64,000 nucleotides of DNA from Paracyclopina nana (lineage: Eukaryota; Arthropoda; Copepoda; Cyclopoida; Cyclopettidae): contig JAGUCH010000002.1 of NCBI GenBank assembly GCA_019096065.1, positions 10,800,501 to 10,864,500 of the forward strand. Reading direction: 5' to 3'. Positions 1 to 64,000 of this stretch are shown one piece after another. Within the stretch, counting starts at the first letter, position 1; each line of letters opens with the position of its first letter. The notes below the pieces were generated by a model. That model was given only the letters and a program-made list of their open reading frames with translations. It was not told where the DNA came from and ran no database searches. The position numbers were made by a program, and so were the translations under genes.

Positions 1-564
1 TTGGCAGGATTCTTAAGAAGAGCATCATAAGCCTCCATACCAAATTTCAACTGAATCTGAGTATCCCTTCCATAGGCTGACTTTACCTGCCTAAAAAGAC
101 AAGCTAGATACCTAGCTTTGCTAGTAAAATGACCTCCTCAAAACGGCCTCGGAACTTAACCAAATTTGGAACTGAGATATTAGCCTCCAAAGAACCAACT
201 TAGCTTGCCTTAGCTTGACTTTGATAATGTGAAATCGGCCTTTAAACTGAGATATTCATGCTGAATCAAAGACTGAGATTCAACATTCATGCTCATCAGA
301 GATCAGCCGATCGTACTTTCGACTTTAAAATCTGAGTGTTTCGACTTTAAAATCCAGGTGATTCGATCTTAAAATCCAGTTATAGTTTGGTATTGTAATT
401 CACCGTTCGATCTTATTACCATGAGACTCAAAATCCATCGGACTTAATACCCTACTCTTTCGACCTTAATACCCAGTCTCTAAAAAAGCTTCGACTTTAT
501 AATCTCATGTTGATTTCGATCTTAAAATTTCGATCTTATTACCGTTCCCCAGTTTTGATACATC
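1..564. repeat. Intergenic DNA with degenerate short tandem motif
   Basis: No gene is visible. From about 300 to 560 a short motif of the form 'cgatcttaaaatccaggtg' recurs in degenerate form with variants ending in 'aatacc' or 'aatccagt'. The same motif family recurs at 5030-5935 and near 63110-63150, so this is probably the remnant of one arm of that repeat family. Bases 1-300 show nothing I can name. Confidence 0.45.
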
Positions 565-2045
565 GATTCGGATTCGATTTTTCAATTTTGGGCCCAAACC
601 CCTTGTCACCATGCGGTTAGATGGGGATCAAACAATCCTCACTTGATCAGAGAACTTGGCCATCAAGACCCTCAAAGACTTTCTGAAGCCAAATCACCTA
701 TGCCACAAGTGAACTCAAAGCCCCCTGGATTAAGCTGGCCTTGCTGTACCTTGAATGTTAGCCTTGAAATCATCTGCTGGGACCCTGAAGGAGTGATCAA
801 GGCCAAATGGTCAACAATCTGTCCCTATAATTGACAGCAAGGCCCTTGGAATTGGGCTTTGCTTACGGAGGCTCTGGTAGTAATGATTTTTGCCGCCAGG
901 AGGAGCTAATGATACCCCAGCTGATAGCAGCGTAAGCTAAGCGGGCTGAAAATTGAATTTCGATCTGTTTCTGTTTGTACCCGCCCCACTACTAGCCCCG
1001 ATCTAAAAATATTGAACCTCCGATCAATTTTTAAAGCAATCAGATTTGATACATTTCAACTACTCTCTAACTAAATTTATGGGCAAATTGAGTAATAATT
1101 GCATGCTTTGTTGGACAATTTGCCCAAGAAAGTCAAGCTTGATACACGGTGGAGCTTTCTGGAAAAGGCAGAAAATCTCTCGTTTCTTGACAAGAACGCC
1201 AAATATTGAGTTTTTAAAAGTCAAAAAGCCAAATGATAACGATTATGCGACAAACTAGTTGAAGCGACTTTGAAAAAGAATCGGAGGTTACTCTTAATGC
1301 CATCTTTTTTACCATATTCGGAAAAATGTAACTACACCGTGAGCTAAGCCCAATTGCCACTGAAACAAAATGGTCGTCACGATGGCTCGGCTCCAAGGCT
1401 CCTGGCTAGGCCTGGCCTTGTCCTACCATGGATGTTGGACCTGATACCAACTGCTGAGACCCTAGAGGTGTCTTCCAGACCAAGTGGCCCACATTCCAAC
1501 CATCAACTTGGCCACTGTGACCAATCATGAATTTTTGACAGAAGAAAAGTTGCCATTTTGCTACTACTGTGAAAAAGTGAACTTTGTCTAACTTTGAGAG
1601 CTCGTAGCAGACAAACAAGAAATAACACCATCCCAATTTTTTTTTTGTAGCAATTTGGATCTTTATCTACCATTCGAAGCAAAAAAATCCAAAATCCATC
1701 CGGGGACACTGGAGAAAATCGACCTCAAAGTTGGGTCCGAAAACGCAAATTTTTATTTTTCTTGGCCTTGCTGAGGCCTTTTTCCAACTTTTTTCCCCTG
1801 ACCTCCGGACACCCCCCCAGGGCCCTCAAGAATTGGGGCATAGTTGATTTTGGCTGCCCTCCACTCCTCCAGCCACGCCCCCGCAAAGATTTGCCTTGTT
1901 TCAATCAGCTGAAAAGACAAGGCCCCATTTGACCCCCTTAGTGCATCCTGGGGGCCGTCAAACTTGAAACCCCATCTAACCACATGGTGACAAGGGGTTT
2001 GGGCCCAAAATTGAAAAAACGAATCCGAAACGTGGAGGACGCTTA
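565..2045. mobile_element. Inverted-repeat element carrying a nested MITE
   Basis: The left end (about 565-640) is an inverted copy of the right end (about 1970-2045). Both contain the string 'caattttgggcccaaaccc' followed by 'cttgtcaccatg.ggttaga', read on opposite strands. Between them are two diverged direct copies of a 'tggccttg...gctgggaccctg' segment (about 735-850 and 1395-1500), separated by the small element at 851-1354. No transposase-like frame is visible, so I read it as a non-autonomous element. Target-site duplications were not found. Confidence 0.5.
851..1354. mobile_element. MITE with ATTGGGCTTTGCT(C/T)ACGG ends, copy 1
   Basis: This is a 504-bp element with imperfect terminal inverted repeats: ATTGGGCTTTGCTTACGG at the left, CCGTGAGCTAAGCCCAAT at the right. 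Its body is an inverted copy of 57385-57938, sharing for example the segment around 'gcccgcttagcttac' and 'gatcggggctagtag'. It has no coding capacity. It sits inside the larger inverted-repeat element at 565-2045. No clear target-site duplication is seen, so the superfamily is left open. Confidence 0.75.
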
Positions 2046-2278
2046 CTTGCCCTCCCTAAAAAACCGCAAGAAAGAAGAAGGCATATGGCTAGAGCTTAAC
2101 CTGGCGGCGCACACAAGTTCACCTAAGGAAGGCTGGTATGGGGCCGCGGCTGACGGAGACGAGCGAGGGGACGTGCGGAGGAGAGGAGCGAGACTGGAGG
2201 AGTCACGAAGAGGGTGTCAGACAGTCAACGTACCCTCAAAAAACTAGACGTACCATATTTCTGCTAGCGGATTTTAGT

Positions 2279-2662
2279 TGAAACCAAGATGATCTATAGT
2301 AATAAGGTGAGTTCTTGTCGCTGCTTTACTATAGCACACAGTCTGACTGAGCTGTGGTAGGCTTCAAGACAAAATTTCAATAGAATTCTGTGGATTTCAC
2401 TTCCAAAAATTTCCATAACCAGCCTTAAATTATCAAAAAGTGCCCAAATTGCATACTTTTTTAGAAAAGACAGAACTTATCTAGGAGCTCTGTTGAAGAC
2501 GCGTGAGATTAGCCCGCTTGCTTCCATGATTGACACGTCACTTGAGCTCACGCGCTATGTAGTAAGAACTACTAGCGCCACCTAGGCTAAGACAAACAGA
2601 TTTGGTGATTTTAGCATGCAAAACTTGCGTCAAGAACTCACTTACGAGACCCCCCTGGTTGA
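2279..2662 (+). repeat. Dispersed repeat, copy 1 (about 380 bp)
   Basis: Starting at 'tgaaaccaagatgatctata' and ending at 'cttacgagacccccctg', this segment is nearly identical to 39463-39845. A diverged end fragment lies at about 4110-4190 ('gcgccaccgcagtaatgacaaacag'). The near identity implies recent spread. No terminal inverted repeats, poly-A tail or coding frame were seen; a SINE-like or other non-autonomous element is possible. Confidence 0.75.
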
Positions 2663-4190
2663 AACCATGGAGGGCTGAGAACTGCCTTGTCTAGGTGGAC
2701 TCCCAATTAAAATTGGCTGGTTCTCTGAATAGAGGTGCAGTATCTTTTGGTTCTCCTTGGTTCTCTAAACTACTTGTAGTTTAAAAGATTTCCTATGCTA
2801 AAGATACCTATTTTCAAAGCCCTAGATTCAAAGATATTATCAAGTTTTTGAGGACTATTTCTAAAAATTAGGGACAATTCACTACTTTTGGGCTGGCCTT
2901 TTCCAATTTTCTTAGCTTTTGCCATGCCAGTACAACAACTATAGCATGGCCATCATGATTACCAGAAAATACTTTTTCCTCAATTCATTGCAAGAAATGG
3001 CTTATTTGTCAAAAAACTGGCTCTTTTTATTGAACCCACACTAGATGAACTTGTTTGTTTTGAACTCACACATAGTGGAGCTGCAAAAAGTAAGGCTATT
3101 TTTTCTTATTCGATCCTTCATGCTCAGGTCTGGATATGATGTGACTCATGATCCAAAATTTCTTGACTTTCATGAATCTTGCTCAAAATGGTACCATTCT
3201 GTTCCTTGAATCAATTGTACTGTTACAAGCTCAAAAAGAGAGCTTTCTTTGTCATTTTGTTGCCTACAACTCTAAAAAACTTTTTATTTACTTTTTGTTC
3301 GAAGCGCTATTTTTGCCGCAATTGCTACGCACGCTTACTCATACGCCAAAGAACCAAAAATTCAGCACCATCTATTGCATTTTGTCTGTCTTTTGCTCCC
3401 CATAGAGGGGCTCTTTCTGTGACAACTTTATTCCTGGCTCTGCTTGAATAAATGGATTATGTACTGAGACTGGCTATACTATATTCTAAGAGGTAGAACC
3501 TGCAGAGCTCCTTAGTGAATGTAGGAAGCTGGGTTAAGCCTAGGGCTTTCTCGTTGGAGTGCTTTGGAACACATTGGTGGGAGGACAAGTGCTGGGCACT
3601 GCCACTTCCTCCTTATGGTGGTGCTGATTTGGAGGATTGGTACTCTGTCTACCCAAAAACATTGTATATATGCCATCAGGCTCAGTCCCGACCAGAGTGA
3701 TTCTACAGAGGATTGAGATATTTGCTAGACTCGAGTGCCTCCGCTTAGAGTTGGAGTTGGCCCTGGCTTTAGGTGCAGAGTAAAGGCACAGTGTCGCAGA
3801 GCAAACGATGTATCAAAACTAGGAACGAGATAGGCCCATGGTCTGTTAAGCAAAAATTAGCCACAATGGATTTAAAGGAGTAAATGAGAAAAGTAGCAAA
3901 GATGCTGATAGCAGCCCTTTCTGTTTTTCAAGCCTGGGCTAGAAAATTCAATGTCATTGAAGTTAAAGTTGATTATATTATAAATTGATTAATCATATCC
4001 AAGCTAAAATAGCATTTCAAAATGAACAATTCTAAGGGAATGATATTACAAATCATTAGCTCCAGTATCTGTATTAATTTCTACTTTAGTTCCCTCTTTT
4101 AGTGATAGCAGCGCCACCGCAGTAATGACAAACAGATTTCGTGATTTTATGTCTCTTCGTTCCTTCAAGAATAGCCTTACGAGATGGGGC
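2663..4190. other. Gene-free stretch with repeat relics
   Basis: No credible gene. About 2820-2910 ('gaggactatttctaaaaattagggaca...gggctggcctttt') is an inverted, diverged copy of about 31065-31135. About 4110-4190 is a fragment of the 2279-2662 repeat. The frames near 3150-3450 are open by chance: they have no splice context or recognisable domain. Confidence 0.5.
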
Positions 4191-4204
4191 TGTGCTTTTC
4201 AAAA

Positions 4205-4450
4205 ATACTACACATTGACTTGGCAAAGGACCTAATCCAAACTACTTACAACACCTAAGAATTATATATTTTCAGAAAGCGCATGTCCCAAGGGTTCATT
4301 TGGTGATAAAATAAAAATCCTGGCCTATCGCTTCCAATAAAACCGTTTAGCGCAAAAACGGCCCATTTTTTGGGGATAGTTAACTTCAAAGACCCCCACT
4401 AAAATTCAAAAATAAAACTTAAGTTAATTCGCAGTAAAATCGCTAGGATG
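4205..4450 (+). repeat. Partial copy of the 13742-14345 hairpin element
   Basis: The text from 'cacattgacttgg' through 'acaacacctaagaattatat' to 'cctggcctatcgcttcc' matches the left arm and adjoining body of 13742-14040 with few changes. No inverted right arm follows, so this is a one-armed or truncated copy. The body continues with 'aacggcccattttttgggga'. Confidence 0.7.
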
Positions 4451-5029
4451 AACAGAAACGGCGTTACAGCTATTCTAAAAGTTGATTACTGCCTAGGACT
4501 GCTAGGACCTAACTCATGAGATCCAGTCAGCTTTTGGGCCATTAGAGGCACCAAAGTAATTTTTAGCCTAAAAGCCTAGTTTTACTACTATGGGTGCGGT
4601 TCGGTGCAGTAGCAGTGTTTTTTGGCCATTATTTTCACTCTATGTGATAACGAAATTTATCTCATGAAATTGAATTTTTTTCTCTCTCTATTTGTATTGG
4701 TGCGGTTTTTAGTATGGTGCGGTTAGGTGCGGTGTTTTTTGTATATGCGATGACAAGGAGCAAGATTTCAAAAGCCAGCCTATTTGTGCGAGCTTAGTGA
4801 ATGCCTCAAATCAAATATATTTGTTCTAATTATAGATTATAGCTGATGCAAGAATCATCTATATTTATACCCTACTTGAGTACAAGAAAGTAACAGTACA
4901 AATATAGATGACGATCAGTATAAATCATCTATATTTGGACTGACAACAATTTAAATGACAAAGATGATCATCTAAGCCATCTAAATCATCTAATGTATGA
5001 TTAACCTGAAATGTTAAAAACAGGTGTTA

Positions 5030-5935
5030 CTAAGGCCTAAAATGAGGTGGGTTTTAGGATCTAAAATCAAGGTGGGTTTTACGATCTAACAAATTGGGTT
5101 TTAAAGCTTACAGATTTAGTATCAGGGTGCTAAGATCTAAGTGGAAAAATCAAATAAAGTTCATCCTGGGTTTTAATATCTAAAGACTAGGGTTTTAATA
5201 TCTAAAGGCCTAGGTTTTATGATCTAACAGCGTGGGTTTTAAGATCTATTGCATCATAACAAAAGAAAGTATTCTCAAAACCATGCTGCTCACTAAAACC
5301 TGAGCAAGCATTACATGACTCAGTCAATCTCAGGCTTCAATCGAGTGTTATGGTTGGTTGTGATGTGACAAGTCATCGATTCCGGGGCAATACAAGCTTT
5401 TCCCGGGCATGGAGTTCGTCCTTGCCACAATGTGACATAGAGGTAACTATAAGAGCTTTTATAGATAGTAGAGTTGGCTCTCTTTCCTTCAATTTGTGTG
5501 ACTTCTATTTTACTTGAAGTCTAGAGTTGCAGTGCGGGAGAGTTACTGAGCGACTAACTGAACAACTACCAACTTTTGCTGATCTAACTAAGACTGAGTA
5601 TTTTTGATAATTATTGAGTGAGTCAATCTCATCTTAAATGCTATTTGTGAAGTTTTGATAATTGACATTTCATGTTCCGACATTTTAGACCTTAAAAACC
5701 TTGCCTTTAGATCAAAACATCCAGGTTGTTAGATATTAAAACCCAGGTACTACAAAATGATGCTTTTACAATGTAGATCTTAAAACCCAGGTGACCAGAT
5801 CTTAACATCCAGTTGTTAAGCTTTATCATCCAAATCTTTAGATCTTAAAACCTAGGAGAAAAAAGCTTAGGCTATAAAACCTATTTTTGTTGTAGATCCT
5901 AAAACCCACCCCTATTTTAGGCTTCAGTGACTTCT
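5030..5935. mobile_element. Inverted-repeat element with arms of GGGTTTTA-GATCT microrepeats
   Basis: The left end reads 'ggcctaaaatgaggtgggt' then 'tttaggatct'. The right end (about 5893-5930, 'agatcctaaaacccaccc' then 'ctattttaggc') is its reverse complement with few changes. Each arm (about 5030-5260 and 5700-5930) is itself a series of about 20-30-bp units of the form 'gggttttaa.gatctaa' (left) or 'ttagatcttaaaacccagg' (right). The centre holds no coding frame. It looks like a foldback-type non-autonomous element. Confidence 0.65.
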
Positions 5936-6510
5936 CCCGAATTGTTACTGCTGAATATGCATGTACTAACATATGCAAAGTAAGATTGACTTGCCTAAAA
6001 CCACATGAAAGTTTAAGGGGATAAGCATGTATCTAGCTCAATCATCTAGCTTTAAATGCCTAATTTTGTGGTATTTCATATTTACATAAAAGAACCTACC
6101 AAAATACTCTGGTGTTACATGCCATGATCGTAGGCCTAGGTACGGTCTGTCACAGTAGGACAGGTCGTGGGCACCCTAAAAGTCTAGCACGTCAAAACAC
6201 GAAAGCTGCACGCCATTTGTTTCTTGACATGTGAGCCTTTGCAAAATAGTTCTCTTTTTCTTAGTTCTCTCTTAAATAGAATTAGGCAAATAAAATATGT
6301 AAGTAGAAATCTCTCTAGAATAGCAGTGTTCTTAAATTCTGTATGCTCGAAGGCATCTTTTTTTTCGCTCAATGTAATTTCTAATTTTGTAAGTTTTAAA
6401 ATGTCAAAACTCAAATGTGCGCAGTATTCTCTGAAACAAGGATTGCTTCCATCTCAGCGTGCGTTGTGCGTAAGATATCTGGGTAGATTCAATTTGAATA
6501 ATTGCATTAC

Positions 6511-6760
6511 CGCCAAAGTGAGCAATTGTTTCAGCCACGGCCTGATTGCATTCTTCTACTTGAGACAAGTCTTTCGTAATGACTATGGCCTCGAGGCAGC
6601 CATTTTGCTCGCACTTCGTGGCAACTTTTTTCAAGTCTTCAGCCCTTCTGCCCACCAGAGCTAGTTTTGTGTGAAACTGAGCCAGGTGCTCGGCAGCTCC
6701 AGCTCCAATGCCCGAGCTGGCGCCAGTGATGAGGACAACTTTTCCTTCAAGATCTGCCAT
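6511..6760 (-). pseudogene. Truncated tandem copy of the SDR gene (first exon only)
   Basis: This exon starts at ATG 6760 and encodes MADLEGKVVLITGASSGIG, the TGxxxGxG dinucleotide-binding motif of classical short-chain dehydrogenases. It continues to a GGCG|GTAATG donor at 6511/6510. It is exactly 250 nt, the same length and phase as exon 1 of the complete neighbour, and begins only 56 bp after that gene's stop. No exon with the NNAG, YxxxK or C-terminal parts follows in the remaining 6.5 kb on this strand. I read it as a partial tandem duplicate, probably non-functional; a distant or unassembled downstream part cannot be excluded. Confidence 0.7.
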
Positions 6761-6816
6761 CTAGAAGAGAGGGGAAAAAGTACCAAAGTAGCCGAGTGTA
6801 TTTTCAATGCTCTCGT

Positions 6817-8038
6817 TCAGCTAGGACATGCCACGCTACGACCGCCATCGATGGCCAAGGTTTGGCCGCATATGAAACTTGCGTCGGTGGAGGCCAGAAA
6901 CGCTATGGCCTTGGCCACTTCGTCTGGCCTTCCGCACCGACCCAGAGGATGGATCTTCTTGCTCTTTTCGTGCACGTAAGACTGGCTGGTCTTGGAAGAC
7001 ATGCCCGATTTGATGAACAACTCAGTGTCGATGACACCGGGATTCACAGAGTTCACTCGGATGCCTTTGGGAGCGAGCTCAAGCGCTGAGCATCGCGTCA
7101 ATTGGTCCAGAGCTGCTTTGGACAGCTATATGCAAGGGCTTCTGTGACTTGTGAAGATGGCGTTCTCTATCTACCCCTACACATTTTCTACAGCCTTACC
7201 TGGTGAAGCTTTCAAATTGGACGTTTAGACTGGGGTCACTCAAACGAAGCTGCCCTCAACAAAGTGCGCAACACGAACGAACACTTGTTCGACGACAACG
7301 TGTATCCTACTTTGATAACACGTTTCATGGCTTGAAAGCAACAACGAGCGTTGAAAAAAGAACGCTAGCTCTAAATGAGCCTCTTAATTAACAGGCTCCC
7401 CTAATTAAATGCTTTCATCGCAATTGCGCATTTGTTAGCGATTCTAAACGCAGCTAATTAACCTTGTACTAGTTTGGCAACTCCAATTGATCACCTATCG
7501 CAGAAGCCCCCTTCCCTTGTACGAAGTTGTTCCAGGATATGCTCGCAAGCCTGCAATGCTGGACACGTTGACTATGCTCTTAACGCTTGATTGCTCTAGC
7601 CACTTGACAGAGAGTTGAGTGAGCCTCATGGCGGATTTCACGTTGACATTCATGGAGTCATCAAATTGGGCAAATGTGGCCTTTTCCAGGTTGGCCATAT
7701 GCATGACTCCCGCATTGTTGACCAGAACATCCAGCCCTAGATGGAGAATCAAGCATCACTACTGCAATGGAAGTGCACTCGAAGTTACCGTTGAAGTGTC
7801 CCAGCGAATCGGCCATGGCCTCATCGCAGCCTTCGAGAGTTGACAGATCCTTGACGACGACAACCACGTCGGGTGAGCCTGATGCACGACACTGAGCGGC
7901 GACTTCCTCCAAATTCTCCCTGTTCCTGCCAACCAAAGATAGCCGACATCCGATGCTGGCAAAGTGAAGGGCGGTGGCCGCTCCAATACCAGCGCTTGCT
8001 CCAGTGATTAAAACGATCTTGTTTTCCAAGCCGGCCAT
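6817..8038 (-). CDS. Classical short-chain dehydrogenase/reductase, about 259 aa
   Basis: NAD(P)-dependent oxidoreductase of the classical SDR family; the substrate cannot be read from sequence. Model: exons 7789-8038, 7516-7736 and 6817-7125 (250, 221 and 309 nt, total 780). Visible parts in order: TGASAGIG cofactor motif near residue 12, NNAGVM, the INVSSIAG serine region, the catalytic Tyr-Lys pair, and NSVNPGVIDTELF then CGQTLAIDGG at the C terminus. The usual length is about 250-260 aa. I chose ATG 8038 over 8062 because the tandem copy starts at the same point. Oddity: intron 2 must start AAG|GGAAGG, with GG where GT is expected; only this junction keeps the frame and gives a YxxxK motif (Y-K-L-S-K). 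The gene may be a recent pseudogene or carry a base error. Confidence 0.8.
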
Positions 8039-8876
8039 TTCTGAACAATCATCATTTTTCAACAGAAAATATTACATTTTGAGAGCTTTCCATGCGGTAG
8101 TTTTTCTTGCCCAGTACATGCTTATGTTAGGTATCGGGATACAGTATTGTTATGTTCTATGATAGCTCAAAGCCCAAGGCTTTCAGTCCTCTCATGAGTA
8201 AATGCAACGCTTTGACATTTGCAAGTTGTATAAAATGATTAAGGATCTGGAACCAGATAATATTCGGTTCTGAAATATTCTTTGAGCTAGACCAATTTTT
8301 TATAACCCTGCAAGTAAGGCTTTTTAGGAGGAAATAAAAATAAACGAGTCAGAGAGTGCTCATATTATCAAACGATGCCTAAAAGAACTGTTTTGTATCG
8401 CCATCAACGCAAAGATACCACATCTAAGCATGGCCGTTTTCCAGCAGCTGAACTAACAGGATTCATTAGTTTAAATGTTGAAATCACTAAGGCTTGAGCG
8501 TTTGCAGCTAATGTTTTTAAAGTAATTGTAAGCATTACTCACCGGTTGTATTAGCGAAGGCCTGCTTCGCGCCTGTTGCCCTCACGGATCAGTAGGCACA
8601 CACGTGGCTGCTCGAGAAATGGAACCACTTTTTTTCAGGCATATTCGTCTAGAGACTCAGAGCACAAATGTTTGGATAACAACAATTTAAATGCCATGCC
8701 AACACTTATTATCGCAATTATGAAAATTGTCTAGTTTGGCTTAGTGAAAAGTGTGGAAAAATGGCTGATGAGAGCTTTTCTCTGATTCTTAGGGAGCTTT
8801 GGAGTCGGGCTCTGGTCAACGGCTCGATTCATGCAAATCAGCTGACAACGTCAAAGTCAGTGTTATTATTGCAAAA
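8039..8876. other. Divergent spacer between the SDR gene and CERT
   Basis: About 840 bp between the start codons of two divergently transcribed genes, so it should contain both promoters. It is AT-rich. I see no repeat shared with other parts of the window and no clear TATA box at a convincing distance from either start. Confidence 0.4.
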
Positions 8877-10919
8877 ATGTCGAATCGTCAGCACCAAAGA
8901 AGCAGCAGCACGGGTAGCCATGGGCTCATTTTCGGTATCGGGGCCGCGGCCGGACCCCTGCACGCATTCGGCCATCACCAGCCGCCCCTGTTGAATAACC
9001 ACGCCTCGAGTCCAGACCCGAACTCGGATGACGACGAGGACGAGGACGGCCGAGAGTACGGGAGTTCGCCCGACGTCAAAGGTGAGACCAATTGGTTGTG
9101 AGCTTAACCTGGATGAAGACGAAGATGATTGCAGGAACCCTGAGCAAGTGGACCAACTACATCCACGGGTGGCAAGATCGGTACATTGCTCTGAAAGACG
9201 GGACGCTGGTGTACTACAAGTCCGAGTTTGAGACTGATTTCGGGTGTCGCGGTGCCATCAGCATCGACAAGGCCACCGTGAAGCTGCACGAGCTCGACGA
9301 TCTACGCTTCGATGTGTCGGTAAGCGACTGCGTTTGGTACTTGCGTGCGCAGAGCATCGAGGACAGGCAAAAGTGGATCGATGCTCTGGAGGCAGCCAAG
9401 AGGAGTTCGAGTGACACAACGCAAAACATCCACAGGCACGACAGCGCCATGAGCCTCGCCTCGGCCTCCTCTCTGAGGAAAGCTGGCGGCGGACACAACC
9501 TCAAGGAGAAACTGGCCGAGATGGAGACTTTCAAGGACATACTGTCCCAGCAAATCGACAAGCTGGGCGCCTACATCGAGCAGTGTGGCAAGCACGGCAT
9601 CAGCGGGGCTGTTGACTGCAACAACGAGAGTGAGGACGAGGACACCAGCATAAGCAGGAGGGTGCACGTCGACCACGCGTCCAGAGTCAACCCCCTGGAC
9701 TTTAAGGCGGAGGCCATCACATTCAAGGCAACAGCCAACGGCATTCTATTTTCGCTGGCAAACTGCATTGATATTTTGTCACGCAGCGAGGAGCAGTGGC
9801 GAAAGCGACTGGAGAAAGAACAAAATATTCGCCGCAGGATGGAGGAGAAATTCCGTTCCACAGCGGTAGGTTCTTTGGCAATTGATCCCGAACGAATATT
9901 TTCTTTATGCAATGAATATCAGGTTGAGGCAGCGGAGCCGGTGAAGCCAGAAGTCCCTTCGAAAGCACAAGTTGTCATCATGTCCAGCCCTGACTTTGAA
10001 GAAGGTCCAAACAGTCAAATCGGCGAGGACGAGTTCTTCGACGCCGTCGAAACTGCCCTGGACAAGCTTCAGGAGGAGCAGGAGTACCGCGACAAGCTCA
10101 AGCTGATGGGCGAGAAAACCCTTGAGGAGCCGTCATCCGAAGCAGCCCACCATCCCCTATGGAGACGGATTGACAGTGTCACATGCGAGCAGCTTCACTA
10201 CGCTCGACTCCAAGTGGGCCAAGATTCGGTGTGGGAGCTGTTTGCTGAAGACGGTGAAATGAAGATGTATAAGCGTGAGGAGGAAGTGGACGGAATGGTG
10301 GTGGATCCGCTCAAAGCTCTTCACCAAGTCAGAGGTACGTTTTAGATAATGACTACACTTAGCTCCATAGATGTACTACAATGTTGTGCTGGTTCGTTCA
10401 GGCGTGACTGCTCGTGAGCTGTGCCACTACTTCTTTGCTCCCGAGGTTCGCATGGAGTGGGAGACAACGGTGGAGCAGGCCACGGTTCTGGAGAAGATTT
10501 CCGATGACACGCTGATCTTTTTGCAACTGCACAAACGTGTGTGGCCGGCGGCTCAACGAGACGCGCTCTTCTGGTCTCATCTGCGCTGCATCAATTCCGA
10601 TCCTCATTCGCAGACGTGGATTGTGTGCAATCAGTCGACGAAGCATCCAGACGCGCCCGAAAACCAGGGCAGTTGCCTGAGAGTTGATCTCACGGTGTGC
10701 TTTGTGTGTGATACAACCGTCGCTCCGCCCTACACTTGGGAGACGGCCTCTAGAGAGCACCTCACCACCAAAATCTGCTACTGCTCAGTTGTCAATCCAG
10801 GCGGATGGGCTCCGGCCTCCGTGCTCAGGGCAGTTTACAAGCGCGAATACCCACGCTTTCTGAAGCGTTTCACGCAGTATGTTCAGGACAAAAGTAGGGC
10901 TAAGCCAATCCATTGGTGA
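8877..10919 (+). CDS. CERT1: Ceramide transfer protein (CERT), PH + FFAT + START
   Basis: CERT carries ceramide from the ER to the trans-Golgi for sphingomyelin synthesis. Model: exons 8877-9081, 9135-9865, 9923-10334 and 10402-10919, giving about 621 aa against 624 in human. An acidic, low-complexity N terminus is followed by the PH domain (from TLSKWTNYIHGWQDR, near residue 69), a coiled middle, the FFAT motif EFFDAVE, and a START domain ending NPGGWAPASVLRAV and LKRFTQYVQDKS. Introns are phase 1 or in-frame and short. The 57-nt segment 9866-9922 starts GTAGGT, ends ATCAG and has no stop, so it could be retained and add 19 residues. Assignment is firm: domain order, FFAT and C-terminal motifs all match the family. 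Confidence 0.95.
9866..9922 (+). other. In-frame 57-nt intron in CERT
   Basis: The segment has a GTAGGT donor and an ATCAG acceptor, is a multiple of three and contains no stop codon. Splicing joins the coiled region (EEKFRSTA) directly to VEAAEPVKPE, which fits the family better than the 19 extra residues. Its size matches neighbouring introns of 53-67 bp. Confidence 0.7.
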
Positions 10920-11459
10920 TAACACTGTGCATTTCAATACTGAATCATCCATTAATATACCGATGACTTGACGTCTAGCCGAGGCTTCCTCTTCCCCTCA
11001 ATTCGGAGAAAGCTTCGACAACTTTGAAAACAGGCACTTGTAGCACCACAACATCGTCTGCTTCAAAAGTCTGAAAAGAGACAAGCTCTCCTGCTTAGCC
11101 AAAGCTTCTTTGGTTACGTGCATTACCAGCCAGTGCGTATTAAATGGAGGAATGCAATTAATGGGGATGTGTCAGCATACTTTTGTGAAACCAAGACACT
11201 TCTTTTAAGACCAGAGGGTTCTGTTCGTCTCTGATTTTTCATTTGTTTTCCACAGCACCGATGCACTTATGGATCTGTAGATCTCAGTAGATAGCAGCAA
11301 GGATCCGCCTCTGTGACATACGATATTTAAATTCCGTGCTTATTGCTGGCCCTAGCTAGATATTTCGATTAAGAAAAAATAGGCTGTGCTCATTTTGTCT
11401 GGGCCTACCACTCCAAAGCTAGCTTTATCGCTTTGGACGTCTAGAGTGCTTTGGCCTTC
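10920..11459. other. Convergent spacer, probable 3' UTRs
   Basis: This lies between the CERT stop and the possible last exon of the minus-strand gene. It is AT-rich. I see no gene and no repeat matched elsewhere in the window. Confidence 0.4.
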
Positions 11460-12567
11460 TCATCTCCAATTTTGGGAAGCCTAATCAACACGGCTATTCT
11501 TACAACTCTCCCTGCATTCTTCGCCATTATAGACAAAAAAATTAACTTACATAATCTTGATCTCCGTCATGATCAATTATTCCCAGTTTTTTAGCCTTAG
11601 CTATTGCACTAGTCAAATTGACTCCCGATTTGGCAGTAAATCCCTGAAACAACACTGATCCGTCAAAGTTTGTCTGGTGAGTTGAATTAGTGGGAATTAC
11701 TTTTTTCAAGGGAGTAAAAGCTATAGCAGCGGTCCCATCCATGTACTGTTCTCCATTTTCATAGATTGCTTTGCAAAGCAATTCAACATCAGTTTCCTTC
11801 ATCACCATTGAAGCTTTTTCCTCAGTTTTCTCTGCTCTGAAAAGTTCCAATAACCTAATGTACTTAGCTGCTAAAAATCGTAAGATCGAAGAGCTTACAT
11901 GGCCTGATTCCATTTTAACTGCATCATCTCTTTACTGTCAGCATTAGGCAGTGATTGACAATTCCCTTCCAGGTTTTTGCTACAGCTTCCCCCCACTGAC
12001 TCTTGATATTTCTCTGTTGGAAAGACCGCATAGAGGTTATGTACCACTTATCACGGGTTTTGCATAACATACCCGTTAGACCAGAGACGTTCACTTTTAA
12101 GCTATAATTCGGCTTTTTAGTCTTTTTGGCATCATTCTTCACTATTTCTAGCCAGGTTTTCGTCAACTCTTTTACCCTAAAAAAAGGGGGTGAAGGCAAG
12201 AGCTAATTTCTTGGCAACATACTTTTTGTTATGATGTATCTTGACAACTTTGTGAAGATCTCCAGGATCTTTTCTAGTCTCCCAGAACGTCTTCTTATCC
12301 TCAATGTGTGCTGCTATTCCTGATTCTTGCCCTAAGAATGCTGGTTTTGTCGCCGCTTCTTCAATCTCCTGTTAACAAAATTATCCTTGTATTCGACTTT
12401 TTTGAGATTATTATCCATCATCTCACCTTAGCTTCAATCAATTCCCAAAACTGTTTCCGGTCCATAATTGGCCTCAAAAGAGGCTGCTCTTTAGATTTGG
12501 AACTCTTGCAGCAACGAAGCAAGTTTTCCAAGTATTTGTCAGTTATTTGCTGCAGAGTAAATGCCAT
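11460..12567 (-). CDS. Unrecognised multi-exon gene, about 296 aa, with one frame break
   Basis: I do not recognise the product. Model: exons 12427-12567, 12223-12368, 11899-12176 and 11551-11854, and a speculative last exon 11460-11480. All junctions are GT/AG and phases agree, except that exon 3 needs one extra base, best placed in the GGG run at 11964-11966 (plus CCC). With that base, the frame runs from TWKG into CQSLPNADSKEMMQLKWNQAM and on to exon 4, which contains AEKTEEKASMVMKETDVELL. The protein is lysine-rich and probably soluble, with no signal peptide or membrane segment. Without the extra base it stops at 11924 (179 aa). It could be a real gene with a consensus error, a polymorphic break, or a decaying gene. 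Confidence 0.5.
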
Positions 12568-13741
12568 GATTCTGATCTTTCTCTTGATACTCATTCCAAA
12601 GAGAAAGCAGATGAACTCTGACCTTTTCCTGCTTCCTAGAGTCAGACAACTAGCATTAAGAGTAGACCAAAATAAAAAATGTCCTTGCATATGTGATACA
12701 GCAGAACAGCAGTGACACTACTGTGACAACATTTGCAAAGGATTTCAAAAAATAGTTACAGTTTGAATTCGCAGCCTGTCATGGCCAATGAAGAGACAAA
12801 GCTGATTAGCGCGATGGTTTGCAAACTGCATTTCATGGGGAAAATCAAAGAATCAGCAAGAACTGCTATGTAAAATATCGGTTCTCTGGTCAACGCAACT
12901 CTCTGTTTGAGGATCGATGTGCTGTCTAACAGTCTGATTTACCAATGCACAATTTGTTTGGAAACATGACTTACAAACTGCACGAACGAACATATACAAA
13001 TCATTTTATGCATGTATGGGATGAATAGGAAGCCGAATTAGCCAGTGCCATAAATTCAGACTGAGCTAAGCGGATTAGAGATATGGATTTAAGATGCCAC
13101 GTAACGAAAAAATCCATTGTGCAGTAAAATTCTAGAATCAAATGACATCTATCTACAAAATACACAAATTCTGTAGGATGAATTAGTCAAGTAAGTAGAA
13201 TCTGTAAATGCTAGAGGGCGTCATCTAGCAAAAAATAATATCTGCTGTTAAAATAAGCATTTATTTGGGCGATTGCGCAGTAAAAAATGTACTATGCCTA
13301 ATTAAACCTCTCCATTCCTCATGAGGAAGTTTAACGATACCTATTTTTGCATAACGCTTTAGAGTCCACTTTGGCTTAATTTTTCTGTAGACAGTTTGCT
13401 TAGTTTACTTAGCTCGGCTAAATAGATTTTGGGAACTTATTGTAAAAATGAAGTAGTTCCCTTTGTTCACTTTGAGATTTGGCTTTAACTGGGACTACTT
13501 CTTTATTCTATGGTTTTGGAATTTTTATTCTGTAATACAATTTCGTCGCTTTTTAATTCATTTTATATGGTAGAAAGCAATTTTCGCATGTATAATTCAG
13601 TTTACCAATTCGTCTCAGTTTATTCAACTACACATATATAATATCTATTTATATACGTAAACAATTTACAAAACAAGCGTATAAAACAGCTTAGCATGTA
13701 AAAAAGCACAAAAAGTACAAAAGTTCAATCGGCCGCCGGCC
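12568..13741. other. AT-rich gene-free spacer
   Basis: Upstream of the unrecognised minus-strand gene, so its promoter should lie at the left edge. I see no coding frame with splice context and no RNA gene. About 13600-13700 is very AT-rich ('acacatatataatatctatt'). Confidence 0.45.
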
Positions 13742-14345
13742 TACACACATTGACAATGGACCTATAATCCAAACTACTTACAACACCTAAGAATTATATA
13801 TTTTAAGAAAGCGCATGTCCCAAGGGTTCATTTGGTGATAAAATAAAAATCCTGGCCTATCGCTTCCAATAACAAAATTTTTTTAAAAACGTTTGAGCAA
13901 AAACGGCCCATTTTTTGGGGATAGTTAGCTTCAAAGACCCCCACTAAAATTCAAAAATAAAACTTAAGTTACTTCACAGTAAAATTGCTAGGATGAACAG
14001 AAACGGCGTTATAGCTATGCTAAAAGTGGATTACTGCCAACTTGATTAATTTTGCATAATAATTTTGGTAGCAAATATCTCAATTTGAGGGCATTTTACA
14101 GACTTGCTTATGAAATAAAAAAAGTTAGATCGTCTTTTTTCAGAGGGGGTCATTGCTATAAATAATCTCAAGACGCACTGTAGGTGCTAGACGTTTTTGA
14201 AAATTTTATGTTATGGGAAGCCATTTGCCAGGATTTTAAAATTATTACCAAATGAACCCTAAGAACATAAGCTTTCAGAAAATGCATATTTTTTGGGAGT
14301 TGTAAAGAGTTTGGGTTAGGACCTCCCTTCAAGTCAATGTGTACA
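13742..14345. mobile_element. Hairpin element with about 130-bp inverted arms
   Basis: The left arm (about 13742-13880, 'cacattgac', 'ccaaactacttacaac', 'gcgcatgtcccaagggttca', 'cctggcctatcgcttcc') is the diverged reverse complement of the right arm (about 14213-14345, 'gccaggatttta', 'caaatgaaccctaagaaca', 'aggacctcccttcaagtcaa'). The centre (13880-14210) has no coding frame. Related single-arm copies lie at 4205-4450 and 29820-30000. This is a foldback or MITE-type non-autonomous element. Confidence 0.75.
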
Positions 14346-14500
14346 GCAGCCCATTTTTGTTCCACCGTTTATTATGTTATGCTACTTTTAATTTGGAATT
14401 TGGCAATGAACACCTCAAAATCGTTCCGATCGGAGCTGTAGTTTGAGCTGTGCCTTAGAAAACATTTTCCAAAAAGAGGTCAGCCTTCAGCAAGAATGAG
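14330..14500 (+). repeat. Fragment of the 57059-58312 element
   Basis: The text 'cccatttttgttccaccg' followed by 'gaacacctcaaaatcgttcc' and 'gatcggagctgtagtttgag' matches the body of the outer element at 57059-58312 (around 57323-57384 joined to 57950-58010). It therefore represents that body without the inserted inner MITE. It abuts the hairpin element on the left and the zinc-finger gene's upstream region on the right. Confidence 0.7.
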
Positions 14501-14644
14501 CTAACTGAACTGTTTGAATTCGAAGAGAAATCGCCAACTACAAGGCTTCACAGCCAAAATGTCTTGGATTATCAAATAGCAATATCTGGTAGCTCTGTAC
14601 ATTGAAAGTAACCAACACAAACAACAGTCGCTGCAGTAGCCAGA

Positions 14645-16606
14645 ATGATCCTCAACAAAAGACCTCGGTATGAGGGGAGGTTGGCTACGTGCATGTATTG
14701 TGAGCGGAGGTTGGCAGAGGCTGAGCACCAGAGACACACAACGGAGGCCCATTTACAGCTGCAATTCAAATGCTCGAAGTGCGAGGCTCACTTTGCCCTT
14801 CTGTCGCACCTTAGGGATCACCTGGTCACCCGTCATTGCATGAACAGTGCTCATGACATATCAGTTGAGGAGCTGGCGCAGATCGGCGCAATTGCAGTCC
14901 CCTCGGACTTGCGCTCCCTCTCCTGTCGACTTTGCCAAAAGCTCCTTCTAGCTCAGGACAGGCTGGCGTTGGCAGCTCATATCAAGCATAGGCACGGGCT
15001 GACAGTCCCCAAAAATGTGCTCAAGTATGAGTGTCGGGTATGCTTCAAGGACTTCATGTCCACCGCCCAGTTTGTGTCGATTGAGGAGCATGCTTGCGTC
15101 TTGCTTTTCCAGCATCAGCGCTCTAACTTAAAGCGTGTTCAAGTTGTCCTTGAAGAATGCCTCTACTGCCACGAGTTAATTAGGCCAGAACATCGCGCTA
15201 GCCATCGCGGAAAGCATTGGCAACTGGACTTTCTGTGCGCCAAATGTCCCAGAGCATTTGCAATCTTGGAGGAGATGAAGGAGCACTTGTCCTGGACGCA
15301 AGAAGACTTCTTCCTTGACGCCAGCCAACTACTGGAACGAGGATGGCTTGTCATGCCCAAGGATCTACGATCACTCACTTGTCCCATTTGCCAGCGCCTG
15401 TTTCTCTGCCAAAGCAAGCAAGTCTTAATCCAACACATTGCTGAGCGCCATTCAAGCACCACAAGTAGCCTCAACTTGAACTACAAATGCCGATCTTGCT
15501 CCAAATCCACTGACATTGTCGCCCATTCCTGCTCCAAATCTCATGTGCTCAACGGCAGCAGAGCAGATGAAGGCTTTTTATCGGTGGGCAACATGAAAGA
15601 CATGAGACGAATGGTATGCCGCCTGTGTGGTGTTGAGGTCAACGCCAATCCCTTTGCAGTCATGCTCAAGCATCTGGAGTCACGACATGACAAGTTTCAG
15701 CACTCCGACGTCCTTGACGCGTATGTCAAATTTGGATGCGGTCACTGTCTCGACTTCAGCCCTTCTTCCGTTCATCTTTGGGACAAGCATTTCTCAAGGG
15801 ACTCTCGGTGCTCCGCCATGATGAGTATGCAGCCAACTTCGAAGGAGGACGCAATCGTGGAAGCTGATGACATAAGAAGCATAACTTGCAAGCTATGCAT
15901 GACAGCGTTCGAAAAGTGCGGCTTTGATGTGATCCAAGATCACTTAAAAACGATTCACTCAGTGGAAGAGGACTCACTGACGGACCACGTCAACTTTGGC
16001 TGCCTCTTGTGCCCCAATTTCAGTCCGGTCGATTTGACCTCATGGAAAGAGCATTTCTTTTGCCGCAACACCGCTTGCATACCTTCCCATATTAGAGCCG
16101 TTGAAGAGGCTCACATTCCAGATGAGGATTGCGAAACCATAGACGATGATGATTGTCGAAGACTCTCTTGCAGGGTATGCTCCTTCAAAGCGACCGATTT
16201 CTACGTAATTTGCAGACACTTGGAAGAGTCTCACGACGTTGATACCAGTCCTGTGAATTTGGCTTTTACGGACTTGTTCAAATTCGGATGCAGCCTTTGC
16301 CCAAATTTTCAGCCCACAGTGCGAAAAAAGTGGTCTCGTCATTTTGCACCTGACTTTTCAGCTTGCGAAGGAAGTACTCGAGTGTCAGTGCCAACTGGAG
16401 AATGCAATCGTATTCTTTTCTGGTGCGACGCTTGTAGAGAAACTCGCGAGGATATTGAGCGGCATTTTCAAGGAAGTAACCACCGCAAATCAATGATGGC
16501 CCTCGAAGGCCACCAAGTGATAGTAAACTGTGGAGAATGTCCGTTGAAATTTTCCACCGTGGCCAACCAGCAACTCCACCACAAACTGGCTCATATCACA
16601 AAATGA
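14645..16606 (+). CDS. Intronless modular zinc-finger protein, 653 aa
   Basis: A single-exon protein built from repeats of a roughly 100-residue module. Each module has a line such as DLRSLSCRLC, DLRSLTCPIC, DMRRMVCRLC, DIRSITCKLC or DCRRLSCRVC with a downstream HxxxxH (C2H2-like finger). This is followed by a second Cys pair such as FGCGHC, FGCLLC or FGCSLC, an 'NFSP/DFSP' turn, W and HF. The spacing is unlike canonical TGEKP-linked C2H2 arrays, so DNA binding is not assured; nucleic-acid or protein binding are both possible. A final classical C2H2 finger (CGECPLKFSTV...HHKLAH) closes the protein. No signal peptide or membrane segment. Start: first ATG of the open frame, just upstream of the first CxxC. 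It converges on PIGC, with about 58 bp between stops. Confidence 0.85.
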   Translation: MILNKRPRYEGRLATCMYCERRLAEAEHQRHTTEAHLQLQFKCSKCEAHFALLSHLRDHLVTRHCMNSAHDISVEELAQIGAIAVPSDLRSLSCRLCQKLLLAQDRLALAAHIKHRHGLTVPKNVLKYECRVCFKDFMSTAQFVSIEEHACVLLFQHQRSNLKRVQVVLEECLYCHELIRPEHRASHRGKHWQLDFLCAKCPRAFAILEEMKEHLSWTQEDFFLDASQLLERGWLVMPKDLRSLTCPICQRLFLCQSKQVLIQHIAERHSSTTSSLNLNYKCRSCSKSTDIVAHSCSKSHVLNGSRADEGFLSVGNMKDMRRMVCRLCGVEVNANPFAVMLKHLESRHDKFQHSDVLDAYVKFGCGHCLDFSPSSVHLWDKHFSRDSRCSAMMSMQPTSKEDAIVEADDIRSITCKLCMTAFEKCGFDVIQDHLKTIHSVEEDSLTDHVNFGCLLCPNFSPVDLTSWKEHFFCRNTACIPSHIRAVEEAHIPDEDCETIDDDDCRRLSCRVCSFKATDFYVICRHLEESHDVDTSPVNLAFTDLFKFGCSLCPNFQPTVRKKWSRHFAPDFSACEGSTRVSVPTGECNRILFWCDACRETREDIERHFQGSNHRKSMMALEGHQVIVNCGECPLKFSTVANQQLHHKLAHITK

Positions 16607-16664
16607 TTTTCTCAATCATGACAAGAATAAGTTATATTCAATGTTTCAAAAGAAGGTTGAAGCG

Positions 16665-17607
16665 TTACTGCAACAATGGCCGTTTCAGATGGGAAAAATT
16701 GGGTACGGCCTCATCCCAAGGGCCATGAATGGTATGCTTGTGGGCCTGCCACCGGACAAACAGGGCAGGACAGCCACCAATGACCAAAGTGAAAGCGAAA
16801 CAGGCGCAAATGCTCCCGCTGATTGCATAGAATTGGCCAATGAGTATCACCACGCTTATCACAGTAACGAAGGTGATGGTGAGCAAAAAATGGCCGCAGA
16901 GATCTAGGCGAAAAATGGGGAATAGGACAAAGGCGACCACAGATAGAGCCAGGAGGACAAACGCATCGTAGCTCGACACTAATCTGGATGCCATGCACAC
17001 GGAGGCAAAAAGAGCCGCATTCAGAGAAAGAGCATTAGAAACCACGGCAGCCTTCTCAAGGCCGTAGTTGTGAAAAATCAGATGGACGAACAGCATGAGG
17101 CCGGATGTGGTGTGAATCGTGTCCGTGGAAATGGTGTCCGTCAGCTTGTATAGCACCGGAGACAAGCCAAGGCCAAAGCTGAGAAAAATGGAGACATGCT
17201 GCAAGTCCCTCAATATTGAAATCGATGTGGTATCGGAGGTGGCCAACTGAAGCAGCCTCTTGCCAACATAGCCCACGACTGAGGTTGCCACGCCCACGCT
17301 CAAGACGACGCCGCTGCTTACTGTTCGGTTGTCCAGAGAAATGTAGGCGATGACGAAGAGGAGCACCACGCTCATTTGCATGGCAACCTGTGGCAAAATA
17401 CGTTGCTCAGGCGCCAACGTTCCAATTCAAGCTGCTTACCTGCGATGCCCCCTCGAGGCACTGGCGAAAAGTGTACGTGTGAAGATTTTTATTTTTCTTT
17501 ATGGCTGCCAGGAAGGACTCGGGAGGTGTGTAATTGTCAGGGAAAACTCCCCTCTCGTAAAGGACTTTTCGCCATTGCCGTTTGCCCTCGGCATCACTTT
17601 TCCCCAT
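16665..17607 (-). CDS. PIGC: PIG-C, GPI-GlcNAc transferase subunit
   Basis: Subunit of the ER complex that adds GlcNAc to phosphatidylinositol, the first step of GPI-anchor synthesis. Model: exons 17440-17607 and 16665-17387, 296 aa against 297 in human. Family signatures: WRKVLYERGVFPDNY near the N terminus, SPVLYKLTDTISTDTI and LSLNAALFASVCMASRL in the membrane part, and HGPWDEA near the C terminus; about eight hydrophobic segments. ATG 17607 gives a start (MGKSDAEGKRQWRKV) right before the conserved WRKVLYER. An in-frame upstream ATG at 17673 would lie inside the overlapping GON7-like frame and add unconserved residues. The start overlaps the end of that frame by 14 nt. Confidence 0.95.
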
Positions 17608-17860
17608 TGTTGCAGGGCCTTTTGCATTCAGGCTCGTCCTCGGTTTCGTCGCCATCCTCTTCGAGCTCGTCACCGGCGTGACAGGGGACGCGTGTGCTTA
17701 TGTACTCCGTCAAACAGTCGTTCACCTCTTGTTGCGCTTGCCTCAGTTTCGAGTGCAGGCCAGACAAATAAGATTCACCAGATGTAACAACGGGATAGCC
17801 AAATCCTTTCAAGGGTTCCTTATCGCTGTCGACGATAGAGACGGTCAAATTTTCAGCCAT
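17594..17860 (-). CDS. Small acidic ORF overlapping PIGC, GON7-like (KEOPS)
   Basis: An 88-aa ORF upstream of and overlapping PIGC on the same strand. Its last codons and stop (AATGGGGAAAAGTGA) contain the PIGC start codon. It has an N-terminal beta-like stretch, a helical segment around SYLSGLHSKLRQAQQEVNDC, and a strongly acidic tail (DELEEDGDETEDEPE). This layout resembles animal GON7, the small disordered subunit of the KEOPS/EKC complex that makes the t6A tRNA modification (about 100 aa in human). The match is by pattern only; an unrelated small protein or regulatory upstream ORF is possible. Its position argues that one mRNA carries both frames. Confidence 0.5.
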   Translation of the reverse strand: MAENLTVSIVDSDKEPLKGFGYPVVTSGESYLSGLHSKLRQAQQEVNDCLTEYISTRVPCHAGDELEEDGDETEDEPECKRPCNNGEK

Positions 17861-18183
17861 GGCATATCAGGCAGGGCTCTCACTGTTCAAAACCCAAAAT
17901 AAACAAACATAGCTGGTCAGAACATAGGACTATCTCCCAATGGTAGCAAATCGGTGTCTTGACTTTCTAGAAAATGATGCAAATGGGACCAAAATATTTT
18001 TTAAAAAGTTGTCCAGCTGAAGTAGATTAATAGAACTAGGGCTAGTTTTCGTCCAAATTGCTTTCATTGAAACAATACTTTTATATAAGGCCTGAAAATT
18101 ATCCGCTCAAGCTCGCCTTTGCGTGAAGTAGAAAAACAATAACAATCTGCAGCTTTGGCGTCATTTTCGAAAAACTTGCATAA
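17861..18183. promoter_or_regulatory. Divergent promoter region, GON7-like/PIGC and YEATS4
   Basis: 323 bp between two outward-facing start codons, so it should serve both transcripts. It is AT-rich with a 'ttttatataaggc' string at about 18079-18091, about 95 nt from the YEATS4 ATG, a possible TATA box. No conserved factor site can be named with confidence. Confidence 0.4.
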
Positions 18184-18994
18184 ATGTCTGATTCAGGCAG
18201 CGTGAGCGGTGGGGCAGAAGCCGCCCGCGTCAAGGGCGAAACGATCGTGAAGGCCATCGTGTACGGCAACAACTCTCAGCATTTCGGCAAAAAACGCGAG
18301 CCCGACGGCCACACGCACGAATGGACTGTGTACGTTAAGCCCTACAACAACGAGGACATGTCGAGCTACGTGAAAAAGGTGCAGTTTCGACTCCACGAGA
18401 GCTACAATAACTGCAACCGAGTCGTGTCCAAGCCCCCGTACGAAGTGAGTGAGACGGGCTGGGGTGAGTTCGAGATCCAGATCAAAATTTTCTTCCAAGA
18501 CTCTGCGGAAAAGCCGGTGATTCTGTATCACGTCCTCAAGCTGTTTCACAATAATCTGTCTGGCGAGCCACAAGCCCAGCCGACGTCGTCTGCTGTTGTG
18601 CAAGGCCGCAAAACAGTCGTCTCCGAGTTCTACGATGAAATCATTTTTCAGGTGAGCTGCGGAACATTTTGGGCGAATGGCGAAACCTCATGCTCGTAGC
18701 TTTCACCCCTTCTCGACATTTCAGGATCCGACACAGTACATGCACACCTTGTTGACCACTGCTCGGCCATTGACGTTATCGGCGTACAAGCACACCACAG
18801 ATTTCGAGGAGCGCCGTAGCAAGAATTTAGCGGCGGTCACCGAGGCTAGGAAAAAGGTTCAAGCCGAAATTGTCGACCTCAAAGATAAAGTGAAAATTGC
18901 CAAGGAGACGATCGTCAAGTTCAAAGCTGAAATCATGAAATGCCAGCAAGACGAAGGGGATGATTTCACCAGCTCCCAAAGCGGTTTCAATTAG
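18184..18994 (+). CDS. YEATS4: YEATS4/GAS41 chromatin reader
   Basis: Subunit of the SRCAP/TIP60-type chromatin complexes that reads acylated histone H3. Model: exons 18184-18651 and 18725-18994, 245 aa (human 227). The YEATS domain begins around [13 protein letters not shown] and includes [43 protein letters not shown] and LYHVLKLF. The second exon encodes the C-terminal coiled coil that in the family mediates dimerisation (from [20 protein letters not shown] on). A polyadenylation signal AATAAA sits at 18997-19002, only two bases after the stop, so the 3' UTR is very short. Confidence 0.95.
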
Positions 18995-19189
18995 GGAATA
19001 AAAACAACTTTTGCATTTTGAATCAGCGACGTCGCGCTGCTTACTGCTATGCTTGTAGCTGCAAAGAAAGCCACTTGGGCCATCTCAAGACGTCGCCTCT
19101 CGCTCCGCTTACTCTTCTGTTACTTCAGGACCACGCGGTCACAGTCTTTATCTCGATTAAAGTCTGCACAGACCTGCTCTTCAGTGAAA

Positions 19190-21290
19190 ATGATCAGTTT
19201 TTTGCAAGTGATCACGGTATTTTTAATCAGTATTTCCAACGCACACAGCAAGGGTAAGAATAATTGGACAATCTTCAGTCTGACATTGTCAGGCATTATG
19301 CTGCTACTTCTTGCTATTCTTTGAACGAGTGCAATTGCAGCATTTAGAGTTGTTGTTGCCAAACGTAATTTTAATTTTGTAAAAGGAAGGCCTTGAACTC
19401 AGAGGCAACATCTGCCTTTGTTTCTTTTGAAAGGAGTTTTTTAGCGTTAGGCAAAAAGTTGGAAGGTTTTTTAAAAAAGTTTTTCCAAGAATTTGCTCGC
19501 AAAAACAAATTGCCAATTGTCATTTTATCTCTGATGCAACTCTGTAAACTAGGGAAGTTTTTAGACTTTGAAAAGTTTGCCCTCATCTCGGGCATCCTCC
19601 CGTACGAAGAATCAACCTCAATAATTTGTTGGGCAAGTCGGAGGCAAGGCTAGGTAAAAAACTTGCCGTTTCTCGGCCTATTTGTGTTGCAAATTGTCAG
19701 TTTGACAAATAGACTGCTCGCATGCTTTCCACGAGAGAATGAAATTTACTGTTAGGTTACCCTTGGGATTGGCAATCCACGAATGCAAAGATCCCCGACG
19801 TTGGCGAAAGAGATCGCGCGTACTCTGAACGAGGAGGTCGGAGAGTTCCAGAGGCCATTCCTGTTCACTCCAATATTACCGTGCTCGAAAGCCATTCCGC
19901 GTCACTGCCGTGCAGGATACAGTTTTTGGGAGAGCACACGGTAACCACCTGCATGCATATTGATTGTATTAGGGAGCGGCAAACTTTTGAACGAGCTTCT
20001 TCAAGGTCTCTTGGCTGCGAAGCAAGGACACCTCCATCCTCTCGGTTGGCTTGCACCAGTTTAGCACTGATAAGCGAATATCGGTCGTTCAGTTGCCACA
20101 GCCTCAAAACAAGGACATCACTGACTTCACGCTTCAGGTAAAATTATCACCTTACACATCATGGCCCACTGAGTTCTCCTTGCGTGGACACCATATCTCG
20201 CAACTCTCACGAAATTGCGAAGCCTAGTCACATTTGAAATTTATTCAAAGAGCCCGCTTTTGCTGGTGCAATAATACGGGACAGATGAACGCACGACTGG
20301 CTTGATAATCGAATTTGCGTTCAGCCTACTATATGGTGGCATGTGCAATGTGGGCTTTTTGCAGATTCAATCAGTGGGCAAGAATGACATCGGTTGGTAC
20401 GACTGCCAAGTCAACACGGAGCCGAAAATTAGCCAAAAAAGCTACCTCGACGTGGTGGAGCAGTCGCAGCGAGACTCCCCGAGCCACACGCCTCGCATGA
20501 TTCCGCAAATGCAAGAGTTTCTCCAATCATACAGTAACGCGAGCAACTTAATTTTCTTGAACAACAGTGCGACTGAGAAACGGGGATGCTTTTCAGACTT
20601 GCCGAAAGTCACGATCTCAGGCCCGTCCGAGGTATGGAGGGAAGAGGGCGAGGCTGTCACCTTGGAATGCACAGGTCATCGTCAGCCTTCGTCAATCCGT
20701 TGGTCGTTCAACGGGCGGCTGCTGAGGCAAAGGCCGAATTTGGAGGTGGAAACGAGCGGATCGACGAGCTGGCTCAAAGTGCGCAGCCTCGGCCGCGATG
20801 ACGAGGGCATCTACGCCTGCTTCACGGATGAGCGTTCCAAGCCAGCCTCGGTGACGCTCAAGCTCGGAGGTGAGTCTTTTCGAACTTTTAGTAGTAGTAG
20901 TAGTAGTACATTGCAGCGTACGTAGTAGCATCCACTGTCGATGGCGAAGCAGGTGGGCCCGTGGCGCTCGCAAACGTCAAGTTGAGAGATGAGTCGGAAG
21001 CGAGCGTCTTAGCGCAGGAAATTGAGGCTCGATTGGCCTCTGCCGAGGCCAAGCTGGCCAAGCTGGAGCTGCAGGTCAATTCGCTCCTTCTCCGTCTAGG
21101 AGGTACATACTATATCCCACTATGCATCACATAAAATTGAGCTTCGATACTCGCATGCTAACGTTCCTCTTTTCGCGCAGAGGATGGTGGTGCCAAGGAG
21201 TTGGCATCTCGAGTGTCATCGTCCACCAGTCCAGAGTCGACGAGCGTTCTCCTCGTCTCCCTTCTCAGCATCGTTTGGGACCGTTTCTGA
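19190..21290 (+). CDS. Dpr-like two-Ig-domain neuronal surface protein, 361 aa
   Basis: Cell-surface Ig protein of the Dpr (defective proboscis extension response) family, whose members pair with DIP proteins in synaptic partner choice. Model: exons 19190-19253, 19852-19940, 20006-20137, 20365-20869, 20917-21102 and 21181-21290; all phases agree (1086 nt). A signal peptide (MISFLQVITVFLISISNAHS) leads to Ig1 (SASLPCRI...VSWLRSKDTSIL...DFTLQIQSV...DIGWYDCQVNTEP), a roughly 50-residue linker, and Ig2 (VTLECTG...SIRWSFNG...DEGIYACF). A charged helical stretch rich in A/E/K/L follows, then a hydrophobic tail (SVLLVSLLSIVW) that ends the protein, fitting a GPI-anchor signal. The family call rests on Ig1; Ig2 is diverged. 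AATAAA at 21388-21393. Confidence 0.85.
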
Positions 21291-22500
21291 CTAAAAACAA
21301 GATTACCCATTCCGATGTCAGTATTTGAAAGCTCGTTATATTGACCGTACGTACCTATGTGCGAGGCACCTGTGCACTTTCAGGGAAAATAAATGTTGCT
21401 CTACTGACATCTACCGTACTCTTTATCGGTTCGCTAGAAAGGCTTGAAAGATGAGCTTTTTTCCGAATAGCTTCTACTGCATTCACGTATTGTTGAACTT
21501 TCGCGGATTTCGAGAGCACTCCTCGCGACATCTGCGAATGAGGCCAACGTTGAACAGCTCGGAAACATTAGCCACTTTATGAGTAAGCATGCATAACCTC
21601 AAGGCCAGATGGGGAAGCGAAATGACCTGGCAGAAACTCCTAAGCCCTATACACTGCACACTACTTTGAAATGCTGAATGAAACATTTCGACAACTGTGC
21701 ATCCGCTCGAAAGTAAGTTCAATGAGCTAGCCAGTGATCGCAATCAAGCCTTGCTGCTTTGCAACGAGTAACTGCCCGCAATTGTTACAACGACTAACGC
21801 ATTAACCTGAGAACATTCCCCAGCAAAAATAATATACCCTTTATGAACGCTATAGGCTGCTAGGCTTTTAAAATTACTTCCAAGTGGGACTTCAGCTTTC
21901 AGAAGATGTGTAACAACAATATTTTGGTTATTTTGTCTAGGCTGATCTGTAGCAAAGGTCGAACTTATCAACTTGGCGAGGTGGAGTGACAGATTTCCTA
22001 AAAATTGCGCTACCTATTACTTCGAACAGAGTTTCGACCTTTGCAATCTGCTCAGCAATGTGCGTTGGATGATTGCCACTCTCTCTTATATTAAAGTTGA
22101 ACTACTAATCTGGCTACTGCGTAAAATATTTTCCAAGAATTTTCAAAATTTTGAGGACTTTTTTGTGCCGACAAGATGGCGCTGAGTTCTGACGGCTTGA
22201 CGTCATCAGTGCGCGAGCGTAGTTGACCCATTCAGCAGTTGAACTACTTGATGAGAACTACACTAAAAAGTCATAAAGTCTTATAAAATAGCCAATTAAA
22301 CTAAACATGCCAATCTAGCTACATTTTAAATTAGAGCTCTAGCATGCCCGTAAGCCAGCCAAAAGGCTAGCCTAGAATTTCAGGAATAGATGGAATTTCA
22401 CAAAAGATAGCGCCCTTAATAAGATGTAAATATAATTGGTCTTTTAATCTTAGACGCTACTTAGAAATTATACCTTGCAAAAAAATAATTAAGAAAATGA
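21291..22500. other. Gene-free spacer after the Dpr-like gene
   Basis: Contains the Dpr-like 3' UTR up to the AATAAA at 21388-21393. The rest shows no gene or RNA and no repeat matched elsewhere in the window. Confidence 0.4.
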
Positions 22501-23434
22501 GGGGCATGGGTAAAGCGTTAAAACGATAAATCAATAAATCGCAAAATATTCGCAGCTATGTGTGAATTTTTGCGTTTTATTTTCATGGTCAATTTCTCGT
22601 TTTACTTTGGGGTAAAACGATAAAAAGATTTTTTTTATCACACTGCACTTGAAAACTATGAGCACCATTTTCTGGACAATTTCATTAAGATTGTCCACAG
22701 CTAGTGCTGCTTCTAAGGAGTTATGGAAATAAAATAGGACTAGTTTTAAAGGCTTATAACTCCAGAACCAAAAACATTTCAGCTTTTTAATTTCAATAGT
22801 TGGAAAGCTGAGGTTTGTAGCTTTTCAAATTGGTTCTGAGTTTGTTTTCATGTCATCTGGTTCCAGAGATACTGAGCAAAATAACTATAAGATGCAGCTT
22901 CAATATTCTTCATTGAAACATTCTTTAACTAAGCCTATTGTTATATTTAGTATGCTTTATCACTAGAAGGGTCCTTACCTACCATTATGGTGCTATGTTA
23001 AAGTATTCAATGTTTGTGGAATAGCTTTCTTGTGTTCCAAGATAGCTCATAACTATTGGCTTTCAGTGCTTTCATGACAAAATACATAGCCATTAGCTCA
23101 AAACTTTATATCTGCCTACTTTCTAGCTAAATAATTTTCTCTCTTGAGCTTTGATTTGTTTTTTGCTGTATTGCTGAAAAAGTGCATTTTGTCACCATAC
23201 AATGCCCAGGATCCTGGGCATATGTAGAGTAACAATAGAGCTATGGTATAGCAAAGTGAGCCTTTCAATTGGCAAACTAATTTCACTTTGTAGTGTGATA
23301 AGAATAATTCCATTTTATCATTATACTCCAAGGTAAAACGAGAAATTGACCACCAAAATAAAGCGCAAAATTTCACACCTAAGCGCGAATATTTATCGTT
23401 TTCTCGATTTATCGCTTTATCTCTTTACCCATGC
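22501..23434. mobile_element. MITE with GGCATGGGTAAAGCG ends, copy 1
   Basis: The left end (22501-22625, from 'gggcatgggtaaagcgttaa') and right end (about 23310-23434, to 'gctttatctctttacccatg' then 'cc') are inverted repeats of about 125 bp, containing 'cgataaatcg' and 'ggtcaatttctcgttttac' or their complements. The inner part has no transposase-like frame. A second copy follows at 23471-24192. Confidence 0.8.
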
Positions 23435-23470
23435 CGGTATCAGTTTTGGTTAAACTAAAATGCGAGAAAA

Positions 23471-24192
23471 GGGCATGGGTAAAGCGTTAAAACGATAAAC
23501 CGATAAATCGCAAAATATTCGCACCTATGTTTGAATTTTTGCGTTTTATTTTCAGGGTCAACTTCTAGTTTTACTTAGGGGTAAAACGATAAAATGATAG
23601 ATATAAGATGCAGCTTCAATATTCTTAATTGAAAAATTCTTTAACCACGCCCAATGTTATATTAAGTATATTTTATCACTATAAGTGTCCTAACCTACCA
23701 TTATATTGCTATGTTAAAGTATTAAATGATTGTGGAATAGTTTTCTTGTGTTCCAAGATAGCTCATAACTATTGGCTTTCAGTGCTCTCATGACTAAATA
23801 CATTGCCATAAGCTCAAAACTTTATATCAGAATGCTTTGCTAGCTATCATCTAGCTAAATAATTTTCTTTTTTTAGCTTGGATTTAGTTTTTTGTTGCAT
23901 TACTCTTGGTATTTCTGAAAAAAGTGCAAAAAAGGATTTTGTCAACATGCCTATGCCCAGGATCTAGGGCATATAGTATACAGTAACAATAGAGCTATGG
24001 TATAGCAGAGTGAGCCTTTCAAATGGCAAACTAATTACACTTTTGTAGTGTGATAAGAATAATTCCATTTTATCGTTTTACCCCAAAGTAAAACGAGAAA
24101 TTGACCACCAAAATAAAGCGCATAACTTCACACCTAAGCGCGAATATTTATCGTTTTCTCGATTTATCGCTTTATCTCTTTACCCATGCCGG
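23471..24192. mobile_element. MITE with GGCATGGGTAAAGCG ends, copy 2
   Basis: Same terminal repeats and inner sequence as copy 1 in the same orientation, shorter by an internal deletion (the segment after 'taaaatgatagatataagat' joins directly to the later part). Copy 1 ends 36 bp before it begins, so the two stand in tandem. Confidence 0.8.
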
Positions 24193-24206
24193 CTGGTGGA
24201 ATATAC

Positions 24207-24594
24207 AGTCTGACCGTTCAAAATTGGACGGTACCGGAATCTTAACTTTTTGTCACATATTCAAGAAATACAGGACTTTTAAATGATAGCGTTGGAAATA
24301 TTGAGCCTTTTTCTATCTTTTTGTAAAAGTAGAAAAAATCAATTTAAGGAGGAAAAAAACGGGAAAATTCAATTTTCCCAAGGTTATCCAGAAAATTGTC
24401 ACGAAAAAATTAGTGAGTCATTTATTTTTTGATGTCACGGGGAATTCACTATAATATATTTCCTTTTGTCAGAAAACAAAAAAGATGTCTAAAGGTTCAA
24501 GCTTTCCAACGATACCCATTAAGCCACAAAATTCATGAATTCATAACACAAACTTTTGATTCCCGCACCGTCCAATTGTGAACGGTCAGACGGT
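24207..24594. mobile_element. Tc1/mariner-like MITE with TA flanks
   Basis: Terminal inverted repeats of about 36 bp: left 'cagtctgaccgttcaaaatt', right ending 'aattgtgaacggtcagacgg'. They are flanked by TA on both sides (ATA|CAGT... and ...CGG|TATA), as expected for Tc1/mariner-type insertion. The length is about 390 bp with no coding frame. It lies 15 bp after the previous element. Confidence 0.75.
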
Positions 24595-24599
24595 ATATC

Positions 24600-24840
24600 A
24601 TAAAAATATTTTGGGTCTAGCTGCAATGGTTTTGAGGTACAAAAAAAATGTACCAAGCAAAACCGTTTTTGCAAAACCATTTCATTGTTTATTTACATTT
24701 TTGTTTACTTTTTGCGAACTGGATGTTTACTTATTTGTTTACGTCTTTTGCTACTTGCCAAAGACCAATTTTTTGTACCATCAAAAACCGTTTTTGAGTT
24801 TTATTTTTTGTACAAGCACATGGAAAGGCCCTAAGTCATC
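24600..24840 (+). repeat. Partial copy of the right end of the 57059-58312 element
   Basis: Shares 'cattgtttatttac.tttttgtttac', 'aaaaccgttttt' and the terminal 'agcacatggaaagg.cct' with about 58200-58312. It lacks a matching left end. Confidence 0.6.
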
Positions 24841-24894
24841 TAAAAATCTAACAAATCTATATTTAAACAACATTTTTTGGCAATTAGTTTTTGC

Positions 24895-25860
24895 GGGATA
24901 ACTTTTTTGTCCGAAAATCAAGTTGTAAAATGTCTGACATCTACTGCCTTGCCCAACAGATTTGTCATAGTCGCAGAATGTCCTACAAATAGTCCATCAG
25001 GTTTTGTCTAGTTGCAAAATGTCCGACAGATACTTTTGTATTATCGTTTCTTACGTTCTGAGTAGGTTGCGAAGGAACTACATAATGCTTCATTTTGCCT
25101 TTTATTTTAAGAATTCAAGATTTTTTAAAGCCATTTTTAAAAGTCTTGAAACTACGGCAAATGTGTCTGTCAGAAAAGGCACACACATTACCAAAAATGT
25201 TTTGGTCAAAAAATGCTCCTGTCGCCAAAAAATGTTTCGGCCATTTTGTAACTGTTCTGGGGCCTGGTCATTTAGTGTGTTCAAAAAGTTTTCATATTGA
25301 TGGTTTTGGAGTGTCACGAAAAAGCTAACTTCATGACACAAAGAATAGTGTCAAGGAGTGACATGCAGATGACCATGTAAATAGCAACCAAAACAAACTT
25401 AACCAGATGACTCGACTAATTTTTCCACGTTTCTTAACAAAAAAGAGCCCAACTTTGCCTAGTGTAACTTTCTGTTCACACTGGTAACACATGAAGCAAA
25501 ACAAACTTTTTTTCTATGCGTCAAATTCTCATACGGAGTTGTGCTGAGTTGGGATGCGACAAATTTTGGTAACTTCACATGTCAATTTTTGTCACTAATG
25601 ACCAGGCCCCAAATGTGTTGGGCAAAAAGTGCACCCGTCGCTAAAATTGTGCCGGTCATTTTACAACTATACCAATTGTGTCGGACATTTTACAACATGA
25701 CGCAATGTGTCGGACTAAATTATGGAGCCCTGTCATTTTGCAACTATAACAAATGTGTTGGGCAAAAAATGCACCCGTCGCTAAAATTATGTCGGTCATT
25801 TTACAACATGATGAAATGTGTCGGACAAAATGATGGAGCCCGTTTTTACGTATGTGATAA
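24895..25860. repeat. Degenerate TGTCGGACATTTTACAAC repeat region
   Basis: A motif of the form 'tgtcggacattttacaacta' alternates with 'gggcaaaaaatgcacccgtc' 'gctaaaattatg' several times, especially 25600-25840. The left edge 'aacttttttgtccgaaaatc' is found inverted at about 51310-51335, in a short relative at about 51180-51335. The open frames here reflect the repeat, not a gene. Confidence 0.55.
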
Positions 25861-26084
25861 TGACTATACGTATTACCAATATGCTATCACTTCTTCATGC
25901 TTTCGGGACATTTTTCAATATAAAGGACATAATTTATCTGCAGCCATACAAGATAATTGAGTGCATGTGGCTAATCATGTAACCAAACATGTATGTTGAT
26001 AGCTTCATCCTCTGGCCTACTTAGCCTTGGTCTGTCAAGTGATGCAAGCCTCACAAATTGTTTCCTAACAATTCACAATTGGAG

Positions 26085-28442
26085 CTAAAAATATTCGGAC
26101 AACCTGCACCAAGGATGTCCGAACTTGTAGTAGAGAAAAATAGCCATGAGCTGCACAAGAGGTAGAATGAGCAGGACAGCAAGAGGCGCGGCTATGACTG
26201 CAGTAAGAACGAGATGATGGGCGAATTCCTCGCCTGGGAGTGGAGAGAATCCGCGTAGCTTGGTGAGAGCTGAATGGCGTTGCAGCACAGAGGGGCCAGC
26301 AACCGCAATGAGGGGTAAGATGTAGATGGCATTCCAGAGGACATGCCAGGCATGCATCAACCACAACTCGGGAACCACTCGACGACGCCACGCAGTGCGG
26401 TAGGCCTCATAGTCCTGGCCAGTGTGGGCCACGTCCCAGTCGGACACGATGTCGGGGAATATCAAGCAGTCCGTCACGTGGAGCAAACGGCCCACCAATG
26501 ATGCTTTCTGCGAGAAGCTCGGGCAAAAACGCACTTTTAACGCGTACAGACCGCAAATCTGCACGGGAACCAAGAGGCACAGGAACAGCAAGTACATGAC
26601 CCTTGTCGGCAGGCCAATGAAGGCCTCGTGGCCTTCAACAATGGGCAGCCAAGCATCCCTCAAGGTCAATGTGGTCGTCACATTGGCATCGACAATCCAA
26701 TCGTTGTTTGCGAACGGCATGCGTCCGAAATGCCAATGCTCGGAAAATCCCAGGATGCCCAAGAGGGGCGCGAAGTAGGCCAGGATGGCCACAGTTTTGG
26801 CGAGCAGCGAGGCCAAGACGTGAGCGCCGAACGTGACCTTGCCAAGGTCGGGAAGGAAGCCTTTCTTTTTGCTGCTTTCAATCGCAGTCCTCGTGCTGAT
26901 CAAGGAGACTAATCCCAAGGCTATGGAGGCGGCAATCAGCCATGTGCTTCCAACGGAGAAGAACAGCCTCGCCACAGAGCCACTGACGCCGAAATTCCTG
27001 CTCTCCGTGGCCAGGCAGAGAATGACAAGCTGCAAGATGTACTGGAAGAAAGTCTCGAGCGTCATCTCGGTGCGCTTGGCTTGAACGATCATTGCGTCCA
27101 GAATGCGTCCTTTCCTACACAATTCCGAATAGCAATCCAGGTGCCTGATCATCACCCCAGTCGTCAAGTCGGACACCAAAAGCCTACGCTGCTTCAACAC
27201 TGCCAGTGAATTGAGGCATTTGTTCACCAGGATGACGGCTGGTACGACTGGGCTCAAGAGCATCACCGATGCGCTCAGCACGAATCGCCCAGAACGAGAC
27301 AATTGGAGGTCAGCGAGGCCGTCAAAAATTTTTCTGTAATTGCGGCTGAAATAGGCCCCCTTGAGCACCTCGGGGACAACCAAAAAGGCCACCATGAGCA
27401 TGATGAGTTGTCCAGAGAGGCTTGAAAATTGAGTCGGCCTGAGGCTGGCGTAGGCGACGAACAGAATTGTCCAGTCCTTGAAGAAATCCAAGTAGTAGGA
27501 AAGCAGATCGGTGGCAAGAGACAGCAAGAGTGAGACTACTTCGAAGGTCATCGTCCGTATGAGCCTATGGAGGAATGGAGGGAAAACGGCCTTGTACACG
27601 GTTCGTATGCACGGAGGCTCCGATGACCACAAAATGCTTTTCACCCTCCTGTTGCCGAAGCTGCCTTTGAGGCACAAATTGGTGCTCCGTTCCGAGCCGG
27701 CGTGAACTGCGCACTCCAAGCGGTGGATTAGGACGAAGTAAGCGTCGATTTGAGCCGGATCACTGTCGAAGAGCAGTGGTGCCAAATCGATGAGCATGGT
27801 CTTCCACCCGCGTTCCAATGCGTGCACAGACCGGTAGCATTCCTCCAACTCTGGACTGGGCTCCGCTTCTTGGTCATCCACAAGCGCTTTGGCCGCCAGG
27901 AGGAACTTAGAGATGGCGGGCTCGATCGTGACATTTTCCAACAGAGGCCGCTCAGGCGCGGCCTTTTTGCTCCAGTGGAGGATAGCAAATCGGGTGAGCC
28001 TGAATTTGAGCGCCCACACCATGGGCGTCCCCAATGCGACAATGATCACGGTGATCATGGTGACCAGTGTAGCGTGCGTGTCTGGTGGCGATGAGCGGCC
28101 GTTGTCATGAGGACAAGAGGCCTCGTCGCTCCTGTCAATGCAGTGGTAGATGCCATCGCAGACATGCGACTTTTCGAAGCACTGCCCAGGACGCCGGCCT
28201 CCACATCTAATCTGAGAGGACTCGAGGCATTCGGAGCTGAGCCAAGTGGGATCTTCGCACATCATCAAGGCCTCGTCCCAGCCTCCATCGCAGAAGGCGT
28301 CCTCAGCCTCACAAAATCGCCCTTTATTCTCGTGCATTTGAGCGCAGTCAATTAGCGGCCCGGAGCAGGCACAACTTGAATCCAGACTTGCGCAGCACAG
28401 CCTCGCATAGCTAAAAAATGCCAATAGCAGTAACAGAAGCAT
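26085..28442 (-). CDS. Single-exon LDLa-domain multipass membrane protein, 785 aa
   Basis: Start at ATG 28442. A signal peptide (MLLLLLLAFFSYARLCCAS) is followed by a Cys-rich extracellular part with one LDL-receptor class A module (CGGRRPGQCFEKSHVCDG... to DRSDEASC, with the calcium-binding D/E set intact). A transmembrane segment (TLVTMITVIIVALGTPMVW) and a long cytoplasmic stretch come next. Then about seven or more hydrophobic segments in the C-terminal half, including FEVVSLLLSLATDLLSYYLD, a run after LKGAYFSRNY, and ones near LSLISTRTA and LTAVIAAPLAVLLIL. The multipass half faintly recalls XK-related proteins, but I cannot support that firmly. An intronless gene of this size beside intron-containing neighbours may be a retrocopy or an expanded lineage-specific family. 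Confidence 0.75.
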   Translation of the reverse strand: MLLLLLLAFFSYARLCCASLDSSCACSGPLIDCAQMHENKGRFCEAEDAFCDGGWDEALMMCEDPTWLSSECLESSQIRCGGRRPGQCFEKSHVCDGIYHCIDRSDEASCPHDNGRSSPPDTHATLVTMITVIIVALGTPMVWALKFRLTRFAILHWSKKAAPERPLLENVTIEPAISKFLLAAKALVDDQEAEPSPELEECYRSVHALERGWKTMLIDLAPLLFDSDPAQIDAYFVLIHRLECAVHAGSERSTNLCLKGSFGNRRVKSILWSSEPPCIRTVYKAVFPPFLHRLIRTMTFEVVSLLLSLATDLLSYYLDFFKDWTILFVAYASLRPTQFSSLSGQLIMLMVAFLVVPEVLKGAYFSRNYRKIFDGLADLQLSRSGRFVLSASVMLLSPVVPAVILVNKCLNSLAVLKQRRLLVSDLTTGVMIRHLDCYSELCRKGRILDAMIVQAKRTEMTLETFFQYILQLVILCLATESRNFGVSGSVARLFFSVGSTWLIAASIALGLVSLISTRTAIESSKKKGFLPDLGKVTFGAHVLASLLAKTVAILAYFAPLLGILGFSEHWHFGRMPFANNDWIVDANVTTTLTLRDAWLPIVEGHEAFIGLPTRVMYLLFLCLLVPVQICGLYALKVRFCPSFSQKASLVGRLLHVTDCLIFPDIVSDWDVAHTGQDYEAYRTAWRRRVVPELWLMHAWHVLWNAIYILPLIAVAGPSVLQRHSALTKLRGFSPLPGEEFAHHLVLTAVIAAPLAVLLILPLVQLMAIFLYYKFGHPWCRLSEYF

Positions 28443-29039
28443 TGTTTTCTAAACACGCTCCCAACTTTCAAGCTGCACTCATGCACGGGCAATAGAGAAG
28501 GCTCTTATCAAGGATCAGCTAGACGGCAAATGAAAATGAACGTGCTTGCCTAGATAATGAAGAATGCTAAGGAGGTGACTGATTCACCGAAACGGGATAA
28601 TCCGACTCGTAACTACCTGGGTGCTCAAGGCTAGTGAGCGTTGCCTCGGATAATTTGAGCGAACCACTTACCAAATGAAATGAGTAGACGATAGTACAAG
28701 TTTCGTGCGCAGAAAAGAAAAAATTCAAAATTACTGAAATAAAGAAACCACAATGCATTGGGATTATTATAGTTTCCTTTTCTATGCGGCCATTAAGCTC
28801 CTCAATTGATGTTTAAGTTGCACCCAAAAAGTTTGTAGGCGAAAAAATTTATATTCCTGGGCAAAGTGAGATAAATTGCTACGAAAGTTCACCTTCAAAA
28901 GCAGCTAAATGTGCATTGTGAGACTCGTGTTGAAAGAAACGCTTAAACATTGTTTTATCAGTGAGCAAAGGAAGTGGGAAAAAATCGGCCGAAAAAGATC
29001 GCATGTAAACATCACTAAAGTGCGCTGAGGGACTCATAT
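28443..29039. other. Upstream spacer of the LDLa gene
   Basis: Should contain the promoter of the minus-strand gene. Nothing else is recognised. Confidence 0.4.
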
Positions 29040-29490
29040 TGTGCCAAAAAATCAAAAAAATTGGGTTTGCAGGGTTTTTTGACTGACTCCCTTGAAGAAT
29101 CCATTTAGTAGCTTTCCGAAAATGTTATGGGCTATCTGGAAGGTCTACCCCTAGGTAGTCACTGTGACAAAGGGTTTTGCCTTCGGGCTCCTGGGAGGGG
29201 AGATATGGGCTGTCAAAGTTTTGGGAAATTCTTATGTAGTAAAACTTTGGACCCCTCTCACAGCCATATGCATATGGTTCAACTTTTATCCACCCATTTT
29301 TTGTGCATTATTAGGCCCCCTATGGGTGTCTCAGAGAATGGGCTAAAAGTTGCATGCCCACTGTGCTCCAGGGGCTAAAATGAGTGCTTTAGGGGGAAAC
29401 TTTGGGAAAATTGAGCAACCTTCCCTCGGTGGAATTTTTTTTTGCAAAGAGTCAGCCAAAGATTAGTACTTTCAAATAAAAAAATAAAAA
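29040..29490 (+). repeat. Dispersed repeat, copy inverted at 62660-63070
   Basis: Segments such as 'aaagggttttgcc', 'tttgggaaattcttat', 'tgcccactgtgctccagggg' and 'gcaaagagtcagccaaagat' match the reverse complement of about 62660-63070 over some 400 bp at moderate divergence. No coding frame. Confidence 0.7.
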
Positions 29491-29799
29491 AGTACATTTT
29501 TTTGTTTGAGGACAGATATCATCAGTCAAAGTTAGCCAATTTTTGCCCTCATAACTTTGTGAAACAGACTTGGAATTTAAGAGCTGAAAATGAAGGTTTA
29601 GTATGATTATAGGGTCACGTGAACAATATTTATTTCTATCATTTTTTTATTTTGTTAGCATTTTAAGGTACTTATTTATCAAACCTTTATAATTAATTCA
29701 AAAATTAGCTTATATTGTAACTTTTAATTTTTCATCTCACAAAATGCATTTATGATGGCTGAATTTAGAATTAAGGCTTGTCATACACATCAACCTGAG

Positions 29800-30030
29800 G
29801 GCTACTGTAACCCAGAAAAAATTGCCCACCCAAAATACGTACATATTCTGAAAGCTTATGCTCTGGGGGTTCATATGGTAGTAATTTTAAAATCCTGGCC
29901 AAGCGCTTCCCATTAAATAAAATTTTAAAAAACTTCTAGCGCCGAAAGCATTGATTTGGTCGAATTGTACCTGTTAAAATACCCCCACTAAAATTGCACG
30001 ATCTATCTTTCTTCATTTCATATGAAAATT
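29800..30030 (+). repeat. Diverged single-arm copy of the hairpin element
   Basis: 'ttctgaaagcttatgctctg' then 'ggggttcatatggtagtaat' and 'ttttaaaatcctggcc' match, in the same orientation, the inverse of the right arm at 14213-14345. No partner arm was found nearby. Confidence 0.55.
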
Positions 30031-30185
30031 GCCAGGATTCCCTGGAATCGAGATAATGTGGACAGATCGGTCTCTGAGAAGAGAAATTGAATTCATGCCA
30101 TTTGACAAAAAAAAAACTGCCACCGCTGCCTTGGAACTGGCACATTTTGAAACTTTTTTGAGACATTGAGTGTGACTCGTATTGC

Positions 30186-30666
30186 CTAGTTATAGAACGA
30201 GCCGGAAATTTTCAGTTTGATCAAGCTTCAAGCTTTTTGAAAAGTGTTCGAGCGATCCCAAGCTTTAGAAAATAATTATCAAGCTTTTTCAAGCTCAAAA
30301 TGTCACATTTCAAGCTTTTTTCAAGCTTCTCACTTTTTTAGTATTTTATCATAAAAGTCACCAGATTTGACAAAATTACGCAGAAAACGCAAAAATGACA
30401 GAAAAAGATTTAACTTGATTTAAGTACTGCATTCCCTTAAGTATTTATTAATTTTAAAATCAGGTTTTTTTTTCTTTTGATCAAAATGGATTCGGTTTTA
30501 TAATTTTTTGGTGTCAAGCTTTATCAAGCTTTGCATTTTTTGGGTTTCAAGCTTTTTTAAGCTTTTCAAAATTTGGTTCCAGCGATCCCAAGCTTTTGCT
30601 TATGTAGCTCAAGCTGGGTTTTAGTTTCAAGCTTTCAAGCCAAGCTGAAACTCGTTCCATCACTAG
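30186..30666. mobile_element. AAGCTT-rich MITE with CTAGTKATRGAACGAG ends
   Basis: Left end 'ctagttatagaacgag' and right end 'ctcgttccatcactag' are inverted. Inner arms share 'cgagcgatcccaagcttt' (left) and 'ccagcgatcccaagctttt' (right, direct), and the body is packed with 'tcaagctttt'. TATTGCC occurs near both ends ('cgtattgcctag', 'ctagactattgccc'), possibly an imperfect target duplication. About 480 bp, non-coding. Confidence 0.65.
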
Positions 30667-31744
30667 ACTATTGCCCTACTTTCATAATGGCTGCTGTGGT
30701 GGGATGGCAGTATTTTAGACACATCCTTTTAGAGACAAATTTTACTGCAATTTTGGCACTTCTTGGAACCACTTCTTGCTACTTCGGCAGAATTTTTGAA
30801 AATCAAAGCAAATGCAAAAATATCAAATATTTCCTTTTGATTCAATCAGAACTCGATTTTAGTTAAATATTAAGGTACTTATTTCACAATTACTTAATTC
30901 CTTGACAATTTTTTCTTCATCAGAGTTGTTTTTTGCCTTCTTTAGAAGCATTTTATTTTCCCATCACTGACTATTAGCTGCTCGATTTGTTTCTTGGGTT
31001 CGTTATACTCTTCTCTGTACAGCTCTGCTGGTACCAAGGATTTTCGGTTACCGGTAGAGAAGCAGCTCAGAAAATTGGAAAAAGCCAGCCCAAGAGTACT
31101 GTCCCTAATTTTTACTGATAGTCCTCAAAACTTGGCTTCGAATAAAATCCACCAGTAGGAATATGGCTTCTCTAGTTCCGCCCTATAGGGGCAATGTCAA
31201 CTGTAGCGTAGAGCTCTGGTGTAAAAAGTTGTGTGGTATGCATAAGCAGCTAAGTAGGAATCAATTGCATGGGACATATGACCACCTCATAGAGTGGGCC
31301 TGTGGTCAAGGTCCTCATAATCCCACCAAACCTAATCGAATGGAGGGCTTTGGGCTAGAAAACCAAAAATAAAGACCAGAAATGGCGTATCAGGATTTTA
31401 AAATTGCTTGGGATTTACATGGAAGGGCTTTCCGCGAGAATAAAGGGCGATTCAGATACGGAGAAAAATGACACTTAACGTTCAAGCCTCTGTCAAGCCA
31501 ATAATAAAGAAAACTACTGTACTTACGAGACGCATCACATGGCCAGTTTTGATGAAAAATATCCATGATGAGTCGAAACACAGTCAGTGAAGGAATTCAG
31601 CAATTTAACCCGATGATCCATTCAAGTTCAACAATTTCTGATTCAAAAATCGACTTCGTTACTTTATGGGTCAAGAAGAACTAGGGCCTCATCAGGCCTT
31701 TGAAGTCCAAAACGTTTCTGCAGATATGCAGATTGACGATTAAC
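30667..31744. other. Gene-free stretch left of the foldback
   Basis: About 31065-31135 is an inverted relative of about 2820-2910. No gene, RNA or further repeat is recognised. Confidence 0.4.
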
Positions 31745-32399
31745 AGGCAATGTCCAGTGCTGCCAGATCTTTGTTATGAAAAGACGCCGCGCTTTTATCA
31801 AAAATAGCCGGGATCGGCGTAGTTGTAAATTTGGCCTAAAATAGCCGGGTTTTGGCAATTTTGCTCAAAAAAAACGCAGCTGAATTTCTCATCAATTGTC
31901 ATGAATACCTAAAAACGCCGCAAATTCGTCGCAAAATGGCCGATTTTCAGCTTTTTTAGGCCATCCTCAAAAATAGCCGCTGCACAGTGGATCAGAAAGC
32001 CGATTTTACGCGCACGAGAAATTACGTCAAATCGCAGATTTCCGATTTTAGCACCCATTTTCAGTTTCTAATTTGTATGACTTATAGGCTATCTAAAGAG
32101 CACAAATTAATGTTAATTGAGAGATAAAGATTCAAATTTGGTGAAGGAAGCATAATTTTTGGGCAAAAGTTGATTTTGGCGAATTCAGTAGAACAGCAAC
32201 TTTGCACAATTTGAGAAAAAATTGAATCGCCCATAACTTTGGCTGCGTCTGCAGAGCCAGCCTTCAAATGCAATGAAAACTTGCCGTTCTCAGTGCTTTG
32301 ACACACGGTTAAACATAACAAGAATTTATCAGGCACAAAATCACACAACATTTCATTATTACTGAGGTCAAGTGAACTGAGGTTAGCTGAGCGATTAAC

Positions 32400-33850
32400 G
32401 GCCAAACAAATTTGCCTGAGTACTTAACTCTGATATTTTTTATCTGTCTATCTTTTTGGGTGGGATTGGGTGGACTAGAACTGCAAACCATGTTCTCCGC
32501 TTTGAATCGCAGTTGGGCTTGTCAGGGAAATTTCGTTTTTACCGAGGTCAAGTGAACCAGGGTTTGCTGAGCAATTGGCGGCCAAAAAAAAATTTGCCTC
32601 ATGCCAAAGTACCTGACTCTGATATTTTTTATCTGTCTTTCTTTTTGGGTGGGATCATTGGGATCATTTGGGATCAAATGTGTACTAGAACTGCAAACTG
32701 TGTTCTCCGCTTTGAATCGCGGTTTGGCTTGTCAGGGAAATTTCGTTTTTACCGAGGTCAAGTGAACCGGGGTTTGCTGAGCAATTCGCAGCCAAAAAAA
32801 AATTTGCCTCATGCCAAAGTACCTGACTCTGATATTTTTTATCTGTCTTTCTTTTTGGGTGGGATCATTGGGATCATTTGGGATCAAATGTGTACTAGAA
32901 CTGCAAACTGTGTTCTCCGCTTTGAATCGCGGTTTGGCTTGTCAGGGAAATTTCGTTTTTACCGAGGTCAAGTGAACCGGGGTTTGCTGAGCAATTGGCG
33001 GCCAAAAAAAAATTTGCCTCATGCCAAAGTACCTGACTCTGATATTTTTTATCTGTCTTTCTTTTTGGGTGGGATCATTGGGATCATTTGGGATCAAATG
33101 TGTACTAAAACTGCAAACCGTGTTCTCCGCTTTGAATCGCGGTTGGGCTTGTCAGGGAAATTTCGTTTTTACCGAGGTCAAGTCAACCGGGGTTTGCTGA
33201 GCCATTTGCGGCCAAAAAAATTTGCCTCATGCCAAAGTACCTGGCTCTGATATTTTTTATCTGTCTTTCTTTTTGGGTGGGATCATTGGGATCATTTGGG
33301 ATCAAATGTGTACTAGAACTGCAAACTGTGTTCTCCGCTTTGAATCGCGGTTGGGCTTGTCAGGGAAATTTCGTTTTTACCGAGGTCAAGTCAACCGGGG
33401 TTTGCTGAGCAATTGGCGGCCAAAAAAAAATTTGCCTCATGCCAAAGTACCTGACTCTGATATTTTTTATCTGTCTTTCTTTTTGGGTGGGATCATTGGG
33501 ATCATTTGGGATCAAATGTGTACTAGAACTGCAAACCGTGTTCTCCGCTTTGAATCACGGTTAGGCTTGTCAGGGAAATTTTGTTTTTACCGAGGTCAAG
33601 TGAACCAGGGTTTGCTGAGCAATTGGCGGCCAAAAAAAAATTTGCCTCATGCCAAAGTACCTGACTCTGATATTTTTTATCTGTCTTTCTTTTTGGGTGG
33701 GATCATTGGGATCATTTGGGATCAAATGTGTACTAGAACTGCAAACTGTGTTCTCCGCTTTGAATCGCAGTTGGGCTTGTCAGGGAAATTTCGTTTTTAC
33801 CGAGGTCAAGTGAACCGGGGTTTGCTGAGCAATTGGCGGCCAAAAAAAAA
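32400..33850 (+). repeat. 210-bp tandem repeat, left arm, 7 copies
   Basis: Copies of 'gttctccgctttgaatcgc' occur near 32488, 32702, 32912, 33122, 33330, 33540 and 33750, a period of 210 bp with one unit of 208. Each unit contains 'gggatcattgggatcatttg' 'ggatca' and 'tcagggaaatttcgttttta'. Because 210 is a multiple of three, one frame stays open for up to 264 codons; this is a by-product of the repeat, not a supported protein. Confidence 0.9.
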
Positions 33851-34079
33851 TTGCTTAAGCACCTGACAGGATGGCTTTTGGTACCAATATGCAATAGAGC
33901 GATTCTTTTATCAAAATCTAAAAAAATCTTTTTACAAATACCAGATATTTGCAAATATAAGCAAAATATCACGCATTATTTTGTTGATATTTTCGCATGT
34001 GAACAGGGCCTTAATTGCGCATGTCAAAAATGCATTTTCAGCTTTATTACTGTGCTACATAAGCATGCAGTTAAGTACC

Positions 34080-36830
34080 GCGCGATGCGCAAGTTTTCTC
34101 TCTTGCGAATTTAAAATGAGTCAAAAGTTTGACTTTGTCTCATATTTTGAGTCAAGTTGACTCAAACTATCGCCTGCAACTGATATTTTGACTCAAAATT
34201 GACTTGGTCAAGAATTTCGTGTTTTATTAGCAGTTAAGTAGAAGTACCGCGATGCGCAAGCTTTCTCTCTTGCGACTAAAATAAGTCAAAAGTTTGACTT
34301 TGTCTCATTTTTTGAGTCAAGTTGACTCAAACTATCGCCTGCAACTGACATTTTGACTCAAAATTGACTTGGTCAAGAATTTCGTGTTTTATTAGCAATT
34401 AGGTAGAAGTACTGCGCGATGCGCAAGTTTTCTCTCTGGCGAATTTAAAATGAGTCAAAAGCTTTGACTTTGCCTCATATTTTGAGTCAAGTTAACTCAA
34501 ACTATCACCTGCAACTGACATTTTGACTCAAAATTGACTTGGCTCAAGAATTTCGTGTTTTATTAGCAATTAGGTAGAAGTACTGCGCGATGCGCAAGTT
34601 TTCTCTCTGGCGAATTTAAAATGAGTCAAAAAGTTTGACTTTGCCTCATATTTTGAGTCAAGTTGACTCAAACTATCGCCTGCAACTGATATTTTGACTC
34701 AAAATTGACTTGGTCAAGAATTTCGTGGTTTTATTAGCAGTTAAGTAGAAGTACCGTACGATGCGCAAGCTTTCTCTCTTGCGAATTCAAAATAAGTCAA
34801 AAGTTTGACTTTGTCTCATATTTTGAGTCAAGTTGACTCAAACTATCGCCTGCAACTGATATTTTGACTCAAAATTGACTTTGTCAAGAATTTCGTGGTT
34901 TTATTAGCAGTTAAGTAGAAGTACCGCGCAATGCGCAAGCTTTCTCTCTTGCGAATTCAAAATAAGTCAAAAGTTTGACTTTGTCTCATATTTTGAGTCA
35001 AGTTGACTCAAACTATCGCCTGCAACTGATATTTTGACTCAAAATTGACTTTGTCAAGAATTTCGTGGTTTTATTAGCAGTTAAGTAGAAGTATCACCGC
35101 TGCGATGCGCAAGCTTTCTCTCTTGCGAATTCAAAATAAGTCAAAAGTTTGACTTTGCCTCATATTTTGAGTCAAGTTGACTCAAACTATCGCCTGCAAC
35201 TGATATTTTGACTCAAAATTGACTTTGTCAAGAATTTCGTGGTTTTTTTAGCAGTTAAGTAGAAGTACTGCGCGATGCGCAAGCTTTCTCTCTTGCGAAT
35301 TCAAAATAAGTCAAAAAGTTTGACTTTGTCTCATATTTTGAGTCAAGTTGACTCAAACTATCGCCTGCAACTGACATTTTGACTCAAAATTGACTTGGTC
35401 AAGAATTTCGTGGTTTTATTAGCAGTTAAGTAGAAGTATCACGCGATGCGCAAGCTTTCTCTCTTGCGAATTCAAAATAAGTCAAAAGTTTGACTTTGTC
35501 TCATATTTGAGTCAAGTTGACTCAAAACTATCGCCTGCAACTGATATTCTGACTCAAAATTGACTTGGTCAAGAATTTCGTGTTTTATTAGCAATTAAGT
35601 AGAAGTACTGCGCGATGCGCAAGTTTTCTCTCTGGCAAATTTAAAATGAGTCAAAAGTTTGACTTTGCCTCATATTTTGAGTCAAGTTAACTCAAACTAT
35701 CAACTGCAACTGACATTTTGACTTAAAATTGACTTTGTCAAGAATTTCGTGGTTTTATTAGCAATTAAGTAGAAGTACCACGCGATGCGCAAGTTTTCTC
35801 TCTGGCGAATTTAAAATGAGTCAAAAGTTTGACTTTGTCTCATATTTTGAGTCAAGTTGACTCAAACTATCGCCTGCAACTGATATTTTGACTCAAAATT
35901 GACTTGGTCAAGAATTTCGTGTTTTATTAGCAGTTAAGTAGAAGTACTGCGCGATGCGCAAGTTTTCTCTCTGGCGAATTTAAATGAGTCAAAAGTTTGA
36001 CTTTGCCTCATTTTTTGAGGCAATTTAACTCAAACTATCGCCTGCAACTGACATTCTGACTGAACATTGACTTGGTCAAGAATTTCGTGTTTTATTAGCA
36101 GTTAAGTAGAAGTATCTGCGCGATAAGCTTTCTCTCTTGCGAATTAAAAATAAGTCAAAAGTTTGACTTTGTCTCATATTTTGAGTCAAGTTGACTCAAA
36201 CTATCGCCTGCAACTGATATTCTGACTTAAAATTGACTTGGTCAAGAATTTTGTATCTTATTAGCAATTAAGTAGAAGTACCGCGCGATGCGCAAGTTTT
36301 CTCTCTGGCGAATTTAAAATGAGTCAAAAAGTTTGACTTTGTCTCATATTTTGAGTCAAGTTGACTCAAACTATCGCCTGCAACTGATATTTTGACTCAA
36401 AATTGACTTGGTCAAGAATTTCGTGTTTTATTAGCAGTTAAGTAGAAGTACTGCGCGATGCGCAAGTTTTCTCTCTGGCGAATTTAAAATGAGTCAAAAG
36501 TTTGACTTTGCCTCATTTTTTGAGTCAAGTTGACTCAAACTATCGCCTGCAACTGACATTCTGACTCAAAATTGACTTGGTCAAGAATTTCGTGTTTTAT
36601 TTGCAATTAAGTAGAAGTACCGCGCGATGCGCAAGTTTTCTCTCTTGCGAATTTAAAATGAGTCAAAAGTTTGACTTTGTCTCATATTTTGAGTCTAGTT
36701 GACTCAAACTATCGCCTGCTATTGACATTTTGACTCAAATTTGACTTGGTCAAGAATTTCGTTTTTTATTAGCAATTAAGAGGAAGTACCGCGCGATGCA
36801 CAATTTTTGCTTAACTGCTATGTTACGCGA
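34080..36830. repeat. About 170-bp satellite, about 17 copies, foldback centre
   Basis: The unit is marked by 'gatgcgcaag' near 34085, 34252, 34420 and so on to about 36796, with a period of about 167-172 bp. Each unit carries the near-palindrome TGAGTCAAGTTGACTCA, then 'actatcgcctgcaactga', 'ttgacttggtcaagaatttc' and 'gttttattagcagttaagta'. Early and late copies are more diverged than the central ones. Non-coding. Confidence 0.92.
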
Positions 36831-36964
36831 GTTTCATTCCAAGCTCAAAAAGTTGCCGAAAAATATGCTAGTTTCAGTTACTTTTTGCACTAGGAGACTA
36901 GACTTGTCAAAACTAGGTGAATTTTGCTCTGGCAATAATACACGTTACGCGAGCAGTTCTTGAG

Positions 36965-39060
36965 CACATTTGATCCCAAATGATCCCAATGATCCCACCC
37001 AAAAAGAAAGACAGATAAAAATATCTGAGTCAGGCACTTTGGCATGAGGCAAATTTTTTTGGCCGCAAATGGCTCAGCAAACCCCGGTTCACTTGACCTC
37101 GGAAAAAACGAAATTTCCCTGACAAGCCCAACCGCGATTCAAAGCGGAGAACACGGTTTGCAGTTCTAGTACACATTTGATCCCAAATGATCCCAATGAT
37201 CCCACCCAAAAAGAAAGACAGATAAAAAATATCAGAGTCAGGTACTTTGGCATGAGGCAAATTTTTTTGGCCGCAAATGGCTCAGCAAACCCCGGTTCAC
37301 TTGACCTCGGAAAAAACGAAATTTCCCTGACAAGCCAAACCGCGATTCAAAGCGAAGAACACGGTTTGCAGTTCTTGAACATATTTTGATCCCAAATGAT
37401 CCCAATGATCCCACCCAAAAAGAAAGACAGATAAAAAATATCTGAGTCAGGTACTTTGGCATGAGGCAAATTTTTTTTTGGCCGCCAATTGCTCAGCAAA
37501 CCCCGGTTCACTTGACCTCGGTAAAAACGAAATTTCCCTGACAAGCCCAACCGCGATTCAAAGCGGAGAACACGGTTTGCAGTTCTAGTACACATTTGAT
37601 CCCAAATGATCCCAATGATCCCACCCAAAAAGAAAGACAGATAAAAATATCAGAGTCAGGTACTTTGGCATGAGGCAAATTTTTTTGGCCGCAAATGGCT
37701 CAGCAAACCCCGGTTCACTTGACCTCGGAAAAAACGAAATTTCCCTGACAAGCCCAACTGCGATTCAAAGCGGAGAACACGGTTTGCAGTTCTTGAACAT
37801 ATTTTGATCCCAAATGATCCCACTGATCCCACCCAAAAAGAAAGACAGATAAAAAATATCAGAGTCAGGTACTTTGGCATGAGGCAAATTTTTTTTTGGC
37901 CGCCAATTGCTCAGCAAACCCCGGTTCACTTGACCTCGGTAAAAACGAAATTTCCCTGACAAGCCCAACCGCGATTCAAAGCGGAGAACACGGTTTGCAG
38001 TTCTAGTACACATTTGATCCCAAATGATCCCAATGATCCCACCCAAAAAGAAAGACAGATAAAAATATCTGAGTCAGGTACTTTGGCATGAGGCAAATTT
38101 TTTTGGCCGCAAATGGCTCAGCAAACCCTGGTTCACTTGACCACGGAAAAAACAAAATTTCCCTGACAAGCCAAACCGCGATTCAAAGCGGAGAACACGG
38201 TTTGCAGTTCTTGAACATATTTTGATCCCAAATGATCCCAATGATCCCACCCAAAAAGAAAGACAGATAAAAAATAGGGGAGTCCGGTTCTTGGGCATGA
38301 GGCGAAGTTTTTTCTTGGCCTCGAATTGCTCAGCAAACCCCGGTTGACTTGACCTCGGAAAAAATGAAAAGTCCCTTACAATCCCAACCGTGATTCAAAG
38401 CGTAGAACACGGTTTGCAGTTCTTGTTCCCATTTTGATCCCAAATGATCCCAATGATCCCACCCAAAAGGAAAGACAGATAAAAAATATGGGAGTCCGGT
38501 ACTTGGGGGTGAGGCAAAGTTTTTTTTGGCTGCGAATTGCTCAGCAAACCCCAGTTGACTTGACCTCAGAAAAAATGAAAAGTCCCAGATAATGCCAACC
38601 GTGATTCAAAGCGGAGAACACAGTTTGCAATTCTTGTTCCCATTTTGATCCCAAATGATCCCAATGATCCCACCCAAAAGGAAAGACAGATAAAAAATAT
38701 GGGAGTCCGGTACTTGGGGGTGAGGCAAAGTTTTTTTTGGCTGCGAATTGCTCAGCAAACCCCAGTTGACTTGACCTCAGAAAAAATGAAAAGTCCCAGA
38801 TAATGCCAACCGTGATTCAAAGCGGAGAACACAGTTTGCAATTCTTGTTCCCATTTTGATCCCAAATGATCCCAATGATCCCACCCAAAAGGAAAGACAG
38901 ATAAAAAATATGGGAGTCCGGTACTTGGGGGTGAGGCAAAGTTTTTTCTTGGCCTCGAATCGCTCAGCAAACCCCGGTTGACTTGACCTCGGAAAAAATG
39001 AAAAGTCCCTGACAAGCCCAACCGTGATTCAAAACAGAGAACACGGTTTGCAGTTCTTGA
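36965..39060 (-). repeat. 210-bp tandem repeat, right arm, about 10 inverted copies
   Basis: This is the reverse complement of the left-arm unit ('gattcaaagcggagaacacg', 'tgatcccaatgatcccaccc'), with copies near 37140, 37350, 37560, 37770, 37980, 38190, 38400, 38610, 38820 and 39030. The four outermost copies (from about 38270) share private changes ('gtcccagataatgccaaccg', 'gggagtccggtacttggggg'), so the array grew from at least two sub-variants. Confidence 0.92.
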
Positions 39061-39462
39061 GCAGTGGAGTAATGTGACTTCGCGCCTTATTTGATAAGAT
39101 TAACCGTGAATCATTGCATAGAGAACGGCTAGTTTCATTGCATTTGTAAGCTGGCTCTGCAGACGCAGCCATAACTTTTGATTCCAAACGACTCCAATTG
39201 AGTGACTAAGTCAGGGAAGTCAAGCTAATAGCATAAATTGATAATCCACCAGAATTGGCTGCTCTTACCTGCTCTCCCGGGTGCCAGGATGCAATATTTT
39301 TAGCTTACAGCCAATAAGAAAAGGTGCTACGTTGATTTCGCGACTTTTTTCCGTGCGCGTGAAATCGGCAAATAAACCCACTGTGCGCTGCAATTTTTTA
39401 TCACGCTGCTGCGGCATAAAACCGCCGCATCTGGCAGCACTGCTGGCAACTCTATCATCTCA

Positions 39463-39845
39463 CTGAAACCAAGATGATCTATAGTAATAAGGTGAGTTCT
39501 TGTCGCTGCTTTACTATAGCACACAGTCTGACTGAGCTGTGGTAGGCTTCAAGACAAAATTTCAATAGAATTCTGTGGATTTCACTTCCAAAAATTTCCA
39601 TAACCAGCCTTAAATTATCAAAAAGTGCCCAAATTGCATACTTTTTTAAAAAAGACAGAACTTATCTAGGAGCTCTGTTGAAGACGCGTGAGATTAGCCT
39701 GCTTGCCTCCATGACTGACACGTCACTTGAGCTCACGCGCTATGTAGTAAGAACTACTAGCGCCACCTAGGCTAAGACAAACAGATTTGGTGATTTTAGC
39801 ATGCAAAACTTGCGTCAAGAACTCACTTACGAGACCCCCCTGACT
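39463..39845 (+). repeat. Dispersed repeat, copy 2 (about 380 bp)
   Basis: Nearly identical to 2279-2662, in the same orientation. It begins within about 10-20 bp of the outer edge of the foldback's right arm, so either the foldback inserted beside it or both share an insertion site. Confidence 0.75.
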
Positions 39846-40149
39846 GAAACTAATGCGAGCGCGAGCGACTAAATATTGTTCTGAGAGGAAATTTTGACGA
39901 TATAATCTAAGCCATTCTGAGGAATAAAAATGTTTTGATAGATTCTCAGCCCCTACAAAAATATTTCGAACGAATTTTGAGGCTTCTTAGGTGATTACAT
40001 TCCCATTGTGTCGGTTTAACAAAAAAATCATTGAAGCTCGAGTCTAATTTTCGAACAGTTCGAGCGCCATTATTCTCAGCCGGTTTTTGTTTACGCTAAT
40101 TACTCGATTAGGTCGATTTCCGTTTGCACGTGCCGATTATTGTCGAAAT
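39846..40149. promoter_or_regulatory. Upstream region of the Tudor gene
   Basis: About 300 bp between the last repeat and the start codon; promoter and 5' UTR are expected here. No clear TATA box or other named element. Confidence 0.35.
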
Positions 40150-42538
40150 ATGGAATTAGGAGCCAAACCCAAAGTATCGAGGCAATTGAAGCCGGATTTC
40201 AAGCCGGGCGAGTATTGTAGGATCCTGGAGGGAGATTCTAATATTGAGGCCATCATCAACGCCGAAGTTCCGGGAGAGGACTCGTTTGAAGTAACAACCG
40301 TTGGATTCGCCGAGGACAAGGTCGTCGCCGCCAAAGATCTCTTGCCCAGCCTGGGGAAGACCGCTCGGGAGTCGCAAGAGGCCAAGGCAGCGGCCAGCAA
40401 GACTTGGGCAGTTGGGGACTTTTGCCGTGCACTCTGGTCCCAGGACAGCGTCATCTACGAGGGCGCCATTTCGTCTCTCGATACCCACGATGGCAAGCAG
40501 TACGCCATAGTGCAGTTCCTCGGCTACGGCAACGAGGACAGCGTCTGGATGCACGAGCTCATGGTTTCCCGAGGGCCTCGGGCAAGAGCTCGCCAGGAGA
40601 AGGAGGCCGCGGGAGGAGTCGAGGCGAGCAGTCCTGAATCGCCAAAGTCGAAGGAGTGGAAGCTCAACGCTCGTTGTAGAGCGGTCAGTAAATTCGATGG
40701 CCAAGAATACGAGGCAACGTTGGCCAAAATTGACGTGGGCGGCCTCACGGGCACCGTCCATTTCGTTGGAGTTGGAGTTGACGAGACCATCGCGTTGAGC
40801 GAGCTCAAGTCCTCCGCGGGAAAAGAGGCTCGAGCCCAACAGAGGGAAAAATATAGCAAATCCGATGCCAATGCTCTCCAAAATGGTCCTGCCGAGAAGA
40901 TGGACTGGAAAGTTGGCGATTTATGCCGCGCCGTTTTTTCCGAGGATGGCCTTGAATACGAGGGTACCGTACTAGATGTCCAAGCAACCGAGGATGGCAA
41001 CTCTTATGCGCTGGTTCGCTATCTGGGTTATGAAAACGAGGAAACCGTCTGGCTTCAAGACCTTATGGTCTCTGCTGGAAAAGACGCTCGTGATGCGCAA
41101 GCTGTTGCATCCGGAAAGGCTCTTCCTCAAGATGATGTTCAGCAAGATTCCGTCAAGTCTCCCGAAGCGGCTGCAGATCAAGTTGCGGAGAAGACTGAAG
41201 AGCAAGCCGAACGTGCTGAAAAAAGTGGTCGGTGGGTGACAAATGTCGAGCTACATTTGCCGAAGACGGCGTCGAATATGAGGGCGACATCATTGAAATG
41301 GGGGCAACCGAGGATGGAAATGAGTATGCGATTGTTAGGTGAGTTTGGCTTAACATTGTTTCAATTATTCATGCCGGGCTGATAATAATTTCTTGTTCCA
41401 GATACTTGGGCTATGGCAACGAAGAGTCACAGTGGCTTGCTGACCTCAAAGTCAGCAATGGATGCGAGGCCCGTGAAGCTCAAATTGCTGCTAGTGAACC
41501 TGCTCCAGTCCCTGATGCCGAGCCATCTTCCATCGTGGTTCCAGAGGAGAAACCATCAGTTACAAATGTAGTTGAGTCAAAGCTTACTGAGAATGTGGCT
41601 GAGGTCCCTCGCACTTGGAGTATCAACGATCGCTGCATGGCGGTGTGCAAGTTTGATGGGCGTGAGCATGAAATCGTCGTCGTCGAATTGCATCCCCTAA
41701 AGCCTCTGGTGCGTGGCAAGGTTGTAGGTTACGACGAAAAGGAAATTTTCAGCATCGACCGGTTGAAGCCGCTGATGATTGCTGCTACTAAAGCTCCTGT
41801 TGACTGCAATGGAGATGCTGCTGAACTACCTGTTCTAGTGCCTAAGGCCGTGGCGAATCCTCAAGGCCAAGAAGCAGTGGCTCCAGCTCCTGCCAAAATC
41901 AATTGCCTGTCTGAAGTCCCTATAACTTCAAGATGCGACGCCATTATGGAAGCTGAATGTTCCGAAAGCAACATTTCTAAATTCATTGACAATAATAACG
42001 GCAAAAATTGACGACAACAATAATACCACTAGGGTGGACATTGCCATCGCCAAGAGGAAGCCGCCGACGCTGCTAGTGGCTCGGACATTACCATCGACAT
42101 CAATAAGGACATCGGTGTTAGCAATGGCTCTGAGCAATTGATTGGCGTTGCAACTAAGCTTGCTAAGGAGCTTGAAGGCATCAAAGTTATTGCCGAGCTA
42201 AGGAAAAGGCTTGAGCTGAAGGAGCTCGAGATCAGGCAACTCGAAGACCGCAACTCCATCAACGAGATCATCATTCAGGAAATGCGTGAGACCAACGTTC
42301 AACTGAGGGCCTCCAATGATCGATACAAACTTAACGAAGCTAAATTCTTCAGTCACCAAACGGAAACCTTGAACGACATCAAGACTCTTCTTGGAAAGGT
42401 TAGTATGATCATACGTAGATCTTAACATATCGTATGTGCTCAATTCTTACCAAATAGATCTTTCAGGTGGATCAACTTAGGGAAGAGAAGAAGGCCTTAG
42501 TTGGAGAGCTTATCAGAACCAAAGCGGCCAATTTGTAA
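40150..42538 (+). CDS. Six-Tudor-domain protein (SMN-type Tudor) with coiled-coil tail and a frame break
   Basis: Start ATG 40150. Six Tudor or Tudor-like repeats open with FKPGEYCRIL, WAVGDFCRALWSQD, WKLNARCRAVSKFD, WKVGDLCRAVFSED, WSVGDKCRATFAED and WSINDRCMAVCKFD. Four carry the SMN-like YLGYGNEE/FLGYGNED-type strand. Five end in a short xGxxARxxQ tag. A C-terminal coiled coil follows (ELRKRLELKELEIRQLED...). SMN-type Tudors bind dimethylarginine; SMN itself has one. Exons 40150-41338, 41402-41915, 42033-42398 and 42467-42538 give about 713 aa, but one base is missing at the A6 run 41219-41224, which splits the fifth Tudor. Three in-frame stops at 42009-42032 require intron 41916-42032, which has a weak GTCCCT donor. 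Polyadenylation signal AATAAA at 42599-42604. Confidence 0.75.
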
Positions 42539-42696
42539 TTTATATGTAAGTCAAAAAAAGTTTAGTTTTTTCTTTCTTGCTAAGATAGTTATCCCATGAA
42601 TAAAACGTCGGCGGGACCGCGAGTGTCCCGCAACCTGAGAAATCAGCTGATCATTGTTTTGCGAAGTACGTAGTAGGTCTATCCAATCATTGAGAT

Positions 42697-44083
42697 ATGC
42701 TTGTCAAAGTTCGGCTTCCGAGGAGGGCTCTTTTCGCGCTTTCTCATCAATATTGTCAGAGTCATTTTACAACTCTGAGCAGCGTGAGCTTCAGAAAGCC
42801 ACCAAGAAGCTGATTGACACCGAAATCAACCCTTTTGTGGAGGACTGGGAGAAAGCCCATCTTTTCCCTGCCAAAGAAGTCTTTCAGAAATTCGGTCATG
42901 CTGGATTGCTAGGCATCAATAAGCCTGTTGAGTATGGAGGGCTCGGTCTTGACTACAAGTACCAATTGGCCTTCTTGGAAGCTTGTGGTCACATAAGGTC
43001 GGGTGGAGTGGCAATGGGACTGGGCGTTCAAACGGACTGTGCCACTCCAGCATTGGCTAGGTTTGGCAATGATCGGCTAAAACGAGAGTATCTTGCTCCG
43101 GCCCTAGCAGGTAACTCGGCGAAAGCATTCATATAGTATAATGATAATAATATTGGTGATTCGCATTAGGAGACATGGTGACATGCGTTGGCGTAAGTGA
43201 GCCTCAAGGTGGATCCGACGTTGCAAGTCTGACTACTAAGGCCGTCAAGAAGGGCAGCGACTATGTCATCAATGGGCAGAAAATGTGGATCACCAATTCA
43301 CTTCAGGTAGCTAATTTCCTCAATTAATTCTGACCCATTTTATAAATCTCCACTTTGTAGGCAGACTGGATGTGCCTATTGGCAAACACTAGTGATGGAA
43401 AGGCCCACCTTAATAAATCATTGATCATCGTTCCCATGGATGCCAAGGGCATAGTGAAGGCCAAGAAAATCGAGAAAATGGGCATGCACTCGTCGGACAC
43501 TGGGCTGATTTTCTTTGAGGATGTTCATGTTCCGCAGCAAAACTTGATCGGGGAAGAGGGCCAGGGATTCATTTACCAGATGCTGCAATTTCAGGTATTG
43601 GAAACTTAAAGAAAATTTAATTTGGGGTCGCCACTTCGGATTTATTTGTAGGAGGAAAGGCTGGCTGCTGCCGCGGGCTCACTTACTCCATTGCAAGTAG
43701 TGATAGATGAAACGATTGAGTACACCAGAAACCGAGTAGCATTTGGTCGCCCATTGCTCGACAACCAAGTGATCCACTTCAAATTGGCTGAACTTCAAAC
43801 CGAGCTGGAGCTTTTGAGGAGTTTGCTGTATCAAGCTGCTGACATCATGATCCAGGGACAAGACGTGACTCTCCTGGCCTCCATGCTCAAGCTGAAGAGT
43901 GGGAGACTTGCTCGCACGATAACTGACTCCTGTTTGCAGTACTGGGGTGGAATGGGGTTCACCAACGACGTCTACGTGTCCCGGCTGTACCGCGATTTGC
44001 GGCTCTGGTCCATTGGGGGTGGTGCGGATGAGGTGATGCTTGGCATCATTTGCAAGTACATGGGGACACTTGCGAAAAAGTGA
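42697..44083 (+). CDS. Mitochondrial acyl-CoA dehydrogenase
   Basis: FAD-dependent oxidation of acyl-CoA to enoyl-CoA. Exons: first exon ending 43110, then 43170-43306, 43361-43594 and 43652-44083; junction phases agree. Family parts: [12 protein letters not shown] and GQKMWITN (FAD/acyl pocket), [24 protein letters not shown] (likely catalytic glutamate region), [12 protein letters not shown], and [20 protein letters not shown] near the C terminus. It resembles the acdh-6-type members rather than medium-chain ones, but I would not fix the substrate. Start problem: ATG 42697 gives a good mitochondrial presequence ([18 protein letters not shown]), but that frame does not meet the [14 protein letters not shown] frame unless one base is added before about 42785. 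No in-frame ATG exists for the latter. Confidence 0.85.
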
Positions 44084-44248
44084 TGAGCTGTTGCAAAATA
44101 CAAAAATTGTTGCCCCTCCACCTGCTCGCAATAATCCGTTAATGCGATTTGCAGCTCATAAGATATCGTGTCGCGTAGTTGTAAGAAGAGCTGTTCCATT
44201 TTTGTCGGCCAAATCACTCATTGTGTTTTCGTTCCTTGCCTTGACGTC

Positions 44249-46080
44249 ATGCATCTCGTGGACTTACTTACGCTAGCCTTGATAGCCATTGCACTAATTG
44301 CTTTAGTGCTGCGTAATTTATCACGATGGCTGGGTAAACAACCACCAGGTATGCGTTTTCCATTCATTGCCCTCAACATTGTCCTCTTGATCGTCTTCCT
44401 CAGGTCCCTGGAACATTCCTTTGATCGGGAGTGCCGTGGCACTGCTTGGAGCCAGCAAGAATCCTCTGAGGGAGCCATATGCGGCCATGGCTAACTTAAG
44501 CAGGAAGTACGGAGGAATCATGACGGTCGGCCTTGGCAATGAAACTTGGATAGTTCTGTCCGGATTGAAGGAGATCAAAGAGTTCTCGATGAAGTCTGAA
44601 GCGGTGTCGAGGCCAGTAATGCCTTCTCTTAACAGCCTGTATGCATTCAACGAGCAGCTAGGTGACTATGAGTTTGCAGTCGATTGCAAGTTCTGATGGA
44701 CTTGAGTCATTAGGAGTCATATTCGCTGATGGACGTCTTTGGAGTGACCAACGAAGGTTCATGGCGAAATCCTTGAAAGTGATCCAAACTGGCTACAAAC
44801 CTTTTGGTGAGCATATCATGGACGAATTCAATCTGTTTCGAGCTCATCTTCTTGACGAAAGTGCAAAAGTAAGCAAATCGGCGCATAATCACTTGTTCAT
44901 ATATTTATCATTTATCCCGGCTTTTTTCCACTCCTTCGCAGTGTCCAGACTTTAATGGTCGTGACTTCTTCGACATTGCTTCCCTTAATATCATATGGCG
45001 GTTGGCTGTTGGTAAAACCTACGCAGTTTTCTAATTTGGAAAGGAGCTGTCCACTCTTGTTTCAGGCGAGCGGTTTGATTACAAGAGCAAGGTAGGCAAG
45101 GAAATGATCAACCACGTGGAAGCTTTTACCATGGAGCAAACGTTGGGCATCATTGGCGGCGTCGCCTACGCCAGGTACATGCCCTACTTGAGCGGTGTGT
45201 ATCGCTCCGTCGAAATGCATATGGAGAAGTTGCGCAAATTCCTGTGGGAGAAAGCCGTCAGCAGGGCAGAGCGTGGCAATGACGATGACTGCAACTACGC
45301 TGCCTTGTTCCACCAAAGCGAGGGCGAGTTCGCCACCAACAAGCAGTTGGTGGTTTCCCTTCTGGACTTTTTCACCGGAGGCTCCGGAACCGTGTCAAAG
45401 ACCATGTCGTTTGCGCTCCTATTTATGTTGCATTACCCCAAAGCTCAGGAGAAGGTCCGCAGGGAAGCCCTCGCCGTTGCTACTGACGAGGAGGAAATTG
45501 GCCTAGAGCATGCATCGAGCATGCCCTACACCGAAGCCTTTCTTCTGGAGGTGAGGGATTTTCTCGGGGACTAAGCCAAGTTAATGAAGCAATTGTGACG
45601 TAGGTGCAGCGTCTCGCTTCGGTGCTTCCCATCTGCCCGCCGAGAGTTGTGACGAAGGCCACTCAACTGAACGGGTACACCCTGCGGGAAGGCCAGAAAG
45701 TCCAGATGAACTTGTTCGCAATGCACCGCGATCCCGATCACTGGGGAGATCCTGAGAACTTTCGCCCTGAGCGATTTCTAGACGAGCAAGGCCGAGTTAC
45801 GGTGGATGAATGGCTTCAACCATTCGGTTACGGTAACATGAAATTTGGTCGTCATCATTCAAAAGTATTAAGGTTTGCTTGCATGACAGGCAAGCGAAAG
45901 TGCGTGGGCGAAAGTATTGCCAAAACCACCGTCTTCCTATTCATTTGTAACCTTGTGAAGCACTTTGATCTTCTCGCCCCGAAAGTCCTTCCAGGCACGG
46001 CCCCGAACGGTGGCTTAACTTTAACGCCGGAGAATTTTATTGTTCGACTGCAGCCACTACGCAAATCAGTTACACTTTAA
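44249..46080 (+). CDS. Cytochrome P450, CYP2-clan-like, 495 aa
   Basis: Haem-thiolate monooxygenase; substrate unknown. Exons 44249-44348, 44404-44661, 44714-44868, 44942-45011, 45066-45550, 45604-45832 and 45890-46080 total 1488 nt with consistent phases. Features: N-terminal membrane anchor (LLTLALIAIALIALVL), PPGPWNIPLIG proline hinge, IFADGRLWSDQRRF (helix C), K-helix EVQR, FRPERF and the haem loop FGYGKRKCVG with the ligand Cys. The I-helix reads FFTGGSGTVSKTMSF: the conserved Thr is present, but the acidic residue before it is Gly. The stop overlaps by 11 nt the end of the convergent Cys-rich gene; AATAAA at 46084-46089. Confidence 0.93.
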
Positions 46081-46492
46081 CGTAATAAATGGTCTCAGTG
46101 TTGGTGGCCACGGTGTAGTTGGCCAGCATCTTGGGCACCTGAATTCGAAAGGGCTCAAATGAAGCTCAGTCTTTCTGCTTGTAGCACTTACCAAGTGACA
46201 CTGCGTGTAGTTTTTCACGAAGAACGCTCCGCACTCGGTGTCCCTGCAAATGATCATAGCGTACACGAATCGCATGTATTTCATGCAAGTACCTAAAAAC
46301 GCTGCCCCGGTGCGTGCAGTAGTTTGCACATTCCGTATCGTAAGATGAGGTTAGTAGCGGCACGACGACGTGAAGCTTCTCATCCGGTTGTTTCATGCCC
46401 ACGTTGGGAGCGTAGGACAAGGTTGAAATCAAATCGCCTTGGATGATCCCAAGGAGGAGCAAGGTGAACGCGACGAGCAGAGAATATTGCAT
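46070..46492 (-). CDS. Small secreted Cys-rich protein, about 122 aa, with a frame break
   Basis: Exons 46192-46492 and 46070-46138. Signal peptide MQYSLLVAFTLLLLGIIQG; mature part includes DTECANYC, then GTCMKYMRF, IICRDTECGAFF and NYTQCHL, and a short second exon with two N-glycosylation-like NxT sites. Exon 1 is one base too long for the frame; dropping one G from the GGGG run (plus CCCC, 46305-46308) joins CANYCTHR to AAFLGTCMKYM and keeps seven cysteines in one protein. As written, the frame runs to a stop without the later cysteines. Family unknown. Its stop lies inside the last codons of the P450 on the other strand; its polyadenylation signal (plus 'tttatt', near 46036-46042) lies further inside the P450 exon. 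Confidence 0.65.
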
Positions 46493-46656
46493 CGTGTCAC
46501 TCGATCAGCTATGACAATCGTAGAACTGAAGCGATCGCGCGTTCATAATTGATGAACACGCTATGGTTACCCGTGTGTACTAGCAACCGATTGTTTCTCC
46601 CCCGTTTTTCTAACATTTATTTTCTCGCTGAATAATTGCGGAATGAGTAAAATCAA

Positions 46657-47018
46657 TTAATCCTCGCTGCTGCCAAGATAGTCGACCAGCATGTCGGACC
46701 GATCACGGAGGGGCTCGTTTCTTCTAACAGGGTGTTGCCGGTGATCCCAGGGCTCCGCCCAACTTGGCCTCGCTTTGTCTGACCTCAACGTCCTCAGCAG
46801 CCGGTACAGGTCCTTGGACTGATCTGGCCGCTTGTCCAGTCCGCTCATTGCCTGGCCTAATCAGAGTTGGGAAATGAGTTGCATATTGAGATGTTTGAAA
46901 TCAATGACTCACTTTGGTGGTACGGCGCCGCGTAGTACCCGTTTGGGGTGGCCTCTGCCCACAACGCGAACAAGAGCGCGGCGGATGCGAGGAAAAAAAG
47001 CACTTTGCCCAGCCCCAT
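46657..47018 (-). CDS. Secreted peptide precursor A, one LYRLLRTLRS motif
   Basis: Exons 46913-47018 and 46657-46856 (306 nt, 101 aa; intron phase 1). Signal peptide MGLGKVLFFLASAALLFALW ending in EA; then a short spacer with a dibasic site (GLDKR), the peptide PDQSKDLYRLLRTLRSDKAR, a second dibasic site (HPVRR) and an acidic C terminus (LVDYLGSSED). The LxRLLRTLRS core matches the repeated motif of the next gene upstream (B). Layout fits a neuropeptide or peptide-hormone precursor, but no known family is recognised and no amidation Gly follows the core. TATA box at 47061-47068. Confidence 0.75.
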
Positions 47019-47060
47019 CGTGTGGAATGCGAGTGAATGCGAGACTGCGAGAACGCGGGC

Positions 47061-47068
47061 CTTATATA
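47061..47068 (-). promoter_or_regulatory. TATA box of precursor A
   Basis: TATATAAG on the minus strand, 43 nt upstream of the ATG at 47018. This implies a 5' UTR of only about 10-15 nt. The same box and spacing occur before precursors B and C. Confidence 0.7.
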
Positions 47069-47250
47069 GCAGGAGACCAGGTTCGCATGTCGCGAGCATT
47101 GAAATCTCAAGGGGGGTGCAGCGAGATAATTCCATTATTCGATGAAGAAAGGCCAAACTTCTTTTCCTTTGAATCCTCCCCGAGCAAATTTTATTGTGAT
47201 TCATGTAGTAATATAGCTTTGGAGAGCGCGCGCAGTAAATGTTAATAATA

Positions 47251-47836
47251 TTAGTCTTCGATGATGGACCTCAAAGAGCGCAAGTAGTGGTCTCGCGTCG
47301 TGGGCGTGGCCTCGTCCGCCCTCAAAGAGCGTAAGTAGTGGTCTCGCGTCGTGGGCGTGGCCTCGTCCGACCTCAGCGATCGCAAGTAGTGGTCCCTGGT
47401 CATAGGCGTGGCGGGGTCGGATTTGAGCGAGCGGAAGTAGTGGTCTCTCGTCGTCGTCTCGGCCTCTTTCTCGCTTCGTCTCAGCGATCGGAGGTAGTGG
47501 TCTCTGGCTGTGGTCGGGCCCGAGCGGAGCGTCCTCAAGTAGTGGTCCCTCTCCGTGTTCCGCCTGGCCTTGGCCTCGAGGACTTGGCGCACCGCGCGCA
47601 GAAAGTGATCAACCTTAAGTGGATTTGCATGGCAATGCATTTGTGAGGATGAAAAATGAGGGTAAAACCTGCGGCTCGCCGGATTGGACGGCTATTGGGC
47701 CGTCTGCAGTAAGAGAGGCCAGCTGCGACCAAAACGGCCCCCCAGCCTCCATGTCCTCGATTTCCTCGCTGTTGGCCTGCGCATAGTAGCAGGCGAGGCC
47801 TACGTGAAGCACGAAGAGCAGCTTCCGAAACGACAT
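47251..47836 (-). CDS. Secreted peptide precursor B, DHYLRSLR repeat
   Basis: Exons 47669-47836 and 47251-47613 (531 nt, 176 aa; intron phase 0). Signal peptide MSFRKLLFVLHVGLACYYAQA, then an acidic spacer. Exon 2 starts VDHFLRAVR (degenerate unit) and KARR, then six units: RDHYLRTLR, RDHYLRSLR, RDHYFRSLK, RDHYLRSLR, RDHYLRSLR, RDHYLRSLR. They are separated by 7-10-residue linkers such as SDEATPTT. The last unit is followed by SIIED and the stop. Multi-copy units behind a signal peptide are typical of neuropeptide precursors. However, most linkers lack classical dibasic sites, so processing would rely on single Arg or the units may act as one amphipathic chain. Family not recognised. Confidence 0.85.
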
Positions 47837-47876
47837 CTCCCTGCTGTCTGAGGTGAGCTGCAATCGCCGCTAGCCT

Positions 47877-47884
47877 CTTATATA
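47877..47884 (-). promoter_or_regulatory. TATA box of precursor B
   Basis: TATATAAG on the minus strand, 41 nt upstream of the ATG at 47836; same arrangement as in precursors A and C. Confidence 0.7.
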
Positions 47885-48051
47885 GACCCTTTTGACAAGT
47901 GACGAGGGACAAACATCGCCATCACCACGGAGATGTGGCGATTCACGAAAGGAGCAATCTGCTTCGCAGCGTAAGAAAAGGCCAGAGGCCAACGCAACCT
48001 CGGTGTATTATTTAATGAGTTTCATATTATGCGGTGAGTACGGAAAGGCGT

Positions 48052-49457
48052 TCAATCGGAGGAATGACGGATGGGAGGAGAAGATGTCGCATAGTTCAAA
48101 TTATTATCGCGCTGGCCGCCGCCGGCATGATTGATTTCGTCGCTTCGTTTCTGCTGCTCGTTTGTTGGCGGCAACGGCGGCGCGACGAGGCCGGTGGCGA
48201 ACGACGAGTTCACGAGGAGTCCAGAAGGTAGCATGAAAGGTAGCATTGATCTGCCCATGGGATAGGTTCCCGCTGCAATCAGCATCATTATTTTTGAGTG
48301 AATGATCTCATCTATTAAATGGGCTCTCCATTAGAGACATGAAGCTTTCACGAGCTTTCTCTTTGGTCATTTAGCAGTAGCCCGCGAGGGACTTTTGCGA
48401 CTAATAATGGCATTATTATACCTTTGCCGTTGGCTGCGAAAAAGAAATTGGCCGCTGCAGCCGCGGCGCTGAACCCTGGCGGCCCCGCTTTCTCCCGTTT
48501 CCTCCACTTGGCCCGCCTGTTTTGGAACCAGACCTGGAACGACAACGGCATTTCGCTGCATATCCTCCGATTGTTATTTCTTGTCTGATTAGCTGGCATT
48601 GTGCGGCGCTAAGCCGAAGCTTAACAATGTTTTCATTAGGAGAAGAGCCGCTCGGGAAGAAAGCTGCTGCAATTCAATTGCCGGCTAATTGACACAAAGT
48701 TGTTGACTTTACCTGAACTCGAGCCTCGCTGAGCTCCAGCCTCATGGCCAGCTCCTCTCGCGTGAACACGTCGGGGTATTGCGTTTTCTCGAAAGCCTGA
48801 ACAACGAAGCGTGGCGTCACTCAAAATTAAGCGGGACGAAAAGATTTTGCGTACCCTTTCCAATTGATGCAACTGAAAGGTGGTGAAGGTGGTTCGCGAC
48901 CTGCGAATTTTCCGCGGCGGAGGCTTCTCGCCCGAATCCGCGAGGCTGGCCGCGTCCTCCGTGGAGCCCTCCTCGGACTCTCGGCCTGCAGGGCGTAAGC
49001 GAGTTAATTCGGCGATTTATCTGCTATGCTGCACGTCGGATAAGATTTGCCCTAATGAGTGTTAATATCCGAGAGAGGATAAGCCTCGACTCGAGTAAAT
49101 GGCCGTCATTTGGTAGAGCGGAGATTTGCTCGTGATGTGAGCATAAGTGGCGGTAATTATTTCATTTCATCAAGGAGCTGCGAGCAACGTCGTAATCCGC
49201 TCTCCTCCTCGAATAATAATGGCACTAATGAAAATGAGCGCAATTGCGTCACCTTGTCCCGCTGCATGTCCTCCGCCGCGGCCGTGGGGGGCCACGCCGC
49301 CGGGGTTGAGCAAGTGGTGCCTCAGGTGGAGCAGGTGGAGGTGCAGCAAGTCCGCCGACGAGGGCTGGTCCTCGGCGGGCCTGCTGTTGCCGAGGATGAT
49401 GTCGATGCTGTGGGGGTTGCGCGAGGCTTTGCTCTCCGAAGCGCACGGTGGCTCCAT
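48052..49457 (-). CDS. hbn: Homeobrain-like paired-class homeobox protein, 250 aa
   Basis: Transcription factor of anterior brain patterning. Exons 49253-49457, 48855-48985, 48713-48796, 48422-48533 and 48052-48272; 753 nt, all phases agree. An octapeptide-like HSIDIILG lies near the N terminus. The homeodomain is spread over exons 2-4: [79 protein letters not shown] is diagnostic of Hbn as against Arx or Rx. Exon 5 ([19 protein letters not shown]...) is joined through donor GGCAAAG|GTATAA; without it the frame would stop at 48348. No OAR domain is seen. The N terminus is short, so a further 5' exon is possible. Confidence 0.9.
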
Positions 49458-49866
49458 GATGACTGATGCGTGAGATGGGGCGGGCGCAGCTCATCACGCG
49501 CACTTTGCCACCGCTCGGATCACATACGCATTCGCTAGCGCCGAGAGAGGTGCGAAAATTAAAATTGCTTTCCAAATTGGTATTGGTTTAGCTTCTCTGC
49601 CGGTGGCCATTCCATGCTGAGCTGGGAAGACGCGATGATGCCCCGAGGGGAACGCCAGGCCAAATTGAGCATCGTGTCCTTATTTGCTCAGACTCATTCG
49701 ACACAGAATGGAGATCTAATGAAATTCGGAAAGAAAGCAAATCAGCTCGAAGCAACAACGTGACAGAAATAACCGATGCTACACCCGTCTAACAAACACT
49801 CCAAGATGCAATACGACTCATTTATTAACGATCGCAAATAACGGCCACACAATGTCTGCGAGCCAT

Positions 49867-52000
49867 TCACATGGTCCGCACCAAATAGTGATTCTTCGTC
49901 CGCATCGTGCGAGAAACGGGCTTCGGCGACCGGCTCACCCGGCGGCCAACCATCGCCTCTGGACAATGACAGGCATCCTCTTCAAGCAGCTTTTCCTCCA
50001 TGGCGTCCCCCATCGAATCCTCCAGTCCCATGTCCTGATTTACAAGCAAAAAGGTTGATCATGGCCAATAAATTACCATTGACGGAAATGAAATCCCCAT
50101 TAATCGTATAATCGACACCAATTATCAAGTGTTGCTTTCATAAGATGAAATTACGATTTATTAATTTTGATAATTAGGGCAAGAAGAACCCAGCACAATT
50201 GCAACTTTTAATTTTGATGTACCAATCTTAAATTATCAGCTAACGGAAAAGTTATTGCAAGATCAGATTGAAGTGGGCTGAATTCAATTTCAGTTTATCT
50301 AATCTAATGATACTTGACTATTTAGTTAGATTACATTGGACTTTTGAAAATAGCTACATGAAAATGGACTTCTGCATGGCTGACTTTGGTAACACCGTAA
50401 CTTTGAGATTTAAAAAACTTTGCAATATAATTTGAAATACTTTGACCAAGATGACAATTTTTTTCCTTAACTTTTATACTTTCTTGGAACTTTCAACTTC
50501 TATTAGGTCATTGAAATTACAAACATTGACCATGGGGATTCCATCAGGCCTTCTCTTTGCTTTGTGGGCGAAATTGTGTAGGCCGGCGGAAAGTGAATCA
50601 TAGCTACCCGGAAAATTGCAATCACTTCAAATAAATCCCCAATTTGGCTTTTGCGTTAATTATGTGAGGACTTCATCTAAATCTTATTATTCATTGTATT
50701 TGATTTTTGTCGTTGTTATATAAGTCTCTGCCCAAAACTACCCATGTTTCATCACAAGTAATGTTATGATAAGGATGTCTACTAATATAGCATGATATCA
50801 GCCTCCACTCTTACTCAACATTTTGATTTTGATAATTGTTTTTACGAGCAAATTCAAGTGCTGGTTGGGACCTTTCATCAAACAAAGGCCAGTGAATGCG
50901 AGATATCGATGGCCTCATCAAGGCCCGTTTCTTAAAAGCTTCGGAGACTGTCCCTGAGACAAATGAGGCAAAAATCAATTCTAAGGCGGATCTTATTCAC
51001 CGAGTTGGCTTATTCTTGTACATTATCTAAATTCATTACCAAAAAAATAGTCTCTGTATTTGCACATTTCTAAAAGAGAGCCTGATTATGCTTTTAATTT
51101 GAGAAAAAAGACCTTACAAATTGAAGGAATTGAGAAAGATTAACACTTTCTCAATTTGCTGTAGTGCTAGAAATATTACATTTTGCTACTTGACAAAACC
51201 TGTCGGACAAATAACATTCTATTTGTCGGACATTTTACGACTATGACAAGCCAGTCGGGCAAAAAACGCAGTAGATGTTGGACTTTTCAACTAAGCGCTT
51301 CAGACATTTTGATTTTCGGACAAAAAAGTTCTCTTCTTTCAATTACTCAATAAGCTAAAATATATTTAAGTATTTATTTGTGCATTTAATAAAATTCTAA
51401 AAAAAGAGTGACTATAAAAACTCCAACGTTTCCGAAGCCTATTAAAACATACGATTTAAAAAAACCACCTGCAGTACAAATTGCTAGTTTTAAATAATAC
51501 TAAAAAGTTCAATGACCCCCTCAAAATGGAAAGTTCTGGGGAATTTTAGGGGCAAATTCACTAAATGCATAGTATGAACAGCCCGAAAGAAAATAATTAT
51601 TTACGTGTTAAATCAATTTAAGATTTTGAGAATAGTTACAAAATATCGAAGAGGCTTCAGAAAACGGAAAAGAGTGTGACCTGACCATAGGAGATAAGAA
51701 TTGGAGTTGCATTTTGGGGCAAGTTCACCTTAATTTTTCGTACTCACACTCGGGCTTTTAATAAAGTACAAAAAGGCTTACAGAAACTCCTCCGGGGGGT
51801 GTAGCTGCCCTAAGAGCACGAATCAAAAAGTCGTTTCGCATGACTCTTGTCAGCAATTGTTCGGCTGATCGCTTTCGGCCTCCTACGATTTGAAGAGTGG
51901 AAATCAAGTTTAAAAGAGCTGAAAATTGAATACCTTCTTCACCAGATGAGCAAGCAAATATGAGTGAGAGCAACCAAAGAATAGCTAATACTTTCGCCAT
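49867..52000 (-). CDS. Secreted peptide precursor C, two diverged motif copies
   Basis: Exons 51782-52000 (73 codons, phase 0) and 49867-50034 (56 codons with stop) give about 128 aa across a 1747-bp intron. Signal peptide MAKVLAILWLLSLIFACSS; then GGRKR (tribasic), SAEQLLTRVMRNDFLIRALR (first motif), and in exon 2 an acidic spacer, GRR and RTMRTKNHYLVRTM with the stop at its end (second motif). The junction is inferred from phase, donor TCT|GTAAGC, acceptor AATCAG|GAC, and the fact that both halves carry the motif found in A and B. If unspliced, exon 1 alone would end after 80 aa. TATA box at 52043-52050. The intron (50035-51781) is AT-rich; about 51180-51335 is a relative of the 24895-25860 repeat. 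Confidence 0.6.
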
Positions 52001-52042
52001 GGTTCGTGAACTACTAGTTGAGCAAAAGCGTTGACTAGGGTC

Positions 52043-52050
52043 TTTATATA
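52043..52050 (-). promoter_or_regulatory. TATA box of precursor C
   Basis: TATATAAA on the minus strand, 43 nt upstream of the ATG at 52000, matching precursors A (43 nt) and B (41 nt). Confidence 0.7.
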
Positions 52051-52608
52051 CCCATTTCATGGCTAGAGCTTCAATAAAATAAGAATTTTTAGGATCACCC
52101 AAAAATTATACTTGAAATTAAGGTGTCCAAATTCTTGCAGGTGACTTCACTGACAAAATACTGGAACTTAGAATTAGGACATTTTGTAAAGGAAAACTAA
52201 TTTAAAAATGCTTCCAAAGAACCCCTAGCGTCGTAATGAGATGCATTGAAAAGTATTTTTTTGCAACCAAATGCATCTCGATGTATCTGTTTAAAATTCA
52301 CGGTTGTGCGCTCGGGCTGTTCCCGTGGGAATTGTGATTGTCAAAGTGGACCGCGCATTCGCGGAATGATTGGCCCGGTGACGTTCCGATCTGGGAATAG
52401 TCATAGGCGGGGGACTCTGGATCCCGAGAGACCTATCACGACGATCTCTGCACTTTGTCTTGGCCGTGCAAGTTCACTGATTTCAAGGTATCTCTTGACT
52501 GCTGATTGGCGACATCATGGCTGAGGTACTTAGTAGTAGGCCTGATGCTCAGGTAAAGGCTCAGCTGATTGAGAATCTCTCCTGAGCAGCGTCTTTCCCA
52601 CGTTACAG
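52051..52608. promoter_or_regulatory. Divergent spacer, precursor C and homeobox gene
   Basis: About 560 bp. The homeobox start ATG at 52609 directly follows 'cccacgttacag', a good splice acceptor, so an untranslated or short coding first exon may lie in this interval. No other element is named. Confidence 0.4.
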
Positions 52609-53522
52609 ATGGTAGTTGAACGTAGTGCTGCCGATGCTGACAGGTTCTCCTCCCCCTTTGATATTCCCATGGCAGACGACCACCATTATTCTTGCTCCGG
52701 ACCATCATCGGTGTCCGACGCTCACCTCTTCAGTTCACGTTGGTCAGCCATGCAGGACACATCTCAGATGTATTCGCAATACTTGGCCACTGCCAATGCT
52801 GTCACTAGACCAGCGTCGAAGGCTGAAGGTGGTGCCGAGTTCGATGCAGCCTACGACTCTTACTCCACGGATGTGCCCAACAGCAACAACAACAACAATG
52901 GTGGTGGAGGCAACCGCGACATGGCGACCTTTGGAGGTCAGCAGCATGGAGGCTACTGGTACCCCCAGCATCACTTCCCCAGCCCCTGGGCCATCATGAA
53001 CGGAGTACCTGGTTATTGCCAGTCTGCCGAGCCATTATACCCTGCTCAGCAGCAACCAGCTCACCATCACCAGCAGCCTCTGGCGCACCCCGTGGCACCG
53101 TACCAGCAGCCCCCTCATCATCAGCCAGAGGCTGCCATGTCGTCGGTGGCCTCTTGCAACTCGAGCCCACCGTCGAACGGCAGCTATGTGAGTGAGGGAG
53201 GGCATTATGTCAGTCACACAGACCTGGCTAAAGTCACGCTTAAAAAGCCAAGGGTTACGTTCTCGAGTCAGCAGGTGCTCATGCTGGAGCAGGAGTTCAA
53301 GGCGCAAAAGTAAGATTGCACGCAGCTCACCCCAATGCTTTAAACTAATCAGCTCATTTCAGTTACCTTTGCCGGCCTTTGAGGGCCAAGCTCGCGATGC
53401 AGTTGAACCTCACCGAACGCCAGGTGAAGATTTGGTTCCAAAACCGACGGATGAAGGCCAAAAAGGAGGCCTACCGAGCAGGCCAGCAGCAGCAGAAGAG
53501 CCAACTGTTACGAGTCGGCTAA
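52609..53522 (+). CDS. Divergent ANTP-class (Hox-like) homeobox protein, 286 aa
   Basis: Exons 52609-53309 and 53363-53522. A long N terminus rich in Ser, Asn, Gly, His, Gln and Pro is followed by a homeodomain starting [20 protein letters not shown] and ending [20 protein letters not shown]. The second half, with [15 protein letters not shown], is of Hox type; the first half and [16 protein letters not shown] are unusual. No YPWM-type hexapeptide is seen. Candidates are a fast-evolving Hox (Hox3/zen, ftz or Abd-B-like) or another ANTP gene; sequence alone does not decide. The intron splits homeodomain codon 24. Only about 15 residues follow the homeodomain. AATAAA at 53587-53592 lies before the convergent SLC38A7 stop. 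Confidence 0.85.
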
Positions 53523-53608
53523 CCTCTACGTAGTAGAATATATATCTATCTTTATTGGCGGTCGTCTGACAAATAGCGCTGATTGAAATAAACGTCTGCA
53601 GTTGAACA

Positions 53609-55087
53609 CTATGGCTCGCATGTCATTTTGCCAAGGTTTAGATAATAGCGCACCATTCCCGACGTGGGAACTTTGGCCATAGACTGGATGTCCTGAGTGA
53701 GCACGACTCCGAAAATAAAGGCGCCCACGGCCATGAAGGCTCCGCCGACAGCAATCTTGGCCACGTTGACGCGCCTCACCAATGACGGATCTGATCTGTA
53801 CGTGAGGCTCGTGAGGGATAACCCGGGAGCGACGAATATGAAGTAAGCAGCCAAGCAGCCCAAAATACTGATGGACTCGGTGATGTTGGGCACAAACACT
53901 GCGCAGAGCAACGACAAGACAAACCAGATGATCACAACTATCACTCTCTGCAGGAGCTTGAAGCGTCCTGACGGCTGCTCCCGAACTGTCAGCGCACTGT
54001 TGGCCATCAGCTCTTTCGCATCCTCGATTGCCGACCGCATGGCCTCTCGCCCGCAAAACAGCAGGATCGGGTAGGTGGAAATGGTCTTGAGTGCCATGGC
54101 CAAAATGCCAACGATCACTTCAGGCCGGTCGGCAGGGTAGGAGAGGAGAATATCTGCGTTGACATTTGATCCAAAGGTAAGGTAGCCGAATGAGGCGGCT
54201 CCCGTGTACGCCAAGCAGCAAATCACGACGGCAATGAAGGCCACGGGCCCGAAATGCCTCAGATTGCGGTGCTTCATGCACGAGTAGATGGGTATTGCAC
54301 TGACATGGCACTGGTAGCCGAAGCAAATGTCTGGCACGACGAGAAAGACGTCGGTCCAGTGGGTTGGCCAGTGTTTGACAGGGCCCGGCACAAAGTGACC
54401 GAAATAGTATTCGAACACAATGAGACCGACAACGTAGACGATGGCCGTGACCCCGAGAAGGCTCGGGATCCGGAGAAAGTCGATTTTCTCCGAAAAGCAC
54501 ATGGGCAAAATGACGAGGACTCCGGTCATTGACATGGTGAAGTCTCGGTTCATGTAGAAGTGGTGGCAAAAGTCCGGACTGACGAGAGAGGCGAACATGC
54601 GGTCGTACTGGTCTCCGATCATGATGAGGAAGGTGACGGTGGTGCCGAAGCAGTAGAGGACCACGCTGACGGAGGAGAATATGCGCAATGTCTTGCCCAC
54701 GCTGCTCCCCATCACCTCCTGTATGGTTGAGGAGGCGTTCTTGTCGGCCGCGTAGGCCAGGATGTACAAGGCGCCCAAGATGAAAGCGATGAGTACGATT
54801 TGAACGAGGACCGCGACAACGACGCCGCCAGCGGCATCCAGGGCTTTGGGAAAGTTGCATAACCCAGCTCCCAGGGCGGCGTTGACAATGAGGAAGACCG
54901 TGTAAAAGTCATTGGTGCCGCCCGGGTTGAACGAGCTCCTTGGGGCAGCCTCGACGAGCGGGTCAGAGTCTGCCGCGGAGACCTGGTCACCAAAAATGGA
55001 GTCGAAGCTCTCCTCGTGACGAGGCAGGTCAGGCTCGAAGCCGCTGTCGGCCTCCTCACAGTCATTGTCTGAATTGTCCGCAACCAT
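53609..55087 (-). CDS. SLC38A7: SLC38A7-like lysosomal amino-acid transporter, 492 aa
   Basis: Multipass transporter of the SLC38/AAAP family. Single exon from ATG 55087. An acidic N-terminal cytosolic tail is followed by FLIVNAALGAGLCNFPKALD (TM1 signature), then about ten more segments, with FGTTVTFLIMIGDQ, PDICFGYQCHVSAIPIYSCM and LTFGSNVNADILLSYP as in vertebrate SNAT7/8. SNAT7 exports glutamine and asparagine from lysosomes; SNAT8 is a close paralogue, so the exact role is inferred. Polyadenylation signal on the minus strand at plus 53551-53556. It lies about 100 bp downstream of LMBRD1 on the same strand. Confidence 0.88.
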   Translation of the reverse strand: MVADNSDNDCEEADSGFEPDLPRHEESFDSIFGDQVSAADSDPLVEAAPRSSFNPGGTNDFYTVFLIVNAALGAGLCNFPKALDAAGGVVVAVLVQIVLIAFILGALYILAYAADKNASSTIQEVMGSSVGKTLRIFSSVSVVLYCFGTTVTFLIMIGDQYDRMFASLVSPDFCHHFYMNRDFTMSMTGVLVILPMCFSEKIDFLRIPSLLGVTAIVYVVGLIVFEYYFGHFVPGPVKHWPTHWTDVFLVVPDICFGYQCHVSAIPIYSCMKHRNLRHFGPVAFIAVVICCLAYTGAASFGYLTFGSNVNADILLSYPADRPEVIVGILAMALKTISTYPILLFCGREAMRSAIEDAKELMANSALTVREQPSGRFKLLQRVIVVIIWFVLSLLCAVFVPNITESISILGCLAAYFIFVAPGLSLTSLTYRSDPSLVRRVNVAKIAVGGAFMAVGAFIFGVVLTQDIQSMAKVPTSGMVRYYLNLGKMTCEP

Positions 55088-55188
55088 GATCTTTTCCACT
55101 CTTATATGTCCGAAAACGCCTTTGTTTACAATATTATCATGACAGAGTTTCCAGAGTCGTGTGTTTGAGAAAATAGCCTTAAAGTAGC

Positions 55189-56829
55189 TTAATCAGCCGG
55201 CGGTGGCGCCAGCGCATCTTCGTCATCGAGGAGGCCGTCCTCGTCGTCATTGGAGGCCGAACGGCCGTGCCTTCTCAGCTTGCAGGCCCGGTAGATGGAG
55301 ACGAAGGAGCCGCAGAAGATGACAAGGAGGAAAATCCACGTGAGCCAGAAGTAAAGCGCCCCGAAGAGCCAGGCCTTCGTGTGAAAGGCCATGAGGAGCA
55401 TCGAGATGCGGGTGAGGTTGCAATCGTCCTCGGGAGCATGGACATCATCACAGTGCTCCACCGTCGTCTCGTTCCCGGAGCCCGATGACACGTACTTCTG
55501 GCTGCCGTAGGCCGTGTAGTCCGGGGCCACCGTGAACAAGATCACGTTGAGTGCCACGATGATCAGGCTCAGCGTCAGAGTCATCAAGGCCAGCGCCTGG
55601 GGCTTGGTGGAGTGGGCCTTGATCTTGTACAGGGGAAGCCACATGAAGCGAATGCCCACCTCCTTGACACCGCCGACGGAGCTGATGACGAGGAAGAAGA
55701 CGAGGCCACCGTACACGATGTAGTCCAACGGGAAGACTTCCTGAGCCAGCACCAGCATGATGTCAGTCGGGTTGGGCAACGTACCGTTCTTGAGGGCGTA
55801 GCCGGACATCGCACCGCCCGAGTGGATCGCCTTGTCCAGGTTGGTGAGGAGCAAGGAGACGAACACGAGGAGGCCCATGAGGCAAAAGAATAGTCCAAAG
55901 ATCACTTGAAACGGCCTCAGGACCTTGAGACACCGATGGGTGCAGCTCTTGGAGGCTTGCTCCAATTCGTGCTTGGAGCGAGCCAAAACGCGCATTTCTC
56001 GTTCCAGCCGTTCAACCTCTTGCACCTCGAATGGAGTCAATGGGACTTGGCTGCTCCTGATTTCACCGAGGCGGGCCTCAATCACCCCGATTTGGGCCTC
56101 AACGACAGCCAGCTCGTTGTGGACACTCGCCGATCCGCAGATGAGGTGAAAAGGCCAAGAGCTCATGCCGTAGCCCGTGTAGAGGATGAGCAGGCAAAGG
56201 CCAACGCTGCTCAATGCGTTGAGGAGGAAGGCCGCCATGTCGAAGCCGTGGTTGGCCTTGAAGGTGCTCCATGCGTAGTCGGCGAGCCCGTGAAGGCCGG
56301 TGGGTGGGGCTCCATCGAAGGGCAGGAAAAAACCCAAAAGAACGAGGACGAGGAGGAGCAGTACCGAGGCGCTGGTGAACTTGAAGGCCCTGCAGCACCG
56401 ACTTCCGGTCGTTTCCGCCTCCTCGCCATCCTCTTCATCGCGGTCCAAGGTCGTTGTGGCGTGGTAAAAGAAGCACAGCGGCAGAATGACGAAGGCAAAA
56501 GCCAGAACAAGGCCGAACAAGACGTAGTAGGCGACGAGGATCTTGTCGAGGAAGAACTGCCTGTCCTCCGGCCTTTGAGCCCAGCTAACGTAGTTGCCGT
56601 CAGCGTCCTTCATGGCTGACACGACGTAGATGTCGACGGGGACGAGGGCGGCGGTGAGGAGGGTGGTTGTCAGTGACAAAGTGGAGGTGACGAGCGTCCA
56701 GATGCATTTTTCGCCCTGACGCACCGACCGGTGGTAAATGATGAAGGACCAGGCGAAAATGAGGATAAGCAAGGCTGTTATGCTGAAAGGCCACCAGCCA
56801 ATGCTGGCAGGGCTGTCGAACAGGATCAT
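55189..56829 (-). CDS. LMBRD1: LMBD1, lysosomal cobalamin transport escort protein, 546 aa
   Basis: Nine-segment lysosomal membrane protein that works with ABCD4 to release cobalamin (vitamin B12). Single exon; ATG 56829 (MILFDSPASIGWW) gives a length close to human (540 aa). An upstream in-frame ATG at 56919 would add an unconserved stretch. Signatures: LTAALVPVDIYVVSAMKDADG, GYGMSSWPFHLICGS, LRPFQVIFGLFFCLMGLLVF, LTNLDKAIHSGG, VFPLDYIVYGG, PDYTAYGSQKYVSSG and an acidic C terminus. The charged loop with EVERLEREMRVLARSKHEL is conserved in type. No AATAAA was seen in the 101-bp gap to SLC38A7. Confidence 0.95.
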   Translation of the reverse strand: MILFDSPASIGWWPFSITALLILIFAWSFIIYHRSVRQGEKCIWTLVTSTLSLTTTLLTAALVPVDIYVVSAMKDADGNYVSWAQRPEDRQFFLDKILVAYYVLFGLVLAFAFVILPLCFFYHATTTLDRDEEDGEEAETTGSRCCRAFKFTSASVLLLLVLVLLGFFLPFDGAPPTGLHGLADYAWSTFKANHGFDMAAFLLNALSSVGLCLLILYTGYGMSSWPFHLICGSASVHNELAVVEAQIGVIEARLGEIRSSQVPLTPFEVQEVERLEREMRVLARSKHELEQASKSCTHRCLKVLRPFQVIFGLFFCLMGLLVFVSLLLTNLDKAIHSGGAMSGYALKNGTLPNPTDIMLVLAQEVFPLDYIVYGGLVFFLVISSVGGVKEVGIRFMWLPLYKIKAHSTKPQALALMTLTLSLIIVALNVILFTVAPDYTAYGSQKYVSSGSGNETTVEHCDDVHAPEDDCNLTRISMLLMAFHTKAWLFGALYFWLTWIFLLVIFCGSFVSIYRACKLRRHGRSASNDDEDGLLDDEDALAPPPAD

Positions 56830-57058
56830 CTTTGACGCAATTGCTTTCAATGTTTTGTTTTGTTTCAGATTGGCAGCTGTCACCGTCAGCTGACTGAAAT
56901 CAGCGTAAAGTAGCATCATGGCTACCAGACATGTTTGAAAAGTAGTCGTTTGCAAAGACAAAAAAATGACTTTTTAGATCAAGAGTTCTATCCCTACCTA
57001 AATACTCTTTCAGTCATGTAATTCAATGAATTTATCAATATGCAATTAAAGGACATTT

Positions 57059-58312
57059 AGGACCTTTCCATGCGCTAGTACCGAAACTATATCTCAAAAA
57101 CGGTTTTTGAAGGTACAAAAAGTAGCAAGAAAAGGAGACAGCACTGAGATTTGATGAGAGTATCTCGTTCTTAACAACAGCTGAACTTTTTTGCAAAAAA
57201 ATTTACTGAGGTACAGCTCAAACTACAGTTCCTATTGGAGCTAGAGCTCTGTATTTTGATGAGTAAAACGTTCACAAAAACAGCCTAAAGGTGGCCGGCC
57301 GGCCTACGGTGGCACGACAACTGCCCATTTTTGTTCCACCGTTTTTTATATTATGTAGTGCAATTTTTTATTCGCAATTTGGTAATTGGGCTTTGCTCAC
57401 GGTGTAGTTACATTTTTCCGAATAATGTAAAAAAGATGGCATTAGAAGTAACCTCCGATTCTTTTTCAGTGTCGTTTCAACTAGTTCGTCGCATAATCGT
57501 TATCATTTGGCTTTTTGACTTAAAAAAACGAAATATTTGGCATTTTTGTCGAGAAAGGAGAGATTTTCTGCCTTTTCCAGAAAGCTCCACCGTGGATCAA
57601 GCTTTATTTTCTTGGGCAAATTGGCCTACAAAGCATGCAATTATTACTGAATTTGCCCTTAAAATGACTACAAAACAAGATTAAAACTTGCTTTTCAAAA
57701 ATTAGAATACTGAAATACTAGTAGAGTAGTTGAAATATATCAAATCTGGATGCTTTTTAAATTGATCGGAGGTTCAATATTTTTAGATCGGGGCTAGTAG
57801 CGGGGCGGGTGCAAACAGAAACAGATCGAAATTCAATTTTCAGCCCGCTTAGCTTACAATGCTATTAGCTGGGGTATCATTAGCTCCTCCTAGCGGCAAA
57901 AATCATTACTACCAGAGCCTCCGTGAGCAAAGCCCAATTGTATCGAGAAACCATGAACACCTCAAATTTTCGTTCCGATCGGAGCTGTAGTTTGAGCTGT
58001 ACCTTAGTAAATTTTGTCACAAAAAAGTTCAGCTGTTGTTAAGAACGAGATACTCTCATCAAATCTCAGTGCTCTAATTGGAGCGAAATTTTGAGGGGTT
58101 CATCGTTTCTTGGTACCAAATAAAAAATAGCGTAACATAATATAATAAACGGTGGAACAAAAATGGGCAGAGCTACCGTAGGCCGGCCAGCCACCTTTAA
58201 GCTGTTCGAAAAGTAAACAAAAACGTAAATAAACAATGAAAACGGTCTTGCAAAAACCGTTTTGTCTGGTGCATATTTTTGTGCCTCAAAAGTGAGCACA
58301 TGGAAAGGTCCT
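57059..58312. mobile_element. Palindromic element (AGGACCTTTCCATG ends) with nested MITE
   Basis: Left end 'aggacctttccatg' and right end 'catggaaaggtcctt' are inverted. The arms share inverted 'gtacagctcaaactacag', 'gagagtatctcgttcttaac' and 'cccatttttgttccaccg' blocks over several hundred bp, so the element could fold into a long hairpin. It is interrupted at 57385-57938 by another MITE. Fragments lie at 14330-14500 (body, uninterrupted) and 24600-24840 (one end). Confidence 0.75.
57385..57938. mobile_element. MITE with ATTGGGCTTTGCTCACGG ends, copy 2
   Basis: 554 bp with perfect 18-bp terminal inverted repeats, inserted in the outer element at 57059-58312. The fragment at 14391-14410 shows the host sequence without it. 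Its body is the inverse of 851-1354. Non-coding. Confidence 0.85.
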
Positions 58313-59167
58313 TGCTGAACTGAATGAGCAGTTTATGAAAGAATCGACCCTTTTGGGAGTTTTATCATCGATTAAAAGTTGTAATTTAAATTAATTTTAA
58401 TCATTGTCTGACTTCGATCGCGAAGCGTTGAGGGCTTGAAGCAGTGCTGCAGTAGGCCTGGAGAAGGTGCCGCGAAGGGGAAGCCATTTCGTCACCTGAC
58501 GAAATAGCTGCTTCTCTTCATGCTCTCCGCATTTTGCCTAGCAACTGGAAAATGCTCGAGAGTTCGGAGTTTTGGAGAGTCATCCCATTTTCCTTCCAGT
58601 TTTTGCGCGTTGCATTTGCCGCTTTTTAGGATGTTGTCGGGGTCCGGGTAAAAAAGGCGTAGAAGATTGTTCGTCGCATAAGAAGTGGGAGAAACCCAGC
58701 TGCTCTGAGTACTGCGCTCGCTCGCTCGCTCGCTCGTTCTTTGTTGCGTAAAACCGGATTTTTTGCCGTCGCAGTCGCACAGTGGGCGAATTCGCGGCGT
58801 TTCGCGGAAAATTGCGGCCATTGTTGACTAGCGCGTAAATAGCGCTGGTTGACGTTTTGTCGTTGCGTGTGTCCGCTCCCCAGTGTGCACGTGACTGCCA
58901 TGCAGCTTGAATTGCGTCGTTTGAGAAAGCGCTTTTGTTTGGTGCGCATGATATAATGCGCGATTCGTTGGGCCAACAGGTATATCGCCATGCATGCAGC
59001 AGCTGGCGAGCCGGCCTTCAATCCGAGGAGAGCAGCAAAGACAAAGAAAGCTGCATGGCAGCAACAGTTACTACTCAACACTCACCCAAGGGCCGGCCTC
59101 CGAAGGCTGCTAAAAAAACGGTTTCAACATGAGCGGCAGTAGTGACCAAGACTAAGCGCAGCCAACA
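58313..59167. promoter_or_regulatory. Upstream region of the BTB zinc-finger gene
   Basis: GC-richer than the repeats to its left, with a short 'gctcgctcgctcgctcgctc' run near 58716-58736. Promoter and 5' UTR of the BTB gene are expected here. The opposite-strand frames in it show no domain. Confidence 0.4.
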
Positions 59168-60356
59168 ATGTTCCTAGGACAGCCAGAGAGGCTGCTCATC
59201 CGCTGGAAGGGATTCGCCGAAAACATGGCCTCCGCGCTCGACCTCGCAGACGACCACCACGCTGACCTCACAATCATCACGGCCTCAGACGGTAAAGCTC
59301 ACAGGGCGCACAGGCTCGTCCTCGCGGCCTCGAGCGACCTCGTCAAACGACTGCTCGTCGACAACGAGGACGCCACCCTCGTCCTCGAGGCCACGGAGGC
59401 CGAGGCCCTGCAGGATCTGCTCTCCTACCTGTACAGAGGCCAGGTCCACCTCACGCCCCGCCGGTTCGCCGGCCTCGCCTCCCTTGGAAAGAGGCTGCAG
59501 GTGAAGGGCATCGTGGAGCCCGTGCTGCCCCCGGTCGCCCATCACTCCGCGGGGCTCTCGCTGCTCGCCTCCGCCGCCCTCGACGGCCATCATCGTTGCT
59601 TCGATCAGCCGGCCTCCAAAAAGAGGAGAAAGCCCACCAACGACGAGAACGACCCGCTCAACGGGAACCACTGCGCCATCAACCTCTCTCTGAGGGCCAT
59701 GGACAGCTACGAAGAGGCCGTCAAGGTACCCTTCTACCCCGGAGCGGCCGCCGCCGTAGCAACCTCGCCACTAAGGATCCCAGATCCCTCGAGCCTCCGC
59801 TGGAAGCGGTCCATGGCCTCCTCGGCCGGCCTCAACGACACTAGCGACTCTGACCGCGAGGACACGCCCCCGCTTGCCATTGATATGTCGGCCCCGCCAC
59901 CGCCTCCGTCCTCCACGAGCCACGGTGGTCTGACACCCTCACCCTCGCCGTCCTCCGTGGAGAACCCGTTCAACGTGACGTTCTGCAACGCCGTGGACAT
60001 GGATGAAGAGGACCAGGACTTGGCGGAGGATCAGACGGAGGCTGCGGAAGTCAGCGTTCGCGGAGGCCAGACGCTCTCGCAGTCGTCCTCGGAGGGCGGC
60101 GGCAAGAAGTGGAAGTCGAGGCAGCCCAAGTTGTGCGTCCACTGCGACCGCTACTTCTCCAACCAGTTCAACTTGAAGCAGGTAAATCATTACGTCGGTC
60201 GTCACAGTGAAACTGCAATGATCATTTCAGCATATTCTCAACATGCACACCGTGGGCGGGGATGTGAGGTGCGACAAGTGCAACAAGTCCGTGAAGAACA
60301 AGTGGTATTTGCGTCGCCATCATGTCACGCATCACAATGCCCCGCTGAAAAAATGA
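59168..60356 (+). CDS. BTB/POZ two-finger zinc-finger protein, tramtrack-like, 379 aa
   Basis: Transcription factor of the arthropod TTK-type BTB group. Exons 59168-60181 and 60231-60356 (intron phase 0). The BTB domain runs from about LLIRWKGFAENM through HADLTIITASDGKAHRAHRL, VLAASSDLVKRLLVD and LLSYLYRGQVHL to LGKRLQVKGIVEP. The middle is Ser/Pro/acidic and disordered, with a KKRRK stretch. Two C2H2 fingers at the C terminus: CVHCDRYFSNQFNLKQH, with the second His pair in exon 2, and CDKCNKSVKNKWYLRRHHVTHH. Start 59168 is kept because the conserved BTB lead (RWKGF) lies before the next Met. Exon 1 is distinctly GC-rich. No single known orthologue is claimed. Confidence 0.88.
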
Positions 60357-61117
60357 AATTGCGTACATAGCAGTAGAACTACGTGGAATCGATGTTGATC
60401 GTAGAAGAATATGAATGAAGTACAAATGGTGAAGAAGAAAAGTGTCAAAATTCACGTTCTTTCAAAGTGGCAAATTTATCTGTGGTCTGGAATGCTTGTC
60501 GTTATTGTCAAATCTTATTTACACTTAATCATTGTGCCAAATGTTATTGTGAACCTCCTTGCTGATATGCCCCTCATCCACAACACACGTGACTGCAGTA
60601 GCTTATGGTTTGAGTGTTAGAGGCGCGTACCTGAACTAGTTCGACTGCAGCAGCAACCATCTTTGCATTCCCTCAACTCGATGTGTTTTTTAGCTTTTAG
60701 ATTTCGGAGTCGACGTAGAAGTATTGCCAATGATTGTCTTCCCTCCCCTCCTTCAATCAAAAACTGTTACATGCTGTATTATGAATGAAAACAATGGCAT
60801 TGTTACTGTATCGTCCACCCTAACGCGAAATTAGCCCGGATTCGACTGTTTTTTGTACGATATATAGATGTGGCTGTGCTTTGTAATACTTTACTTCTAC
60901 AATACTTGCACCTTAACCTACTGTGAACAGAAGAAAAACCCTCTAGTGATCTACTGCGTAGTTCTGCCCATAAAAAACTAGTGTATAGTGGCTGAAAGCA
61001 ACTAGTGCGCGAGGCCAACAACAATTGAGACCCGTATGCATAACGTAGTGTGTCAGTAGAAATGTATGTCGAGCGGCAACTGAAAAAAAAATAAATGTGA
61101 TGCAGTTAACTATGAAG
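60357..61117 (+). other. Probable long 3' UTR of the BTB gene
   Basis: No coding gene is seen. A polyadenylation signal AATAAA at 61090-61095 lies 22 bp before the stop codon of the convergent NUDT14 gene, so the BTB transcript may end there with a UTR of about 750 nt. Confidence 0.45.
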
Positions 61118-61898
61118 TTAAGGTCTTGATGCGCAGAAGTTGCCAGCCTTGTGAAGGAGGAACCACTGCAAGGCATAGAGGGTAAATGTGGGGCTGTTCA
61201 CCGAGGGCTGACCCAAATAAGCCCTAACCTCCTCAACTGACATCTCCACCACCTCAATGAGCTCACCCTCGCTGGCAACTCCGCCTCCAGTCGAAACGCG
61301 AAGGTCTTCAGATACCTCTGCGTAGAACAGGCTCATCATTGACCCCCCAGTGCCTACGGTAGAAAACAATCAGCCAACTACAGCCCGCATCATGTGGATA
61401 TAGGTACCAATAGAGGCTCGAAAGGATTGCACAAATTCAATTGGACTGCCCAGTTTAAAACCGCATTCCTCCTCCACCTCCTCGGCGGCAATCTCGGCCA
61501 AGGAATGGTCCGACTTGTCCACTATGCCTGCGCACACCTCCAGGGTAATGCCTCTCGCGCCCACGTCACCCGAGAGACCTGAAAAAGCTGATAATGCTAC
61601 TACGAACATGCATGGAAATGTGGAATGCACCTTTGAGGTGATCGTTGACCTGATCGATTTGCTGCATTGAGGCAGGGCATGACTGCATGACTTCTGTCAA
61701 GAGCACAGCTGGCCTCAGCTGTTTGACTAGCACGAGCTTTTGGCTTGTTGTGTTGAAAATGACAATTGCCACGCTGGGGTGGCCAATGCTCATGTCCCAA
61801 GCCTTGGCAACGCCGTTCTGAACATACTTCATGCGAATGGGCTTCATATACTTGGATTCGGTCAGGGCGGCTACGCTAATGTCACTCACTGCTTCCAT
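61118..61898 (-). CDS. NUDT14: NUDT14-like nucleoside-diphosphate-sugar hydrolase, 224 aa
   Basis: Nudix hydrolase; the vertebrate enzyme cleaves UDP-glucose and ADP-ribose. Exons 61631-61898, 61408-61578 and 61118-61353 (675 nt, consistent phases). Family parts: YVQNGVAKAWDMSIGHPSVA, IFNTTSQKLVLVKQLRPAV, the Nudix region VCAGIVDKSDHSLAEIAAEE then VEEECGF, and EGELIEVVEMSVEEV in the third exon. Length equals human (222). In the Nudix box the usual Arg before Glu is absent (A-E-E-V-E-E-E-C-G), which human NUDT14 also departs from (KE). The metal-binding EE pair is present. Confidence 0.92.
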
Positions 61899-62659
61899 GA
61901 TGGCCCTTTAAATGATGACTTTAAATGAGAATCAGCAGCAGAGCAGAGCTACCAGACATTTTTCGTTCATAGAGAGGGGTGCCTGGAATGATCTAAAATG
62001 GTTTCAAAATCCACATATTAGGATCAAATGGCGTCTGTTTTTGGTCTGCTGGCGTGGTTTTAAGGTCTATTCTGGGTTTTTATTAACATTCTGTTGTTTA
62101 AAAGTCAGTTTCTCAGAACTTGCAGATCCTTTATGATTTTTTGAAAAAAATGGGGTTAGTTGCAAGAATTAAGTTTGTATGTTACATAATTCATTTTTCA
62201 CCTTCAAAAATGACATTTTATCATAACTATTGGTTGTGGCAAGCAACTTTTATTTTTACTAAAATGAGGTTTGATTGCGTTTTAAGATACTTTTATAATA
62301 AACTTATATATATTGAGCTAAAAATGAAATTTTTTTATAAATATGCGGTATATTCAACAACTTTTATTTTTGTCACTATAGTGTTGGATCATTTTTGGGG
62401 GTACTTTAACAGTAAATGTATTAGTTTTTATCAAATAACTGCCCCTAAAATTGAGAACATCTAAGTATGACAACAATAAAAGTTGCTCCTTATACCCCAT
62501 ATTTATAATAAAATTTCATTTCCAGTTCCAAATGTTAGCAACATATTATTATTATTATAAAATCTCATTTTTAGGTCATGAATCTGAAGTCTGTTAAACA
62601 AAGTTATTTTGGCTAAAATTAGCAAAACTTTGACGGACAATATCTGGCTCCAAACAAAA
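61899..62659. other. AT-rich spacer upstream of NUDT14
   Basis: The right edge of the NUDT14 gene; its promoter should lie in the first part. About 62030-62080 has the 'ggttttaaggtct' motif of the 5030-5935 family. No gene is recognised; the open frame at 62120-62464 is a low-complexity AT-rich artefact. Confidence 0.4.
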
Positions 62660-63070
62660 ATGGACCATTTTTTAATTTTTTTATTTGAAAGTACTCATCT
62701 TTGACTGACTCTGTGCAAAAAATGAACAAAATCCATCCGGGGGAAGTTCCCTCAATTTTGCTCCAAAGTTAACCCCTAAAATTTGCATTTTGCCCCTTGG
62801 AGCACAGTGGGCATGAGGGCGACAACTTTTATCCCGTTTCCAAAGCCACCTTTAGGGGGCCCAACAATGACCAAAAAATGGGTAGATGAAAGTTGCTTCA
62901 TAGGGCCGTGAGAGGGGCCCTAAGTTTTACTAAATAAGAATTTCCCAAAACTTTGAGGGCCAATACCTCCCCTCTCAGAGGCCCAAGGGCAAAACCTTTG
63001 GCATGGTGACTATCTAGGGGTAGCCCCTCAAGATGCTCCATAAGATTTTCAAAAAGCTCTCGGTGCCGCT
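62660..63070 (-). repeat. Dispersed repeat, inverted copy of 29040-29490
   Basis: Shares, on the opposite strand, 'ccttggagcacagtgggca', 'aataagaatttcccaaaact' and 'ggcaaaacctttgg' with 29040-29490. Non-coding. Confidence 0.7.
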
Positions 63071-64000
63071 AGAGTGGTTATTGAAAATTCTGCGAAGGCT
63101 TCCCTTAAAATCTTGTTCTTTAGATCTTGAAACCCAGGTACAGCTGAAATCAATTTTTCAACTTCAGCTTTTTGTTGTTACGTAGAGATGTGCACACGCT
63201 ATTGACCGCAACGCTAGACCTGCTCATGAACTGTCTTTTTTTGGGCCAATTTAATTGTTATGTTTTTTAATTTTCAACATTTAAAAGTAATTTAGGGATT
63301 CAGAACCATCATGAAGCTAACAAAATGTCTTCGCCACTCAGTGATCTTTCATTTGATTACTCATGACTGAAAAAGCAGCTCTACTGGTTAAAGGCAAAGC
63401 AGTAAAAGGCTACTTGATGTAAGGCGCTTATTGGCGAATGGCTAATTGGTGGAAGGCAAATTGGCCAAAGGCTAAATTGGAGAGAAGATACCAAACACAA
63501 AGGCTAAATTGAGAACGATAGAAGAGCCCAAAAATATTCAATGACAACTAGCGCAATCATTGAAGTTCCAACAATGAAAATCAGGATAGTTAGTGTGGCA
63601 CAAGCTAGCATGAATGAGACTTTGCAGACTTTGACTTACTAAAATCTATACAATATTCCATTTAAAAACGGTACTTCAAGTTTAGGAATCAACTAAAAAG
63701 CAAAACTCAATGGAAAATTCCTTTAATAAGCACAAAAGTTCCAGTTTTGAAGTCCTTTCTTTAATGGAATTTTCCATTTAGATTGGGGACTCAAAAAATC
63801 AGTTGATTATTAAACTTCAAATACCCTGTTTTAAATGGAGTATGCCATATAGATTTAAACCAATCAGAGGACCAGAATCAAGAATAGGGACTCCAAAAAT
63901 GGAAATATGGTGCTTTTTTGATGAATTTTTTCATTGAGTTCCTTCAATAAGTTGATCAAGATTGTGACTCCAAAAATGGAAATCAGTTGATTCCTAAACT
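63071..64000. repeat. Repeat relics at the right edge
   Basis: About 63110-63150 carries the 'agatcttgaaacccaggta' motif. About 63420-63510 has short repeats of 'aaaggctaaattgg', 'aatggctaattgg' and similar. About 63655-64000 contains inverted and direct copies of 'aatggaattttccatttaga' and 'tttccatttttggagt'-type strings, suggesting another inverted-repeat element cut by the window edge. No gene is seen. Confidence 0.45.

Follow-up and report, generated by a model that had tools for sequence, protein, structure and literature searches.

Three small TATA-box genes, clustered around a homeobox gene, that encode putative secreted peptide precursors

Three short minus-strand genes, here called A, B and C, lie close together in a 64 kb window (the whole stretch of DNA that was analysed), and the initial annotation took them for a locally duplicated family of secreted peptide precursors built on one common core. 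Are these genuine genes, are they kin, and what might become of their products? The window is a gene-dense eukaryotic stretch of 44.7% GC and, judging by its homeobox genes, the genome is of animal kind. Matches above the Pfam cut-off among the frames submitted include GPI2, YEATS, PH, START, Ig, SMN-type Tudor, acyl-CoA dehydrogenase, cytochrome P450, amino-acid transporter, LMBR1-like, BTB and short-chain dehydrogenase domains. Two homeodomains also score above their cut-off. One belongs to a minus-strand gene at about 48050-49470, between B and C, giving the minus-strand order C, homeobox gene, B, A; the other lies beyond C, on the plus strand at 52573-53522. The former looks homeobrain-like and the latter zerknuellt/Hox3-like.

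Other features of the window deserve separate mention. Two adjoining short-chain dehydrogenase-like frames at 6407-8071 (minus strand) form an apparent tandem duplicate, with Pfam confirmation covering 6820-7125 only. Satellite-like tandem arrays occupy 32470-33852, 34073-36808 and 36953-39059, with units of approximately 210, 170 and 211 nt, respectively. The 210-nt unit is divisible by 3 and open in one frame, generating ORFs that reach 276 codons and resemble a protein but probably represent no real one. Immediately downstream of A, at 46070-46492 on the minus strand, is a small secreted-looking gene, D, with a signal-peptide-like start and cysteines; it has no Pfam match, looks PAN/apple-domain-like by eye, and has no TATA box listed ahead of it.

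Gene anatomy and promoter layout

Gene A (46657-47018; exons 47018-46913 and 46856-46657) encodes 101 amino acids with one core-like stretch, DLYRLLRTLRS. Gene B (47251-47836; exons 47836-47669 and 47613-47251) encodes 176 amino acids with seven core units, and gene C (49867-52000; exons 52000-51782 and 50034-49867) encodes 128 amino acids that include a two-copy repeat of its own, NDFLIRALR and NHYLVRTM. The single intron in each is of the GT...AG type and keeps the frame; the introns measure 56, 55 and 1747 nt in A, B and C, respectively, and the splice donor of B, GTTTTA, is weak as judged by eye. Re-analysis recovered the coordinates and strand of all three, their signal-peptide-like starts, the frame-keeping introns and the seven units of B. 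The models hold up, and A, B and C look like genuine genes. The splice phases had been described as consistent, which is true within each gene but not between genes: the first exons, of 106, 168 and 219 nt, end in phases 1, 0 and 0, and the intron is therefore not at one common place in A, B and C. Within the long intron of C, at 50811-50957 (minus strand), a strong-looking acceptor (by eye) precedes an open stretch that includes a KKR site; its phase is mismatched to exon 1 of C, and it could be a chance occurrence or an alternative exon.

A codon-composition model trained on 3801 codons from long frames of the window favours the sense frame in A (0.478 bits per codon, versus 0.39 in the best other frame), in B (0.685 versus 0.606) and in exon 2 of C (0.519), with the antisense frame close in A and B. 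Codon composition separates sense from antisense poorly in these GC-rich exons, and the argument therefore relies on the pattern of substitution in the repeats and on promoter anatomy. Exon 1 of C has a non-coding-like score of -0.274, so that its assignment depends on just three features: the TATA box, the start and the splice donor. The proteins begin with uncharged hydrophobic stretches whose 9-residue Kyte-Doolittle means are 2.44 (A), 2.53 (B) and 2.81 (C). The signal peptides are predicted by a simple hydrophobicity cut of 2.2; of the window's 694 open ATGs, 72 clear it, the starts of A, B and C among them.

What sets these three starts apart is the sequence ahead of them, a feature absent from the initial annotation. 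All three TATA boxes are on the minus strand: TATATAAG at 47061-47068, 50 nt before the ATG of A; TATATAAG at 47877-47884, 48 nt before the ATG of B; and TATATAAA at 52043-52050, 50 nt before the ATG of C. The window was screened for TATA[AT]A[AG] 38-62 nt upstream of an ATG opening at least 30 codons, with nested in-frame ATGs counted separately. Exactly three of the 694 ATGs pass, the starts of A, B and C, and all three are among the 72 signal-peptide-like ones. A stricter screen, confined to the first ATG after each stop, passes one start in 391, that of B alone; it misses A and C because both have an earlier in-frame ATG. For both, the later ATG was preferred on two grounds: the TATA box is a short way upstream of it, and the hydrophobic stretch begins there. 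The genes also end alike, with AATAAA 35, 55 and 40 nt after the stop codons of A, B and C against a strand background of 0.8 per kb. The near-identical TATA-to-ATG layout favours a common origin or common regulation of the three genes. Strongly expressed tissue-specific genes often pair a TATA box with a very short 5' leader.

The repeated core of B and the possible kinship of A and C

The units of B run in the order DHFLRAVR, DHYLRTLR, DHYLRSLR, DHYFRSLK and then DHYLRSLR three times over, the later ones falling in a 51-nt tandem array (47267-47454, minus strand; 3.7 copies, 82% matches). Among the first units the spacers differ while the core stays. For all pairs among six of the seven units (the first, degenerate one was omitted), the core RDHYLRSLR accumulates 66.5 synonymous differences at 94.2 sites (pS 0.706) and 31.5 nonsynonymous differences at 310.8 sites (pN 0.101), for a pN/pS ratio of 0.144; these pairs are not independent of each other. 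The core of B is clearly under purifying selection, the protein kept while the codons drift, as judged from units within one gene of one species. One segment departs from this pattern of drift: GACCACTAC, the bases that encode DHY, does not change among the six full units, while the Arg, Leu and Ser codons vary. In the training frames, GAC accounts for 66% of its codon pair, CAC for 62% and TAC for 82%, so that one would not quite expect GACCACTAC to be invariant; either an additional constraint or chance may lie behind it.

Does this core extend to A and C? The claim that it is common to all three genes was overstated. The strict motif D-x-[YF]-L-R-[STA]-L-R occurs five times in B and not at all in A or C; A (DLYRLLRTLR) and C (NDFLIRALR and NHYLVRTM) match the core only with one or two inserted residues, and the second copy in C is without the final Arg. 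A loosened motif is reached in 175 of 20000 shuffles for A, none of 20000 for B and 1 of 20000 for C, in a test that is circular in that the motif was framed post hoc. Kinship was judged by local alignment of the parts following the signal peptide, compared with 2000 shuffles. The A-B score is matched by 15 shuffles (18 when B is the sequence shuffled); C-B is matched by 147, which is not significant (103 for exon 1 of C against B, 85 for exon 2), and C-A by 676. Exon 1 and exon 2 of C, aligned with each other, are matched by only 3. These scores indicate that A is probably related, as a single-copy diverged relative of B, and that C has a two-copy repeat of its own. The best C-B alignment pairs the two cores in part only, and C as a relative of B is doubtful; its tie to A and B comes mainly from promoter layout and place. 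A locally duplicated family, as first proposed, thus has moderate backing for A and B and weak backing for C.

There is a substantial chance, somewhat short of even, that at least one of A and C has no kinship with B and that the common core was picked by eye out of Leu/Arg-rich sequence, a reading compatible with any of the functional ones considered below. It draws on the missing strict motif, on the C-B and C-A scores, and on intron phases and positions that differ among the three genes; it must also accommodate an A-B score that few shuffles equal and a TATA spacing that, within the window, is found in A, B and C only.

Comparison with Pfam-A, the PDB and the main texts of papers places none of the three in a described family. 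In Pfam-A, A matches no family up to E 1, and the best scores of B (15 bits, cut-off 27.1) and C (11.9 bits, cut-off 20.3) fall below threshold. Neither B nor C has a PDB match by sequence at E up to 10; for A, a bacterial histidine decarboxylase at E 0.044 is weak and was taken as chance. Pattern searches with B returned 6 stretches in IMG/VR viral contigs and 35 in prokaryote genomes, none confirmed, in collections that are ill-suited to an animal gene. Strings from the core peptides are absent from the main texts of the papers searched, with the exception of 'DHYLR', which occurs in a paper on a scorpion chymotrypsin that was judged unrelated by its title; HYLR, LRSLR, LRTLR and FLIR are absent from the main texts of three papers on arthropod neuropeptides (PMC4888303, PMC7179676 and PMC4237046). 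Among Pfam, the PDB and paper main texts, then, A, B and C match no family. It is a tentative suggestion, with well under even confidence, that they constitute a lineage-specific, undescribed family whose core, DHYLRSL(R), would be cut at its own R-x-x-R end and which would have expanded locally, as one-copy A, two-copy C and seven-copy B, all sharing a promoter layout and grouped about a homeobox gene.

Proposed processing of the B product

R-x-x-R is the minimal convertase pattern, and the R-[STA]-L-R that ends most copies of the core fits it. On the preferred reading, all three are genuine small genes driven by their TATA boxes, each encoding a secreted peptide precursor, and B is a multi-copy one. 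Its signal peptide would be removed first; a furin-like convertase would then cut after R-[STA]-L-R, and two RR sites would perhaps be cut as well. Cutting at every R-x-x-R yields segments of 43, 21, 15, 36, 17 and 17 residues and a five-residue tail, SIIED: that is, a 43-residue N-terminal segment and five predicted products of 15-36 residues. Each segment would have the core at its C-terminal end, as DHYLRSL(R) or near to it, for example in SDEATPTTRDHYLRSL(R), and would act outside the cell as a hormone, a paracrine signal or a gland secretion. The fourth unit ends in RSLK, so no cut is predicted there. A would most likely be a one-copy diverged relative; C, with its two-copy repeat, is the more doubtful member. 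To this proposal as a whole (B a cut multi-copy precursor, A a probable and C an uncertain relative) we assign a probability of roughly 0.5. The gene anatomy fits the description of secreted peptide precursors in all three cases, while selection on a repeated core is seen in B only.

In favour of the cutting, R-x-x-R occurs six times in B, twice in A (both inside the core) and four times in C (once inside the first core). Several observations weigh against it. As many R-x-x-R sites as B has arise in 495 of 10000 shuffles, a count little above chance for so Arg-rich a chain. Most units of B are bordered by a single Arg, where neuropeptide precursors typically have dibasic sites; past the signal peptide, dibasic sites in B are confined to RR at residues 73-74 and 101-102, the other units having single Arg or R-x-x-R, so that its copies are not each flanked by dibasic convertase sites. 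(A has KR and RR; C has RKR and RR.) The RSLK ending of unit four also counts against the proposal, and, for the part that concerns C, so do the C-B alignment score, the differing intron phase and position, and the non-coding-like codons of exon 1. The conservation of R-x-L-R could in part reflect processing and not the binding of a receptor, in which case that of DH[YF] needs another reason.

These same facts, the two dibasic sites, the mostly single-Arg borders and the chance-like R-x-x-R count, speak for B as a secreted repeat protein that works uncut, be it in a gland, in saliva, in seminal fluid or in a matrix, with its units serving as binding or assembly modules and with A and C as other gland proteins of like promoter style. 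The TATA box and short leader, common in strongly expressed tissue-specific genes, would suit it, and its Thr/Pro-rich spacers, ATPTT for one, could be glycosylated. However, a conserved core amid differing spacers, as in the first units, is what multi-peptide precursors usually show, and we regard an uncut protein as rather unlikely. Structure prediction is uninformative on this point: single-sequence AlphaFold2 gives no confident fold for exon 2 of B (mean pLDDT 54.2, pTM 0.29), and for exon 2 of A the mean pLDDT is 64.0. These low-confidence models, too weak to support a fold search, draw helices in both. The alternative first entertained, of amphipathic-helix proteins, does not hold across the units. 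The helical hydrophobic moment exceeds that of shuffles in two of five stretches, A (p 0.036) and the first unit of B (p 0.001), but not in the main unit of B (p 0.47) or in the first and second copies of C (p 0.91 and 0.38).

Known precursors and the meaning of the cluster

The secreted multi-copy peptide precursor is a well-known kind. The precursor of the locust salivation-stimulating peptide (PMC4237046) resembles B in having a signal peptide, two coding exons and many copies (about 12) of a short peptide; it differs in that Lys-Arg separates the copies, which show no nucleotide substitution, whereas B has mostly single Arg and drifted codons. Yeast alpha-factor (PMC5850478) carries several copies of a signalling peptide in one secreted polyprotein; here layout alone is compared. 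Two immune systems have tandem related peptides within one secreted precursor with Arg sites (RXRR, RR or RxxR), as in B: Baramicin A, with tandem peptides between furin sites (PMC8423362), and the hymenoptaecin/apidaecin precursors, where hymenoptaecin multipeptides have RR or RxxR sites, RxxR being named as a predicted processing site, along with short acidic EAEP spacers (PMC3415428).

The likeness of layout, signal peptide, repeats, spacers and Arg sites could make B an immune multipeptide precursor of this sort. B is unlike them, however, in having no Pfam match above the cut-off and in its core, which is not cationic: the stretch TRDHYLRSLRSDE has a net charge of 0 and a helical amphipathicity not beyond that of shuffles. 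In addition, no kappaB-like GGGRNNYYCC occurs within 400 nt upstream of any of the three genes; a looser GGGRNWYYYY has one match, upstream of C, against a window average of 0.22 per 400 nt. An immune precursor is thus improbable, and an antimicrobial role for B is not favoured.

Short secreted precursors evolve fast and are readily missed in similarity searches. The combination of a TATA box 38-62 nt upstream with an open frame of at least 30 codons might help to find further genes of this type. If A, B and C are gland proteins, they would be an ordinary find; should the core peptide prove to be a signal, there would be a new ligand for matching with orphan receptors.
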